Origin: Marinobacter sp.
GTDB taxonomy: Bacteria; Pseudomonadota; Gammaproteobacteria; Pseudomonadales; Oleiphilaceae
DNA length: 64,000 bases
Direction of reading: 5' to 3'
NCBI RefSeq assembly: GCF_014859525.1
Contig: NZ_JACUUB010000006.1
Span: 1-64,000, forward strand
A program made the translations under genes and the position numbers. Shown here piece after piece: positions 1-64,000 of this stretch; position 1 is the first letter of the stretch, and the number at the start of each line of letters is the position of its first letter. The notes below the pieces were generated by a model. It had not been told where the DNA came from. It did not search any database and was given only the letters and a program-made list of their open reading frames with translations.

Positions 1-66
1 TGTTGGGATATTTATGTAAAAATGGTGTTATGCTTCATAACACTATAAAAACAGGATCGTTGGGAT

Positions 67-345
67 ATGGCAGACGACGATCGCAGAGAGCACATGCGCA
101 CGGCCTTAACTGCGAAAGTAAAAGTGGTCCACGAACGAATTGGGGAGTTTGTATTCTCCACTCGGGACATCTCAGATGGAGGTGTTTTCATCGTGATCAA
201 TGATGAGGCCTTTACACCGGAACTGGGTGATAATGTGACTGTTCAGGTGCAGGGTTTGCCTATGCCGGCACCGGTGTTGGATATGATCGTTGTGCGTAAA
301 ACGGTGGATGGGTTTGGTTTGCAGTTTGAGCGGAATGAAGAGTAA
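67..345 (+). CDS. PilZ domain protein (92 aa)
   Basis: A stand-alone PilZ domain. The N-terminal arginine-rich segment (RREHMR) followed by TRDISDGGVF about 25 residues later matches the RxxxR and (D/N)xSxxG c-di-GMP-binding signature of the family. The domain fills the protein and there is no membrane segment, so it is probably a cytosolic c-di-GMP receptor; its output is not visible. An AGGA ribosome-binding site lies about ten bases before the ATG, and a TATAAA-like -10 element lies near base 45. The next gene is an HD-GYP protein, and a flagellar cluster lies 7 kb away, so a motility or surface role is a reasonable inference. Confidence 0.8.
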   Translation: MADDDRREHMRTALTAKVKVVHERIGEFVFSTRDISDGGVFIVINDEAFTPELGDNVTVQVQGLPMPAPVLDMIVVRKTVDGFGLQFERNEE

Positions 346-363
346 TCCGTGAAAAGTTCCCCT

Positions 364-379
364 TGGCACGCTCGGTGCA
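364..379 (+). promoter_or_regulatory. Sigma-54-type promoter before the HD-GYP gene
   Basis: The sequence TGGCACGCTCGGTGCA fits the sigma-54 consensus TGGCACG-N4-TTGCA with one mismatch, and the invariant GG and GC are exactly ten bases apart. It points at the HD-GYP gene and would give a 5' leader of about 200 bases. The leader holds no convincing reading frame. The match to the promoter class is seen; use in the cell is inferred. Confidence 0.6.
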
Positions 380-597
380 AGCCTGCCCTCGTTTAATGGG
401 AGTGAGTGCAAAGAAGGCTGACCGGTCTGGCATTTGCTCTGTGATGGCAATCACACTGCTACATTCCGTTGCGCTTTGAAATTATAAGTTACCTTGTGTT
501 TCGGTTTGGTGACGTTTGACTACCAAAACGTAATGGAGTCTTGTCGCCACAGTGGCAAACTGTCAGTTATCAAAAATTCTGTTTACTGAGGTGTGTG

Positions 598-1905
598 GTG
601 GGCGTCCAGCAGAAGAAAGTTGCGGTACATGATCTGGAAGTCGGCATGTTTGTGTCAGACCTCGACAGGCCGTGGCACCAGACCCCTTTCCCGATTCAGG
701 GTTTCTATATTCGGTCCCAAAGCGATGTGCATGCTCTGGTCTCTCACTGTAAGTGGGTGATGGTGGATGTTGCCGAGCGTCGAACCTCAGCGCCAAAGGA
801 TAAAGAGGCCGGTCAAGCGTTCCGTCGCACGGCGCGAAACCGGGGCAATGGGCGTGAAGAGTTGCAATTGCCGGCCCTGAGTATCCGTGAACCCGTTGCC
901 TACACGTTGAGCGCTCCGCTCAAAAAAGAAATCAAATCTTCTCGCCGCTTGCTGGATGATGCCGAAGTGGCTCTGGAGCAGATGTTTGCCTCGTTGCAGA
1001 CCGGGCAGCTACCTGATCTGCGGCCTGCGGCGGACGTTGCCCGCAAGATGGTGGCGAGTGTGATTCGGCAGCCGAACGCATTACTGTGGCTGAGCCGAAC
1101 CCGGCAGTACGATGATTTTGTTTACCGGCATGCGCTCAACACCGCTGTGTGGGCCCTGGTGTGCGGCCGCCAGCTCGGGTTAAATGAGGATTTGTTGGGT
1201 CATCTTGGCGTCGGTTGCCTTTTATCTCAGGTAGGTAAGACCGCGCTGCCTAAAGATTTGCTGGTACGTGAGCATCAACTGAATCCGGAAGAATACGCTG
1301 TCTATCGCAGCTATGTGGTGAAGGGTACCGAGATGCTCGAGCATACCGGGCTGTCCCGGGCGGTAATGAACGTCGTGCAGGGGCATCGCGAGCGGCACAA
1401 TGGCTCTGGCTTCCCGCAAGGGTTGCGCGGTGATCGAATCGCTCTGCTTGCCAAGGTGGCGGGGATTGCTGAATTTTTTGAATCCATGACGGCACCCCGT
1501 GATGGACAAGATCCGATGACACCGGCCAAAGCGGTGGCGTTGCTCTACGACATGCGCAACATCGAATTTCAGGAGGATCTGGTTGAAGCCTTTATCCAGG
1601 CCATTGGCGTCTATCCCACCGGTTCTTTGGTTGAATTGTCAGATGGTCGGAGAGGTGTTGTGGTGTCGCATTCGCCGGAGCGGCGGCTATGGCCGAAGGT
1701 GATGGTGCTGCAAGGGCGTGATCGGCAGCCTTTGAAGTCCGCTAAAGTTATTGATTTGGCAAAGCATAACGAATCCTGCCCGGCATCTGAAGCCCTCACG
1801 GTAAGCGATTGCCTGCCTCATGGCACAGAGGGGTTGGACCCTTCTGGCTATGATGTTACCGGTGCAGAGGCCAGGTGGTCGTTAAGCAATCTGATCACTC
1901 GATAA
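598..1905 (+). CDS. DUF3391 / HD-GYP domain protein with degenerate metal ligands
   Basis: The N-terminal ~100 residues (KVAVHDLEVGMFVSDLDRPW) are a DUF3391 domain, followed by an HD-GYP-like domain around residues 170-340. HD-GYP enzymes normally hydrolyse c-di-GMP with an iron or manganese cluster. Here the HD of LLHDIGK is replaced (LLSQVGK), the mid-domain histidine is Tyr (YRSYV), the HHExxDGxGYP motif reads HRERHNGSGFP, and the later Asp is Glu (GIAEFFES). At least five expected ligands are changed, so catalysis is doubtful and a binding or regulatory role is more likely. GTG at 598 is preferred because the family starts at this point and GAGG lies just upstream; a TTG at 541 with GGAG is the alternative. 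Confidence 0.8.
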   Translation: MGVQQKKVAVHDLEVGMFVSDLDRPWHQTPFPIQGFYIRSQSDVHALVSHCKWVMVDVAERRTSAPKDKEAGQAFRRTARNRGNGREELQLPALSIREPVAYTLSAPLKKEIKSSRRLLDDAEVALEQMFASLQTGQLPDLRPAADVARKMVASVIRQPNALLWLSRTRQYDDFVYRHALNTAVWALVCGRQLGLNEDLLGHLGVGCLLSQVGKTALPKDLLVREHQLNPEEYAVYRSYVVKGTEMLEHTGLSRAVMNVVQGHRERHNGSGFPQGLRGDRIALLAKVAGIAEFFESMTAPRDGQDPMTPAKAVALLYDMRNIEFQEDLVEAFIQAIGVYPTGSLVELSDGRRGVVVSHSPERRLWPKVMVLQGRDRQPLKSAKVIDLAKHNESCPASEALTVSDCLPHGTEGLDPSGYDVTGAEARWSLSNLITR

Positions 1906-2284
1906 TGATGGGTATCTGTTTTCGTACCCAACCATACGTATTGGCGGGGCGGAAATTGATCAATAACTCCGATTCTCCCCCTGCTGACCTCGCTACAAAA
2001 TAATCCATATCGGCGTCTTGCCAGCTCCACCAATGCACGACCACGTCCTGTGGCCGTTTGCTGACTGCCTCCAGTTGCCCAAGGTGCGGATTGCCGCCGA
2101 TTTTGCGTATTTAGACGGTTTTTATGTTGGTGTCAGCGGCTGAATGACTGGCCTTGTGGTCTGCCAGATAATAGCGGCGCCCCATTTCCCGGCTGGTGGG
2201 GCAGGTCATGCGGGCCTTGAAATGTTTCACATCCGCCACAATCACATAGCAATCTAACGTCTGCCGCAGTGGCGGGGATTTCAT
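1895..2284 (-). pseudogene. Unrecognised minus-strand frame broken by one in-frame stop
   Basis: Reading the minus strand from ATG at 2284 gives 57 codons (MKSPPLRQTLDCYVIVADVK...), then a TAA at 2113-2111. The same frame then continues open for another 71 codons (IRKIGGNPHLGQLEAV... to KQIPIIIE) before a TGA at 1895-1897. The composition of both halves looks protein-like, which suggests a ~129-residue gene with a nonsense mutation. No family is recognised and no ribosome-binding site is clear. Its ends overlap the HD-GYP 3' end by 11 bases and come within 18 bases of the ABC start. This is the only content seen in the 396-base gap between those genes. It could also be chance open frame. Confidence 0.35.
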
Positions 2285-2301
2285 CAATTTACGGTTTGGT
2301 T

Positions 2302-3252
2302 ATGACCTACGCATTGGAAATAGAAGGCCTGGTCAAAAGCTACGCTGATGGCTTTCAGGCTTTGAAGGGTATTGATCTGCAGGTTCGTGAGGGCGACTTT
2401 TTTGCCTTGTTAGGCCCCAATGGTGCAGGTAAGTCCACCACCCTTGGTATTGTGTCGTCGCTGGTAAACAAGTCCGGTGGCCAGGTGCGGGTGTTCGGGC
2501 ATGACATCGATACTGAATTGTCCAGCGCCAAGGTCAATCTGGGCGTGGTGCCACAAGAGTTTAATTTCAATCAGTTTGAAAAAGTCATGGATATTGTGAC
2601 CACTCAGGCGGGTTACTACGGCATTCCGCTCAAGCAAGCCCGAATTTCGGCAGAGAAATACCTGAAGAAGCTAGGGTTGTGGGACAAGCGTGACACTCCC
2701 TCCCGAATGCTGTCCGGAGGCATGAAGCGTCGGTTGATGATCGCCAGGGCATTGGTGCATGAGCCCCGGTTGTTGATACTCGACGAGCCGACGGCGGGTG
2801 TGGATATCGAGCTTCGTCGGTCAATGTGGCAGTTTCTTGAAGAGATGAACCGACAGGGCACCACGATCATACTGACCACGCATTACCTGGAAGAAGCCGA
2901 GGCACTCTGTAAACACATTGCCATCATCGATCACGGTGAGATTATCCGGCACACCAGTAAGCGGGAACTTCTGCAGCAGCTGAGTGTTGAGACCTTTGTG
3001 CTCGATACCGAGCAGTCACTCGACCAACCCCCCGTGCTTGATGGATTTCATTGTTCTATCAATGACGACGGTGCCCTTGAGGCTGATGTGGCCAAAGGCC
3101 AGGGCTTGAATGCATTGTTTGTTGAGCTGGAGAATAAAGGGATCAAGGTAATGAGTATGCGGACCAAGGCCAACCGTCTCGAAGAGCTGTTTGTGCGTAT
3201 GGTTGAGGACAATGCCCGTGGCGAAGCCGGGCAAGGGAAGGTGACCGCATGA
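2302..3252 (+). CDS. yadG: ABC-2 type exporter, ATP-binding subunit (YadG-like)
   Basis: A ~316-residue ABC ATPase with Walker A GPNGAGKST (about residue 40), the signature LSGGMKRR, Walker B LLILDEPTAG and a switch histidine in TTHYLEEA. The C-terminal ~90 residues are the accessory tail usual in the YadG/CcmA-like ABC-2 exporters. Start ATG 2302 gives the usual family N-terminus; the ORF-track GTG at 2269 adds eleven poorly conserved residues. The stop overlaps the permease start by four bases, so the two are translationally coupled. The substrate is not known. Confidence 0.85.
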   Translation: MTYALEIEGLVKSYADGFQALKGIDLQVREGDFFALLGPNGAGKSTTLGIVSSLVNKSGGQVRVFGHDIDTELSSAKVNLGVVPQEFNFNQFEKVMDIVTTQAGYYGIPLKQARISAEKYLKKLGLWDKRDTPSRMLSGGMKRRLMIARALVHEPRLLILDEPTAGVDIELRRSMWQFLEEMNRQGTTIILTTHYLEEAEALCKHIAIIDHGEIIRHTSKRELLQQLSVETFVLDTEQSLDQPPVLDGFHCSINDDGALEADVAKGQGLNALFVELENKGIKVMSMRTKANRLEELFVRMVEDNARGEAGQGKVTA

Positions 3253-4022
3253 CGGCTCAGGCTCTGTGGACAGCGTTCTGCACCATTGTACTTCGTGAGA
3301 TTCGCCGCTTTACCCGCATCTGGCCTCAGACGTTGTTGCCGCCAGCCGTTACTATGACGCTGTATTTCATCATTTTTGGCAACCTGATCGGGTCTCGCAT
3401 CGGTGAGATGGGCGGGTTCGATTATATGCAGTTTATCGTGCCGGGGCTGATCATGATGGCGGTGATTACCAGCTCCTACGCGAATGTGGTGTCATCGTTT
3501 TTCTCAATGAAATTCCAGCGCAGTATTGAAGAGTTGCTGGTTTCACCGGTACCCAACTGGACCATTTTAGCGGGCTATGTGGCCGGTGGAATGGCGAGGG
3601 GGCTAGGCATCGGCCTGATCGTCACGCTGTTGTCGCTGGCGTTTACCCGGTTGGCAATTCATAACTTGCCGATGGTGGTGCTTACGGTGTTCCTGACCTC
3701 TGCGTTGTTCTCTTTGGGAGGCTTTATCAATGCCATGCTCGCGACCAAGTTTGATGATATTTCCATTGTGCCCACTTTCGTGCTGACGCCGCTCACCTAT
3801 CTGGGCGGCGTTTTCTACAGCATCGATATGCTGCCATCGTTCTGGCAGGGTGTCTCAATGATCAACCCGATTCTGTATATGGTGAACGGGTTCCGTTACG
3901 GCATACTGGGTGTATCAGACGTTAATCCGTTTGTCTCTCTTGGTATGATTCTGTTCTTCATTGTCCTTTTGGCGGCGATTGCCTTGCGTATGCTGTCCCG
4001 AGGCAAGGGTATTCGTCACTGA
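3249..4022 (+). CDS. yadH: ABC-2 type exporter, permease subunit (YadH-like)
   Basis: A 257-residue integral membrane protein with about six hydrophobic helices and the ABC-2 permease signature region (YLGGVFYSIDMLP...NPILYMVNGFRYG). It pairs with the ATPase just upstream, whose stop it overlaps (ATGA), to form a homodimeric exporter of unknown substrate in the inner membrane. YadGH, NodIJ-type and polysaccharide exporters look alike, so only the class is firm. queF follows after 18 bases and may share the transcript. Confidence 0.85.
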   Translation: MTAQALWTAFCTIVLREIRRFTRIWPQTLLPPAVTMTLYFIIFGNLIGSRIGEMGGFDYMQFIVPGLIMMAVITSSYANVVSSFFSMKFQRSIEELLVSPVPNWTILAGYVAGGMARGLGIGLIVTLLSLAFTRLAIHNLPMVVLTVFLTSALFSLGGFINAMLATKFDDISIVPTFVLTPLTYLGGVFYSIDMLPSFWQGVSMINPILYMVNGFRYGILGVSDVNPFVSLGMILFFIVLLAAIALRMLSRGKGIRH

Positions 4023-4040
4023 TCGGTTTCAGGAATCACT

Positions 4041-4859
4041 ATGGCTTTGCATAATGCTCCGCTGGGCAAGTCCAGCGACTACCCGGATCAGTACGATCCC
4101 GCGTTATTGTTCCCTGTGGCCCGTGAGGAGAATCGGCGTCGCATTGGTCTTGAGGATGGTCGCTGGCCCTGGTTTGGCGAGGACCTCTGGCAAGCTTGGG
4201 AGATTTCCTGGCTGCGGCCTGGTGGCGTGCCTGCCGTTGCCTGGGGCGAGATCCGGTTTCCGGCGGCGTCGCCCTCCATTATTGAAAGCAAGTCGTTGAA
4301 GCTGTACCTGAATTCACTGAACCAGGCCGTGTTTTCGTCTGCCGACCAGGTGGCAGAGACGATTACAGCCGACCTGTCGAGTGCTTGCGGGGCTGCGGTG
4401 CACGTGCACCTGTTGAGTGTGGATGAGTCTGCTCCGGCCGAAGGACGGCCAGCGGGTTATGAGTTGATTGACGATGAGCTGCTTGAGAGCGTGGTCTACG
4501 ACTACTCGGCCGATTCATTGGTGGCCGGAACAGAAAATGTGTCAGAGCAGCTGTGTTCACATCTTTTGAAAAGCAATTGTCCGGTGACCGGTCAGCCGGA
4601 TTGGGCCAGTGTGTTGATCCGTTATTCCGGGCCGAAGATTGATCGTGCAGGATTGCTGCGCTACATCGTCAGCTTTCGACAGAAGCAGGACTTTCATGAG
4701 CACTGTGTGGAAACACTGTTTACTGATCTGATGGCGCGGTGTCAGCCCAAAGAGTTGATGGTCTGCGCCCGGTACACCCGACGCGGTGGGCTGGATATCA
4801 ACCCGGTACGAAGCACCAGCCCCACGGATAACGCGGGGCCAAGGTTGGTCAGGCAGTAA
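4041..4859 (+). CDS. queF: NADPH-dependent 7-cyano-7-deazaguanine reductase
   Basis: QueF reduces preQ0 to preQ1, the free base later inserted into tRNA by Tgt during queuosine synthesis. The 272-residue length matches the two-domain (YqcD/E. coli) type. The substrate-binding stretch ESKSLKLYLNS lies near residue 80. The catalytic cysteine is in SNCPVTGQPDW near residue 180, and the conserved FHEHCVE follows. It lies downstream of yadGH and convergent with the cyclase gene; queA and tgt are 15 kb away. No preQ1 riboswitch fits in the 18-base gap upstream. The 30-base gap after it contains only a weak CAGGG/CCCTG hairpin followed by TTTTATT. Confidence 0.93.
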   Translation: MALHNAPLGKSSDYPDQYDPALLFPVAREENRRRIGLEDGRWPWFGEDLWQAWEISWLRPGGVPAVAWGEIRFPAASPSIIESKSLKLYLNSLNQAVFSSADQVAETITADLSSACGAAVHVHLLSVDESAPAEGRPAGYELIDDELLESVVYDYSADSLVAGTENVSEQLCSHLLKSNCPVTGQPDWASVLIRYSGPKIDRAGLLRYIVSFRQKQDFHEHCVETLFTDLMARCQPKELMVCARYTRRGGLDINPVRSTSPTDNAGPRLVRQ

Positions 4860-4889
4860 TAACAGGGGCAGGAAGCCCTGGTGGGTGTT

Positions 4890-6317
4890 TTATTCCTGGC
4901 GCAGTCGATCGGCTGCGTCTTCCAGGGCGGCGAGAACCTCTTTGCGCTCCCGTTCGGTGATCTTGTCCGAATCCAGGTACATGGCAAAGCCGCTGTGCTC
5001 ATGTTCGAGAAAGCTACGGTTTGGTCCCATGTCACGGCGGAAGTCGACAACTTCGTAGATGGCAACCGGTTTGCCGAAACCTTTCACCGTAATTTCACCT
5101 TTGTCCCGGCACATAATGCGGTCTTTGATCAGCGAGAAGGTTTCATAGGACACCAGAATTTCCCCGGCTTCGGCTAACGATTCCAGTCGGCTGGCCAGGT
5201 TCACTTCTTTTCCGATGATGGTGTAATCCATGCGGTTTTCGGCACCAAAGTTACCCACCGTGGTGTAGCCGGTACTGATACCCATGCGGATCTGAAGGGG
5301 CGTTTTAATGCCTTGGCTGCGCCATTTTTGGCGCATGATTTTCATGTGCTTGCGCATGTCGATGGCCATAGACACGCAGGCGAAGGCATCTTCCCGCTGT
5401 CCGCGACTGGTGGGGTCGCCAAAGAAAACCATGATGGAGTCACCCACAAACTTGTCGATGGTGCCTCCGTATCGAAGGGCCACTTCTGACATTTCGTTGA
5501 AGTAGTGGTTGAGCAGTTCTGTGAGAGCCTCTGGCTCCATTTCTTCAGACAGCTCGGTAAAGCCTTTAATGTCAGAGAAGAATACCGCGAGCTTTTTGCG
5601 CTGGGTTTCCAGCCTGACATCTCGTTCGCCGGTAAAGATGGATTGCCAGACCTGAGGAGAAAGGTACTTGGAGAGCTTGTGGGATAAGGCAATGGACTGT
5701 TCGCGCTGATTTTGAATCTGGGTTTTGGCCAGCAGCAGCGTGCGAGCCTGCTGATGTGAATAATAGGCCGTGACGCAAATGTAGGCGCCGGTTGAGGCGA
5801 TTGCCATGATGCTGGTCAGCAACGGTGTTTGCAGGCTATCCGCAATGCCGAGAAACGCCGCAGAGGCAGTGAGTGCGGCAAACATCAGAGCTGTACCAAG
5901 CAGCCACTGCCGGATTCCGCCGACAATAAGGCAGCTGAACATCAGCATCAGGACCACCGATACCGAGGGAATGGCGACAAGGCCGATCAGACCAATAAAT
6001 GCTCCGCCGATAACGCAGTCAAAAAATAATATTTTTTGACGAATACGAGGCGATCTGCGCAGAACCGTGCGCCGGCTAAGCAGATGAACAAGGTGAGGCC
6101 AGGTCAGGGCACCGGCGACAACCCAAAGCAGGCTCGACTGGAAAATACCCTGAATAACGCCCGTAACAATAATCGCTGCCGTTGCCGTGTAGGCAATAAT
6201 GCGACCGTTGTAGTCCGGCATCGGAGGAATAGCCACGGTGGAGTCTTGGATATCGCCGTGGTTCAGCTTACCCGTGCTGCTGGCAACATTGCGCAGGTCG
6301 GCCGGTGTGCTCATCAT
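4890..6317 (-). CDS. Membrane-bound class III adenylate cyclase
   Basis: The N-terminal ~180 residues hold about six hydrophobic helices in pairs, then a short linker and a class III cyclase domain at about residues 240-430. Both metal-binding aspartates are present (FFSDIKGFT and GDSIMVFF), with the adenine-selecting lysine (TIDKFVGDS) and aspartate (MDYTIIG) and the Asn/Arg pair in NLASRLE. The enzyme therefore looks active and ATP-specific. The layout resembles CyaB-like enzymes that sense through a membrane domain, but I cannot assign the domain (MASE2 is one option). The start (ATG 6317, or 6314) lies one base past the stop of the DUF962 gene, so the two are co-transcribed. Confidence 0.88.
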   Translation of the reverse strand: MMSTPADLRNVASSTGKLNHGDIQDSTVAIPPMPDYNGRIIAYTATAAIIVTGVIQGIFQSSLLWVVAGALTWPHLVHLLSRRTVLRRSPRIRQKILFFDCVIGGAFIGLIGLVAIPSVSVVLMLMFSCLIVGGIRQWLLGTALMFAALTASAAFLGIADSLQTPLLTSIMAIASTGAYICVTAYYSHQQARTLLLAKTQIQNQREQSIALSHKLSKYLSPQVWQSIFTGERDVRLETQRKKLAVFFSDIKGFTELSEEMEPEALTELLNHYFNEMSEVALRYGGTIDKFVGDSIMVFFGDPTSRGQREDAFACVSMAIDMRKHMKIMRQKWRSQGIKTPLQIRMGISTGYTTVGNFGAENRMDYTIIGKEVNLASRLESLAEAGEILVSYETFSLIKDRIMCRDKGEITVKGFGKPVAIYEVVDFRRDMGPNRSFLEHEHSGFAMYLDSDKITERERKEVLAALEDAADRLRQE

Positions 6318-6318
6318 G

Positions 6319-6630
6319 TCAAAACCGGATCCTTCCGGTCAGCATGTCGCGGAACATCACCCAGTCGCCCAAAAGGCTATAAAAGGGATGTTTAAACGTG
6401 GCCGGACGATTTTTCTCAAATTTGAAGTGGCCGACCCAGGCAAAACCATACCCAATGAAAGGTAATGCCAACAGCCAAATCAGCGCCCCGCTGATCAGGG
6501 ACCAAGCCGCGACGATGAGGACAAGCAGACTACCAATGAAGTGAAGGCGCCGACACATGACGTCGCTGTGCTCTTCGAGGTAGTAGGGGTAGAATTCTTG
6601 AAAGTTGCGAAAAGTTTGTTGGTCACTCAT
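6319..6630 (-). CDS. DUF962 (Mpo1-like) small membrane protein
   Basis: A 103-residue protein with the DUF962 pattern: FxxFYPYYLEEHSDVMCRRLHFIG at the N-terminus, two hydrophobic helices in the middle, and HFKFEKNRPATFKHPFYSLLGDW near the end. The eukaryotic relative Mpo1 is an Fe(II)-dependent dioxygenase acting on 2-hydroxy fatty acids, and the conserved histidines (EEHSD, LHFIG, GHFKFEKN, KHP) are all here. Bacterial function is unproven. It is the first gene of a two-gene unit with the adenylate cyclase. It diverges from the nitroreductase gene across 157 bases that probably hold both promoters. Confidence 0.85.
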   Translation of the reverse strand: MSDQQTFRNFQEFYPYYLEEHSDVMCRRLHFIGSLLVLIVAAWSLISGALIWLLALPFIGYGFAWVGHFKFEKNRPATFKHPFYSLLGDWVMFRDMLTGRIRF

Positions 6631-6787
6631 TGTAGGCAGCCGAATTCTTTATAATTGTGGGTCGCGCTCTATCTAATAGTAGGCGCGTATACGACCAAAG
6701 ATTAACAGTATTACGTACAACCCACAATTCACTAAGGTGCCTTTGCCCTCGGCGCAACCTGGTCCGCCATTCTGTCGGAGAGCCTGT

Positions 6788-7363
6788 ATGTCAACAGTTA
6801 CCCGTTTTTTACTGGATAAAACCTCCGAGCCCCGGTTACAAGCGCCAGCCCCGGCCCAGGATATCGTGGATACGGCGTTTCAATGTGCTGCGCGGGCACC
6901 CGATCACGCGTTGCTTCGGCCCTGGCGCTATCTGGTCATTGAGGGTGATGCCCGCATCGCATTGGGTGAGCTGTTTGCCAGGGCGTGTCCGGATGGGGCC
7001 AGTGAAAAAGAAGTTGAGAAAGCCCAAAAGGCGCCGCTCAGAGCGCCGATGATCATTGTGGGTATAGCGTCGCCTCGCACGCACCCAAAAGTGCCGGACG
7101 TCGAACAGTTGATGTCTGCTGCGGCGGGAATGAGTTTTCTTTCGCTTGCACTGACCGATGCTGGCTACGGGGCTATGTGGCGCACAGGCGGCGTGGCATA
7201 CCACCCGATCGTTCACGAGGGCCTGGGGTTGCAATCCGGTGAGTCGGTGGTTGGATTTTTGTACACCGGTACGGTGGTAAGTGAAAAGCCATCGGTGCCT
7301 CGACCCGACACCCGGCAGTTTGTTGCGACCTGGTCTGGCCCGGGATGTTGCGAGGACTGGTAA
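6788..7363 (+). CDS. Nitroreductase family protein (YdjA-like)
   Basis: A 191-residue FMN-dependent oxidoreductase of the short YdjA type. The N-terminal CAARAPDHALLRPWRYLVIEG segment matches the FMN-binding start of the family, and the C-terminal region contains the Ala/Gly-rich LSLALTDAGYGAMWRTG. ATG 6788 is preceded by GGAG at about 6777, so the upstream codons in the ORF track are not used. The substrate is unknown. It sits alone between a divergent unit and the flagellar cluster. Confidence 0.85.
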   Translation: MSTVTRFLLDKTSEPRLQAPAPAQDIVDTAFQCAARAPDHALLRPWRYLVIEGDARIALGELFARACPDGASEKEVEKAQKAPLRAPMIIVGIASPRTHPKVPDVEQLMSAAAGMSFLSLALTDAGYGAMWRTGGVAYHPIVHEGLGLQSGESVVGFLYTGTVVSEKPSVPRPDTRQFVATWSGPGCCEDW

Positions 7364-7382
7364 CGGTCGGGTCTGTCTGCGC

Positions 7383-7439
7383 GGGGCAGCGGCAATGCCT
7401 TCAAACCCTTGAAGGAAGTTGATTGCCGCTCTTTGCCCC
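7383..7439. repeat. Long nested hairpin between the nitroreductase gene and flgB
   Basis: Three nested inverted repeats stack into one imperfect stem: GGGGCA/TGCCCC (7383-7388 with 7434-7439), GCGGCAAT/ATTGCCGC (7389-7396 with 7422-7429) and CTTCAA/TTGAAG (7399-7404 with 7409-7414) around a short ACCC loop. No T-run follows on the plus strand, so it is not a textbook intrinsic terminator. It may act as a 3'-end stabiliser for the nitroreductase mRNA or an insulator before the flagellar promoter. The remaining bases to flgB hold only the sigma-54 promoter. Confidence 0.6.
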
Positions 7440-7513
7440 CTACACCGTTTATTGCCGCTCATATTCTGAACAACCTTTCCTGAACTCCCCGCCCTGCAAG
7501 GGCTTTGAAAAGC

Positions 7514-7529
7514 TGGCATTGCCTTTGCT
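7514..7529 (+). promoter_or_regulatory. Sigma-54 promoter of the flgBCDE operon
   Basis: TGGCATTGCCTTTGCT has GG and GC separated by ten bases, fitting TGGCAC-N5-TTGCW. It lies 74 bases upstream of the flgB start. In Pseudomonas relatives the rod/hook operons are RpoN-dependent under FleR, so the position fits. Confidence 0.7.
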
Positions 7530-7602
7530 TTACCTATGGAAGAGCGCAAAACCGGCAATTCGTTTGATAGAACGCAGCCGGTCCAGAATTCCGGAGGCAG
7601 TC

Positions 7603-8001
7603 ATGGCAATTTCATTCGATAAGGCATTGGGTATCCACGAGCATGCATTGCAGGCTCGGGTTCAGCGCGCTGAAGTGTTGGCGAACAACCTGGCAAATGC
7701 TGATACACCCGGCTTTAAGGCCCGAGACATTGATTTTCAGGCGATGATGCAAAAAGCACAGGCGTCCGTCAGCGGGATCGCGATGAGCAAAACTCATCAT
7801 GGCCACATGGACACTTCAAGCCCGGGCAGTGACGGTGAGCTACTGTATCGTACGCCGCACCAGCCGTCGCTGGACGGTAACACGGTTGATGCCCAGGAAG
7901 AGCAAAGTCGCTTTATGCGTAACGCGATGGATTACCAGGCCAGCTTCCAGTTTCTGAGCAGCAAATTTGCCGGACTGACCAAAGCCATTACGGGCGAGTA
8001 A
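7603..8001 (+). CDS. flgB: Flagellar proximal rod protein FlgB
   Basis: A 132-residue rod protein that polymerises just above the MS ring. The N-terminal heptad-rich rod motif (QRAEVLANNLANADTPGFKARDIDF) and the C-terminal helix (MDYQASFQFLSSKFAGLTKAI) are both typical, and the length is normal. ATG 7603 has GGAG seven bases upstream; the ORF-track start at 7423 runs through the promoter region and is rejected. First gene of a flgBCDE unit. Confidence 0.96.
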   Translation: MAISFDKALGIHEHALQARVQRAEVLANNLANADTPGFKARDIDFQAMMQKAQASVSGIAMSKTHHGHMDTSSPGSDGELLYRTPHQPSLDGNTVDAQEEQSRFMRNAMDYQASFQFLSSKFAGLTKAITGE

Positions 8002-8033
8002 GTCGCAGCCACTCAAGATTTAAGGAGATTGCC

Positions 8034-8483
8034 ATGTCACTGGGCAACATTTTTGACATCGCCGGGTCCGGCATGACCGCACAGTCGCTGCGGCTCAATA
8101 CAACGGCGTCTAACATCGCGAACGCAGAAACCGCCAGCTCCAGCACAGACAATGCTTACCGTGCCCGTAAGCCTGTGTTTGCGGCCATTCAGCAAGCCAT
8201 GCTGAATCCGGACCAGCAGGGCTTTGGCTTTGCTTCAGATGACGGCCCGGGCGCCGGCGTGAGAGTAGAGGGCATTCTGGAAAGCGATGCCGAGCTGCAA
8301 ATGCGCTACGAGCCTAACCATCCTGCCGCTAACGAAGATGGCTACGTGTTCTACCCGAATGTGAATGTGGTGGAAGAAATGGCAGACATGATGTCGTCTT
8401 CGCGCAGTTTTCAGATGAATGTAGACGTCATGAACACCGCCAAGTCCATGATGCAGCGCATCCTGACACTGGGTCAGCAGTAA
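8034..8483 (+). CDS. flgC: Flagellar proximal rod protein FlgC
   Basis: A 149-residue rod component. It shows the family N-terminus MSLGNIFDIAGSGMTAQSLRLNTTASNIANAET and the conserved VNVVEEMADMMSSSRSFQMNVDVMNTAKSMM C-terminal helix that packs into the rod. It lies 32 bases after flgB with AAGGAG before the ATG, as second gene of the flgBCDE unit. Confidence 0.96.
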   Translation: MSLGNIFDIAGSGMTAQSLRLNTTASNIANAETASSSTDNAYRARKPVFAAIQQAMLNPDQQGFGFASDDGPGAGVRVEGILESDAELQMRYEPNHPAANEDGYVFYPNVNVVEEMADMMSSSRSFQMNVDVMNTAKSMMQRILTLGQQ

Positions 8484-8500
8484 AACGTGAGGAGTAAGTC

Positions 8501-9178
8501 ATGAGTGCAATCAATACGGCGTCGGCCTCAGACGTACTGAGCCAGTATCAGATCAAGCCGGATGACAAAGCGAACGGTGGTAGTGAGCTGGGTAAAGACG
8601 CCTTTATGCAGCTGATGATTGCCCAGTTAAAGAATCAGAACCCGCTGGACCCGCAGGATAACGGCGATTTTATCTCTCAATTGGCCCAGTTCAGTTCGCT
8701 TGAAGAGATGCAAAACCTGTCTGGCACGGTTGAAGATGTGGCGGGCCAGTTCCGCTCCAGCCAAGCCCTACAGGCGTCCGCTATGGTTGGCAAGACCGTT
8801 CTGGCGCCCTCCAATATCGGCATTCTGGGTGGCAAAGGTGAGATCACCGGCACCATCGAGGTGCCTGCATCGACCGGTGGCCTGAGGTTGTCGGTGATGA
8901 ATCAGAACGGAGAACTGGTGCGCCAGATTGACATGGGCTCCAGTCAGGCCGGCGTAACCTCGTTCCGCTGGGACGGTCAGGACGGCAACGGCAATCCTTT
9001 GCCGCCGGGCCCCTATCAAATTGTGGCCCAGGGTTCTTATCCCTCTGGTCCTGAACAGTTGGGTACGATGGTTAGTGCCAATGTTGACAGTGTTTCGCTG
9101 GGCAAGGGCGGCTCAATTACTCTTAATCTGGCTGGTATGGGCTCGATTGCCCTGTCCGATGTTCAACAAATTAACTGA
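8501..9178 (+). CDS. flgD: Flagellar hook cap / hook assembly protein FlgD
   Basis: FlgD caps the growing hook and guides FlgE subunits into place, then is shed. The N-terminal KDAFMQLMIAQLKNQNPLDPQDNGDFISQLAQFSSLEEM is diagnostic. The C-terminal half is the Ig-like/FlgD Tudor-like region with SFRWDGQDGNGNPLPPGPYQI. Its 225 residues are normal. It lies 17 bases after flgC with GAGG before the ATG. Confidence 0.95.
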   Translation: MSAINTASASDVLSQYQIKPDDKANGGSELGKDAFMQLMIAQLKNQNPLDPQDNGDFISQLAQFSSLEEMQNLSGTVEDVAGQFRSSQALQASAMVGKTVLAPSNIGILGGKGEITGTIEVPASTGGLRLSVMNQNGELVRQIDMGSSQAGVTSFRWDGQDGNGNPLPPGPYQIVAQGSYPSGPEQLGTMVSANVDSVSLGKGGSITLNLAGMGSIALSDVQQIN

Positions 9179-9206
9179 TCCGGTTTCTGGCCAGGAGGTA
9201 TAAGTC

Positions 9207-11108
9207 ATGGCATTTAATACAGGTTTGAGTGGGCTTAGGGCTGCTGCGGTAGATCTGGACGTAACCGGCAACAATATTGCCAATGCCAGCACCGTGGGTT
9301 TCAAGGGCAGTAAGGTACAGTTTGGCGACTTATACGCCAGTGGCTTTCTCAGTGGTGGTACCAACCCGATTGGTGACGGCGTTCGGGTGCAGGATGTTAC
9401 GCAGTCGTTCGGGCAGGGCAATATCAGCTTTACCGATAATGGCCTGGATATGGCGATCAGTGGTGACGGCTTCTTTATTCTCAATAACAACGGCGAAATC
9501 CGTTACTCCCGTGCCGGTCAATTCGGCATCGATAAAGACGGCTTTGTCACCAACAATCAGAACATGAGGGTACAAGGCTTCACCGCCGACGATGACGGTA
9601 ATCTGTCCGGTATTCGTGGTGACCTGCAGATCGAGACGGACAACCTGGCGCCACGCCGCACCACCAACCTTCGGTCTGACCTGAACCTGGATTCGCGAGA
9701 GTCGGTGCTGGAAAGCCGGGTGGTGGATTTTCAGACCGTTTCAATGGGCGACCTTACTGCGGATGATGTGTTCAGGGTGGTGTATTCTGACGGCACCAGT
9801 TCGCCGGATATCACGCTTGATCAGAACCTTTCGGCAAGAGACGCGGCGGGTATCATCAACCAGCAGCGCGGCCTGTCAGCCTCTGCAACGACGGCGGTTA
9901 TCCTTGGTGACGAGTTTGATATCGGTGCACTAAATGACGCACTTTCACAAAGTGATACGGAATTCCGGCTTGAACTTGACGGCCAGAACGTGCCCCTTTC
10001 TCTAAACGGGGTCAGTTCGCTTCAAGGTCTGGCGGATGCGATTAATGCCTCCAGTGCTACGAGTCTGTCTGCCTCTCTCGTGGATGGTGGCAATGACATC
10101 CGCATCATTGATAACCGCGGGTCGAACGTCGGGATCAGTTTTGCCAGTGTGGCTGCAGGCGTGGATCAGCCTCTTGAGGCGTTTGCGGGCGATGTGAACA
10201 TTCAATCCGATCGCACGGTTCAGGACATCCAGCCGGTTGGCGCCAACAGCGAAATCGCTGACGCGTTTGCGGGGGGCGATCTCCGTATTACTAATTCTTT
10301 CAACCCGCTGGACCAGCGTACCTACAATCACGCCACATCCACCACTATTTTTGACAGCCTGGGTAATTCCCATGAGCTTACCCAGTTCTATGTAAAAAAC
10401 CCGTCGCCGGGTAACGGTATCGGAGTGAGTGAATGGTCGGTCTACCTGCAGATTGATGGCGAGCTGGTCGCAGGCACAGACACGTCGCCGTTCACCGCAA
10501 GATTCAATGAGAGTGGTGTGTTGCAGTCGGTGAATGGAGACCCTAACGGCGAGATAGTGGTGGCGGATTGGGTCCCGAAAGATCCGAATGGTGAGCCTAA
10601 CGGTGCTGATGGTCCGCCGTTGCCAGGTCAGGAAGTGGTGACACCGATTCCGGAACCGCCCACCACGTCTGCATTCGTTGTTGATCTGGGTAACACCACC
10701 CAGTTCGGTGCGGCCTTTGGCGTGAACGATCAGCGCCAGAACGGTTTCAGCACGGGCCGGTTGTCTGGCCTGGATGTTTCTGATCAGGGCGTGATCTTCG
10801 CCCGCTACACCAACGGCCAGTCAAAATCGCTCGGCCAGGTTGCCTTGGCGTCATTCAAGAATACCAATGGTCTGTCGCCGGTCGGCGAGACTACCTGGGT
10901 AGAAACGTTTGAGTCTGGCCAGCCGATCATTGGTGCGCCGGATACCGGAACTCTGGGTTCGATCAAGGCGAGTTCCGTAGAAGAGTCCAACGTGGACTTG
11001 TCGGCCGAGCTGGTCAACCTGATCATTGCCCAGCGTAACTATCAGGCCAACGCCAAGACTATTGAAACCTCCGATGCGGTCACTCAGACCATTATCAACC
11101 TCCGCTAA
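9207..11108 (+). CDS. flgE: Flagellar hook protein FlgE (enlarged)
   Basis: The main hook subunit. The N-terminal MAFNTGLSGLRAAAVDLDVTGNNIANASTVGFKGS and C-terminal VDLSAELVNLIIAQRNYQANAKTIET are the coiled-coil D0/D1 elements of the family. At 633 residues it is clearly longer than the 400-460 usual in E. coli and Pseudomonas. The extra ~180 residues lie in the surface-exposed middle (about 160-340) and include an LADAINASSATSLSASLVDG stretch resembling the hook-IN/flagellin-IN motif of filament proteins. Last gene transcribed from the flgB promoter, with the flgF promoter just after it. Confidence 0.94.
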   Translation: MAFNTGLSGLRAAAVDLDVTGNNIANASTVGFKGSKVQFGDLYASGFLSGGTNPIGDGVRVQDVTQSFGQGNISFTDNGLDMAISGDGFFILNNNGEIRYSRAGQFGIDKDGFVTNNQNMRVQGFTADDDGNLSGIRGDLQIETDNLAPRRTTNLRSDLNLDSRESVLESRVVDFQTVSMGDLTADDVFRVVYSDGTSSPDITLDQNLSARDAAGIINQQRGLSASATTAVILGDEFDIGALNDALSQSDTEFRLELDGQNVPLSLNGVSSLQGLADAINASSATSLSASLVDGGNDIRIIDNRGSNVGISFASVAAGVDQPLEAFAGDVNIQSDRTVQDIQPVGANSEIADAFAGGDLRITNSFNPLDQRTYNHATSTTIFDSLGNSHELTQFYVKNPSPGNGIGVSEWSVYLQIDGELVAGTDTSPFTARFNESGVLQSVNGDPNGEIVVADWVPKDPNGEPNGADGPPLPGQEVVTPIPEPPTTSAFVVDLGNTTQFGAAFGVNDQRQNGFSTGRLSGLDVSDQGVIFARYTNGQSKSLGQVALASFKNTNGLSPVGETTWVETFESGQPIIGAPDTGTLGSIKASSVEESNVDLSAELVNLIIAQRNYQANAKTIETSDAVTQTIINLR

Positions 11109-11124
11109 CGCGATTCCATAAATA

Positions 11125-11140
11125 TGGCATGACTCCTGCA
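11125..11140 (+). promoter_or_regulatory. Sigma-54 promoter of the flgFGHIJKL operon
   Basis: TGGCATGACTCCTGCA fits TGGCACG-N4-TTGCA with two mismatches, and GG and GC are ten bases apart. Transcription would start near base 11150, about 30 bases before the flgF ATG. Pseudomonas aeruginosa also splits the cluster into flgBCDE and flgFGHIJKL. Confidence 0.68.
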
Positions 11141-11175
11141 GGAAGACTGTAAACAGTCAAAATTCCGGCAGGAGT
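11132..11175 (+). promoter_or_regulatory. Hairpin that pairs the flgF ribosome-binding site
   Basis: ACTCCTGC (11132-11139) is the exact reverse complement of GCAGGAGT (11168-11175), which contains the flgF ribosome-binding site CAGGAG. Inside lie GGAA/TTCC and GACTG/CAGTC arms around a TAAA loop, giving 17 base pairs in total with one mismatch and one AAAA bulge. The 5' arm overlaps the -12 region of the sigma-54 promoter, so only transcripts entering from flgE can form the whole stem. The pairing is seen; the regulatory reading is inference. Confidence 0.6.
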
Positions 11176-11181
11176 TTGCCC

Positions 11182-11934
11182 ATGGATAAAGCTCTCTATA
11201 TTGGAATGTCTGGTGCCAAGCAGAACATGCTGGCCCAGCGTGCCCATGCCAACAACCTGGCAAACGTCAACACCACCGGCTTCAAGAAGGATTTTGCCCA
11301 GGCCCGCAGTATGCCTGTGTTCGGTGAGCACCACCCAACCCGTGCTTACGCCATGACAGAGCGGCCAGGTACGGACCTCACTGCCGGTGCCTTGATGGAC
11401 ACCGGCCGCAAACTGGACGTGGCAGTAGAGCGTGACGGCTGGCTGGCGGTTCAGAACGATCTGGGCGAGGAAGTGTTTACCCGCAGTGGCAGTTTGCAGA
11501 TTGATGTGAACGGTCTGGTCAGGCTGGCCAGTGGCGAGCTAGTACTCGGTAATGGCGGCCCGGTGGCTTTGCCCCCCTTTGACAACCTGCAGGTCGGTTC
11601 AGATGGCACTATTTCTATCGTGCCTGTGGGCGGTCCGCCGGATCAGCTCATTGAAGTAGACCGCCTGAAAATGGTTAACCCGCCAGCGACGGCGCTGGAA
11701 AAAGGCCTTGATGGTTTCATTCGCAGGAAGCCTGACCAGGCCATTGATGGTCCCGAACCACCGGATGCCGCCATGCGAGTGGCCACCGGATTTCTGGAAA
11801 GTTCTAACGTCAATGCGGTGGAAGAAATGATCGCTAACTTGCAGCTCTCCCGGCAATACGAGATGCAGGTAAAGGTAATGTCCACGGCAAAGGAAAATTC
11901 TGAGGCGGCGGCACGACTGTTGCAGAACCTCTGA
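11182..11934 (+). CDS. flgF: Flagellar proximal rod protein FlgF
   Basis: A 250-residue rod protein of the FlgE/F/G family. It carries MDKALYIGMSGAKQNMLAQRAHANNLANVNTTGFKKDFAQ at the N-terminus and the C-terminal GFLESSNVNAVEEMIANLQLSRQYEMQVKVM helix. ATG 11182 with CAGGAG seven bases upstream is chosen over the ORF-track TTG at 11176. Its ribosome-binding site lies in the 3' arm of a strong hairpin. First gene of flgFGHIJKL. Confidence 0.95.
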   Translation: MDKALYIGMSGAKQNMLAQRAHANNLANVNTTGFKKDFAQARSMPVFGEHHPTRAYAMTERPGTDLTAGALMDTGRKLDVAVERDGWLAVQNDLGEEVFTRSGSLQIDVNGLVRLASGELVLGNGGPVALPPFDNLQVGSDGTISIVPVGGPPDQLIEVDRLKMVNPPATALEKGLDGFIRRKPDQAIDGPEPPDAAMRVATGFLESSNVNAVEEMIANLQLSRQYEMQVKVMSTAKENSEAAARLLQNL

Positions 11935-12012
11935 TAACACCGATCAAGCATCACCCACTGCTAAAGAGCGGCAAACCATCGCCGCTTTGGCAGCCGGGTA
12001 AGGAGTAGAGCA

Positions 12013-12801
12013 ATGCATCCAGCACTATGGGTCAGCAAAACCGGGTTGAGCGCGCAGGACACCAATATGTCCACCATCTCCAACAACCTGGCCAACGTGA
12101 ACACCACAGGTTTCAAGCGGGACCGGGCGGTGTTTCAGGATCTTTTGTATCAGATCAACCGGCAGCCGGGCGGTTTGAGCACAGAAAACACAGAGCTGCC
12201 GTCGGGCCTGCAGCTGGGTACCGGCGTGAGAGTAGTAGGCACCACCAAACAGTTCAGTCAGGGCAACTTGCAGATTACCGAGCAGCCCCTGGACCTGGCG
12301 GTTAACGGCCGTGGTTTCTTCCAGATTGAAATGCCGGATGGCCAGATTGCCTACACCCGGGACGGCCAGTTCCAGTTGAACGCGGACGGCGATGTTGTAA
12401 CGCCGGATGGTTACCCGCTGGAGCCCAACATTAACGTGCCTGATGATGCCACCAACATCACCATCGGCAAAGACGGCACAGTCACCGTGGTTACCGATGA
12501 TCAGGCCGCTCCGATCAACCTTGGCCAGATTACTCTGGTGGATTTTATCAATCCGCAAGGCCTGCAAGCCATCGGCAACAACCTGTTCAAAGAAACCAAC
12601 GCCAGCGGTGATCCCGCCGAGGGCGAACCCGGCCTGGCAGGTTTGGGCAATATCGAGCAGGGCACGGTGGAGTCATCCAACGTGGAAGTGGTGGAGGAGC
12701 TGGTGAACATGATTACCACCCAGCGCGCTTACGAGATGAACTCGAAAGTGGTGTCCACAACCGACCAGATGCTCCAGTTCATCACCAACAACATTGGGTA
12801 A
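12013..12801 (+). CDS. flgG: Flagellar distal rod protein FlgG
   Basis: The distal rod, the drive-shaft part crossing the periplasm, is built from FlgG. The 262 residues match the family, with MHPALWVSKTGLSAQDTNMSTISNNLANVNTTGFKRDRAVF at the start and VESSNVEVVEELVNMITTQRAYEMNSKV at the end. AAGGAG precedes the ATG. The 78-base gap after flgF contains a small AGCGGC/GCCGCT hairpin. Confidence 0.96.
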   Translation: MHPALWVSKTGLSAQDTNMSTISNNLANVNTTGFKRDRAVFQDLLYQINRQPGGLSTENTELPSGLQLGTGVRVVGTTKQFSQGNLQITEQPLDLAVNGRGFFQIEMPDGQIAYTRDGQFQLNADGDVVTPDGYPLEPNINVPDDATNITIGKDGTVTVVTDDQAAPINLGQITLVDFINPQGLQAIGNNLFKETNASGDPAEGEPGLAGLGNIEQGTVESSNVEVVEELVNMITTQRAYEMNSKVVSTTDQMLQFITNNIG

Positions 12802-12804
12802 GTC

Positions 12805-13506
12805 ATGAACATCCTTCATCACACCTTTAAAACAGAACGGTTGGCCACCCTGGCACTGGTGGGTGTGCTGATTGTGCTTCAGGGCTGTACCGCCATGAGC
12901 CGACCCAGAGCAATGCCGGATGATCCGTCGTATGCCCCGGTGCGGGCTCAGGCCATGATGCAGCGCGATCTGGATTCTGGCGCCATTTTTCAGCCGGCAC
13001 GCAATTACAACCTGTATGGCGATACCAAGGCACTGAACATCGGTGATGTACTGACCGTTACACTGCGTGAATCCACGCGCGCCAGCAAGAGTGCCGAAAC
13101 CAGCATTACCAAGGATCAGGAGTTGAGCATTCCGGAGCCCAGCATCTTTGGCAATGCCAACATCGGGCTGAATGCGAGGGCTAATTTTGAACGGGATTTC
13201 AATGGCTCAGCCGAGGCTGATCAGAGCAACAGTCTGGCGGGTAGTATTACCGTAACGGTGACAGAGGTGCTGCCGAATGGGGTGCTACGCATTCGTGGTG
13301 AGAAGTGGCTGTCCCTGACCAATGGTGATGAATACATCCGTTTGACGGGCCTGGTACGGCCTCAAGATATTCAACCAGACAACACCATAACGTCTAACCG
13401 GGTTGCAGATGCACGCTTTGCATACGGTGGCACTGGTGACTTTGATCAAGCCAATCAAATGGGCTGGCTGGCCCGCTTCTTTAACAGTGAGTGGTGGCCG
13501 CTATGA
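12805..13506 (+). CDS. flgH: Flagellar L-ring lipoprotein FlgH
   Basis: FlgH forms the outer-membrane L-ring bushing around the rod. The 233-residue precursor has a signal peptide ending in a lipobox (VLQGC), so the mature protein is a lipoprotein. The core shows [24 protein letters not shown] and the C-terminal [25 protein letters not shown] signature. It starts three bases after flgG and its stop overlaps flgI. Confidence 0.95.
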
Positions 13507-14597
13507 TGCGTAAACTGATGGTTGTGTTTGCTTTGCTGGCGGTCTGTTCTGCGCCGGTTATGGCAGACCGTCTCAAAGACATGGCTCAGGTAAAAGGGGT
13601 TCGTAACAATCAGTTGCTCGGTTACGGCCTTGTGGTGGGTCTGGACGGAACCGGCGATAAGGCACCTTTCACCAATCAGACCTTCCGCAACATGATGAAC
13701 CAGTTCGGTATTACCTTGCCAGACGGTGTTAACCCGAACCTTGCGAACGTTGCGGCGGTGACCGTCAGCGCAACCTTACCCCCGTTTGCCAAGGCCGGGC
13801 AGGAGCTCGATATCACCGTGTCTTCCATTGGTAATGCCGATAGCCTGCGCGGTGGCACGTTGCTGATGACTCCGTTGAAAGGTGTCGATGGCCAGGTATA
13901 TGCGATGGCTCAGGGCAGCATGGTCGTGGGTGGCTTCGGTGCTCAGGGCCAGGATGGATCCAGAATTACGGTGAATGTGCCTAGTGTAGGTCGTATTCCC
14001 AATGGCGCGACCATTGAGCGGGAGGTGGAATCGCCTTTCAGCCGCGGTGACACCATCACCTTCAACCTGATGCGCCCTGACTTCACTACCGCTCGTCGTG
14101 TAGTAGAGGCCATCAACGACCAGCTGGGCCCAGACATGGCTTACGCCCATGATGCGACAGCCATTTCGGTAAGGGCTCCGCGCGATCCTTCTCAGCGGGT
14201 GAGCTTTTTATCGATTCTTGAAAACATCGAAGTCGAGCCAGCGCAGGAATCCGCCAGGGTGGTGATCAACAGTCGCACCGGCACCATCGTGATCGGGCAG
14301 AACGTAAAGGTCAGCCCGGCTGCGGTTACCCACGGCAGCCTCACGGTGACGATTCAAGAGAATCCGGAGGTGGTGCAGCCAAATCCGTTTGCCGCCGGCG
14401 AAACTGCCCTGCAGCAGAATACCCAGATTGCGATTACCGAAGATCCGGCGCGCATGTTTCAGTTTGGGCCTGCGACCACCCTGAACGAAATTGTCCAGGC
14501 GGTGAACCAGGTAGGCGCAGCACCTGGTGATGTCATGGCAGTGCTTGAAGCTCTCAAACAGGCCGGTGCGCTGCGTGCCGAACTGATCGTGATCTAG
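13503..14597 (+). CDS. flgI: Flagellar P-ring protein FlgI
   Basis: FlgI builds the periplasmic P-ring around the rod. Start ATG 13503 overlaps the flgH stop (ATGA) and gives a clean Sec signal peptide ([21 protein letters not shown]) before the mature start [21 protein letters not shown], which is highly conserved. The ORF-track GTG at 13491 only adds four residues. About 364 residues, normal for the family. Confidence 0.95.
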
Positions 14598-14605
14598 GTG
14601 TAGCC

Positions 14606-15601
14606 ATGCAGGACTATCGCGTAAAGCAAGCCCAGATTTACACCGATTTCAGTGGCCTGAATGCCATGAAGACCCAGGCTCGTACGGATAAGCAAGCCGC
14701 GCTGGAGCAGGTGGCCAAGCAGTTTGAAAGTCTGTTTTTAGCTGAAATGCTGAAATCCATGCGTAAAGCAGGAGACGTGTTTGCTGAAGGTAACTACCTG
14801 AACAGCAACGAATCAGAGTTCTATCGCGATATGTTTGATAGTCAGGTCAGCCTGAGTATGGCCAATGGCAGCGGAACCGGCCTGGCAGAAGCCTTGGTAC
14901 GACAGCTGAGCCGGGACGTCCCCGGCATGGATAATCAGGGCGGCAGGCTGGCGGGCCACAAAGCCAGTCTTGCCGATTACGACCGCAGTATGCCGGCGAT
15001 TTCACGTGATTTGCCTGAGCGGATTCAAGCCGTTGAGCAAGTGGCACAATCGGCCGGCCGTGACAAACCGGAAAACGTGAGTGCCCCAGGCGACTTGCCG
15101 TTGGTGTTTGAGTCTCCGGAGCATTTCGTCAGCGAGCTCATGCCGTTTGCCCAGAGGATCGGCCAGGAAAGCGGCATAGACCCACGATTGATGGTGGCCC
15201 AGGCGGCTCTGGAAACCGGTTGGGGGCGGCACATGATCAAGGGGGAGGGCGATCAGCCCAGCTTCAATTTGTTTGGTATCAAGGCCGACACCCGTTGGGG
15301 CGGCGAGGCCGTATCGATCACCACCACCGAATTTCGGGGTGGAGTGCCAATGAGAGAGCGGGCAGATTTCCGGGCTTACCCGGACTACGAAGCCAGCTTC
15401 CGGGATTACGTGGATTTTTTGAACAACAATCCCCGATATAAAGACGTGCTTGCCTCAGCGGATGAACCTGAGGTGTTTGCAGACAAGCTGCAGGAAGCAG
15501 GTTATGCAACCGATCCGGAATATGGCTCCAAGATTCGCCGGATCATGAACAGAGATTCGCTGATGACGCTGTCACAAAACAGCGACAGGCCGAGGGAGTA
15601 A
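14606..15601 (+). CDS. flgJ: Flagellar rod assembly protein / peptidoglycan hydrolase FlgJ
   Basis: A bifunctional FlgJ. The N-terminal ~100 residues are the rod-capping domain (AKQFESLFLAEMLKSMRKAGD). The C-terminal ~170 are a glucosaminidase-type muramidase domain that opens the peptidoglycan for the rod (FAQRIGQESGIDPRLMVAQAALETGWGRHMI, with the catalytic glutamate in ALETGWG). The 331 residues are in the usual range. It lies eight bases after flgI and seven before flgK. Confidence 0.95.
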   Translation: MQDYRVKQAQIYTDFSGLNAMKTQARTDKQAALEQVAKQFESLFLAEMLKSMRKAGDVFAEGNYLNSNESEFYRDMFDSQVSLSMANGSGTGLAEALVRQLSRDVPGMDNQGGRLAGHKASLADYDRSMPAISRDLPERIQAVEQVAQSAGRDKPENVSAPGDLPLVFESPEHFVSELMPFAQRIGQESGIDPRLMVAQAALETGWGRHMIKGEGDQPSFNLFGIKADTRWGGEAVSITTTEFRGGVPMRERADFRAYPDYEASFRDYVDFLNNNPRYKDVLASADEPEVFADKLQEAGYATDPEYGSKIRRIMNRDSLMTLSQNSDRPRE

Positions 15602-15607
15602 CGCATC

Positions 15608-17638
15608 ATGGCAGGGTTGATCGGAATCGGTTTAACCGGGGTGCTCAGTCATCAGACCGCGCTGAATACCACGGGCAATAACATTACCAATGCCAATACT
15701 CCGGGGTATAGCCGGCAAGAAGTATTGTTTGAAACTCAGGAAGGCCGTCGTACCGGTGCCGGCACCATTGGCAGTGGTGTTTCAATCTCTAACATTCGAC
15801 GGCTGGCGGACGAGTATCTGAGCCAGCAGGTTCGTGAGGACAGCACGCTTTTTGGTGAACAGAATGCATTGAATGCAGAGCTGACCCGCCTGGACAATCT
15901 GCTGGGCGGTGAAAACACCGGTCTGAACAACGCGCTGAACAACTTTTTCGCGGCTCTGCAAAATGCAGCGGAAGACCCCACGTCATTGCCCCAGCGTCAA
16001 TTGGTGCTAAGTGAGGCGCAGCAGGTGGTTAATCGCTTTCAGGCGCTGAATCAGCAGTTTATTCAGCAGCGCGAATCGGTGAAAACCCAGATGCAGCAGG
16101 GCGTAAAAGACGCCAACTCATTGTTGAACAGCATCGCCGATCTGAATCTTGCGATTTCGGAGTCGCCTGGCCTGGCACAGGGCAAAATGCCCCTGGAATT
16201 GCTGGATCAGCGCGACGAAAAGCTCAGGCAACTCTCTGAACTGGTCGGCATTCGTGTGAGTGAGACCGAAGGCGGTCAGGTCAATGTCTCGCTGGCTAAC
16301 GGTCTGTCGTTAGTTACTGGCGCCAACGCCGCGCAATTTGCCACCCGAGCCAGTGCCGAAGACCCGACCCGCCTTGAGTTTACGCTGACCAACAGTGGCC
16401 GAACCGTTCAGGTAGATGAACAAATCAGTGGCGGTAAACTCGGTGGGCTGCGCAAGTTTGATGAGCAAGCACTTAAACCGGCCTTCGATGAGCTGGGCAG
16501 ACTCGCGATTGCCATCTCGGCAGCGATGAACCAGCAGCACGAAATCGGGATGGATCTTGAAGGCGACCTTGGTGGCAACTTCTTCTCAGACATTAACAAC
16601 CTTGCTGTGCAGCGAAGCCGGGTTGTGCCCAACGCCAACAACGCAGAGCCCAAGACCGGCCAGTTGGCCGTCGAAATTACAGATAGCAGTCAGTTGCCCG
16701 CCGGCACCTGGATGCTCAGGTTTAGTGGTGATGGCCGCAACTTTGAATTGATTGATTCAGCGACTGGTAAAACCGTTAATCAGGGGCGCCTACCTGATCC
16801 GGTGCAGTCGGAAATATCGATGCCCGGGTTCAATATCCGGGTTGAGGGTGGGCAGTTCAATGCCGGTGACACCTTCCTTGTCCAGCCCAGCCGCAACGCG
16901 GCAGAGAACATTGCTCTGAATGTTCTGAGGGAGGAGGATCTGGCGTTTGCCAGTCCCATAAGGGCAAGTTCATCTGACGCGAATTTAGGCACGGCTCAGA
17001 TCAACCAGGGCAAGATGCTCAACGTTCGTAACCCGAACACCAATGCATTGTTGCCGGGCTTTGAGACACGCGGAGAGCTGGCGAACGGCCCGCTGGAGAT
17101 TCGTTTCAGTAACGATGGCGACAGCGTTACTTTCACTATTTTCGATGGTAATGGTGACCAGTTGGGCCCGGCTGACCAGCCTTACAATCCGCAACAGATC
17201 AATATCATCTTCAGCGATGATCCGACCGCCGGCGACGAGTACCAGGGTTATCAGTTTGAAATGACCGGGGAGCCGGCAAACGGCGATGTGTTTACCATTG
17301 GTTTTAACAGTAACGGAGTCTCCGACAACCGTAATGCAGAATTATTGGCGGGTTTGGGGACTGCAAACACACTCAACAATGGCCGTCAAAACTTTACCGA
17401 GGGCTATGCCGGGCTGGTTGAAGACATTGGTGTGAAAACCCGTCAAAGCCAGCTCGACAAAAGCGCTGGCAAGACGCTGCTGGAGCAGTCTACTAACCAG
17501 CGTGAATCGGTCTCCGGGGTTAATCTGGATGAAGAAGCAGGCAAGCTGATCCAATACCAGGCAGCTTATAATGCGTCGGCAAGGGTGATGTCGGTGGCGC
17601 AGGACTTGTTCAACACGTTGCTGCAAAGCTTCCGGTAA
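15608..17638 (+). CDS. flgK: Hook-filament junction protein FlgK (HAP1)
   Basis: FlgK forms the first junction layer between hook and filament. The N-terminus (IGLTGVLSHQTALNTTGNNITNANTPGYSRQ) and C-terminus (VNLDEEAGKLIQYQAAYNASARVMSVAQDLFNTLL) are the paired D0/D1 helices. At 676 residues it is somewhat longer than enteric FlgK (~547) and similar to Pseudomonas. The central region (about 340-560) is the variable surface domain. Start ATG 15608 follows the flgJ stop by seven bases. Confidence 0.95.
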   Translation: MAGLIGIGLTGVLSHQTALNTTGNNITNANTPGYSRQEVLFETQEGRRTGAGTIGSGVSISNIRRLADEYLSQQVREDSTLFGEQNALNAELTRLDNLLGGENTGLNNALNNFFAALQNAAEDPTSLPQRQLVLSEAQQVVNRFQALNQQFIQQRESVKTQMQQGVKDANSLLNSIADLNLAISESPGLAQGKMPLELLDQRDEKLRQLSELVGIRVSETEGGQVNVSLANGLSLVTGANAAQFATRASAEDPTRLEFTLTNSGRTVQVDEQISGGKLGGLRKFDEQALKPAFDELGRLAIAISAAMNQQHEIGMDLEGDLGGNFFSDINNLAVQRSRVVPNANNAEPKTGQLAVEITDSSQLPAGTWMLRFSGDGRNFELIDSATGKTVNQGRLPDPVQSEISMPGFNIRVEGGQFNAGDTFLVQPSRNAAENIALNVLREEDLAFASPIRASSSDANLGTAQINQGKMLNVRNPNTNALLPGFETRGELANGPLEIRFSNDGDSVTFTIFDGNGDQLGPADQPYNPQQINIIFSDDPTAGDEYQGYQFEMTGEPANGDVFTIGFNSNGVSDNRNAELLAGLGTANTLNNGRQNFTEGYAGLVEDIGVKTRQSQLDKSAGKTLLEQSTNQRESVSGVNLDEEAGKLIQYQAAYNASARVMSVAQDLFNTLLQSFR

Positions 17639-17654
17639 GGTGAGGTAAACGATA

Positions 17655-18896
17655 ATGATCCGCATTTCATCTCAACAGATTTTTTCGGGCGGCATCAACC
17701 GGATGCAAGACGTCAACAGCAACCTGGTGAAGACCCAGGAGCAGATTTCTACCGGCAAACGGGTCAACAGACCGTCTGACGATCCGGTTGCTGCTGCACG
17801 CATTCTTAAGCTTAATCAGGAAGTAAAGCGGATTGAAACCTACGAGCGTAACGCCAACCTGGCCGACAACCGGTTGAAACAGCAAGAGAGCACTCTGGGC
17901 AGTGCCGTGGATATCATTCAGCGAATCCGGGAACTCACGGTGCAGGCCGGTAACGGCTCATTGTCTGCTAATGATCGCCGATCCATTTCGGCCGAGCTAA
18001 AAGAGCGCCTTGGCCAATTGGCCAATGTGGCCAATACTCGGGATGCCTCCGGTGAATATATCTTCAGTGGCTTTCAGGGCAGCACGCCCGCCTTTGCCAA
18101 AGACGAGTTCGGCGCCTGGACGTATCAGGGTGATGAAGGGCAGCGGGTTCTGGAAATTGATGATGGCGTTACGGTGCCCATCAGCGATCATGGCAAGGGC
18201 ATCTTTGTGAACGTGCCAGCGGCGGTTTCTGTGACCGGTTCAGACGACGGCACCGGAGACCCGGCGACAGGCTATATCTCCGGACTGGAGTTGATTGCGC
18301 CACAAGACCTGAAGGATGCGTTCAGTCCGGCGGTCCCGGATGACCTGACGGTTCGGGTGGTAGATGACGGTGCCGGCAATTTGAATATTGAAGTGGAAGA
18401 CCTGCGCACGAATGTGTTGTTGACTACACAGCCTTCACCAGCGGTGCCCGGGGAGGCTTTTGTTGTCGCGGGTATTCGGTTAAGCGTCAATGATGCCGCG
18501 TTAGGTGATGAATTCACTCTCGGCATCAGCGACAAGCAATCGATCTTCGGTACCATCGAAAAACTCATTGCCGGCCTCGAAGGTATTGACAAAGCGACCC
18601 CGAAAAGCAGCGCTGAGTACGACGCACTGATTGCCGAGTCTTTGGCAAACCTGGATAACGGCCAGGAATCGATCATTCTCAAGCAGACCGAGCTCGGGGG
18701 GCGCATGAACGCGGTGGAGTCTACGACCGCATTCCTTGAGGATTCTGGATTGTACACCAAAGAAATTCGCTCCCAATTGCAGGACCTGGATTACGCTGAG
18801 GCTATCAGCAATCTCAGCTTCCAGAGCTTTGTATTGCAGGCCGCTCAGCAGTCCTTTGCCCAGATTTCCCGGTTGTCGTTATTCGACCGGCTGTAA
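17655..18896 (+). CDS. flgL: Hook-filament junction protein FlgL (HAP3)
   Basis: FlgL forms the second junction layer under the flagellin filament. The flagellin-like N-terminus (MIRISSQQIFSGGINRMQDVNSNLVKTQEQISTGKRVNRPSDDPVAA) and C-terminus (YAEAISNLSFQSFVLQAAQQSFAQISRLSLFDRL) are clear. The 413 residues include a mid-protein variable domain. It is the last gene of the cluster; no flagellin gene follows, and tRNA-Leu comes next. No clear terminator is seen after the stop. Confidence 0.95.
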   Translation: MIRISSQQIFSGGINRMQDVNSNLVKTQEQISTGKRVNRPSDDPVAAARILKLNQEVKRIETYERNANLADNRLKQQESTLGSAVDIIQRIRELTVQAGNGSLSANDRRSISAELKERLGQLANVANTRDASGEYIFSGFQGSTPAFAKDEFGAWTYQGDEGQRVLEIDDGVTVPISDHGKGIFVNVPAAVSVTGSDDGTGDPATGYISGLELIAPQDLKDAFSPAVPDDLTVRVVDDGAGNLNIEVEDLRTNVLLTTQPSPAVPGEAFVVAGIRLSVNDAALGDEFTLGISDKQSIFGTIEKLIAGLEGIDKATPKSSAEYDALIAESLANLDNGQESIILKQTELGGRMNAVESTTAFLEDSGLYTKEIRSQLQDLDYAEAISNLSFQSFVLQAAQQSFAQISRLSLFDRL

Positions 18897-18935
18897 TTAA
18901 CTGGGGCGATAGGTAATTTTTGCTGGCTACCCCGG

Positions 18936-18963
18936 TTGCTTTCAGGCTCAGGCTAAGTATAAT
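18936..18963 (+). promoter_or_regulatory. Sigma-70 promoter of tRNA-Leu
   Basis: TTGCTT and TATAAT are separated by 16 bases. The -10 ends 16 bases before the tRNA 5' end, as expected for a tRNA promoter. It lies between flgL and the tRNA. Confidence 0.6.
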
Positions 18964-18979
18964 CCTCCCACTTCTCGAT

Positions 18980-19066
18980 GGCGGCGTGGTGAAATTGGTA
19001 GACACGACGGATTCAAAATCCGTTGGGGTAAAACCCGTGGCGGTTCGAGTCCGCCCGCCGCTACCA
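18980..19066 (+). tRNA. tRNA-Leu (anticodon CAA)
   Basis: An 87-base class II tRNA. The acceptor arm GGCGGCG pairs with CGCCGCT (G1-U72 wobble, as in E. coli tRNA-Leu). The anticodon stem ACGGA/TCCGT closes the loop TTCAAAA with anticodon CAA. A long variable arm and TTCGAGT follow, and CCA is encoded. It reads UUG codons. The queA gene begins 40 bases later. Confidence 0.95.
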
Positions 19067-19106
19067 CTAATTGGTCGCAATCTGCGGCCTCGTGAACAGC
19101 CGGCCC

Positions 19107-21343
<2,237 letters not shown>

Positions 21344-21384
21344 TCAACTATTAATCAAGATTAGTTACTAAACGGAGAACCTGA

Positions 21385-21744
21385 ATGAAATCAATCAAAC
21401 TGCTTATCGCCGGTCTGCTGTCTCTGATGCCTACTCTTGCTATGGCTCAAGAAGGTGGCCAAGGCATGAGTGTGATGGGTCAGATCATCTTCTTCGGCGG
21501 CTTTATCCTGATTTTTTACTTCCTGATCTGGCGTCCGCAGTCCAAGCGCGCCAAGGAGCACAAAAATCTGATGTCTGGCCTGAACAAGGGTGATGAAGTG
21601 GTTACTTCCGGTGGCGTTGCTGGTCGTATCACCAAGGTAACTGACGACTTCATCGTGTTGGAAGTGGCCGACAATGTCGAAATCAAGGTCCAGAAAGTGG
21701 CTGTAGGTGCGGCTCTTCCGAAGGGCACACTGAAAGATATCTGA
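21385..21744 (+). CDS. yajC: Sec translocon accessory protein YajC
   Basis: YajC joins SecDF in the inner membrane to assist protein export. The 119-residue protein has an N-terminal signal-like segment, one strong helix (IIFFGGFILIFYFLIWRPQSKR) and the conserved KGDEVVTSGGVAGRITKVTDDFIVLEVADNVEIKVQK domain. It is followed by secD after a 94-base gap containing two weak GC hairpins, one (GCCGGC/GCCGGC near 21810) just before the secD ribosome-binding site. Confidence 0.95.
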   Translation: MKSIKLLIAGLLSLMPTLAMAQEGGQGMSVMGQIIFFGGFILIFYFLIWRPQSKRAKEHKNLMSGLNKGDEVVTSGGVAGRITKVTDDFIVLEVADNVEIKVQKVAVGAALPKGTLKDI

Positions 21745-21838
21745 GCCGATTTCTGAGCGGGGGACGTGCTACGACGCCCGCTGATTTTTATTGGTTGAAA
21801 CACCAAGGCCGGCGATTTTGCCGGCTCGAAGGATTCTC

Positions 21839-23713
21839 ATGCTAAATAAGTATCCGCTCTGGAAGAACCTGCTTATCGTGTTCGCACTGATTATCGGGTT
21901 CGTTTACGCCTTACCGAATTTCTTCCCTGATGATTACGCCATACAGGTGACGGGTGCTCGTGGAAGCACCGAAGTCGATCAGCGAGTGCTGGACCAGGCT
22001 CTTGGTGCCCTTGAGGCTCGTGGGATTGAGGTCAAAGACAGTGTTCTGGAAGATCGTAACGCATTGATCCGCCTGAATAGCTCAGATGCCCAGCTGCGAG
22101 CGCGCCCGGCTGTTCAGGCTGCCGTTGGTAATAACTACCTGGTTGCTCTGAATATGGCGCCGTCAACGCCTGACTGGCTGCGCAGCCTGGGGGCAGGACC
22201 AATGAAGTTGGGTCTTGATCTGCGTGGTGGTGTTCACTTCTTGCTGGAAGTGGATATGGAGACCGCTGTTGGTCAGCGTCTTGAGGCGCTGTCAGGGCAA
22301 ATCAAAAGAGAGCTCAGAGCAGAGCGGATTCGTTACCGGGGCGGTGACGTTGAGGGTGACCGGGAAATCGTTCTGAATTTCCGTGATACCGATACCCGCA
22401 GTGAAGCCTTTAACCTGGTTCGCCGGCAGTACAATGAGTTTTTGCTGAGCGAGAGCACTCGCGACGGCGAGTTTCTGATCACCTTGACGTTGTCAGAAGC
22501 TGAGGTTCGTTCTATCCAGGAATACGCACTCGAACAGAACCTGACCACCATCCGGAATCGAGTCAATGAATTGGGTGTGGCTGAGCCGCTGGTTCAGCGC
22601 CAGGGTGCAGACCGTATTATTGTCGAGCTGCCGGGCGTACAGGACACAGCCCAGGCAAAACGGGTTCTGGGCGCGACGGCGAATCTGGAATTCCGAATGG
22701 AGGCTCGGCAGGACACGTCTTCAGCGGAGACCGAGCCGTTCAGCTTCCGTGACAATCCACAGCGTAGTGCCCGCCTTGAGCGAGACGTGATCGCCACGGG
22801 CAATAACGTTGCCAATGCCCAGCAGGCGTTTGACGAGAATGGCCAGCCTCAGGTCAATATCACCATGGACTCTGTTGGTGGCGACCTCATGAATCGGGCG
22901 ACCCGTAATAACGTGGGCCGTCGAATGGCGGTGCTGTTCATCGAGTTTCGAACCGAGACCGAGACCCGCGAAGTCGATGGCGAACTCGAACAGGTTGACA
23001 AGCGGATTGTTGAGAAAGGCTTGATCAGTCTGGCCACGGTTCAGTCGGCTCTTGGCAGCAGTTTCCGGATTACCGGGCTGGACTCCATTCCTGAGGCGGC
23101 AGAGCTGGCGCTGCTGTTACGAGCCGGTGCCCTGGCTGCTCCTATGTACTTTGTGCAGGAGCGGACCATCGGGCCAAGTCTTGGTCAACGAAATATTGAT
23201 GCCGGTGTCACCTCTGTTGCCTTTGGTTTCGGTCTGGTGTTGCTCTACATGCTGGCGTTCTATCGGGGCTTCGGTGTGGTGGCGAATATCTCGCTAACCC
23301 TGAACCTGATGCTGTTGTTGGCTTGCATGTCGATTCTTTCAGCTACGCTGACGTTGCCAGGTATTGCTGGTATCGTTCTAACGGTGGGTATGGCGGTTGA
23401 TGCAAACGTACTGATCTTCGAGCGAATAAAAGAGGAACTCAGGGCCGGCGTATCGCCCCAGAATGCCATTAACTCGGGCTACGGTCGGGCATTTATCTCC
23501 ATTTTTGATGCCAATATCACAACGCTGTTGGTGGCGGTCATCCTGTTCGCCATGGGCTCTGGCCCGGTCAAAGGCTTTGCGGTGACTCTGTGCATCGGTA
23601 TTTTGACGTCCATGTTCTGTGGGCTTGTGGTCAGTCGCGCCATTGTGAATGTTGTTTACGGCGGCCGCAGGGTCGAGAAATTGTCGATCGGGGGGAAGCT
23701 GGCCAATGGCTGA
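21839..23713 (+). CDS. secD: Protein translocase subunit SecD
   Basis: SecD uses the proton gradient to pull exported proteins through the translocon from the periplasmic side. ATG 21839 with AAGGA upstream gives 624 residues. They comprise TM1 (PLWKNLLIVFALIIGFVYALPNFF), a large periplasmic P1 region with LGLDLRGGVHFLLEVD, and five C-terminal helices with GIAGIVLTVGMAVDANVLIFERIKEELR. The stop overlaps the secF start. Confidence 0.95.
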   Translation: MLNKYPLWKNLLIVFALIIGFVYALPNFFPDDYAIQVTGARGSTEVDQRVLDQALGALEARGIEVKDSVLEDRNALIRLNSSDAQLRARPAVQAAVGNNYLVALNMAPSTPDWLRSLGAGPMKLGLDLRGGVHFLLEVDMETAVGQRLEALSGQIKRELRAERIRYRGGDVEGDREIVLNFRDTDTRSEAFNLVRRQYNEFLLSESTRDGEFLITLTLSEAEVRSIQEYALEQNLTTIRNRVNELGVAEPLVQRQGADRIIVELPGVQDTAQAKRVLGATANLEFRMEARQDTSSAETEPFSFRDNPQRSARLERDVIATGNNVANAQQAFDENGQPQVNITMDSVGGDLMNRATRNNVGRRMAVLFIEFRTETETREVDGELEQVDKRIVEKGLISLATVQSALGSSFRITGLDSIPEAAELALLLRAGALAAPMYFVQERTIGPSLGQRNIDAGVTSVAFGFGLVLLYMLAFYRGFGVVANISLTLNLMLLLACMSILSATLTLPGIAGIVLTVGMAVDANVLIFERIKEELRAGVSPQNAINSGYGRAFISIFDANITTLLVAVILFAMGSGPVKGFAVTLCIGILTSMFCGLVVSRAIVNVVYGGRRVEKLSIGGKLANG

Positions 23714-24659
23714 TACACAGAAGCAACCATTTGATTTTATGGGGTTTCGGAAGATAGCTTCCGTGTTCTCGATAATCCTTGTTGTGATCTCCATTTCATT
23801 GCTGGCAGTTCGTGGTTTGAATTTCGGCATGGATTTCACCGGGGGCACCTCGGTGGAGCTGGAATACGTAGAGGCTCCGGATCTTGATGATATCCGCAAC
23901 GAGATGTCCGGGGCAGGCTACGAGCAGTTTGTGGTTCAGAATTTTGGTTCTGATACGACCATACTGATCCGAATGGCGGAAGCTGAAAATGATCAGTTGG
24001 CTCGAGAAGTAGCTGACTTGTTGGCCTCAACCGGTGTTGAGCTGGAGCTGGTTGGGTCTGAGTTTGTTGGTTCTCAGGTGGGTGATGAGCTGAAAGAAGA
24101 CAGCGGTATCGGATTGTTGATCGCGCTTGCGGTGGTGCTCATCTACGTAGGCATGCGCTTTCAGTTCAAGTTCGGTATTGCCTCGGTGATTCCTCTTGCC
24201 CACGACGTGACCATTGTTCTGGGAGTGTTTGCGCTGTTCCAGTGGACGTTTGATCTGACCGTGCTGGCGGCACTGCTGGCTGTTATCGGCTATTCCCTGA
24301 ACGACACCATTGTTGTGGCGGACCGTATCCGTGAGAACTTCCGGAAAATACGGGTAGGGGAGCCCTGGGACATCATCAACGAATCGATTCATCAGACCAT
24401 CACGCGAACAATCAACACCTCAGGTACAACACTCGTTGTGCTAATGGCGTTGTATTTCTTTGGCGGTGAGGCAATCAATAATTTTGCCATTGCACTGATC
24501 ATTGGTGTCGTTGTGGGCACCTACTCGTCCATCTACGTATCTGCGAACATGTTGATGGTTATGGGTGTTAGCCGCGAGGACCTGATGGTTCCGACAAAAG
24601 AAGGCGCGACTGAGGAGGCCGACGAAGAGCAGCCTCCCGAGTGGTTAAATCGGATGTGA
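23706..24659 (+). CDS. secF: Protein translocase subunit SecF
   Basis: SecF partners SecD. Start ATG 23706 overlaps the last codons of secD (ATGGCTGA), so the ORF-track start at 23649 is rejected. TM1 lies at about residues 19-37, then GMDFTGGTSVELEYVEA, a periplasmic domain, and five helices with VIGYSLNDTIVVADRIRENFRK. The 317 residues are normal. The operon ends at a strong bidirectional terminator 45 bases downstream. Confidence 0.95.
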   Translation: MADTQKQPFDFMGFRKIASVFSIILVVISISLLAVRGLNFGMDFTGGTSVELEYVEAPDLDDIRNEMSGAGYEQFVVQNFGSDTTILIRMAEAENDQLAREVADLLASTGVELELVGSEFVGSQVGDELKEDSGIGLLIALAVVLIYVGMRFQFKFGIASVIPLAHDVTIVLGVFALFQWTFDLTVLAALLAVIGYSLNDTIVVADRIRENFRKIRVGEPWDIINESIHQTITRTINTSGTTLVVLMALYFFGGEAINNFAIALIIGVVVGTYSSIYVSANMLMVMGVSREDLMVPTKEGATEEADEEQPPEWLNRM

Positions 24660-24703
24660 CCTGATCACTGTGTCGGGATTGAATTCCGGCACAGTATTTT
24701 GTA

Positions 24704-24750
24704 GCCAATAAAAAACCGCCAATCCGTTAAGATGGCGGTTTTTTATTGGC
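24704..24750. terminator. Bidirectional terminator between secF and suhB
   Basis: The 17-base arms GCCAATAAAAAACCGCC and GGCGGTTTTTTATTGGC are perfectly complementary around a 13-base loop. Each strand ends in a T-rich run, so the element can end both secF and the convergent suhB transcripts. Confidence 0.88.
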
Positions 24751-24758
24751 CTCGAATA

Positions 24759-25559
24759 TTACCGAGGCAGGCGGCCCCGGAAGGGGTGCAGTAGCTTCAG
24801 GATTTCACGGAACAGCTTTGGGTTTGCCACAATCAATTGGCGAGCGTTGCCAATAGAGGGGTTGCCCGAGAAATCGCCAGTCAGAGCGCCTGACTCCATG
24901 GCGAGTGTTACGCCCAGGTCCAGATCGGACGCCTCCGGACGGAAAATGATGGCGGCATCCAGTAAGCCGGCAGAGACTCGTGCTATGTCGAGCACTACAC
25001 AGCCTGATGTGCGGAACATGCCGCTTTCGCGAGCCAGAGTTGCTGCCATTTCGCCCCAAATCATCGGGTCATCACCCTGGCGGGCTTGATCCAACAGGTT
25101 GGTGGCGAGGGCTGACCGGGCTGGTAGTTTGATGTCTGATGTGCGCACGCGGCGACTGTTCAGTACGGCACCATGGCCACGGCTTGCAGAGTATTCTTCC
25201 CCGGTCACCGGATTGACCAGAAGCAGGTTCTCGGTGCGATTGTTCTTTTTCTGGGACAAGGCCAGAGCAAACTCGGGTATGCCGCGTACAAAGTTGTCTC
25301 GACCCAGAACCGGGAATATGTGCCAGCTTTTGTCGCTACCACCAGCGTCAGCCTCACCCATCGGTGCGATGGTGTGATCTTTATAGGCCTTCGTCAGTTG
25401 CTCGGCAAAGTTATCATAGATAGATTGCTCAACACGCTCCAGTTGCTGGTAGCGGTCGGTCTGATCTTTGCCGTTGGGTTCCTGTCGCTCAAAATGGGCT
25501 TTCAGGTAATCGGATCCCTGGCGGGCAACGCGCAGGGCCATCTTAATTGCTGGTTGCAT
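24759..25559 (-). CDS. suhB: Inositol-1-monophosphatase family protein SuhB
   Basis: SuhB hydrolyses inositol monophosphate and, in E. coli, also binds RNA polymerase in rRNA antitermination complexes. The start MQPAIKMALRVARQGSDYLKAHF matches the family. The metal-binding stretches are altered from the textbook enzyme: the usual WIVDPIDGT region reads WHIFPVLGRDNFVRGIPEFAL, and the usual GExxE segment reads PMGEADAGGSDKS. Loss of the DPxDG metal aspartates suggests weak or no phosphatase activity, so a structural role may dominate. The 266 residues are normal. Diverges from trmJ. Confidence 0.85.
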   Translation of the reverse strand: MQPAIKMALRVARQGSDYLKAHFERQEPNGKDQTDRYQQLERVEQSIYDNFAEQLTKAYKDHTIAPMGEADAGGSDKSWHIFPVLGRDNFVRGIPEFALALSQKKNNRTENLLLVNPVTGEEYSASRGHGAVLNSRRVRTSDIKLPARSALATNLLDQARQGDDPMIWGEMAATLARESGMFRTSGCVVLDIARVSAGLLDAAIIFRPEASDLDLGVTLAMESGALTGDFSGNPSIGNARQLIVANPKLFREILKLLHPFRGRLPR

Positions 25560-25765
25560 CTGAGTGTTCGTTATCCGGGTGTGTTAGGGCCGCGCATGAT
25601 AGCAAAAACTACCGGCGCTTGTCTGTTTTTTGGCTCAGCAAAAGCACGGATATCCCAGATCCAGGGCCGTGTTTCGGCATATCCGGAGGGCGGGCGAGCG
25701 CTTGTTTCTGCTATCATTCCGCTCCTGCGCAATTCAAAGATTATCTATACATAGGCCTGATTACC

Positions 25766-26638
25766 ATGCATAAGCCCGCGTTGCCGCTGGAAGGCACGGA
25801 TACCTTCAATGACCAGATCCGAATCGTTTTGGTTGAAACGTCCCATTCCGGCAATATCGGCGCGGTAGCACGAGCCATGAAAAATATGGGACTCGGGAAT
25901 CTGTGGCTGGTCAATCCGGCGTCTTTTCCGGATGAAACGTCATACGCTCGTGCCGCCGGCGCGTCGGATGTATTGGACAGGGCGCAAGTGGTGGCGTCTC
26001 TGGATGAGGCCCTGGCAGACTGTGTTCTCGTTATGGGTACCAGTGCTCGCGGCCGTAAGGTGCCATGGCCCGTCATTGCGCCGCCCCAGGCGGCCATTAC
26101 CGCCTGCGAGGCCAGTCAGCAGGGCCTGGTTGCGTTGGTGTTCGGGCGAGAGAATCATGGTTTGTCTAATGAGGAGCTTCAGCGCTGCCATTATCATATT
26201 CATATTCCATCCAACCCTGATTACAGTTCTTTGAATCTGTCGATGGCGGTGCAGGTCATCAGTTACGAATTGCGGATGCATTTTTTGCGGAGCCTTGAAG
26301 AGGGGGAGTCCAGCCCCTACCTTGAATCTATGGTTGCTCCGGGGGATCGCGGCTGGGATGTGCCGCCGGCGGCCGTCCATGATGTTGAGGGGTTTTTCGG
26401 GCATCTGGAGCAGGTGCTTGTAGACGTTGATTTTCATCGCCGGAATAACCCCCGGCAATTGATGCCCCGGATCAGGCGACTCTTCCAGCGTGCCCGGCTC
26501 GATCAGATGGAAATCAATATTCTTCGCGGAATTCTAACGTCAGTACAGAAGGCCGCAGGCACTCTACCGGGTAGTGAGCAGAAAAAAACCACTGCGGCGG
26601 ACACCGAGGGTGAAGGGCAGGACACAAGCCATGTTTGA
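25766..26638 (+). CDS. trmJ: tRNA (cytidine/uridine-2'-O-)-methyltransferase TrmJ
   Basis: A SPOUT-class methyltransferase that 2'-O-methylates position 32 of several tRNAs. N-terminal motif [25 protein letters not shown] and the knot motifs [16 protein letters not shown] and [23 protein letters not shown] are diagnostic. ATG 25766 gives 290 residues, long for TrmJ because of a ~40-residue acidic tail after the C-terminal domain. The ORF-track start at 25547 lies inside the divergent suhB promoter region and is rejected. The stop overlaps cysE by eight bases. Confidence 0.92.
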
Positions 26639-27410
26639 GCGTTTACGGGAAGATATCCAAAGTGTGTTCCATCGGGACCCGGCAGCGCGGAATACTTTTG
26701 AGGTGCTCACCAATTACCCCGGCCTGCACGCCTTGCTATTCCATCGTTTTTCTCATTGGTTGTGGAGCCTGGGATTAAAATGGCTGGCCCGAACAATTTC
26801 CACCCTGGCGCGCTGGTTAACCGGGATTGAGATTCATCCGGGAGCAACCATTGGTCGTCGCTTCTTTATTGATCATGGGATGGGTGTTGTGATCGGCGAA
26901 ACGACCGTGATTGGTGATGACGTCACCCTGTACCAAGGTGTGACTCTAGGTGGCACCAGCTGGAACAAGGGAAAGCGGCATCCAACCATTGGTGATGGCG
27001 TCGTGGTGGGGGCGGGCGCAAAAATTCTGGGGCCATTTGAGGTGGGAACAGGGGCCAAGATCGGCTCCAACTCGGTGGTGACCAAAGCCGTGCCGGCGGG
27101 CGCAACAGTGATCGGAATCCCGGGCAGGGTAATCGTTAAACGGCACACCGAGGACGATGTCCGGCGTAAAGAAATGGAAGAGCGCATGGGCTTTGATGCC
27201 TATGGCGTGACCGAGGAAATGCCCGATCCCGTAGCCAGGGCGATGCGCTCGCTACTGGATCACATGCATGCGGTGGATGATCGTATTGAAAACATGTGCA
27301 AGGCGCTTCATAAGGTGAACAGTGAATACCAAAATGGCGAGTTACCGCCGTTGCAGGAAGAAGATTTCGATTGCGTTCGGGATGATGAAGATATCAGCGG
27401 TAAAGGCTGA
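26631..27410 (+). CDS. cysE: Serine O-acetyltransferase CysE
   Basis: CysE acetylates serine with acetyl-CoA, the first step of cysteine synthesis, which here neighbours the cysteine desulfurase iscS. Start ATG 26631 overlaps the trmJ stop. After an N-terminal helical part (~residues 1-65), the left-handed beta-helix carries [29 protein letters not shown]. The catalytic His/Asp and the conserved GKRHPTIGD follow. At 259 residues it resembles the Pseudomonas-type enzyme; the acidic C-terminal tail is longer than usual. Confidence 0.93.
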
Positions 27411-27443
27411 ATACTTGACTGCTTTGGTTGGTCAATTCATACT
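27411..27443 (+). promoter_or_regulatory. iscR promoter with an IscR type-1-like site
   Basis: TTGACT (27415-27420) and CATACT (27438-27443) are 17 bases apart and form a fair sigma-70 promoter. Overlapping the -35, ATACTTGACTGCTTTGGTTGGTCAA matches most of the left half and part of the right half of the E. coli type-1 IscR operator ATASYYGACTRWWWYAGTCRRSTAT. Autorepression by [2Fe-2S] IscR is the expected control. Confidence 0.6.
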
Positions 27444-27488
27444 CATCGCTTCGAATCGAGATTCAATCCCATCTTTGGGGCTGAGAGT

Positions 27489-27986
27489 ATGAAGCTGACC
27501 ACGAAAGGCCGCTACGCGGTAACGGCAATGCTGGATTTGGCTCTTCATGGGAGCCAGGGGCCGGTGAGTCTTGCGGACATTTCGGCCCGGCAAGAAATTT
27601 CCCTGTCCTACCTTGAGCAGCTGTTCTCTCGTCTGCGTCGTCAGAACCTGGTAGAGAGTGTGCGTGGGCCAGGTGGTGGTTACCGCTTGAGCCGCACCGC
27701 CGACGAAGTTTTTGTGGCTGAGGTGGTCGACGCCGTCAGTGAATCCCTGGATACCACTCGATGTGGCAACAAAGGTGACTGCCAGAACGGCGAGAAGTGC
27801 CTGACTCACCACTTGTGGTCTGACCTCAGTGATCAGATTCACCAGTTTCTCAGCGAGATCAGTCTGGGGGATCTGATGCGCAAGCATGAGATCCGCACAG
27901 TGGCTGATCGGCAAAACCGGATACAGTCCGAGAACAGCTCCGATACAATCAATACCCGCCGCCTGATTGACCAGGCTACGGCCTGA
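27489..27986 (+). CDS. iscR: Iron-sulfur cluster regulator IscR
   Basis: A 165-residue Rrf2-family regulator. The N-terminal winged helix begins [18 protein letters not shown]. The three cysteines that hold the [2Fe-2S] cluster are present in [21 protein letters not shown], so both holo and apo functions should be possible. It is followed by iscS 22 bases later. The upstream 78 bases carry a type-1-like operator. The C-terminal tail (~30 residues, polar) is variable in the family. Confidence 0.95.
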
Positions 27987-28008
27987 CAATTCTTATACCT
28001 CTGTGACT

Positions 28009-29172
28009 ATGAAAAAACCTGTGTATCTTGATTACGCGGCGACGACGCCTGTTGATCCGTCTGTTGCTATGGAAATGATGAAATACCTCGATCCTGAAGG
28101 GGTGTTTGGTAACCCGGCGTCCCGATCCCACGGTTATGGGTGGCAGGCAGAAGCTGCTGTGGAAAACGCCCGGCGCCAGGTTGCAGAACTCATTCACGCA
28201 GATCCGCGGGAAATTGTCTGGACGTCCGGTGCAACGGAGTCTGACAACCTGGCGATCAAAGGTGTGGTTGGGCAGCGTTCCAGTGCCCGAGGCCTGAAAA
28301 GTCACATAGTGACGTCGGTTATCGAGCATAAAGCTGTGGTTGATACCTGCAAATGGCTGGAAAACCATGGTGCGGAGGTTACCTGGTTGCATCCGGAGTC
28401 GGACGGTCGGGTAGCGCCTCAGGCTGTTGTTGAGGCACTCCGTGAAGACACCGCGCTGGTCAGCCTGATGATGGTGAATAACGAGCTGGGTTGCGTTACC
28501 GATATCGCCGCTATCGGTGCTTTGCTGCGCGAGCGCGGAGTCCTTTTCCATGTGGACGCGGCGCAAGCAGCCGGCAAGTCGCCAATAGACGTGGCGAGCC
28601 TCAACGTTGATCTTCTGTCGCTGTCTGCTCACAAGGTCTATGGGCCAAAGGGTGTTGGCGCCCTCTATGTGCGGCGCTCTCCGGACGTGGTGATTGAGGC
28701 TCAGATCCATGGTGGCGGTCACGAGCGGGGAATGCGTTCTGGTACTTTGCCAACTCATCAACTGGTTGGGATGGGTAAGGCGTTTGAGTTGGCGGGTGAA
28801 TGCCTTGAACAAGAGATGGTGTATCTTGAAAGCCTGCGTTCAGCTTTTTTGTCTGGTCTTGGCGAGCTTGAGGGTGTCCATTTCAATGGTAGTCGGGAAT
28901 ATCGGGTGCCAGGCATTGTCAATCTGGCGTTTGAGGGCGTTGATGCCGAGTCGCTGATGCTGGGTTTGCGTAATCTTGCGGTGTCTTCGGGGTCTGCCTG
29001 TGCGTCGGCGACGGTTGAGCCCTCTTTTGTGTTGAGGGGGATTGGTTTGGGCGATGAGTTAGCACACCGCGCACTTCGTTTTTCGTTCGGGCGCTACACC
29101 AGTGTCACAGATATAGAGTTCGCCTGTTCGCACATCGTTGATGTTGTCAGGCGACTTCGTGCCGTGCGGTAG
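28009..29172 (+). CDS. iscS: Cysteine desulfurase IscS, lacking the C-terminal IscU-binding tail
   Basis: A PLP-dependent cysteine desulfurase. It opens [24 protein letters not shown], has the PLP lysine in [20 protein letters not shown] and the active cysteine loop [28 protein letters not shown]. The 387 residues end at [10 protein letters not shown]. coli IscS (404) continues through LSPLWEMYKQGVDLNSIEW, the stretch that binds IscU, and that tail is absent here. ndk follows directly; iscU, iscA, hscBA and fdx are not in this locus. It may serve tRNA thiolation or another sulfur route. ATG 28009 is preferred over the upstream ORF-track start, which overlaps iscR. Confidence 0.9.
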
Positions 29173-29238
29173 GCAGTAGCACCCGGACTGCGTATAATCG
29201 CCGATCTGAATATTCTTGAACTCAAGTGGAGAAGTACC

Positions 29239-29667
29239 ATGGCAAACGAGCGCACGCTCTCAATTATCAAGCCCGATGCAGTCGCCAAGAACGTTATCGG
29301 TGAAATCTACAGCCGTTTTGAAAAAGCGGACCTGAAAATCGTTGCGTCGAAAATGATGCACCTGACTCAGGAGCAGGCTGAAGGCTTTTATGCTGAGCAC
29401 AAAGAACGCCCGTTCTTTAACGATCTGGTTGCCTTTATGACTTCCGGTCCGGTTGTTGTTCAGGCTCTGGAAGGCGAAGGCGCCATCCTCAAGAACCGCG
29501 ATCTGATGGGTGCGACTAACCCGAAAGAAGCGGCGGCTGGCACTATTCGTGCCGACTTCGCATCATCCATTGATGCCAACGCTGTTCACGGCTCTGACTC
29601 TGCAGCCTCTGCCGAGCGTGAGATTGCGTATTTTTTTAATGACAACGAAATCTGCCCGCGCGGTTGA
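29239..29667 (+). CDS. ndk: Nucleoside diphosphate kinase
   Basis: Ndk balances NTP pools by phosphate transfer through a histidine. The 142-residue protein has [25 protein letters not shown] at the start and the active-site histidine in [27 protein letters not shown] at 29193-29198 in the 66-base gap after iscS suggests its own promoter, although a matching -35 is poor. GGAG precedes the ATG. Confidence 0.96.
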
Positions 29668-29676
29668 TTCTGTTGT

Positions 29677-29704
29677 TTCAGGGGCGGCATTTGCCACCCC
29701 TGAA
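29677..29704 (+). other. Hairpin between ndk and rlmN
   Basis: TTCAGGGG-C-GGC and GCC-A-CCCCTGAA form an 11-pair stem with one C/A mismatch and an ATTT loop just after the ndk stop. No T-run follows, so it is more likely an mRNA-stabilising or processing hairpin than an intrinsic terminator. Confidence 0.6.
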
Positions 29705-29729
29705 TTGGTTATTTGATCGAGGTTATTGC

Positions 29730-30839
29730 ATGACAGGCGCTGCCGAAAAAATCAATCTCCTGGGGATGCCTAAAGAAAAGCTTGAGGCATTTTTTGAATC
29801 CCTGGGCGAAAAACGCTTCCGCGCTCAGCAGGTGTTGCAGTGGATCCATCAGTGGGGCGTTGATGACTTCGATCAAATGACCAATATGAGCAAGGCGTTG
29901 AGGGAAAAGCTAAAGCTTGTGGCAGAGGTGCGTGGCCCGGAGGTGGTGTTTGATGAAACCTCCAAGGATGGTACTCGCAAATGGGTCATGCGGATGGACA
30001 ACGGCAACAGCGTTGAAACCGTGCTTATCCCAGATGGCGAACGCGGCACTCTGTGCGTGTCGTCCCAGATCGGGTGTACCCTTGACTGCACCTTCTGTTC
30101 CACCGGAAAACGCGGATTCAATCGCAATCTGACCGCTGCGGAAGTTATCGGTCAAGTTTGGGTGGCTCGTAAAGCGTTTATGCCGTTCGATATCAACGAC
30201 CGTCCTATCACCAATGTTGTGATGATGGGAATGGGGGAGCCATTGTTGAACTTCGATAACGTGGTCGATGCCATGAACCTGATGATGGAAGATCTCGCTT
30301 ATGGGATTTCCAAGCGTCGTGTAACACTGAGTACCTCTGGCGTTGTTCCAGGCATAGACAAGTTGGCTGAGGTTACCGATGTTTCACTGGCCATCTCGCT
30401 TCATGCACCCAATGATGAATTGCGCAACAAGTTGGTTCCATTAAATAAAAAGTATCCGATCGCAGAATTACTGGCCGCCACAAAGCGATATTTTGCGAGG
30501 TTACCTGAGAAGCGTAAGGCGACGATCGAATACACTGTCATTGAGGGTGTCAACGATCAGCTGGAGCACGCTCACGAACTGGCGGTTCTGCTTAGGGATT
30601 TGCCGTGTAAAATTAATCTGATACCGTTTAACCCATTCCCGGAGAGCGATTTCAAGCGCCCGAGCATGAATGCCACGCGCAGGTTTCAGACGGTTTTGAA
30701 CGAAGCTGGTTACGTTGCAACGATTCGCACCACCCGTGGAGACGATATTGATGCGGCGTGCGGTCAGTTGGTCGGTCGGGTAGACGACCGCACGCGCAGG
30801 AGTCAGAGATACATAGCGGTACAACAGGTTAACCCCTGA
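29730..30839 (+). CDS. rlmN: Dual-specificity rRNA/tRNA (adenine-C2) methyltransferase RlmN
   Basis: A radical-SAM enzyme that methylates A2503 of 23S rRNA and A37 of some tRNAs. The [4Fe-4S] motif CTLDCTFC lies near residue 115-122, [12 protein letters not shown] is the SAM-binding stretch, and a C-terminal cysteine lies in [14 protein letters not shown] 29730 with GAGG upstream gives 369 residues; the ORF-track start at 29664 overlaps the ndk stop region and is rejected. Confidence 0.95.
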
Positions 30840-30876
30840 TATCGATACCCCGGAAGCGACAAAGGTAAGGTGTTTC

Positions 30877-31683
30877 GTGAAAGGAAAAGCACAAAGTTCA
30901 CCTCTGTTAACAGCGGCCCTTTTGATCGTTGGCTTGATGCTTTCGGGCTGTGTTACCACCACCGATAGCCGGTTTTCCCGGGAAGCAGACCGTGACAAGG
31001 CCGTCAGCAATTATGTTCAGCTGGCGACAGCCTACATTGGCCAGGGCAACCTTGATCGTGCTCGCCATCACCTTGATCGGGCACTGGAAATCTCACCGGA
31101 TAGCCCTCAGGCACAGGCTGCTATGGGGTTGGTTTATAATGCAGAGAACGAACCCGAACTGGCCGAGCGTAACTTTAAGCGAGCGATCGCAAAAGATGGC
31201 AACTACACCCGGGCTCGCGTCTATTACGGTGGCTACCTTTTCAGTCATTCCCGTTTTGAAGAAGCCAGAGACCAATACAGTGTTGCGTCCAGAGACACCG
31301 GCTACCGTGAGCGCGGAGCAGTATTTTACAATCTGGGCATGACTGAAGAACGTCTGGGTAACCGGCCTGCCGCTGAGGCAGCGTATCGCCGGTCAGTCGA
31401 ACTGACTCGGGGCGAGGCAAGAACCTTGCTTTCCTTGTCTCGTGTACTGGTTGAAATGGACGACTACTCCGCGGCATCCCTTTATTACAGTCGCCTGCAG
31501 ACGCTGATTCAGCGCAATCCGCGCCTGACCCATTCGCCGGAGAGCCTGTTTACGGGCATTCGTATCGCGCGCCATTTTGAGGATCGGGACCAGGAGGTCA
31601 GCTTGACGCTGCTGCTGAGGAACGAGTATCCGAATTCTGCGGAGTACCAACAATATAAGGTGTTGATTGCCAATGAGCGGTGA
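30877..31683 (+). CDS. pilW: Type IV pilus assembly lipoprotein PilW/PilF
   Basis: An outer-membrane lipoprotein that helps the PilQ secretin assemble. The GTG start gives a signal peptide ending in the lipobox LMLSGC, followed by about five TPR-type helix pairs (DRARHHLDRALEISPDSPQAQAAMGLVYN). The 268 residues match PilF of Pseudomonas. The position after rlmN is conserved in gammaproteobacteria. It shares 11 bases with the next gene. Confidence 0.9.
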   Translation: MKGKAQSSPLLTAALLIVGLMLSGCVTTTDSRFSREADRDKAVSNYVQLATAYIGQGNLDRARHHLDRALEISPDSPQAQAAMGLVYNAENEPELAERNFKRAIAKDGNYTRARVYYGGYLFSHSRFEEARDQYSVASRDTGYRERGAVFYNLGMTEERLGNRPAAEAAYRRSVELTRGEARTLLSLSRVLVEMDDYSAASLYYSRLQTLIQRNPRLTHSPESLFTGIRIARHFEDRDQEVSLTLLLRNEYPNSAEYQQYKVLIANER

Positions 31684-32620
31684 CGTGAAGCCAGATCAAG
31701 CGGCAACGGTGCGGGTCGGAGAGCAACTCAGGCTTGGGCGCGAGCGCCTGGGCCTTGAACTCTCAGCCATTGCTGCCGAGCAGCATCTTCGCCCTTCTGT
31801 GATTCAGGCTATTGAGAATGGCGATTACAGCAAAGTTGACAGCGAACTGTTTCTTAAAGGATACGTTCGAGCGTACGCGCGCCAGATCGGCCTTGATGCC
31901 GACTCCGTGATTGCAGACCTCGACCGGGAGTTGGAACCGGCGCGACAGCAGAGAGAACGTGAACAGCAAGCAAATCCGTTGGTGTCGATTGAGCGAGCTA
32001 AACGTCGGAAGCGACAGCTAGCCAAGATTTTGGCAATCTTATTGGTGATTGCTGTGGGTGCGTATCTGATTGTCGGTTATCTTGCTGAACAGGAGGTTGG
32101 CTCAGATCTCGCCCCTATGTCAGGAACGGAAAGTGCTTCAGATCTCGTCGTTCCCGAGGAGAGCCAGCCTTCGATCCGGCCGGAGCAGGAAGATCAGATG
32201 ACCGGATCTGTTACGAGTGACGGCGTTGTTGACCCGGAGACCGTAACGGCAGACGCTTTGCCGGACGATGCCCGGCCCGAAGACCTGTCGGCCGATCAGC
32301 AGCCCGTTATGATCCAGTCATCGGAACCAGTACCAGAGCCAGAGCCAGAGCAGGTAGTGGCCGCTGAGGTAACCGAAGGTCGACTGCAAATGACGTTTTC
32401 TGATGACTGCTGGGTTCAGGTAACTGATGCCGGCGGAAACCGGTTAGTCAGTTCGCGGCGCCGAAGCGGTGATCTGCTGGATGTGACCGGAGAGGCACCG
32501 CTGCGGGTCGTGATCGGCGCAGTCAGTGCAGTTGAATCTATCCAGTTTCAGGGTGACGCTCTGAATATTGGCGATCTGCGCGTTGTGAACAACCGGTCCG
32601 AATTTACCCTCGAACTCTAG
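31673..32620 (+). CDS. rodZ: RodZ-like helix-turn-helix membrane protein
   Basis: The N-terminal ~75 residues are a Cro-like HTH (GEQLRLGRERLGLELSAIAAEQHLRPSVIQAIENG). A single transmembrane helix near residues 120-140 (ILAILLVIAVGAYLIVGYL) follows, then a low-complexity acidic/Pro linker and a C-terminal DUF4115 beta domain (CWVQVTDAGGNRLVSS). This order matches RodZ, which anchors MreB and controls rod shape. ATG 31673 is chosen because the family starts there and it has a GAGC-type ribosome-binding site; it overlaps the pilW stop. Confidence 0.88.
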   Translation: MSGDVKPDQAATVRVGEQLRLGRERLGLELSAIAAEQHLRPSVIQAIENGDYSKVDSELFLKGYVRAYARQIGLDADSVIADLDRELEPARQQREREQQANPLVSIERAKRRKRQLAKILAILLVIAVGAYLIVGYLAEQEVGSDLAPMSGTESASDLVVPEESQPSIRPEQEDQMTGSVTSDGVVDPETVTADALPDDARPEDLSADQQPVMIQSSEPVPEPEPEQVVAAEVTEGRLQMTFSDDCWVQVTDAGGNRLVSSRRRSGDLLDVTGEAPLRVVIGAVSAVESIQFQGDALNIGDLRVVNNRSEFTLEL

Positions 32621-32654
32621 GCCGAACGCCTGAATAAACTGTTGGTCCCAGCAC

Positions 32655-33773
32655 ATGAAACACGAATCTCCGATTAAAAGACGCAAATCCCGCCAGATCA
32701 TGGTCGGGAATGTTCCTGTTGGTGGCGATGCGCCGATTGCCGTGCAGAGTATGACCAATACCAATACTTGCGATGTGAGCGCAACGGTCGATCAAATCGA
32801 AGCTCTGCAGGATGCCGGCGCTGACATTGTGCGGGTATCTGTGCCTTCCATGGAGGCAGCTGAGGCCTTTGGCCAGATTCGTGACCGCGTGTCTTTACCG
32901 CTGGTAGCGGACATTCATTTCGATCATAAGATTGCATTGCGAGTTGCCGAACTGGGTGTTGACTGCTTGCGAATCAACCCGGGAAACATTGGTCGAGATG
33001 ACCGGGTGAGCGCGGTGATCAGTGCTGCCCGGGATCGAAATATTCCTATCCGCATTGGTGTCAACGCCGGTTCGCTGGAAAAAAGCCTGCAGCGTAAGTA
33101 CGGCGAACCGACACCGGAAGCCCTGGTCGAATCGGCCATGAGGCACATTGATATCCTTGATCGGCACGATTTTCAGGATTTTAAAGTCAGTCTGAAGGCG
33201 TCTGATGTGTTTATGACGGTCGCGGCGTATCGCCAGATTGCATCTCAGATCGAGCAGCCACTGCACCTGGGTATTACAGAAGCGGGGGGCTTTCGGTCGG
33301 GCACTGTCAAGTCTGCCATTGGCCTTGGTATGCTTCTGATGGATGGCATTGGCGATACTATCCGGGTGTCTCTGGCCGCGGATCCTGTGCAGGAGATCAA
33401 AGTCGGGTTCGATATTCTCAAGAGCCTTCGCCTGCGCAGCCGGGGTATCAACTTCATTGCCTGCCCAAGCTGCTCGCGTCAGAACTTTGATGTTATCCAG
33501 ACGATGAATGATCTGGAGGAGCGCCTGGAAGATGTCAACACGGCACTCGATGTTGCGATCATCGGTTGCATCGTTAATGGTCCAGGTGAGGCCAAAGAGG
33601 CTGATGTCGGGCTAACCGGCGGCAGCCCGAAGAACCTGTTTTACCTTGATGGCAAACCAAACCAGAAGCTCGACAACATGACGTTGACCGATGATCTGGA
33701 GCGCCTCATCCGGGAACAAGTGAAGAAGCGTCAGGAGCGTGAGGAATCTGTGATCGCGCGCTCAACTGATTGA
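32655..33773 (+). CDS. ispG: 4-hydroxy-3-methylbut-2-en-1-yl diphosphate synthase IspG
   Basis: IspG makes HMBPP in the MEP isoprenoid pathway using a [4Fe-4S] cluster. The cluster ligands are visible as [11 protein letters not shown] and later [19 protein letters not shown]. The N-terminal TIM-barrel part contains [21 protein letters not shown]. The 372 residues are normal. hisS follows after 44 bases from its TTG start. Confidence 0.95.
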
Positions 33774-33817
33774 TCGCTTGGACAGACACTCATTTAACAA
33801 CGCATCAGGGTTTTAAC

Positions 33818-35092
33818 TTGGCTAAGATTCAGGCAATTCGCGGAATGAATGACATTCTGCCGGATCAGACACCCGTCTGGCAGTATGTGGAGTCAACCGT
33901 TCGTCGGGTTCTGGGGCAATACGGTTATCAGGAAATCCGTATGCCAGTGGTTGAACAGACCGAGCTGTTCAAGCGCTCGATCGGTGAAGTGACCGATATC
34001 GTTGAAAAAGAGATGTATACCTTTGAAGACCGCAATGGAGACAGTCTGACTCTGCGGCCTGAAGGCACCGCCGGTTGTGTTCGCGCCGCAGAAGAACACG
34101 GATTGCTTTTTAACCAAACCCGTCGCTTGTGGTACACAGGTCCGATGTTTCGGCATGAACGCCCGCAGAAGGGACGGTATCGCCAGTTCCACCAGATTGG
34201 AGTGGAATGTTTTGGCATGACTGGCCCGGATATTGACGCCGAGCTGCTGATACTGACGGCGCGCTTGTGGGCTGCTCTTGGTCTAGCCGGTCATACCCGC
34301 CTGGAAATAAACTCGATCGGGACCAGTGGCGCACGTAAAGTTTACAGACAGGCACTGGTTGACTACCTGGAGCAGTTCAAAGACCAGCTGGATGACGACA
34401 GCAAGCGCAGGTTGTCCACAAACCCTCTGCGGATTCTCGACAGCAAAGACGCTGCCACTCGTAAGATCCTTGAGGATGCCCCCAGTCTTGACGATTACCT
34501 CGACGAAGACTCCCGTGCGCACTTTGAGCAGCTTAAGCTCCTTCTGGATGCCGCAGGTGTGACTTATACCGTTAACCCGGCGCTGGTGCGCGGGCTCGAT
34601 TATTATGGTAAGACGGTTTTCGAGTGGATCACTGACAGTCTTGGGGCACAGGGTACTGTGTGTGCGGGCGGTCGTTACGATGGTCTGGTTGAGCAGTTGG
34701 GCGGCAAGGCGACCGACGCCGTTGGATTTGCGATGGGGCTTGAACGCTTGATCCTGTTGCTTGAAACGCTCGACCTGGTGCCTGAACACGTGAACAATCA
34801 AGCGGATGTGTATGTGACTGTCATGGGCGATAAGGTGATTGCGACTGCGATGGCCATTGCCGAGGAGTTGCGGAATGCTTTACCGGGTAAGGTAGTTGTT
34901 GCGCATTGCGGTGCTGGGAGTTTCAAAAGCCAGATGAAGAAAGCCGATCGCAGCGGCGCCCGGTACGCGATTATTCTTGGTGAAAATGAGTTGGCCAGTG
35001 GTAACGTCGGTTTGAAGTCGCTGCGAGACGACGAACCACAGCAAGACGTACCGCGAGCTGAATTGGCACAGGCATTGATCAACAAGTTTTGA
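33818..35092 (+). CDS. hisS: Histidyl-tRNA synthetase
   Basis: A class II aminoacyl-tRNA synthetase. Motif 2 lies in [24 protein letters not shown], and the HisA loop in [15 protein letters not shown]. The C-terminal anticodon-binding domain contains the [24 protein letters not shown] segment. The family start is (M)[14 protein letters not shown], which here needs a TTG codon at 33818 with AGGG just upstream; the ORF-track TTG at 33770 overlaps ispG and adds an unrelated tail. 424 residues, normal. Confidence 0.93.
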
Positions 35093-35139
35093 ATATTTTT
35101 GTATAAGAACAGTGACACTATTTTTTAACAGGAGTTTAC

Positions 35140-35796
35140 ATGGCTGAGTTGCGCACCGAAGAGGAACAGGTCCAGGCGATAAAGGACTGGTGGAAGAAGA
35201 ACGGAAGTTCTTTGATGATTGGTATCGGTGCCGCTTTGGCAATCGTATTTGGCTGGCAGGCATGGCAAAGCAACCAAGCGCAGCAACGCGCCGAAGCGGC
35301 GAATCAATTTGCGACCTTGCTTAACGCCTTCTCTGATGAAAGCGACGAGAATGCCAGCCAGACCATTACTTATGTGGCTCAGACCCTCCGTGATGATTAC
35401 AGCAAGAGCGCTTATGCCATTTATGGCAATCTGGTGCTTGCTCGCCAGCAGATTATGCTCGACAGCGATGTTGAGGGGGCGATTGATTCTCTTCAGTGGG
35501 CGCTTAAACAGGCTTCTGATTACCCGGCGCTGAGCCTGGTGGTTCGCAACAGACTTGCCCGCGCTCAGTTTGCAGCTGAGCACTATGATGATGCGCTGGC
35601 AACGCTCGATGGCGCTGGAAAAGCAGATGCCTTTGCCGGCATATTTTCTGAACTGCGAGGTGACATCCTGCTGGTTAAAGGCGATGCAGACGGTGCTCGT
35701 GAGGCGTACCTGGCAGCACGCGAGCAAAACCAACAGGGGCGTAACAGTATTCTTGAGCTGAAGCTTTCTGACCTTGGCGTCGGGGAGGGGGCCTGA
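35140..35796 (+). CDS. yfgM: YfgM family periplasmic TPR protein
   Basis: YfgM is an inner-membrane ancillary of the SecYEG-PpiD chaperone network. The N-terminal TM (SLMIGIGAALAIVFGWQAW) is preceded by a short cytosolic segment, and the rest is TPR helices (YAIYGNLVLARQQIMLDSDVEGAIDSLQWAL). The 218 residues and the hisS-yfgM-bamB-der order are widely conserved. It overlaps bamB by one base (TGATG). Confidence 0.92.
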   Translation: MAELRTEEEQVQAIKDWWKKNGSSLMIGIGAALAIVFGWQAWQSNQAQQRAEAANQFATLLNAFSDESDENASQTITYVAQTLRDDYSKSAYAIYGNLVLARQQIMLDSDVEGAIDSLQWALKQASDYPALSLVVRNRLARAQFAAEHYDDALATLDGAGKADAFAGIFSELRGDILLVKGDADGAREAYLAAREQNQQGRNSILELKLSDLGVGEGA

Positions 35797-36962
35797 TGCG
35801 CTTTGTCCGCAACAGGTTTGTTACATTTCCGATAGCGTCTTTGTTGCTGCTTTTGCTTGCCGGTTGCAGCACCAAAGACACGTTCGAGCAGCCGTTGCCG
35901 GTTCCGGACATTGATGCAACGGTTGAGTTCAAACGTGTTTGGACCATGTCCGTTGGCAAAGGGCATGATGACCAATTCCTTCACTTGGCGCCCTTGTATG
36001 CCGGTGACGTCATATATGCGGCTTCGGCTGATGGTCTTCTGGTTGCGGTAGAGCCCGAGAACGGCAAAGCACGCTGGCAGCGGAGATCGAAAGACCGCAT
36101 CTTTGCGGGTATCGGTGGCGATAACAGTCAGCTCTACTACATCACCCGTAATGCAGAATTAGTGGCATTGTCGCGGGAAACCAGCGAAGAGATCTGGCGT
36201 TCACCTTTGCCCACCGAAGGCCTGGCTGCGCCGCAGTCCAACGGAGCTCTGGTGGTTGCTCAAACCACCGATGGTCGGGTTATAGGATTTGATGCGCGCG
36301 ACGGCGAGCGACGCTGGCAATACGATGGTCAGGTGCCGGTGTTGGCGATGCGAACCGCAGCAGCTCCGCTGGTTGGCGGTGACGTGGTGATTGCCTCTTT
36401 TGCCAACGGCAGGGTGATTGCGCTCACGGCCGATGCTGGCCAGCCAATCTGGCAGTATGAAGTCGGTCAGCCGCAGGGTAGAACCGAGCTTGAGCGTTTG
36501 GTGGACATTGGCGGTCAACCGCTGGTGCTCGATTCCGCGATCATGGTTGCCGGCTATCAGGGTAAACTGGCGCTGATCGATATTCGCTCGGGTCAGGAGA
36601 TCTGGAGCCGCCGGGCGTCCAGCTTCTATGCGCCGAGCATTGGCGCTGGCAATATTTTTCTGGCCTCCGCAAATGGGGATATTGTTGCGTTTCGTGGTAA
36701 TGACCGCAGGGAACTCTGGCAACAGAATCGCCTGTCGTGGCGCCAGCTGACGCAACCGGTTGTGGTTGGTGAACATCTGGTTACGGGCGATTTTGAAGGC
36801 TATCTGCACGCACTCTCGCTGAGCGATGGCAGTCTTCAGGGCCAGATGAAGTTTGACAGTGACGGTATCCGCGTACCGGTCCAGATCATCGAAGGTGGTA
36901 ACCTGTTAATATACGGAAATGGTGGGCGCATGGCCGTTTTTACGTTAAAAACGAAAAAGTAG
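35796..36962 (+). CDS. bamB: Outer-membrane assembly lipoprotein BamB
   Basis: BamB is a lipoprotein of the beta-barrel assembly machine. The signal peptide ends in a lipobox (LLLLAGC), and the mature part is an eight-bladed PQQ/WD-like propeller with repeating ALS/TADAGQPIWQYEVG and DARDGERRWQYDG blades. The 388 residues are typical. The ATG overlaps the yfgM stop, so translation is coupled. A terminator follows 20 bases after the stop. Confidence 0.94.
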   Translation: MRFVRNRFVTFPIASLLLLLLAGCSTKDTFEQPLPVPDIDATVEFKRVWTMSVGKGHDDQFLHLAPLYAGDVIYAASADGLLVAVEPENGKARWQRRSKDRIFAGIGGDNSQLYYITRNAELVALSRETSEEIWRSPLPTEGLAAPQSNGALVVAQTTDGRVIGFDARDGERRWQYDGQVPVLAMRTAAAPLVGGDVVIASFANGRVIALTADAGQPIWQYEVGQPQGRTELERLVDIGGQPLVLDSAIMVAGYQGKLALIDIRSGQEIWSRRASSFYAPSIGAGNIFLASANGDIVAFRGNDRRELWQQNRLSWRQLTQPVVVGEHLVTGDFEGYLHALSLSDGSLQGQMKFDSDGIRVPVQIIEGGNLLIYGNGGRMAVFTLKTKK

Positions 36963-36981
36963 TGCCGCCAATTTATCGAAC

Positions 36982-37004
36982 AGCCCGGCCCTAGCCGGGC
37001 TTTT
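36982..37004 (+). terminator. Intrinsic terminator after bamB
   Basis: AGCCCGGC and GCCGGGCT pair around a CCTA loop and are followed by TTTT. It lies between bamB and der and should end most of the transcript coming from hisS-yfgM-bamB. Confidence 0.8.
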
Positions 37005-37027
37005 GACCTTTTACATAGCAGACACTT

Positions 37028-38443
37028 ATGACCCCAGTTATTGCCCTGGTAGGACGCCCGAATGTTGGTAAGTCCACCCTCTTTAATCAAATGACCCGAT
37101 CCCGTGATGCCTTGGTCGCGAACTTTCCGGGTTTAACCCGTGACCGTAAATACGGTGAGGGCAACTACGAGGGGCGCAAGTTTATTGTCATCGATACCGG
37201 TGGTCTCACCGGCGATGAAGTGGGTCTGGATGCAGAAATGGCCCGCCAGTCAATGCAGGCTGTGGAAGAAGCTGACATCGTACTGTTTATCGTTGATGGT
37301 CGCTCGGGGTTGACCGCGGGCGATGAGATGATTTCGGATCACCTGAGGAAATCTGGCAAGGTGGCGCATCTGGTTGTGAATAAAACCGATGGCCAGGACC
37401 CGGATATTGCGTCTGCAGACTTCCATTCACTTGGCTATGCCACGACGTTTCAGATCGCCGCATCCCATAACCGTGGTATCAGGTCGATGTTGGAGATTTT
37501 GCTGCCGGAAGATTTGGAAGACCAGGATCAGGCCGACCGTTACCCAGGTATTCGTATTGGTGTAGTAGGGCGTCCGAATGTGGGTAAATCGACGCTGGTA
37601 AACCGGATGCTGGGTGAAGAGCGGGTGGTGGTTTACGATATGCCTGGCACGACCCGAGACAGCGTATACATCCCCTATGAGCGCCACGGTCATGAGTATA
37701 CATTGATTGATACGGCCGGCGTACGTCGTCGCAAGAACGTTCACGAGGTGGTCGAGAAGTTTTCCATTATCAAGACGCTTCAGGCGATCGACGATGCGCA
37801 TGTTGTGATTCTGGTGATTGACGCCCGCGATGGTTTGGTGGATCAGGATATGCACCTGATCGGCTTTGTACTGGACGCAGGTCGATCATTGGTAATCGCC
37901 ATCAACAAGTGGGATGGAATGGCGCCCGAAGATCGTGAGAAGGTAAAAGAGCAAGTGGCACGACGTCTGGATTTTCTGGACTATGCAGATAAGTATTACA
38001 TCTCGGCATTGCATGGCACGGGAGTGGGCTCCATGTATGAATCTGTCCAGGCGTGTTACGAATCTGCGATGTCAAAGTGGCCAACCAATCGGCTGACAGC
38101 GATTCTGCAGGATGCAGTGGCACAGCACCAGCCCCCGATGGTTCATGGCAGGCGCATCAAATTGCGTTATGCCCACCAGGGTGGCTCGAATCCGCCGGTG
38201 GTCGTTGTTCATGGTAACCAGGTCGATTCATTGCCGGGGGCCTACAAACGCTACCTTGAGAACACATTCCGTAAAGTGTTGAAGGTGGTTGGTTCACCGA
38301 TCCGGTTTGAGTTCAAATCTGGCGACAACCCCTTCGCTGCCAAGGTGGATCGTATGACGCCACGGCAAAAGGTCAAAAAGGACAACGACATCAAGAAAGG
38401 CAGGACTGTCCGGAAAACCCGGCAAAAGAGCGTTAAACGCTGA
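37028..38443 (+). CDS. der: Ribosome assembly GTPase Der
   Basis: Der (EngA) has two tandem GTPase domains and is needed for 50S maturation. Both P-loops read GRPNVGKST (near residues 8 and 183). Each domain has its DTxG motif (DTGGL, DTAGV) and NKxD-type motif (NKTD, NKWD). A C-terminal KH-like domain and a basic tail ([18 protein letters not shown]) follow. 471 residues, normal. It starts after a terminator, so a separate promoter is likely in the short TTTTAC-rich leader. Confidence 0.96.
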
Positions 38444-38466
38444 TTTGCCGGAGCTGCAATACAATC

Positions 38467-38495
38467 CAGGGTTGGCGGCGCTCAGACCAACCCTG
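38467..38495. terminator. Hairpin between der and pta
   Basis: CAGGGTTGG and CCAACCCTG pair perfectly around an 11-base loop. The right arm lies in the last pta codons, and the pta stop is inside the loop. Neither strand has a long T-run, so it is a weaker candidate terminator for the convergent genes. Confidence 0.5.
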
Positions 38496-40635
38496 AAGTC
38501 TCCACTTGTTGGGCCTGAACGGCCGTCAGCGCAATGGTAAAGACAATGTCTTCAACCAGTGCACCGCGAGACAAATCATTTACAGGTTTTCTCAGGCCCT
38601 GAAGCATCGGCCCGACACTCACAACGTTGGCGCTTCGTTGAACGGCCTTGTAGGTCGTGTTGCCGGTGTTGAGATCGGGGAACACAAATACGGTCGCCTT
38701 ACCGGCCACTTTACTGTCTGGTGCCTTGGCTCGTCCGACGCTCTCAATGGCCGCTGCATCGTATTGCAGGGGGCCGTCAATCAGCAGATCAGGGCGCCTT
38801 TCCAGGGCAATTCTGGTTGCCTCCCGAACTTTGTCGACATCAACGCCGGTCCCGGATTCTCCGGTGCTGTAACTGATCATGGCGATTACCGGTTCTATTC
38901 CGAAGGCTTCTGCCGATTCAGCGCTCTGTATGGCAATATCGGCGAGCTCTTCTGCATTGGGATCCGGGTTGATGGCGCAATCGCCATATACGAGCACTTG
39001 CTGGGGGAGCAGCATGAAAAAGACCGAAGACACCACTTTGGCGTTGTCATGGGTTTTGATCAGTTGTAATGCCGGGCGTACGGTGTTGGCGGTCGTGTGA
39101 ATGGCACCGGAGACCAGGCCGTCGGCCTCATCCAGGGCAACCATCATGGTGCCTAAAACGACGTTGTCTTCGAGCATGGCTTCGGCCATGTCGTGGGTTA
39201 GCCCCTTATGCTTGCGAAGCTCTACCATCGGCGCAATGTAGCGTTCTCGCACCGATTGTGGGTCCAGAATCTCCAGGTCTTCGGGAATGTCGGCGCCCTG
39301 AGAGCTCGCCACAGACCTTATCTCATGGGGATTGCCAATCAGAACGCATCGGGCAAGTTTGCGCTGGTGACAGATAATCGCTGCCTGCACTGTTCGTGGT
39401 TCGTTGCCCTCCGGCAGTACAATCCGTTTATTCGCGGCCCGCGCCTGCTCTGATAACCGGTAGCGGAACGCGGGTGGCGATAGCCGGCTTTGCCGAGCCA
39501 CCTTCAGGTGCTCCTGTAACCAGCCGGTGTCGATGCGGGTGGCAACAGACTCCATGGCTTGCTCTATGCGATCGGGATCATCGATCGGGATCGTGGCGGA
39601 GAAGTTGGCCAGCATGTGGGCGGTTTCATAGGTGTTGTTGGGCGAACTTAACACTGGCAAACCCGTTCCGAGTGCGCGCCGGCACAATTCGATAACCCGA
39701 TCATCAGGTATCATACCGCCAGTGAGCATAAGGCCCGCAAGCGGTACGCCATTCAGTGCGGCCACTGCAGTGGTTACCACGATATCGTCCCGATCTCCCG
39801 GAGTGACCAACAGAGTCCCGGGTCTTAGGGTATCGGTCATGTTGCGAATGGTTCGGGCGCAGACCGACACGTGTTGAACGCGCCGTTGCTGCATCTGGCC
39901 TTCGTGGAGTACCTGAATTTCAAGTTCCCTTGCGACATCAGACACCCGAGGTGCCAGAAGCTCGGGCTGCCAAGCTATCTGACCTAACAGGTGAAAACGT
40001 TTGGAACGGAACACTTCGCAGGACTTTTGGTAGTCGATGGCAGGACTGCTTTGGCCCGGCTGATGATCCAGAGCCATACCGGATTTTTCGGGTTCACCGA
40101 CTTTGTTAAGAATGACGGCGATTACGTCTGGATCAGACGGCGCGGCAAACAGCCGCGCTGAGAAATCCAGTTCCTCATCCATTTGTTGTGCGCTACAGGC
40201 TCTGGGTGTGCTGACCAGAATCACTTCAGAGCCAAGATTACGGGCAACTTCAACATTCAGCCTGGCAATGTAGGCCTCGCTTCGATCGGGTACCAGTCCT
40301 TCGATGATGACCACATCGAAATCTTTTGCCACCTTGTGGTACTCGCCAACGATGTTTTCTAGAAGTAGGTCCGCTCTACCTTGATTCAGTTGTTGTTGTG
40401 CATCCTTGAGCGGTATTGGTTCAGGTGTTTTAAGGTGACTGCGTGCCCTTACAAACTCTACCGAGGAATCCTTGCCCTCGTTGTGCAGGGCTTCACCCCG
40501 ATGGACAGATTGGCTGAAGGGTTTGTAGAAACCCACACTCACGCCTTCACGTTCCAGGGCTCGTAACAGGCCCAGGCACACCGAGGTCAGTCCTGAGTCG
40601 AGGGATGTGGGCGCGATAAAGAGACTCTTTGCCAT
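38482..40635 (-). CDS. pta: Phosphate acetyltransferase (long form)
   Basis: Pta interconverts acetyl-CoA and acetyl phosphate. The ~717 residues are the long type: an N-terminal P-loop-like domain (SLFIAPTSLDSGLTSVCLGLLRALEREGVSVGFYKPF), a DRTGG-type middle domain (PGDRDDIVVTT), and a C-terminal catalytic domain (residues ~390-717, with RIVLPEGNEPRTVQAA and FPDLNTGNTTYKAVQRSA). ATG 40635 gives the conserved start; ATG 40653 is possible. It lies 28 bases after ackA on the minus strand, so the pair is an operon. Confidence 0.94.
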   Translation of the reverse strand: MAKSLFIAPTSLDSGLTSVCLGLLRALEREGVSVGFYKPFSQSVHRGEALHNEGKDSSVEFVRARSHLKTPEPIPLKDAQQQLNQGRADLLLENIVGEYHKVAKDFDVVIIEGLVPDRSEAYIARLNVEVARNLGSEVILVSTPRACSAQQMDEELDFSARLFAAPSDPDVIAVILNKVGEPEKSGMALDHQPGQSSPAIDYQKSCEVFRSKRFHLLGQIAWQPELLAPRVSDVARELEIQVLHEGQMQQRRVQHVSVCARTIRNMTDTLRPGTLLVTPGDRDDIVVTTAVAALNGVPLAGLMLTGGMIPDDRVIELCRRALGTGLPVLSSPNNTYETAHMLANFSATIPIDDPDRIEQAMESVATRIDTGWLQEHLKVARQSRLSPPAFRYRLSEQARAANKRIVLPEGNEPRTVQAAIICHQRKLARCVLIGNPHEIRSVASSQGADIPEDLEILDPQSVRERYIAPMVELRKHKGLTHDMAEAMLEDNVVLGTMMVALDEADGLVSGAIHTTANTVRPALQLIKTHDNAKVVSSVFFMLLPQQVLVYGDCAINPDPNAEELADIAIQSAESAEAFGIEPVIAMISYSTGESGTGVDVDKVREATRIALERRPDLLIDGPLQYDAAAIESVGRAKAPDSKVAGKATVFVFPDLNTGNTTYKAVQRSANVVSVGPMLQGLRKPVNDLSRGALVEDIVFTIALTAVQAQQVETSGLV

Positions 40636-40663
40636 AGTCGGTTCCGATTTCATCCTTGCGGAT

Positions 40664-41851
40664 TTATTGAGGATTGGCGAGCCGGCCTGCTTCCCTGGCG
40701 ATGACCAGCTCTTCATTTGTCGGGATTACCAGCACCGGGAAGCGGGAGTCGGCGTCACTGATATAGCCCTCACTGAACTGGCCGTGATGGGCGTTCAGGT
40801 CTGAATCAAGCGTGATGCCCATGAGCGTCAGGTGCTGGAGTGTTTGGGCTCTGACTCGGGCACTGTTTTCACCAATGCCGCCGGTAAATACGAGTGCGTC
40901 AAGACGTTTGAGTGAGGCCATCATCGCACCAAAATATTTCGCCAGCCGGTAACAGAAGACATCAATGGCCAAACTTGACGGTTCATGGCCGTGATCGGCC
41001 AGTTCGCACAGCGAGCGCATATCGTTGGTTTGACCGGAGAGACCGAGTAAACCGCTTTCCTGATTCAGGACCCGGTGGGCGTCGCTTGCATTAACGCCGC
41101 GACTGGCAAGGTAGTCAAACAACCCCGGGTCTATGTCACCACTGCGGGTGCCCATTACAAGCCCCTCCAGCGGCGTAAGCCCCATACTGGTGTCTTTGCT
41201 GATACCGTCTTCTATTGCAGTAATGCTGCAGCCGTTGCCCAGGTGTGCAGAGATGATCGACGTGGTTGCCGGTGTTCTGTTCAGATGGCGCGCCGCCTCC
41301 TGAACCATGAAGTAATGGCTGGTACCGTGGAAGCCATAGCGGCGCACGGCCCACTCACGATAATAGCGTTCAGGTAGAGCGTACAGGTAGGCGCGCGGTG
41401 GCAGAGTCTGATGAAACGCGGTGTCAAACACGGCAACCTGAGGGCTCTCGGGGAACATATTTCTGGTCGCTCGTATACCGACCAGGTTGACTGGGTTGTG
41501 CAGCGGTGCCAATGCCGCGCATTCGTGAATGGCCTGAACGGTGATGTCGTCAATCAACACCGCCTCGCGGAATGACTCACCTCCGTGAACAACCCGATGA
41601 CCGATCGACACTGGCTTGCCGTTCATCAGATTGCGGTCTTCAAATGCATGCACCAGAGCCTGTAAGGCTTGCTCATGGGACGCGTGGGCAGGCAGAGGAA
41701 TAGGGTTGTCATCCCCGGAAATACGCGCGCTGGCGTCGGCGCTGTTCAGGCGTTCAGCCAGGGCGGATGCTTTCCTCTCACAGTGAATGTCAAACAGAGC
41801 CAGCTTGATTGATGAGCTGCCGCAGTTTACGACCAGTATCGTTTCGTCCAT
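40664..41851 (-). CDS. ackA: Acetate kinase
   Basis: AckA converts acetyl phosphate and ADP to acetate and ATP, or the reverse for acetate uptake. It opens DETILVVNCGSSSIKLALFD and has the family signatures HRVVHGGESF, HGTSHYF, LGNGCSI and FTGGIGENSA. The 395 residues are normal. It is the first gene of ackA-pta; the GGDEF-EAL gene ends 24 bases upstream in the same direction. Confidence 0.96.
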   Translation of the reverse strand: MDETILVVNCGSSSIKLALFDIHCERKASALAERLNSADASARISGDDNPIPLPAHASHEQALQALVHAFEDRNLMNGKPVSIGHRVVHGGESFREAVLIDDITVQAIHECAALAPLHNPVNLVGIRATRNMFPESPQVAVFDTAFHQTLPPRAYLYALPERYYREWAVRRYGFHGTSHYFMVQEAARHLNRTPATTSIISAHLGNGCSITAIEDGISKDTSMGLTPLEGLVMGTRSGDIDPGLFDYLASRGVNASDAHRVLNQESGLLGLSGQTNDMRSLCELADHGHEPSSLAIDVFCYRLAKYFGAMMASLKRLDALVFTGGIGENSARVRAQTLQHLTLMGITLDSDLNAHHGQFSEGYISDADSRFPVLVIPTNEELVIAREAGRLANPQ

Positions 41852-41875
41852 GCCAAATAATGCCGTGCCAGTGGT

Positions 41876-44332
41876 TCAGGAAGTTGCCCGATGGCTGGTT
41901 TCAAGCCAATGCATAAAGTCCTGCTCGGGCAGGGGGCGACTGTAAAAGTAACCCTGGGAATAGTCGCAGCCTTCCGCTTGAAGAAAGTGGGTCTGCGCCT
42001 CTTGTTCGACACCCTCAGCAATGACTGTCAGGCCGAGGCTGTGGGCCATGTTGATAATGGCGCGCACCAGAGATGCGTCGCCACTTTCTTTCAATACATC
42101 CTGAATAAAGGATTTGTCAATTTTAAGGGTATCAAACGGATAGCTCTTCAGGTAGCTGAGTGCGGAATAGCCGGTCCCGAAATCATCAACCGAAAGCCGC
42201 ACACCGGACCGGTCCAGTTGCCGAAGGATGTCGGCGGTTTCGATGGTGTTATCCAGTATCAGACGTTCGGTGATTTCGAGTTCGAGCAACTCAGGCCGCA
42301 GCCCACTGGCATTGAGCGACCGCATGACGGCATCGGTAAAGCCGGAGTCACGGAATTGTCGTGGTGAAACGTTAACCGCAATCGAGAGGTCATCAAGCCC
42401 GGTGATTGCCTGCCAGCTTATCGCAGCCTGGCACGCCTCATGGATCACCCATTCGCCAATGGGAATAATCAGGCCGGTTTCTTCAGCCAGTGGAATAAAA
42501 CGGTCTGGCATGACCAGGCCCATCGCTGGATTGTTCCATCGCAGCAGGGCTTCTGCACCAATGAAGCGGCCAGACGCTGTTTCAATAATAGGCTGATAAT
42601 AAAGTTCAAACTCTCCCAGCTCTAGCGCTTTGCGCATGTGGGATTCCATTTGCAGGCGCTCGTGAGAGACCTCGGTCATTTCAGGTGTGAACCGTGCGTA
42701 AGAACTTTTTCCCTGGTGTTTGGCCTGGTACATTGCCGCATCGGCGTGCTGAAGGAGAGTGCCGCTGTTGTCTGAATCCGAAGGGAAGGTGGCGATGCCA
42801 ATGCTGGTAGTGACAAACACTTCCTGGTTGTTGAGCATGAAGGCGGTTGAAAACGTTTTCAGGATTCGCTCCGCAACCTGGCATGAAGCCTCAGGGCCGG
42901 TAAGGCCCGGCAGTATCACCAGAAATTCATCGCCACCGAGGCGGGCAACCGTACTGGTGCCCCGCAGGCAACTGGAGATGCGTCGCGCAGCCTCCACCAG
43001 GAGGTTATCACCGGCATCATGACCGAGGGTGTCGTTAATGTGCTTGAAGTTGTCCAGATCGAGGAACATGACGCCAACCTGGGAGTTGTCGCGCCGGGCC
43101 TGAGCCAGTGCAAGTTTCAAACGGTCGAGCGCCAGCATTCGGTTTGGTAACCCGGTGAGAATGTCGTAGTTGGCCTGGCGCAACAATTGCTGTTCGTAAC
43201 GCTTTCGGATGCTGATGTCTTCGCCCAATATCAGGTAGCCGTTAGTCTCGCCGTTGTTATCGCGGATCGGAGTAACCACCAGCTGCTCCCAGTATCGCTC
43301 ACCATTACGGCGGATACTGTTAACCTCGCCCTGCCACACGCCAACGCGCTGAACCTGTAACCGTATAGACTGCCAAAGTTGTCGGGCTTCCTGCACATCC
43401 ATGCTGTTTTCAATAAGGTTGGATGGATGCTTTCCAACGATGTCATCAATGCCGTGGCCGGTAAGCTGGCTGAATTTTTGGTTGGCGTACTCGATTCGCC
43501 ATTGGCGATCGCAGATAAGGACAGAGGAGGGACTTTGGTCAATGGCTTTGGAGAACTTGAGAATATCTGCGGCGTCCCGTTCACGCCGTGCGACGTCCTG
43601 ATTCAGACGTTCCCGCATCTCGTTTATGGCGTCCGTGACCATGCCCAGCTCATCTTTGTTATTGGCCACGCTGTCTGGGCGGTCAAGCACCAACGGTCGT
43701 GACAAGTTTCGTAGTGATACGTCTTTCGTGTAGTCGGCCATAGCGGTCAGGTGGCGGGTGACCAGGTGCTGAAAGATCCACAGGATCAGGACAGACACAA
43801 AAAAGACGGTAAGAAACTGAGTGGCGAGAGTGACGCCCACCTTCCGGCGAAGCTCCGCATAGACTCTGTCGAGATTGGCCGTTATGGCCAGTTCGCCCAG
43901 CCGGAATTCTGCGCCGTCGCGCTGAATAAGCTCGAAACTGTGGGACAGGGTGTCGGCTTGCCTGGGGATTTCACCCATGACCAACTCAGAATCGGGTTCT
44001 ATTCTGAGTCGCAGGTGGGTGATGTCTGGCAGACTAAGAATGCCCTCCATTTGTGTCTGGAGAAGTTTCTGATCGAGAGCCCATAGGCTTCTGGCAAGGC
44101 TGGAAGCATAGCCAGACTCAATGACCTGCATGCGCTCTTCAATTAAGCCCAGATCTTTTCGATAGTCGGAATAGATTTGTACAGCCGCTGCGAGCAGTGT
44201 GAAGGCAGTACTGAACAGAAGAATCCACGCCAGGAGCCGGAAGGACAGTGGCGAGGCTTTCCGAATGCGCCTTAATCGGGTCGTAATCTCAGGCATGTTA
44301 CGAACTTCGCCATCACATTGGATATCGGACAT
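41876..44332 (-). CDS. Membrane diguanylate cyclase/phosphodiesterase (CHASE-like, HAMP, PAS, GGDEF, EAL)
   Basis: Two membrane helices (~29-50 and ~166-187) flank a ~115-residue periplasmic sensor, then a HAMP-like linker, a PAS domain (~265-380), GGDEF (~390-545) and EAL (~560-805). GGDEF is intact (ARLGGDEFLV) but the RxxD inhibitory site upstream reads RGTS, so product inhibition is probably lost. EAL is also intact (GAEALLRW, DDFGTGYSALSYL, KIDKSFI). It could make or break c-di-GMP; balance unknown. The N-terminal ~12 residues may be extra, as ATG codons follow at about residue 13. It may be co-transcribed with ackA-pta. Confidence 0.88.
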   Translation of the reverse strand: MSDIQCDGEVRNMPEITTRLRRIRKASPLSFRLLAWILLFSTAFTLLAAAVQIYSDYRKDLGLIEERMQVIESGYASSLARSLWALDQKLLQTQMEGILSLPDITHLRLRIEPDSELVMGEIPRQADTLSHSFELIQRDGAEFRLGELAITANLDRVYAELRRKVGVTLATQFLTVFFVSVLILWIFQHLVTRHLTAMADYTKDVSLRNLSRPLVLDRPDSVANNKDELGMVTDAINEMRERLNQDVARRERDAADILKFSKAIDQSPSSVLICDRQWRIEYANQKFSQLTGHGIDDIVGKHPSNLIENSMDVQEARQLWQSIRLQVQRVGVWQGEVNSIRRNGERYWEQLVVTPIRDNNGETNGYLILGEDISIRKRYEQQLLRQANYDILTGLPNRMLALDRLKLALAQARRDNSQVGVMFLDLDNFKHINDTLGHDAGDNLLVEAARRISSCLRGTSTVARLGGDEFLVILPGLTGPEASCQVAERILKTFSTAFMLNNQEVFVTTSIGIATFPSDSDNSGTLLQHADAAMYQAKHQGKSSYARFTPEMTEVSHERLQMESHMRKALELGEFELYYQPIIETASGRFIGAEALLRWNNPAMGLVMPDRFIPLAEETGLIIPIGEWVIHEACQAAISWQAITGLDDLSIAVNVSPRQFRDSGFTDAVMRSLNASGLRPELLELEITERLILDNTIETADILRQLDRSGVRLSVDDFGTGYSALSYLKSYPFDTLKIDKSFIQDVLKESGDASLVRAIINMAHSLGLTVIAEGVEQEAQTHFLQAEGCDYSQGYFYSRPLPEQDFMHWLETSHRATS

Positions 44333-44468
44333 GGGGTGGAACTATGAGAACTTATCCTGTATCCGACTATAGCAGCTGTTTATTACGAATGCGCTGTATA
44401 GGCAGGAAATGCCTGACAAATCTGGAGCGTGATTCTCAGTTTCGAATTCACGAATCGAATAGTTGACT

Positions 44469-44482
44469 TTGATGCAGATCAA
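44469..44482 (+). promoter_or_regulatory. Perfect Anr/FNR box before the small membrane gene
   Basis: TTGATGCAGATCAA matches the Anr/FNR consensus TTGAT-N4-ATCAA exactly. It lies 68 bases upstream of the small gene at 44550 and within the 217-base gap to the GGDEF-EAL gene, which it could also affect. The match is seen; oxygen control is inferred. Confidence 0.7.
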
Positions 44483-44549
44483 TACTAACGGCGTGGCAGG
44501 GGCGTAACCTGAGCTTAGTCAAGTTTCAGAACGGCCGGGAGAAGTTGAT

Positions 44550-44705
44550 ATGTATATGGATGCTGTCGTTATCGCAGGTATCGTAACCGTGTTGCTGGTG
44601 GTTGGATTTTTTGTAGGAGTCGGGGTTTTTATCGTAAAAGATCAGAAAGCTCACGGTGGCGATCATACTGAAACGCGCCACAAGGGGTATGGAGCTAAAC
44701 AGTGA
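44550..44705 (+). CDS. ccoM: Small single-helix membrane protein, probable cbb3 oxidase subunit CcoM
   Basis: A 51-residue protein below the length limit of the ORF track. It starts MYMDAVVIAGIVTVLLVVGF with one ~25-residue transmembrane helix and ends in a polar tail (KDQKAHGGDHTETRHKGYGAKQ). GGAG lies eight bases before the ATG. The form (M-x-x-D-x-VVIAG-x-x-TV, one helix, short KD tail) resembles CcoM, the small subunit of cbb3 cytochrome oxidase described in Pseudomonas stutzeri; I recall this rather than having aligned it. The perfect Anr/FNR box upstream fits micro-oxic control. No other cco gene is in this window. Confidence 0.6.
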   Translation: MYMDAVVIAGIVTVLLVVGFFVGVGVFIVKDQKAHGGDHTETRHKGYGAKQ

Positions 44706-44729
44706 AGACTATAATCCGCTCTTGAAAAT

Positions 44730-44805
44730 TGGCGTCCCCTAGGGGGTTCGAACCCCTGTTGCCGCCGTGAAAGGGCGGAGTCCTAGGCCACTAGACGAAG
44801 GGGAC
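44730..44805 (-). tRNA. tRNA-Glu (anticodon UUC)
   Basis: On the minus strand, GTCCCCT pairs with AGGGGAC in a 7-bp acceptor stem. The anticodon stem CCGCC/GGCGG holds the loop CTTTCAC with anticodon TTC. TTCGAAC is in the T loop, and CCA is encoded. 76 bases, standard. The Glu gene reads away from the small membrane gene, whose stop is 24 bases from its 3' end. Confidence 0.95.
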
Positions 44806-44844
44806 GCAACGTTTTCAACAACTTGCCTCGTCGAGGTGGCGCGT

Positions 44845-44873
44845 ATATTAAGTAAGGGCCTCAGACCTGTCAA
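44845..44873 (-). promoter_or_regulatory. Sigma-70 promoter of tRNA-Glu
   Basis: On the minus strand TTGACA and TAATAT are separated by exactly 17 bases. The transcript would start about 30 bases before the mature tRNA 5' end. Confidence 0.8.
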
Positions 44874-44890
44874 CGTTTTTTTTGAAAAAG

Positions 44891-45796
44891 TTACCTGGCC
44901 ACGCTTTCAGTCAGTGCCGTTGCCAGTTCCGGGTACTTAAACTCGAAGCCTTCGTTTTGTAGGCGCATGGGTACGGCCTTTTGACCGGTGAGCAAAAGTC
45001 CTGCCATTTCCCCCAGTGCCAGCTTAAGAACCGGTGCGGGCGCCGGAAACAGGGTGGGCCGGTGTAGCACCTTCCCCAGGGTCTGGGTGAACTCTCGATT
45101 TGTTACGGGGTTGGGGCTGACCATATTGTAAGCGCCTTGAGCTCGTTCGTTTTCCAGCATCCAGATCAGTCCTGCCACCACGTCGTCCCTGTGTACCCAG
45201 GGCATAAACTGTTGTCCTGAGCCGAGCCGGCCCCCCAAACCCAGCCTGAAGGGTAAAATCATACGCTGCAGAAAGCCTCCTGCAGAGCCGACGACAATGC
45301 CCGTGCGAGACAAGCAGACTCTTACGCCACTCTGCATCAGTGTTCGAGTTTCCTGCTCCCAGTCCCGGCACAGTACATGAGTGAATTCCGGGTTGGGTTG
45401 GGTGTCTTCTGTAACCAGGTGGGCCCCCTGGTTACCGTAAAAGCCGACAGCCGATCCGGACACCAGGACATCCGGCAGTTTCTCCCAGGTTTTGATGACG
45501 GTTACCAAGGTGTTTGTTAACCCTATCCGGCTGTTGCGAAGGGCTTGCTTGCGGGCGTCTGTCCACCGTTTATCGGCGATGCCTTCTCCGGCAAGATTGA
45601 TCACCGCCTCGAAGCCAGGATGGCCTTCGAGGCTTTTCAGATCTGAGCAAACCTCTACTCGTCCACACAGCGCTCGCACGGTATCCGGGCGTTGCCGGCT
45701 CAGAACGGTCAGCGAATAACCTTTACTGATCAGATCCCGGCAAAGTACCTTGCCAATAAAGCCAGTGCCTCCCGTAATCAGTACCCGCTTGTCCAT
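44891..45796 (-). CDS. yfcH: TIGR01777 family NAD-dependent epimerase (YfcH-like)
   Basis: A 301-residue short-chain dehydrogenase/epimerase. It has the Rossmann motif ITGGTGFIGKVLCRDL at the N-terminus, the conserved VINLAGEGIADKRWTDARKQ stretch of this subfamily, and C-terminal LLTGQKAVPMRLQNEGFEFKYPEL. No catalytic substrate is known for the family. ATG 45796 has GGAG seven bases upstream; the ORF-track start at 45817 is rejected. It follows the cbiX-like gene by 27 bases. Confidence 0.9.
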   Translation of the reverse strand: MDKRVLITGGTGFIGKVLCRDLISKGYSLTVLSRQRPDTVRALCGRVEVCSDLKSLEGHPGFEAVINLAGEGIADKRWTDARKQALRNSRIGLTNTLVTVIKTWEKLPDVLVSGSAVGFYGNQGAHLVTEDTQPNPEFTHVLCRDWEQETRTLMQSGVRVCLSRTGIVVGSAGGFLQRMILPFRLGLGGRLGSGQQFMPWVHRDDVVAGLIWMLENERAQGAYNMVSPNPVTNREFTQTLGKVLHRPTLFPAPAPVLKLALGEMAGLLLTGQKAVPMRLQNEGFEFKYPELATALTESVAR

Positions 45797-45823
45797 GGTC
45801 TTCTCCTTTGATGACAAATTTGC

Positions 45824-46201
45824 TCAGCAGCTTGGGCTCGCAAGTTCCTCGAGTACAACGTTGCGGATGGCCTCACCGAGTTGAGGGTTCTTGCCAATGG
45901 GCTCGGCCAGTTTGATGCTGACTCCGTGTTGGCTTTCCAGTTCACCGATCATGGCCGGGACGTCTTTGCGTAAATGTCTGCCGGCAGCCAGAAATAGTGG
46001 CACCACCGTATAGCTGAGCGTGCCAGCAGCCTTGCCCTGGCTAACAATAGTCTCAAGTGATGGTTCGGCAAGCTCCATGTAAGCTATAGCTGAGTGCTCG
46101 ACAGACTGCAGCGTAGGTGCAGCCAGGCGCTCGAAGGTTTCACACCAACGTGGGTCACTGCTGCCATGGGCCAGCAGAATGATTTGATGCGACGTAGTCA
46201 T
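45824..46201 (-). CDS. Small CbiX / sirohydrochlorin chelatase-like protein
   Basis: A 125-residue single-domain protein related to CbiX/SirB, which insert cobalt or iron into sirohydrochlorin. The first metal-binding histidine is in ILLAHGSSDPRW, and the segment VPLFLAAGRHLRKDVPAMI carries the second. Small single-domain homologues occur widely; metal and substrate here are not known. ATG 46201 has GGAG upstream. It diverges from the DUF924 gene at 46297. Confidence 0.82.
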   Translation of the reverse strand: MTTSHQIILLAHGSSDPRWCETFERLAAPTLQSVEHSAIAYMELAEPSLETIVSQGKAAGTLSYTVVPLFLAAGRHLRKDVPAMIGELESQHGVSIKLAEPIGKNPQLGEAIRNVVLEELASPSC

Positions 46202-46296
46202 GTTCTCTCCAGAGTGGTCAAATAGGGCAAATCGGTCGTATCCGAGTTGGCGATGCACATACACCTGCTGATTTTAATGTAACAGGGAGTTGCTAA

Positions 46297-46899
46297 ATGT
46301 TCGATTGGAAAGACCTTCTGGATTTCTGGTTTGGCAAATTGGACGACATGGGGTTGCCAGACAGCGATCACCGGAGCCGCTGGTTTCGCTCTGATCGCAA
46401 GTTTGACCAGGAAATCCGTCGGCGTTTTCTCTCGTTGGTGTTGTTTGCGTCTGAACAGGGCCTGGACCACTGGCGTAAACACGCCGGTGGTGCCTTGGCA
46501 GAAATAGTGCTACTGGACCAGTTCAGTCGAAATATCTTCAGGGGTGGCGCGTTGGCCTTTGATAACGATCCGCTGGCTCGAAAGCTGTGCAGGCGAGCGA
46601 TGCAGAAGGGGCAGGATCAGGCGCTGCCGCCAATCCAGAGGGCATTTCTCTACATGCCGATGCAGCATTCAGAACGGCCAGGCGATCAGGCACTGTCGGT
46701 CGAGTGTTATCAGCAGTTGGTAAAAAGCGCTGATGGTGTGTTGGCCGAATTTCTTGAAAGCTTTTTGGAGTCTGCCTTGGCCCATCAAGAGATCGTTAGC
46801 CAATTTGGTCGGTTTCCCCATAGAAACCGAGCGCTTGGTCGATCTTCTACTGAGCAGGAGCTTATTTATTTGAATGGCGCTTCAACCTTCGGACAGTAA
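46297..46899 (+). CDS. DUF924 family protein
   Basis: A 200-residue all-helical protein with the DUF924 pattern: DLLDFWFG near the start, SRWFRSDRKFDQEIRRRF, IVLLDQFSRNIFRG and FLYMPMQHSE in the middle, and FGRFPHRNRALGR near the end. These TPR-like proteins are broadly conserved without an assigned role. The upstream 95 bases should hold promoters for both this gene and the divergent cbiX-like gene. Confidence 0.88.
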   Translation: MFDWKDLLDFWFGKLDDMGLPDSDHRSRWFRSDRKFDQEIRRRFLSLVLFASEQGLDHWRKHAGGALAEIVLLDQFSRNIFRGGALAFDNDPLARKLCRRAMQKGQDQALPPIQRAFLYMPMQHSERPGDQALSVECYQQLVKSADGVLAEFLESFLESALAHQEIVSQFGRFPHRNRALGRSSTEQELIYLNGASTFGQ

Positions 46900-46967
46900 T
46901 GCCGTCGGGTATGATTACCGGAAAATGGTTGATGGCCAGGCAAGCGGAAGTTTTTTCAATAAATTGG

Positions 46968-46995
46968 TTGACGACCGACATCCTATCAGTAGAAT
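46968..46995 (+). promoter_or_regulatory. Sigma-70 promoter of tRNA-Gly
   Basis: TTGACG and TAGAAT are 16 bases apart, 38 bases before the tRNA 5' end. This is the only signal seen in the 134-base gap after the DUF924 gene. Confidence 0.65.
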
Positions 46996-47033
46996 ACGCA
47001 TCCGTTGAGAGGCAACGCCCATGTTCAACATCA

Positions 47034-47109
<76 letters not shown>

Positions 47110-47116
47110 GATTTTG

Positions 47117-47144
47117 AAAACCCGACCTTATGCGTCGGGTTTTT
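47117..47144 (+). terminator. Intrinsic terminator after tRNA-Gly
   Basis: AAAACCCGAC and GTCGGGTTTT form a 10-bp stem around CTTATGC and end in a T-run, eight bases after the tRNA CCA end. Confidence 0.85.
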
Positions 47145-47238
47145 CGTATCCGGTTCCTGATTTCTCCCTCATGAGCCCCGGCTCGTCAGTTATACTCGTT
47201 ACCCTCCATCCAAAACTGATGCATTAAAGGGTGGCATT

Positions 47239-48036
47239 ATGCGCGTCCAATCCCTCTACCTCTATCCGGTAAAATCTCTCGCAGGCATTGAGGTGTCGTC
47301 CTTTAATCTGGATGAATTCGGCCCTGCCGGCGATCGACGCTGGATGCTGGTGAACGACGGTGGGGAATTTGTAACCCAGCGCCAATTACCTATGCTCGCC
47401 ACAATCCGTACCTGCCTTGATGGTCGTGCCGTAAAGGTATTTATCCCCGGTGAAGGTCCGTTTGATTTGGTGCCAGGCAAGGAGCCTGTCTCTGTTGGGG
47501 TATGGCAGGATCGAGTCGATGCTCTGGTTGGTACAGGCATGGTCAACCCGGCGGTTAGTCGTTATTGTGGGCAAAACCTTCGCTTTGTTTACATGCCCGA
47601 TGACAGCTTTCGGCGCGTAGACCCCGAGCGTGTTCCAGGTTGGAAGCGAGTCGGTTTTGCCGATGGCTTTCCGTTTCTTGTGACCAACCAGTCTTCGTTG
47701 GACGAACTTAACGCCAGACTCGACAAGCCCGTGGACATGCGGCACTTCCGGGCCAATATTGTTGTTTCAGGTGCTGAACCCTGGGCTGAGGATGGCTGGC
47801 ATTCTCTGGTTATCGGCACGGCACGCTTCCTTGTCGCCAAGCCCTGCTCCCGGTGCGTGATGACCACAGTAGATCCCGATTCGGGCAACAGGCATCCCCA
47901 GATCGAGCCGCTCAGAACACTATCGACCTACAGAAAAACATCGAATGGCGTTATCTTCGGCCAGAACGCCATTCACCTTGACGGTCACCGTTTGTCGGTG
48001 GGCGATACCGTTACTCTTTCTCAGCAGGAGTTATAA
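47239..48036 (+). CDS. MOSC domain protein (YcbX-like, no ferredoxin domain)
   Basis: An N-terminal MOSC_N beta-barrel (VQSLYLYPVKSLAGIEVSS...GPAGDRRWMLV) is followed by a MOSC domain with the cysteine in KPCSRCVMTTVDPDSG, which handles sulfur on the molybdenum cofactor. E. coli YcbX has an extra C-terminal [2Fe-2S] domain; this 265-residue protein lacks it, so electrons would have to come from another protein. Likely role: reduction of N-hydroxylated compounds, by analogy with YcbX. uup follows after five bases. Confidence 0.87.
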   Translation: MRVQSLYLYPVKSLAGIEVSSFNLDEFGPAGDRRWMLVNDGGEFVTQRQLPMLATIRTCLDGRAVKVFIPGEGPFDLVPGKEPVSVGVWQDRVDALVGTGMVNPAVSRYCGQNLRFVYMPDDSFRRVDPERVPGWKRVGFADGFPFLVTNQSSLDELNARLDKPVDMRHFRANIVVSGAEPWAEDGWHSLVIGTARFLVAKPCSRCVMTTVDPDSGNRHPQIEPLRTLSTYRKTSNGVIFGQNAIHLDGHRLSVGDTVTLSQQEL

Positions 48037-48041
48037 CCAAA

Positions 48042-49979
48042 GTGCCTTTGTTAACACTGGAAAAAATAGCCTTGTCTTTCGGTATGCATCCGTTGCTCGA
48101 TGGCGCGACGTTGATGATCGATCCGGGGGAGCGGGTATGCTTGCTTGGGCGCAATGGCGAGGGCAAATCGACGCTGTTGAAGATTGTCAGTGGCGAGGTG
48201 GTTCCTGACGGTGGCGTGGTTCGGCTGGAAGAAGGTTCGGTTTTGTCGGTATTGCCTCAGAGTTTGCCATCTGATGATCCACGTACCGCCTATGATGTTG
48301 TGGCGTCGGCGTTTCCTGAAACCGGGGCGGTTCTGGCGGAATTCCATCGGCTGTCTCAGCTGGCTGACGAGGCAAGCATGGATGCCATGATGAAGGCCCA
48401 GGAACGTATTGAGGCGCTGGACGGTTGGCGGCTTGATCAAAAGGTCACCACGATTCTTGGCCAGTATGGAATAGACCCCGATCGTACCCTGAATACTTTG
48501 TCTGGAGGCTGGCAGCGCCGGGTTCTTCTGGCCAAAGCTCTGGTTGCCGAGCCCGACATACTGCTGTTGGACGAGCCCACTAACCATTTGGATGTGCCGG
48601 CCATAGCCTGGCTAGAAGAAGCGCTCGCACAGTTTCGTGGCGCCATGTTGTTTGTCAGTCATGACCGGGCGTTTATTCGCCGAATGGCGACCCGGGTGGT
48701 TGAGTTGGACCGGGGGCAGTTGATCAGTTTTGCGGCCAGTTACGATCGCTACCTGGAGCTTAAAGAAAAAGCACTTGAAGATGAAGACCGTCAGAATGCG
48801 CTATTTGACAAGCGACTGAAGCAGGAAGAGACCTGGATCCGTCAGGGCATTAAAGCCAGGCGGACTCGTAATATGGGTCGAGTTCGTTCGCTCAAAGCCA
48901 TGAGAGAGGAACACCGTCAACGTCGCGTGCGGGGAGGTACCGCGAATTTCTCTGTCGAAGAGGCCGCGAAGTCCGGAAAACTGGTGGCAGAGACCCGGGC
49001 TGCCGGTTTTGTTTACCCGGATGGGCACAGGGTGGTGCAAGGTATGGATCTCACCATTATCCGGGGCGACAAGATTGGTCTGGTGGGTGAGAACGGGACC
49101 GGCAAAACGACCCTGGTCCGCTTGCTGCTCGGCGAGTTGCAGCCGACCGAAGGTGATATTCGTCTCGGGACCAATCTAAAGGTGGCGTATTTCGACCAGC
49201 TCAGAGGAGAGTTGGATCTTGAGCGAAACGCTCTGGATAATCTTGCAGAAGGCCGTGAATTCATCGATATCAACGGTCAAAGCAAGCATGTTTTGGGTTA
49301 TTTGCAGGAGTTTTTGTTTACACCGGAGCGTTCCCGATCTCCCGTGCGTGTTTTCTCCGGTGGTGAGCGTGCGCGCCTATTGTTGGCGAAGCTGTTCAGC
49401 AAGCCTGCCAACATCCTGGTGCTGGACGAACCGACCAACGATCTGGATGTCGAAACGTTGGAGTTGCTGGAAGAGCAGCTGGCTGAGTTCAAGGGTACCG
49501 TCATTGTGATCAGCCACGACCGGGAATTTCTGGACAATGTGGTGACGGAAACCATCTTCCTGGATGGCTCGGGTAACGTTCAGGAGCACGTGGGTGGGTA
49601 TACAGACTGGCGTCGACAAGGCGGACGTTTCCCCGCAGAGATCTCGGGCAGCCGCCTGGACAAGCAGGACAAGCGGGATAAAGCTTCTCCTGCAGAAAAA
49701 GAAGAGGCACCAGTTGCACAGATTGTGGCGCAGTCGGCAAAACAAAAGCCCATAAAACTCAGCTACAAGCTTAAACTGGAGCTGGAACAGTTGCCCGGCC
49801 AGATCGAGGCGCTGGAGCAAGAGGTGGCAGACCTTCGGGAAACTGTTGCTGCCCCCAACTTTTATTCAGGCCCACCGGAGGAAGTATCAGCTGCTCTGGA
49901 TTTGCTGGCGGAAACGGAGTCCCGTCTGGAGTTGGTTATTGAACGGTGGATGGAGCTGGAAGAACAGGCGAATCAATGA
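48042..49979 (+). CDS. uup: ABC-F family ATPase Uup
   Basis: A soluble ABC-F protein with two ATPase domains: Walker A GRNGEGKST with signature LSGGWQRR, and GENGTGKTT with FSGGERARLLLA. The linker (KRLKQEETWIRQGIKARRTRNMGRVRSL) and a C-terminal coiled-coil domain (residues ~560-645) identify Uup, linked to ribosome function and transposon excision in E. coli. A GTG start at 48042 gives 645 residues. The stop overlaps the next gene (ATGA). Confidence 0.92.
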   Translation: MPLLTLEKIALSFGMHPLLDGATLMIDPGERVCLLGRNGEGKSTLLKIVSGEVVPDGGVVRLEEGSVLSVLPQSLPSDDPRTAYDVVASAFPETGAVLAEFHRLSQLADEASMDAMMKAQERIEALDGWRLDQKVTTILGQYGIDPDRTLNTLSGGWQRRVLLAKALVAEPDILLLDEPTNHLDVPAIAWLEEALAQFRGAMLFVSHDRAFIRRMATRVVELDRGQLISFAASYDRYLELKEKALEDEDRQNALFDKRLKQEETWIRQGIKARRTRNMGRVRSLKAMREEHRQRRVRGGTANFSVEEAAKSGKLVAETRAAGFVYPDGHRVVQGMDLTIIRGDKIGLVGENGTGKTTLVRLLLGELQPTEGDIRLGTNLKVAYFDQLRGELDLERNALDNLAEGREFIDINGQSKHVLGYLQEFLFTPERSRSPVRVFSGGERARLLLAKLFSKPANILVLDEPTNDLDVETLELLEEQLAEFKGTVIVISHDREFLDNVVTETIFLDGSGNVQEHVGGYTDWRRQGGRFPAEISGSRLDKQDKRDKASPAEKEEAPVAQIVAQSAKQKPIKLSYKLKLELEQLPGQIEALEQEVADLRETVAAPNFYSGPPEEVSAALDLLAETESRLELVIERWMELEEQANQ

Positions 49980-50644
49980 ACATTAATTACAATTTCAAGT
50001 TTCAGGATGGCCGCACTATCGATTTCAAAGTAACCGGGGAGCCGATCAGGCCGCCGGTTTCTCAAATGCCTGCATGGACCAGGTTGGAGCATTGCCAATG
50101 CTCCAACTGTCCCCTGAAATCCGGGGAGACGGTCTATTGCCCGGCAGCGATTGAGATTTTACCGGTGGTCGAAGAGTTTCAGGCAGAAGATGCCTATCAG
50201 AAGGTCGATGTGATGGTGACCGACGAGCGCCGCTCATATGCCAAGCAGACAACGCTGGAAGAGGCGCTTCGATCGCTGCTCGGTTTAAAGATGGCAACCA
50301 GTGGTTGCCCGGTGTTGTCGGAGCTTAAGCCGATGGCGCTTCATCACCTGCCATTTGCCAACAGCGACGAATTTGTAATGCGCAGTGTTGGCTATTATCT
50401 GCTTCAGCAATTGTTTGCGGCGCGCAATAAAGAACAGGCGGATTGGGAGCTCAAGGGGCTGGTGGAGCGTAATCAAAGACTGCAGCTTGTTAATCAGGCG
50501 CTCTGGCAGAGGATTCATGCCGTGTGCCGCGGTGACAGTAACCTTAAAGCCTTGCTGAGTTTCTTCTCGATGGCGTCGAGCGTCAGCGTATCGTTGGAAA
50601 GTCAGCTCAGGAAGTTGCAGTCAAGAATGAATGGGGAGGCGTAA
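49976..50644 (+). CDS. Conserved cysteine-rich protein coupled to uup (DUF6901-like)
   Basis: A 222-residue soluble protein that I associate only tentatively with DUF6901. The first 40 residues (MNINYNFKFQDGRTIDFKVTGEP) form a beta-rich start, followed by four cysteines in CQCSNCPLKSGETVYC that could bind a metal. The rest is mostly helical (VMRSVGYYLLQQLFAARNKEQADWELKGLVERNQRLQLVNQALWQRI). The ATG overlaps the uup stop, so it may act on the same process. A terminator overlaps its stop codon. Function unknown. Confidence 0.7.
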   Translation: MNINYNFKFQDGRTIDFKVTGEPIRPPVSQMPAWTRLEHCQCSNCPLKSGETVYCPAAIEILPVVEEFQAEDAYQKVDVMVTDERRSYAKQTTLEEALRSLLGLKMATSGCPVLSELKPMALHHLPFANSDEFVMRSVGYYLLQQLFAARNKEQADWELKGLVERNQRLQLVNQALWQRIHAVCRGDSNLKALLSFFSMASSVSVSLESQLRKLQSRMNGEA

Positions 50645-50655
50645 GCCTCCCTTTT
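50634..50655 (+). terminator. Intrinsic terminator overlapping the stop of the uup-linked gene
   Basis: GGGAGGC and GCCTCCC pair around GTAA and are followed by TTTT. The TAA stop (50642-50644) lies in the loop, so the terminator is part of the coding end. Confidence 0.85.
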
Positions 50656-50683
50656 CTCATGCTGCTTCACTGTGTGGTGGTGA

Positions 50684-51115
50684 TCAGTGGATCCGAATGG
50701 CCAGTACGTCGCACTGGGTGCCGTGCAGCACGCCGTTTGCGGTAGAACCCAGCAGCAGTTGGAAGCCTTTGCGGCCATGGCTGCCCACAATGACCAAGTC
50801 CACTTGCTGGTCTTTTACAATACGGTGAATCTCGGACTCCGGCCGGCCAACGGTTACGATCTGATGACTTTTCGGAACACCGTACTCGTCACCGTACTTG
50901 GTCAGTTGCTCCCGGGCTGCTTTGTCCAACTGATCCTGCAGTTCAGTCAGATCCATCGGGATATCGCCCCCGTAGGCGTAACCAACCGGCTCAACAACGT
51001 GCACCAGCAGTAGCTCGGCTCCGTAGGCATCGCAAATTGCTTTCGCCTTGTTCAGAACCTGAGGTGCTTCTTCAGTAAGGTCGATAGCGACCAGCATTTT
51101 AGTATAGGCGGACAT
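50684..51115 (-). CDS. Universal stress protein (UspA family)
   Basis: A 143-residue single UspA domain. It starts YTKMLVAIDLTEEAPQVLNKAKAICDAYGAELLLVHVVEP and carries the ATP-binding glycine motif VIVGSHGRKGFQLLLGSTANGVLHGTQCDVLAIR, so it is the nucleotide-binding type. GGAG precedes the start. No Anr/FNR box is seen in the 128 bases upstream. Convergent with the uup unit. Confidence 0.9.
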   Translation of the reverse strand: MSAYTKMLVAIDLTEEAPQVLNKAKAICDAYGAELLLVHVVEPVGYAYGGDIPMDLTELQDQLDKAAREQLTKYGDEYGVPKSHQIVTVGRPESEIHRIVKDQQVDLVIVGSHGRKGFQLLLGSTANGVLHGTQCDVLAIRIH

Positions 51116-51209
51116 TCAGTCACTCCTTTGCGCATTGGGTAGGAACAGTATTATCAGTTTATACCAAAAGGTGTCGAGGGATTCTGACGGGCGTCAACGG
51201 GGAGGGATT

Positions 51210-51238
51210 GGCCGGGCAGGCGCTGAGCTTACCCGGCC
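51210..51238. terminator. Hairpin after the periplasmic helical protein gene
   Basis: GGCCGGG and CCCGGCC pair around a 15-base loop, six bases after the stop of the minus-strand gene at 51244. No T-run follows, so it may be a Rho-aided or 3'-protecting hairpin. Confidence 0.5.
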
Positions 51239-51243
51239 GACAA

Positions 51244-52062
51244 TTACACGTTGTTTTGGAGCAGTACAATGGTGGTTGTCAGTCCGCGGATAATGCCCTT
51301 TGAATAACGGTCGATGACAAAGCTGACGTTGTTCTCGTTGTAATTGATATACGATCCGCGAATGAACTGCCATTTGGAGCTTACATCGTCAATCGCTGAC
51401 TTCAGTTGACGGTTGGCGCTGCCAGTTTGAAGTTGCGCCAGCAGGCTGTCGAACTGTAATGCCTGCTGATCCAGCGGTGCTTCGTCCGACGAACCCTGAA
51501 AGGTCTGGGCCACAGAAGAGTGGGTGCGGGCAGAGTATCTGGCCATCATCTGTGCCATCACGACCGCTGCGGATCTTGCAGACTCGATTCGGGCATCTGT
51601 TGGTGCGTTGCTGTTATCCAGGGCGACGCTGTAAAGATCGGTGGCAATAATATTGAGTTTCATAGCGTTATCAGCCAGATCGGCCATCAGGCGCAGATCA
51701 GGGTATCCCTGTTCCCGTACCTCGTTGATGTTGCCGCGCATCAGGTCTTTGAACACGTCAAATTCCTGATTGAGGCTTTCAACTTGCTGCTCAGTCAATG
51801 CACCGCTTGTGCTGGTGATAATCGAGTTCATGGCATCGTTGGAAGCATTAATGCTTTCTACGATTCGATTCAAGGCTTCGGAATCGCCGGCCGCACTGAA
51901 AGCGTACAAGGAATCAAGTGCTAAGTAGTTGTTGATTCGGAAATCATGCAGGTCAGAGAGAAATTCCGATCCGGTGTCCTGAGCCTTGGCGCCAAACGCG
52001 GTCAGGGAAAACAAAATCAGTAAGGCAAGCAGTGGCTGAGTGCGCAGGCGAGCGTTTTTCAT
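51244..52062 (-). CDS. Unrecognised secreted helical protein
   Basis: A 272-residue protein not recognised by family. The first ~27 residues are a Sec signal peptide (LLALLILFSLTAFGAKA|QDTG). The mature part is polar and alpha-helical throughout, with no cysteines seen, and resembles the four-helix bundle style of periplasmic sensor domains (for example PilJ N-termini), but without a membrane anchor or signalling domain. The end (GIIRGLTTTIVLLQNNV) is hydrophobic. It is read divergently from fadB; a hairpin follows the stop. Confidence 0.55.
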   Translation of the reverse strand: MKNARLRTQPLLALLILFSLTAFGAKAQDTGSEFLSDLHDFRINNYLALDSLYAFSAAGDSEALNRIVESINASNDAMNSIITSTSGALTEQQVESLNQEFDVFKDLMRGNINEVREQGYPDLRLMADLADNAMKLNIIATDLYSVALDNSNAPTDARIESARSAAVVMAQMMARYSARTHSSVAQTFQGSSDEAPLDQQALQFDSLLAQLQTGSANRQLKSAIDDVSSKWQFIRGSYINYNENNVSFVIDRYSKGIIRGLTTTIVLLQNNV

Positions 52063-52247
52063 CGGATGAGTCTCCGTAATGCTGTTTATTATTGTGGACT
52101 AAAGTCGCACTCCGAAGTTAAAGTAACTGTGCCGGCTAATCAAGCAGTTTCCGGCTCTCACAGGTTGTATCCTCTAATTTCTGTCAGCTTCATCAAGAAA
52201 CAAATTGACAAACGCTCCATTTTTTTTCATGGTGTCCCCTCACGATT

Positions 52248-52261
52248 CAAACGACTGTATG
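52248..52261 (+). promoter_or_regulatory. PsrA-like box in the fadB upstream region
   Basis: CAAACGACTGTATG has one mismatch to the fatty-acid regulator PsrA site (C/G)AAAC-N4-GTTT(G/C). It lies about 115 bases before fadB in the 314-base gap, which also contains TTGACA (52206-52211) with no good -10 and a GTTAAAGTAAC inverted repeat near 52117. I see no gene in this gap. The site call is tentative. Confidence 0.35.
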
Positions 52262-52376
52262 AATTTTGGATCGGAAAGATCGGGCAGTGACCGAAATCTC
52301 GCTGCAAAAGCAGTCAGGATGACAGATAACGTCGAATGGCTGTCAGCAGTTTCAAACACAGACTGGAGATCAGTTG

Positions 52377-54524
52377 ATGATTTACGAAGGTAAAGCCATC
52401 ACGGTTAAAGAGATCGACGGTGGGATTGCTCAGTTGGACTTTGACTTGCAAGGCGAGTCAGTCAACAAGTTCAATCGCCTCACCATCGAAGAGCTGGGCG
52501 CCGCAGCTGAAGCACTCAAATCCCAGAAGAAGCTTAAGGGTCTGGTGGTAACCAGCTCCAAGGACAGCTTTATTGTTGGTGCAGACATCACCGAGTTTAC
52601 CGAGCTGTTTGCGGGTTCCGAGGAAGATCTCGTTGCCAACAATCTGAAGGCGAATGAAGTATTCAACGCCATCGAAGACCTTCCGTTCCCGACCGTAACC
52701 GCCATCAACGGTATTGCACTGGGCGGTGGTTTCGAGATGTGTCTGGCGACGGATTACCGTGTTATGGCGCCGAAGGCCAAAGTTGGCCTGCCGGAAGTCA
52801 AGCTGGGCATCTTCCCGGGCTTTGGCGGTACTGTTCGTCTGTCCCGCCTGGTGGGCGTAGATAACGCTGTTGAGTGGATTGCTGGCGGCACAGAAAACCG
52901 CGCCGATGCAGCCCTCAAAGTTGGTGCTGTAGATGCGGTAGTTGAAGCCGACAAGCTGGTCGATGCTGCTGTAGCCATTATCAAGCAGTGCAACGAAGGC
53001 AAGCTGGACAATCTGGCCCGTCGTGAAGAGAAGAAGGGCAAGATCAAGCTGAACGCCATGGAAAGCATGATGGCGTTCGAGATTTCCAAGGCGTTCGTGG
53101 CCGGTAAGGCTGGCAAGAACTACCCGGCGCCGGTGGAAGCCATTAAGACCATGCAGAAGCATGCCGGCATGACCCGCGACAAGGCGATCGAAGTAGAGGC
53201 CAAAGGCTTCGCCAAGATGGCCAAAACCAACGTGGCTGCGTGTCTGGTTGGTCTGTTCCTGAACGACCAGGCCCTGAAGAAAAAAGCCAGCGCCTGGGAA
53301 AAAGAAGCGTCTGAAGTGAAACTGGCTGCCGTACTCGGTGCTGGTATCATGGGTGGCGGTGTGGCGTTCCAGTCTGCGCTGAAAGGCACGCCGATCATCA
53401 TGAAGGACATCAATCAGGGCGGCCTCACGCTGGGCCTGAGTGAAGCCAAGAAGCTACTGACCAAGCGCGTCGACAAGGGCAAGATGGATGCCGGCAAGAT
53501 GGCCGACGTTCTGAACAATATCACGCCAACCTTGAACTACGGTGATTTCAAAAACGTAGACCTGGTTGTTGAGGCGGTTGTTGAAAATCCGAAAGTGAAA
53601 GACGCGGTTCTTCGTGAAACCGAAGAAATGGTTCGCGATGACGCCATCATCACTTCCAACACCTCCACGATTTCCATCGACCTGCTGGCCAAAAACCTGA
53701 AGCGTCCGGAAAACTTCTGTGGCATGCACTTCTTTAACCCGGTGCATATGATGCCGCTGGTTGAGGTTATCCGCGGCGAGAAGACCAGTGATCGTGCTAT
53801 CGCGACCACTGTGGCTTACGCCAAGGCAATGGGTAAGACCCCAATCGTTGTCAACGATTGTCCGGGCTTCCTGGTTAACCGTGTACTGTTCCCTTACTTC
53901 GGCGGTTTTGTCGGCCTGGTTCGTGACGGTGCCGACTTCCAGAAAGTTGACAAGGTGATGGAAAAGTTCGGCTGGCCGATGGGCCCCGCCTACCTGCTGG
54001 ACGTTGTCGGCATGGATACTGGCAAGCACGCCGGCGATGTCATGGCTGACGGCTTCCCGGATCGTATGAAGCATGCAGAAACCACTGCTATTGACGTGAT
54101 GTTCGACAACAACCGTTACGGTCAGAAGACCAACGTTGGTTTCTACAAGTACGAACTGGATCGCAAAGGCAAGCAGAACAAGGTTGTTGATGAAGAAACC
54201 TACAAGCTGCTTGAGCCGGTTGTTCAGGGCAAGAATGAGTTCAGCGAAGAAGACATCATCGCTCGCATGATGATCCCGCTGTGTCTGGAGACTGTACGTT
54301 GCCTTGAAGATGGCATCGTGGAAGATCCGGCCGACGCGGATATGGGTCTGATCTTCGGTATCGGCTTCCCGCCGTTCCGTGGTGGTGCCCTGCGCTACAT
54401 CGATGACTTGGGTGTAGACAAGTTCGTTGAACTGGCAGACAAGTTTGCAGACCTTGGTCCTTTGTATCACCCGACCGAGAAGCTGCGTGAAATGGCCAAG
54501 ACTGGCAAAAAGTTCTTTGGCTAA
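52377..54524 (+). CDS. fadB: Fatty acid oxidation complex subunit alpha
   Basis: A ~715-residue multifunctional enzyme. The N-terminal enoyl-CoA hydratase/isomerase (~1-190) has the oxyanion hole and glutamate stretch [20 protein letters not shown] and [14 protein letters not shown]. The 3-hydroxyacyl-CoA dehydrogenase (~310-715) has the NAD motif [15 protein letters not shown] and the catalytic His in [19 protein letters not shown] 52377 has GGAG eight bases upstream; the ORF-track TTG at 52374 is rejected. With FadA it forms the heterotetramer of aerobic beta-oxidation. Confidence 0.95.
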
Positions 54525-54530
54525 CCCTGA

Positions 54531-55733
<1,203 letters not shown>

Positions 55734-55761
55734 TCCGCTGGTACGGTCATTGATGCTTGCT

Positions 55762-55796
55762 CAGGAGGCCCGGCTTTTGCCGGGCCTTCCTGTTTG
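55762..55796 (+). terminator. Intrinsic terminator after fadA
   Basis: CAGGAGGCCCGGC and GCCGGGCCTTCCTG pair with one bulge around TTTT, then TTTG. It lies 29 bases after the fadA stop. The ~200 bases from here to topA contain only short frames and no clear promoter; an AAAGGAGG at 55829 heads a 12-codon frame that I do not accept. Confidence 0.7.
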
Positions 55797-55998
55797 TAGT
55801 GGCGCTAGAATGTGCGGGAATTGTAAAAAAAGGAGGACTGAAGTCAAAGAATGGGTTGTCTTGCTATTCTTGACCCTGTAAAACAGTGAGCCTATACACA
55901 ATGGCAACCTTAATGTTTTCCAGTTGCCTGATTTTTATGCGAGTTTGCGGTTTGTACAGCTCCTAACCGAATTATCGCCAAGGATACAGATCTCCGAT

Positions 55999-58638
55999 AT
56001 GGGTAAAAGTCTCGTTATTGTCGAGTCGCCAGCGAAAGCGAAGACCATCAACAAGTACCTGGGCTCGGATTTTATCGTTAAATCCAGCGTTGGCCACATT
56101 CGTGACCTGCCAGTCAGTGGCAGTGGCAGTCAGTCTGACCCGAAAGAACGCGCCAAGCAGGCTGCCGTTACTCGCAAACTTAACCCGGAAGAAAAGGCAG
56201 CTCACAAGAAACGTAAAGCCAGGGAGCAGCTTGTCGCCCGTATGGGAGTTGATCCGGATCAGGATTGGAGTGCTCGTTATGAGATCCTGCCCGGCAAGGA
56301 AAAAGTCGTCAGTGAATTGAAGCGGCTCGCCAAATCTGCCGACCATATTTATCTGGCAACGGATTTGGATAGAGAAGGGGAGGCCATTGCCTGGCACCTC
56401 CAGGAAACCATTGGCGGCGAGCCTGAAAAGTACCGCCGCGTGGTGTTTAATGAGATCACCAAGCGCGCGATTCAGGATGCATTCAAAGATCCCGGTAGCC
56501 TGGACAATCACCGTGTAAATGCACAACAAGCCAGAAGATTTCTCGACCGCGTGGTCGGTTATATGGTTTCTCCGTTACTGTGGGCGAAGCTTGCCCGAGG
56601 GCTGTCGGCGGGGCGCGTGCAGTCTGTTGCTGTCCGGTTGATTGTCGAGCGTGAGCGCGAAATTCGTAAATTTGTACCAGAAGAATTCTGGCAATTGCAT
56701 GCCGACTTAACTGCGACTGGCACAAAGGATCCTGTTCGGTTTGAAGTGACGCGGCACGATGACAAACCGTATCGACCGGTCAACGAAATCCAAAGTAGTG
56801 AGCACGTAGCGCGTCTTGAGGCAGGCAGATTCAAGGTTGCCAAACGTGAGGATAAACCGACTCGCTCTAAACCTTCGGCACCGTTTATTACGTCGACGTT
56901 GCAGCAGGCGGCCAGTAACCGTTTGGGGTTCAGTGTCAAAAAGACCATGATGCTGGCGCAGCGTTTGTACGAGGCCGGGTTTATCACCTATATGCGTACT
57001 GACTCAACCAATCTGAGCCAGGATGCCGTGGCCAGCTGTCGTGAATTTGTCGAGAAACAGTTTGGTGAGCGCTATTTGCCTGACAACCCGCGTTTATACG
57101 GTAGCAAGGAAGGCGCTCAGGAGGCGCACGAGGCCATTCGGCCTTCCGATGTTGACCGCAGGCCTACCGACATCTCCGGTCTCGAAAAAGATGCAGAGAA
57201 GCTATACGACTTGATCTGGCGGCAGTTCATTGCCTGTCAGATGGCGGACGCAGAATTCCTGAGCACGTCTATTGTGGTGGCAAACGGCGATTATGAATTG
57301 CGAACCCGTGGTCGTATCGTCAAATTTGAAGGTTTTCTGAAAGCCGCACCCCAGTCGAGCAAGAAAGACGAAGATGTGGCGTTGCCAGACATCAAGGTCG
57401 ATGAGGTGCTGGATCTGAAAAAGCTGGATCCGACTCAGCACTTCACCAAGCCATCACCTCGCTACACTGAGGCGAGCTTGGTAAAGGAACTCGAAAAGCA
57501 GGGGATTGGCCGTCCATCGACCTACGCATCTATCATTTCTACGATCCAGGATCGAGGCTATGTTCGGCTGCAGAATCGCCGGTTTTACGCCGAAAAAATG
57601 GGCGAGATTGTCACCGAGCGCCTGGCTGAATCGTTTCCTAATCTGATGAACTACGATTTTACTGCACGACTTGAGGACGAGTTGGACCACATTGCCGGTG
57701 GTGATGTTAATTGGAAGACGGTTCTTAATGATTTCTACACCAAGTTTCGTGCTCAGCTTGAAAGCGCCGAGCAATCCGAAGGCGGAATGCGCGCCAACAG
57801 TCCGACGGAAACCGATATTTCGTGTCCCAGTTGTGGCCGGAACATGCAAATCCGCGTTGCGAGTACGGGTGTGTTCCTGGGCTGCTCAGGTTACTCGCTG
57901 CCTCCGAAGGAGCGTTGCAAAACCACGATTAACCTGGTGTCCGGTGATGAGGTAGTCAGCGCCGATGAGGATGTCGAAGGCGAGGGTGAATCGCGGCTGC
58001 TCCGCAAAAAACGTCGCTGTGGCAAGTGCGGTTCGGCCATGGACAGTTATTTGATTGACGAGGCGCGCAAGCTTCACGTCTGCGGCAATAACCCGGATTG
58101 TTCTGGCTATGAAGTCGAGCAGGGCACCTTTCGGATCAAAGGATATGACGGACCGTCGCTTGAGTGTGACAAGTGTGGCTCTGAGATGCAGCTCAAGACC
58201 GGTCGTTTTGGTAAGTACTTCGGCTGTACCAATGCTGAGTGCAAAAACACCCGCAAGCTGTTGAAAAACGGAGAGCCGGCGCCGCCCAAAATGGACCCGG
58301 TGCCCATGCCGGAATTGCAGTGCCAGAAGGTCGACGACACCTACGTTTTGCGGGATGGTGCCTCTGGCCTGTTCCTTGCGGCCAGCAAATTCCCGAAAAA
58401 TCGGGAGACAAGGCCGCCATTGGTGATGGAAATAAAGCCGCACCGTAAAGAAATTGATCCAAAATATGACTATCTGATGGAGGCTCCAGAGCGGGATCCT
58501 GAGGGTAATCCGTCGGTGATTCGGTACAGCCGGAAGTCCAAAGAGCAGTACGTGATGTCAGAGCAGGACGGCAAAGCAACGGGTTGGTCTGCCTGGTATG
58601 AAGGCGGGCGCTGGGTTCCGAGAGATAAAAAGAAGTGA
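55999..58638 (+). CDS. topA: DNA topoisomerase I
   Basis: Type IA topoisomerase that relaxes negative supercoils. The toprim domain opens [20 protein letters not shown] and carries [16 protein letters not shown] (DxDxE). The active tyrosine is in [14 protein letters not shown]. Three C-terminal C4 zinc elements follow ([23 protein letters not shown]), then a basic tail. ATG 55999 gives 879 residues with the normal family start; the ORF-track start at 55924 adds 25 residues of unrelated sequence. AAGGA lies 14 bases upstream, rather far. Confidence 0.95.
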
Positions 58639-58657
58639 TTTTCTAGCCATTAAATCT

Positions 58658-58691
58658 GCGAACCAACGTTTTTGCTGTGCTGTTGGTTCGC
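58658..58691. terminator. Terminator-like hairpin after topA
   Basis: GCGAACCAAC and GTTGGTTCGC are perfect 10-bp arms around a 14-base loop, 19 bases after the topA stop. Only GGGTTT follows, so it is a weak intrinsic signal. It lies between topA and the convergent dehydrogenase gene. Confidence 0.55.
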
Positions 58692-58737
58692 GGGTTTCGA
58701 GGTTATTCCCGCTTTGGGGCCTGGTTGTGGCCCGGCG

Positions 58738-59607
58738 TTATTTTTTCCGAAGGCGCTGAATCAGCGAAGACGTATCCCATCGATTACCCCCCATATCCTG
58801 TACATCGCTGTAAAACTGATCCACCAGAGCGGTAACTGGCAGTTTTGAGCCGTTGCGGCGGGCTTCATCCAGGCAGATTCCCAAATCCTTGCGCATCCAA
58901 TCCACGGCAAACCCGTGATTGAATTCGCCATCAATCATCGTTCCAGAACGGTTTTCCATTTGCCATGATTGGGCGGCACCTTTGGAAATCACATCAATGA
59001 CCTTGCGAACGTCCAGTTCTGCCTGTTCGGCAAAATGCAGGGCCTCAGACAGGCCTTGCAGTAGTCCGGCAATGGCAATCTGGTTAACCATTTTGGTTTT
59101 TTGACCGCTGCCTACAGGCCCCATCAAGTTAAGTGCCCGGGCATAGCACTCGAGGACCGGCCGAACAGCATCAAAGTGCTCCTGTGTACCGCCACACATG
59201 ATGGTTAACTGGCCGTTTTCGGCACCCTGCTGGCCGCCGGAAACCGGCGCATCAATAAAGCCGAGGCCACGGTTGTTGGCAGCTTTGGCCAGGCGCTCCG
59301 CAATGCCGGCAGACGCTGTTGTGTGATCCACAAGAAGTGCAGACGGAGGTGCTTTGGCGATAATGCCTTCAGGTGATTCGTAGACCTCTCTGAGATCTTC
59401 GTCGGCGCCAACGCATGTGAGGATGATATCGGCCTGTGCAACTGCTTTTGCAATATTGTCAGCGGCTGCTCCACCAAATTCATTGGCCCACCTTTGAGCT
59501 GTTTTCGATGTTCGATTCCAGACGGACACGCCGTGGCCGGCCTTGCTCAGGTGGCCGGCCATTGGGTACCCCATCACGCCAAGTCCAATGAAAGCGATCT
59601 GTGCCAT
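58738..59607 (-). CDS. NAD(P)-dependent beta-hydroxyacid dehydrogenase (GarR/MmsB-like)
   Basis: A 289-residue member of the 3-hydroxyisobutyrate dehydrogenase family. It has the Rossmann motif FIGLGVMGYPMAGHLSKAGH, the substrate motif DAPVSGGQQGAENGQL and the catalytic lysine in GSGQKTKMVNQI. Tartronate semialdehyde reductase, 3-hydroxyisobutyrate dehydrogenase and related enzymes cannot be separated by eye. A terminator divides it from the upstream gltA. Confidence 0.85.
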   Translation of the reverse strand: MAQIAFIGLGVMGYPMAGHLSKAGHGVSVWNRTSKTAQRWANEFGGAAADNIAKAVAQADIILTCVGADEDLREVYESPEGIIAKAPPSALLVDHTTASAGIAERLAKAANNRGLGFIDAPVSGGQQGAENGQLTIMCGGTQEHFDAVRPVLECYARALNLMGPVGSGQKTKMVNQIAIAGLLQGLSEALHFAEQAELDVRKVIDVISKGAAQSWQMENRSGTMIDGEFNHGFAVDWMRKDLGICLDEARRNGSKLPVTALVDQFYSDVQDMGGNRWDTSSLIQRLRKK

Positions 59608-59660
59608 AGAGCCTTGCCCTCGTTGTTATCAGTTTTTATCTTTGTCGTTCCATAATACGA

Positions 59661-59688
59661 AAAAAGCCGCTGAGATCAGCGGCTTTTT
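59661..59688. terminator. Terminator downstream of gltA
   Basis: AAAAAGCCGCTGA and TCAGCGGCTTTTT are 13-base perfect arms around GA, with A/T-runs on both sides. It ends the minus-strand gltA transcript 24 bases after its stop and could work on the other strand too. Confidence 0.85.
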
Positions 59689-59711
59689 GGGTTCTGAGTG
59701 TAAAGTGCCAC

Positions 59712-60986
59712 TCAGTTTTTCGGGTAGTCGCGTTTCGGCGAGCCTGTATACAGCTGGCGCGGACGGCCGATGCGGTAGTTGCCGCTGACCATTTCGTTCC
59801 AGTGCGAGAACCAGCCAATGGTACGCGACATCGCGAAGATCACGGTAAACATCGACGTTGGGATACCAATGGCCTTCAGGATGATGCCGGAGTAGAAGTC
59901 GACGTTCGGGTACAGCTGGCGCTGCACGAAGTATTCGTCTTCCAGGGCAATCTGTTCCAGGCGCTGGGCAATTTTCAGGAGAGGATCGTTTTCCAGGCCG
60001 AGCTCGCTCAATACCTGGTGAGCGGTTTCGCTCATCACTTTGGCGCGCGGATCAAAGTTTTTATAAACCCGGTGGCCAAAGCCCATCAGACGGAACGGAT
60101 CGTTCTTGTCTTTGGCTTTCGCGATGAAGGTATCGATGTTGGCGACATCGCCGATTTCGGCCAGCATATCCAGAACAGCTTCGTTGGCACCGCCATGAGC
60201 GGGTCCCCACAAGGCCGCGATACCAGAGGCGATGCAGGCGTAGGGGTTGGCGCCGGTAGAGCCAGCCAGGCGAACGGTAGAGGTAGAGGCGTTCTGCTCG
60301 TGATCAGCGTGCAGGATGAAGATCTTGTCCATGGCATTGGCCAGCACCGGATTCGGCTGATATTCCTCGCAAGGCGTGCCAAACATCATGTGCAGGAAGT
60401 TTTCAGCGTAGGACAGGTCGTTGCGCGGGTACATGAACGGCTGACCGACCGAATACTTGTAACACCAGGCCGCAATGGTCGGCATTTTGGCGATCAGGCG
60501 GTGTCCAGTGACCTCGCGCTGCTTGGGATCGGTGACGTCCATCTGGTCATGGTAGAACGCGGACAGGGCGCCAACAACGCCACACATGATGGCCATCGGA
60601 TGCGCATCACGGCGGAAGCCGTTGAAGAAATTGCGCATCTGATCGTGCAGCATGGTGTGGTTTTTGATGGTGTCGTGGAACCGTTTGTTCTCTTCCGCAG
60701 TCGGCAGCTCACCATTCAAAAGCAGATAGCAGACCTCGAGAAAATCGGATTGCTCGGCCAGCTGGTCGATCGGGTAACCACGGTGAAGCAGCACGCCTTT
60801 GGCTCCATCAATGTAGGTGATGGCAGATTCGCAGGCTGCAGTGGATACAAAGCCGGGATCGTAGGTGAAGACGCCTTCCTGGACCAGGCCACGTACGTCA
60901 ATAACGTCAGGGCCGACGGTGCCGGAATACATCGGTAGCTCAATGGACTTATCTCCCACCGAGAGCGTGGCTTTCCTGTCGGTCAT
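59712..60986 (-). CDS. gltA: Citrate synthase (type I)
   Basis: GltA condenses acetyl-CoA with oxaloacetate. The active-site residues are visible in [16 protein letters not shown] (His), [12 protein letters not shown] (His) and [16 protein letters not shown] (Asp/His area). The 424 residues match the hexameric NADH-inhibited gammaproteobacterial type. GGAG precedes the ATG. It diverges from sdhCDAB across 477 bases and has a good sigma-70 promoter 90 bases upstream. Confidence 0.96.
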
Positions 60987-61073
60987 GTTGCTCTCCTGTC
61001 TGATTGGCTGTAATAGCTTTTCTGCATGTGTAGATGCGCAAGGAAGCGCGTATTATCGCAAAACTGGCGGCAA

Positions 61074-61101
61074 AATATAGGGCGTTAGCTTTTTTTGTCA
61101 A
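61074..61101 (-). promoter_or_regulatory. Sigma-70 promoter of gltA
   Basis: On the minus strand TTGACA and TATATT are separated by 16 bases. The transcript would begin about 80 bases before the gltA start. Confidence 0.7.
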
Positions 61102-61252
61102 TGGACTCTGAGTTAAAAGCGGGAATTTAACGTTTTCTGTAAATGAGGGATATCCCGAATAACGGTACTCACTGGCATAAATTGGATTTGTCAATAAGCC
61201 TTATAGAGGGCGAGGGCTGGCTATTCTCAAGATTTTGAAGGTTGTTGCAAGT

Positions 61253-61281
61253 TTGTAATTACCGGGGCGTCTCCTTATAAT
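61253..61281 (+). promoter_or_regulatory. Sigma-70 promoter of sdhCDAB
   Basis: TTGTAA and TATAAT are separated by 17 bases, giving a leader of about 175 bases before sdhC. The rest of the 477-base gltA-sdhC gap shows no gene; the ORF-track entries there are shadows. Confidence 0.65.
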
Positions 61282-61463
61282 CCGTAGCCCGGAATCGGGG
61301 ATGCACCTTAATGCGCGCTTCAGTATAGCAAGCTACCGGGTTGCCATCCGCCCTCCTGAACCAATCGGTTATCGGTAACCTGCCGATCGCCCGATCGAAA
61401 TATACACCAACCATCCGCCGCCGTTTTCGGTCCCGCGGAACCAAAAGAGAGTGTGAGAGCGCT

Positions 61464-61838
61464 GTGAATAGCAAACGACCAGTAAATCTCGATCTCGGCA
61501 AGTTCCATTTCCCGCTGCCTGCCATCACATCGATCCTGCATCGCATCAGCGGCATCATCATTTTTGTGGGTGTTGCCTTCCTGTTGTACGGTCTGGATCT
61601 CTCCCTGTCCGGAGAAGATGGTTTTGCCCGGGTAAGTGAACTGCTGGACAGCTTCCTTGCCAAGCTGATTATTTGGGGCATCCTTTCTGCTCTGCTTTAC
61701 CACCTCGTTGCAGGTATCAAGCACCTGCTCATGGATATGGGTATTGCCGAGGAACTCGAAAGCGGTCGTCTCGCCGCGAAGATCACTTTAGTGGTTTCCA
61801 TTGTTCTCATTATTCTGGCTGGAGTCTGGGTATGGTAA
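61464..61838 (+). CDS. sdhC: Succinate dehydrogenase cytochrome b556 subunit SdhC
   Basis: SdhC anchors the complex and helps hold heme b. The start is GTG 61464 (MNSKRPVNLDLGKFHFPLPAITSILHRISG), giving 124 residues; the ORF-track start at 61341 adds a shadow tail. The HRISG motif and the heme histidine in LLYHLVAGIKHLLMD are present, with three membrane helices. It overlaps sdhD (ATGGTAA). Confidence 0.93.
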   Translation: MNSKRPVNLDLGKFHFPLPAITSILHRISGIIIFVGVAFLLYGLDLSLSGEDGFARVSELLDSFLAKLIIWGILSALLYHLVAGIKHLLMDMGIAEELESGRLAAKITLVVSIVLIILAGVWVW

Positions 61839-62176
61839 GCAGCGTAACTAACCTCGGCCGAAGTGGCGTTTTTGACTGGTTGATCCAGCGCGTTACCGCC
61901 TACGTACTGGCTCTGTACACCCTGTTCCTGCTGGGCTTCATGGTGTTCAGTGACGTTAACTACGAAACCTGGGCAGCACTGTTCTCGCAAACCTGGTTCC
62001 GTATCTTTACTCTTCTGGCGCTCCTGTCCATTGGCGCTCACGCCTGGGTTGGGCTCTGGACAGTCACTACCGATTATATCAAGGCGATGGCGCCGCGTTT
62101 CCTGGTGCAGGCGCTGTGTGGTTTGACCATGTTCGTGTATGTGATTTGGGGCATTCAGATTCTTTGGGGGCTTTAA
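61832..62176 (+). CDS. sdhD: Succinate dehydrogenase membrane anchor subunit SdhD
   Basis: SdhD is the second heme/quinone anchor. Start ATG 61832 overlaps the sdhC stop and gives 114 residues with three helices and the conserved FDWLIQRVTAYVLALYTLFL and LLALLSIGAHAWVGLWTVTTDYIK (heme histidine in GAHAW). The ORF-track start at 61673 is rejected. sdhA follows after three bases. Confidence 0.93.
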   Translation: MVSSVTNLGRSGVFDWLIQRVTAYVLALYTLFLLGFMVFSDVNYETWAALFSQTWFRIFTLLALLSIGAHAWVGLWTVTTDYIKAMAPRFLVQALCGLTMFVYVIWGIQILWGL

Positions 62177-62179
62177 TAG

Positions 62180-63952
62180 ATGGCTAATATCAAGACCATG
62201 TCTTATGACGCGATTGTTATCGGCGGTGGCGGCGCCGGTATGCGGGCTGCCCTGCAGTTGACCGAGTCCGGCGTCAACACTGCCTGTATCACAAAAGTGT
62301 TCCCGACGCGCTCGCACACAGTGTCTGCGCAGGGCGGTATCACTTGTGCGATCGCAAGTGCTGACCCCAATGATGATTGGCGCTGGCACATGTATGACAC
62401 CGTCAAGGGCTCGGATTACATTGCCGACCAGGATGCGGTTGAGTATATGTGTTCAGTAGGTCCGCAGGCGGTCTTTGAGCTTGAGCATATGGGACTTCCA
62501 TTTTCACGGACTGAGCAGGGCCGTATTTATCAGCGTCCATTCGGCGGTCAGTCCAAGGGCCCTGATAACCCTACTCAGGCGGCACGTACCTGTGCAGCTG
62601 CCGACCGTACCGGTCACGCGCTTCTGCATACGCTTTATCAGGCAAACCTCAAGGGTGGTACAACCTTCCTGAATGAGTGGTATGCGGTTGATCTGGTCAA
62701 GAACAGCAAGAACGAAGTGGTTGGTGTCGTTGCTATCGAGATCGAAACTGGCGAAGTGGCTTACATCAAGTCCAAAGCGACTGTGTTGGCTACCGGTGGA
62801 GCAGGTCGGATCTACGCTTCCACTACCAACGCTTTGATCAACACCGGCGACGGCATTGGCATGGCACTGCGTGCGGGTTTCCCGATGCAGGATATGGAAA
62901 TGTGGCAGTTCCACCCAACTGGCATCCACGGTGCTGGCACCTTGGTAACCGAGGGTTGCCGCGGTGAAGGTGGCTACCTGATCAATGCGGAAGGCGAGCG
63001 CTTCATGGAGCGTTATGCGCCAAACGCAAAAGACCTGGCTGGTCGTGATGTTGTGGCGCGGGCCATGGTTATCGAGATTCTTGAGGGTCGTGGCTGCGGT
63101 CCAGAAAAGGACCACGTTCTGCTGAAACTGGATCATCTTGGCGAAGAAACGCTGAATCTGCGCTTGCCGGGCATCTGTGAGCTTTCTCGCACGTTTGCTC
63201 ATGTTGATCCGGTGAAAGAGCCGGTTCCGGTTGTGCCAACCTGTCACTACATGATGGGTGGTATTCCGACCAACGTTGGCGGGCAGGCACTCACCCAGGA
63301 CGAAAATGGCACCGACAAGCCTATTCCGGGCCTGTTCGCTTGTGGCGAAGCCGCCTGCGTGTCGGTACATGGCGCCAATCGCCTGGGCGGTAATTCGCTG
63401 CTGGACCTGGTGGTATTTGGTCGTGCTGCAGGTCTTCATATTGAGGAACAGTTGCGCGGCGGGTTTGAGGTTGATGCTGCCAGTGAGGAAGACATCAAGC
63501 GGGCAATGGCGCGTCTTGATCGTCTGAACAGCGCTTCGGAAGGTGAAAGCGTGGCTGCGGTCCGCAAAGATCTTCAGAACTGCATGCAGCTATACTTTGG
63601 CGTTTTCCGTGACGGTAAAAGTATGGAGGAAGGCCTCAGGAAGCTGGAAGCGATTGGTGAGCGGGTTCGCAACACCAAGCTGTCTGATACCAGCAGTGCT
63701 TTCAATACCGCACGTATCGAAGCGCTGGAGCTCGACAATCTGTTCGAAGTGGCACTGGCGACTGCGATCTCGGCATACGAGCGCAAAGAGAGTCGGGGCG
63801 CTCATGCCCGGAACGATTTCACCGAACGTGATGATGAGAACTGGCTGAAGCACTCCATGTACTTCCCGCTGGACAAGCGCGTTGGTAAGCGTGACGTGAA
63901 CTTTGCGCCGAAGACCGTAGACACCTTCCAGCCGAAGGTCCGGACTTACTAA
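62180..63952 (+). CDS. sdhA: Succinate dehydrogenase flavoprotein subunit SdhA
   Basis: SdhA oxidises succinate with covalent FAD. It has the dinucleotide motif [19 protein letters not shown], the FAD-linked histidine in [14 protein letters not shown], the substrate region [23 protein letters not shown] and C-terminal [16 protein letters not shown]. 590 residues, standard. Stop is 13 bases before the sdhB ATG. Confidence 0.97.
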
Positions 63953-63965
63953 GGGGGACGTGAAA

Positions 63966-64000
63966 ATGTTAGTAAGCCTTTATCGTTATAATCCGGAAAG
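63966..64000 (+). CDS. sdhB: Succinate dehydrogenase iron-sulfur subunit SdhB (5' end only)
   Basis: The first eleven codons (MLVSLYRYNPE...) match the start of SdhB, and AAGGGGG lies just upstream. The gene is cut by the end of the window. A GTG at 63960 in the same frame is a possible alternative start. Confidence 0.8.
   Translation, partial: MLVSLYRYNPE

Follow-up and report, generated by a model that had tools for sequence, protein, structure and literature searches.

A hairpin joining a sigma-54-like promoter to the flgF ribosome-binding site, a candidate translational insulator in Marinobacter

Background

In the lysozyme gene (e) of phage T4, the late-promoter region encodes the 5' strand of a stem, and output from the long RNA is lower by about 100-fold (PMC3014915). 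In the T4 homing endonuclease genes (I-TevI) and other T4 genes, the early read-through RNA likewise folds over the ribosome-binding site, while the late RNA lacks the 5' strand (PMC2988022). Here we describe a hairpin between the flagellar genes flgE and flgF of Marinobacter that resembles the gene e arrangement: the promoter region of the downstream gene supplies the 5' strand of the stem, read-through RNA would be silent, and the local RNA, as predicted for flgF, starts beyond the arm. Unlike gene e, this hairpin belongs to a host flagellar operon and a sigma-54 promoter, and the -12 element is itself the arm. A further difference is that both flagellar promoters are probably under one regulator, hence dose rather than time would be insulated.

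A cellular parallel reportedly exists in Bacillus subtilis, where the sigma-factor-dependent translational activation of McCormick et al. (2021) is said to involve an alternative sigma factor producing a shortened RNA without the inhibitory fold that would otherwise cover the start; it differs in sigma factor and genes, and is not homologous to the flgF pairing (the 'lock' below). In IS10 and IS50, read-through RNA hides the transposase start and the native RNA does not, but these are mobile elements with a sigma-70-type promoter. Relative to the T4 and B. subtilis systems, what sets flgF apart would be the use of a sigma-54 -12 element as an arm, together with an apparent exchange with terminators.

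A stable hairpin in the flgE-flgF leader

The window, that is, the whole 64,000-nucleotide stretch of Marinobacter DNA that we analyzed, includes flgD, flgE, flgF, flgG and flgH. The hook protein gene flgE occupies positions 9207-11108 (NCBIfam FlgE match and open reading frame; stop codon 11106-11108), and the proximal rod protein gene flgF occupies 11182-11934 (NCBIfam FlgF match; conserved start codon), both on the forward strand, as are all features described below. The 5' arm of the hairpin lies 22 nucleotides past the flgE stop codon. Its outer stem joins ACTCCTGC at 11132-11139 to the exactly complementary GCAGGAGT at 11168-11175, followed by a middle helix of GGAA (11141-11144) with TTCC (11163-11166) and an apical helix of GACTG (11145-11149) with CAGTC (11154-11158), leaving a loop at 11150-11153. 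Together these make 17 pairs, and the stem is lengthened further by G11131-U11176 and by GGCA/UGCC. With the G-U pair included, the 5' arm, (G)ACTCCTGC at 11131-11139, consists of the promoter spacer and -12 element, and the 3' arm, GCAGGAGT(T) at 11168-11176, holds the flgF ribosome-binding site AGGAG, as judged from the pairing, the fold and a comparison of 111 genomes.

An earlier note on this DNA had given the coordinates of the two outer arms and the 17-pair stem, and all of this is correct. The predicted fold is far beyond chance: the leader from 11108 to 11190 has a minimum free energy of -34.2 kcal/mol versus -16.1 +/- 2.9 for shuffled sequences (z -6.3), none of 200 shuffled leaders matched the stability of the hairpin, and the hairpin is also predicted in a 181-nucleotide context (z -4.7). 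As in gene e, the ribosome-binding site thus sits in the 3' strand of a stable predicted stem, and the 5' strand lies in the promoter, upstream of a local start placed by consensus spacing. No intrinsic terminator was found at the hairpin, the stem lacking a U-run after it, and a search of the hairpin against Rfam covariance models gave no match at E values up to 1.

Two internal sigma-54-like promoters

The promoter-like sequence at flgF is TGGCATGACTCCTGCA (11125-11140), with two mismatches to the sigma-54 consensus. A single match of this quality is not above chance in the window (14 observed versus 14.5 expected), and support for the promoter comes instead from its conservation: TGGCA-N6-CTGC, with GG and GC elements 10 nucleotides apart and close to TGGCACG-N4-TTGC, stands just 5' of flgF in all 111 Marinobacter upstream regions. 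This supports the suggestion of the earlier note that the 5' arm overlaps the -12 part of a sigma-54 promoter. The usual -12 to +1 spacing, 12 nucleotides past the -12 C, puts the predicted start at about A11151, within the loop, where the note had also placed it, and the local RNA would therefore lack the entire 5' arm. Since the 5' arm is the promoter itself, RNA made from that promoter must lack it. For the Vibrio cholerae flgF promoter, a requirement for RpoN and an activator has been shown (PMC7064773); the portion of that account with which our locus is compared, by description, reports no lock.

A second sigma-54-like promoter, CGGCACGACTGTTGCA, lies at 11909-11924 inside flgF, and flgG transcription is predicted to start from it at about 11935. 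Of the flgF positions with an amino acid conserved in 29 genomes, 100 have four- or six-fold degenerate codons, and only two of these use one codon throughout, Ala244 (GCA) and Leu247 (TTG), and these two are the -24 and -12 elements of CGGCACGACTGTTGCA. A conserved AAGCGGCAAA-N-GCCGC block follows 3' of this promoter and before flgG, in a leader extending to 12013, and flgG has its own ribosome-binding site. With a sigma-54-like promoter of its own inside flgF, flgG could be expressed without the flgF promoter, and so could the genes that follow it; the idea that rod, ring and junction protein synthesis is tied to the flgF promoter is not supported. If Rho ended the untranslated flgF RNA early, the lock could still lower the expression of downstream genes on the long RNA.

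Conservation of the pairing

The comparison set consisted of 111 flgF upstream regions, all from the single genus Marinobacter. The spacer and -12 element read ACTCCTGC in 105 of the 111, with the spacer itself ACTC in 105, and the outer 8-bp complementarity between ACTCCTGC and GCAGGAGT is perfect in 102. Part of this complementarity is expected, as TGC comes from the -12 element and AGGAG from the ribosome-binding site, but the remainder is not. The flgB and fliE sigma-54 promoters of the same genus, used as controls, have variable spacers and carry T at the base before TGC (-14), which is always C at flgF. Among the three promoters, spacer conservation is confined to flgF, where the spacer pairs with the ribosome-binding site. 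Compact loci, defined by a flgE-flgF gap below 100 nucleotides, number 91; their variants all keep the pairing through G-U (L147, L184), and with these two G-U changes counted every 8-bp stem is complete.

Covariation of the arms in relatives, one of the checks put forward in the earlier note, is uninformative for the outer stem. Across 79 distinct sequences this stem has no compensatory changes; four of its pairs are invariant, and the two pairs after them change only to G-U. Because this stem hardly varies, covariation neither proves nor refutes the lock. The apical helix does show both-side changes, such as GACG/CGTC, in five and in two sequences, most of them from the M. segnicrescens clade. 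Within the inner part of the hairpin (11141-11166), relatives do not conserve the GGAA/TTCC helix, and the GACTG-TAAA-CAGTC hairpin is only partly conserved in sequence, with its structure mostly kept. Judging by these alignments, the conserved core of the hairpin is the outer eight to nine pairs; for a selected pairing, covariation is weak evidence and the flgB and fliE spacer controls are strong evidence. In one genome (G036, locus L043), a frameshift divides flgF into two overlapping matches, with one TGA, while promoter and hairpin are intact; a sequencing error is possible.

Predicted accessibility and a proposed mechanism

Opening the flgF ribosome-binding site is predicted to cost 15.2 kcal/mol in read-through RNA versus 5.2 in local RNA (medians of the 111 genomes), and 14.7 versus 3.0 kcal/mol in the window. 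The predicted costs for the controls are 7.0 versus 3.3 kcal/mol at flgB and 3.5 versus 1.6 at fliE, and the predicted change in accessibility is roughly threefold larger at flgF than at the flgB control. The earlier note had the long RNA folding over the flgF start and the local RNA open. The large predicted difference agrees with this contrast, although the local RNA is better described as less structured, retaining a predicted 3-5 kcal/mol or so over the site.

We propose that the hairpin acts as a translational insulator, separating the flgBCDE transcription unit from that of flgF in the manner of T4 gene e, and on balance we consider this probable. Polymerase reading past flgE would copy the flgF promoter into RNA, where the -12 element and spacer would pair with the ribosome-binding site and exclude 30S subunits, leaving the read-through flgF RNA translationally silent. 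RNA from the flgF sigma-54 promoter, predicted to start about 12 nucleotides 3' of the arm, would lack the stem and be translated. The dose of FlgF, a protein present in a few copies per flagellum, would then follow its own promoter instead of the abundant hook mRNA. One regulator controls both the flgB and the flgF operon in Vibrio and Pseudomonas (PMC7064773, PMC8036289), which makes insulation of flgF dose likelier than a timing switch. If this proposal is true, the device of phage T4 is at work in a cellular operon, and very economically, with one short stretch of DNA serving both as promoter -12 region and as antisense to the ribosome-binding site, and the separate protein doses of adjacent, co-regulated flagellar operons would be explained without a terminator. 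The same rule, promoter elements complementary to the next ribosome-binding site, could then be used to search for other internal promoters of this kind.

Alternative explanations

The stem might serve mainly as a 3'-end stabilizer or processing site for flgBCDE mRNA, with RNA ended within flgF by Rho or by cleavage and then trimmed back to the hairpin, which would shield the flgE mRNA, and the cover over the ribosome-binding site a by-product of scarce space. A very stable hairpin so soon after the flgE stop codon and lacking a U-run fits such a role, and the terminators that would otherwise make the 3' end are absent from the same loci. This role would not need the register that we see, in which the outer arms coincide exactly with the -12 element and the ribosome-binding site and their pairs are the constant ones, the inner stem being variable; we regard this role as unlikely. 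Plain coincidence, in which a favored promoter and a favored ribosome-binding site happened to be complementary and were inherited by descent, would fit a set of genomes from one genus and an outer stem without compensatory changes; however, flgF third codon positions and the flgB and fliE promoter spacers diverge freely in that genus, and we give this explanation very little credence.

The repeat may instead work as DNA, its arms or inner motif binding a regulator of the FleR/FlrC type, with the RNA pairing incidental. In favor of this, CAGTCAAA-N2-TCCGG is constant where the partner arm is lost, and CGGCAA is the most enriched 6-mer in the flgF leaders of other genera (13 of 40, versus 0.8 expected). 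In the window, CGGCA starts at 7553, 11166 and 11969, in the flgB, flgF and flgG leaders and shortly 3' of the three flagellar sigma-54-like promoters. On this enrichment, CGGCA(A) may be an activator half-site of the FleR/FlrC type, and the candidate copy at flgF, CCGGCA at 11165-11170, overlaps the 3' arm. Such a half-site would explain the constancy of CCGGCAGGAG but not that of the 5' arm. A DNA site thus accounts for the 3' side only; it leaves unexplained both why the spacer is held complementary to the ribosome-binding site and why changes preserve pairing through G-U. As the whole explanation it seems rather improbable, a shade more so than the stabilizer. The inner motif GTCAAANNTCCGGC was also tried as a regulon marker and rejected, having 168+189 genome-wide sites with at most two mismatches versus 241+211 for the reversed control; among the best 30 sites, only the one at flgF lies behind a good sigma-54-like promoter beside a flagellar gene.

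Terminators and locks across relatives

If the hairpin is a translational insulator, most related genera would be insulated by an intrinsic terminator 3' of flgE and compact Marinobacter loci, where the terminator is absent, by the lock alone. The promoter/ribosome-binding site duplex has a predicted energy of -22.6 kcal/mol in Marinobacter versus a median of -9.3 (mean -10.0) for 42 flgF promoters outside the genus; those 42 average -9.1 with swapped partners, so their true complementarity is near chance, and a general flgF lock across the order was rejected. Intrinsic terminator-like sites occur 3' of flgE at 24 of these 42 promoters, and no terminator was found between flgE and flgF in any of the 91 compact Marinobacter loci. 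Of 80 named loci, 77 could be scored for a broken lock. Twelve of these have a terminator-like hairpin, and the lock is broken in 5 of the 12, whereas it is broken in none of the other 65 (Fisher test, 4e-5, under a loose terminator rule and with phylogeny ignored). M. xestospongiae and MAG-100-type loci are examples that combine a terminator-like hairpin with a weak lock. Some loci with terminator-like sites keep an intact lock, which is therefore not only a terminator substitute.

In the flgF tree, long spacers belong mainly to basal lineages of the genus. A long-spacer lineage placed elsewhere, L372 (the genome of L033), is nested within compact lineages; a strong hairpin follows its flgE, its stem is weakened and its predicted lock is nearly gone (opening 4.9 versus 2.1 kcal/mol). 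From its position in the tree, we take this to be a lineage that regained a long spacer with a strong hairpin. The distribution of terminators and locks across relatives is the pattern that a translational insulator predicts. The switch proposed in the earlier note is supported to the extent that the arm is the promoter, the spacer is conserved, the predicted change in accessibility is large and broken locks occur only with a terminator-like hairpin; its extension to rod, ring and junction proteins does not. It is possible, and we put it forward tentatively, that Marinobacter swapped an intrinsic terminator for a translational insulator by shaping the downstream operon's promoter into a complement of that operon's ribosome-binding site, and that terminator and lock trade places in evolution. 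If so, the boundaries of transcription units could be kept by translation rather than by termination.

Hahella has a 61-nucleotide flgE-flgF gap without a sigma-54-like site and without such a hairpin. In an order-wide scan for CTCCTGC-N-GCAGGAG, the matches listed outside the genus looked scattered, and the flgF site recurs in Marinobacter. The M. segnicrescens clade (L364, L365, L366, L368 and L373) has flgE-flgF gaps of about 285-540 nucleotides, and those of L364, L366 and L373 contain an extended inverted repeat that may be a mobile or palindromic element. At L233 and L237, from other families, terminator and promoter overlap, the terminator T-run doubling as the spacer of the flgF sigma-54-like promoter (TGGTTTTTTTTTTGC). 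At L232, from another family, the Shine-Dalgarno complement is ACTCCTG; it covers about -7 to -1 relative to the predicted start, falls outside the core promoter and may be an independent lock.
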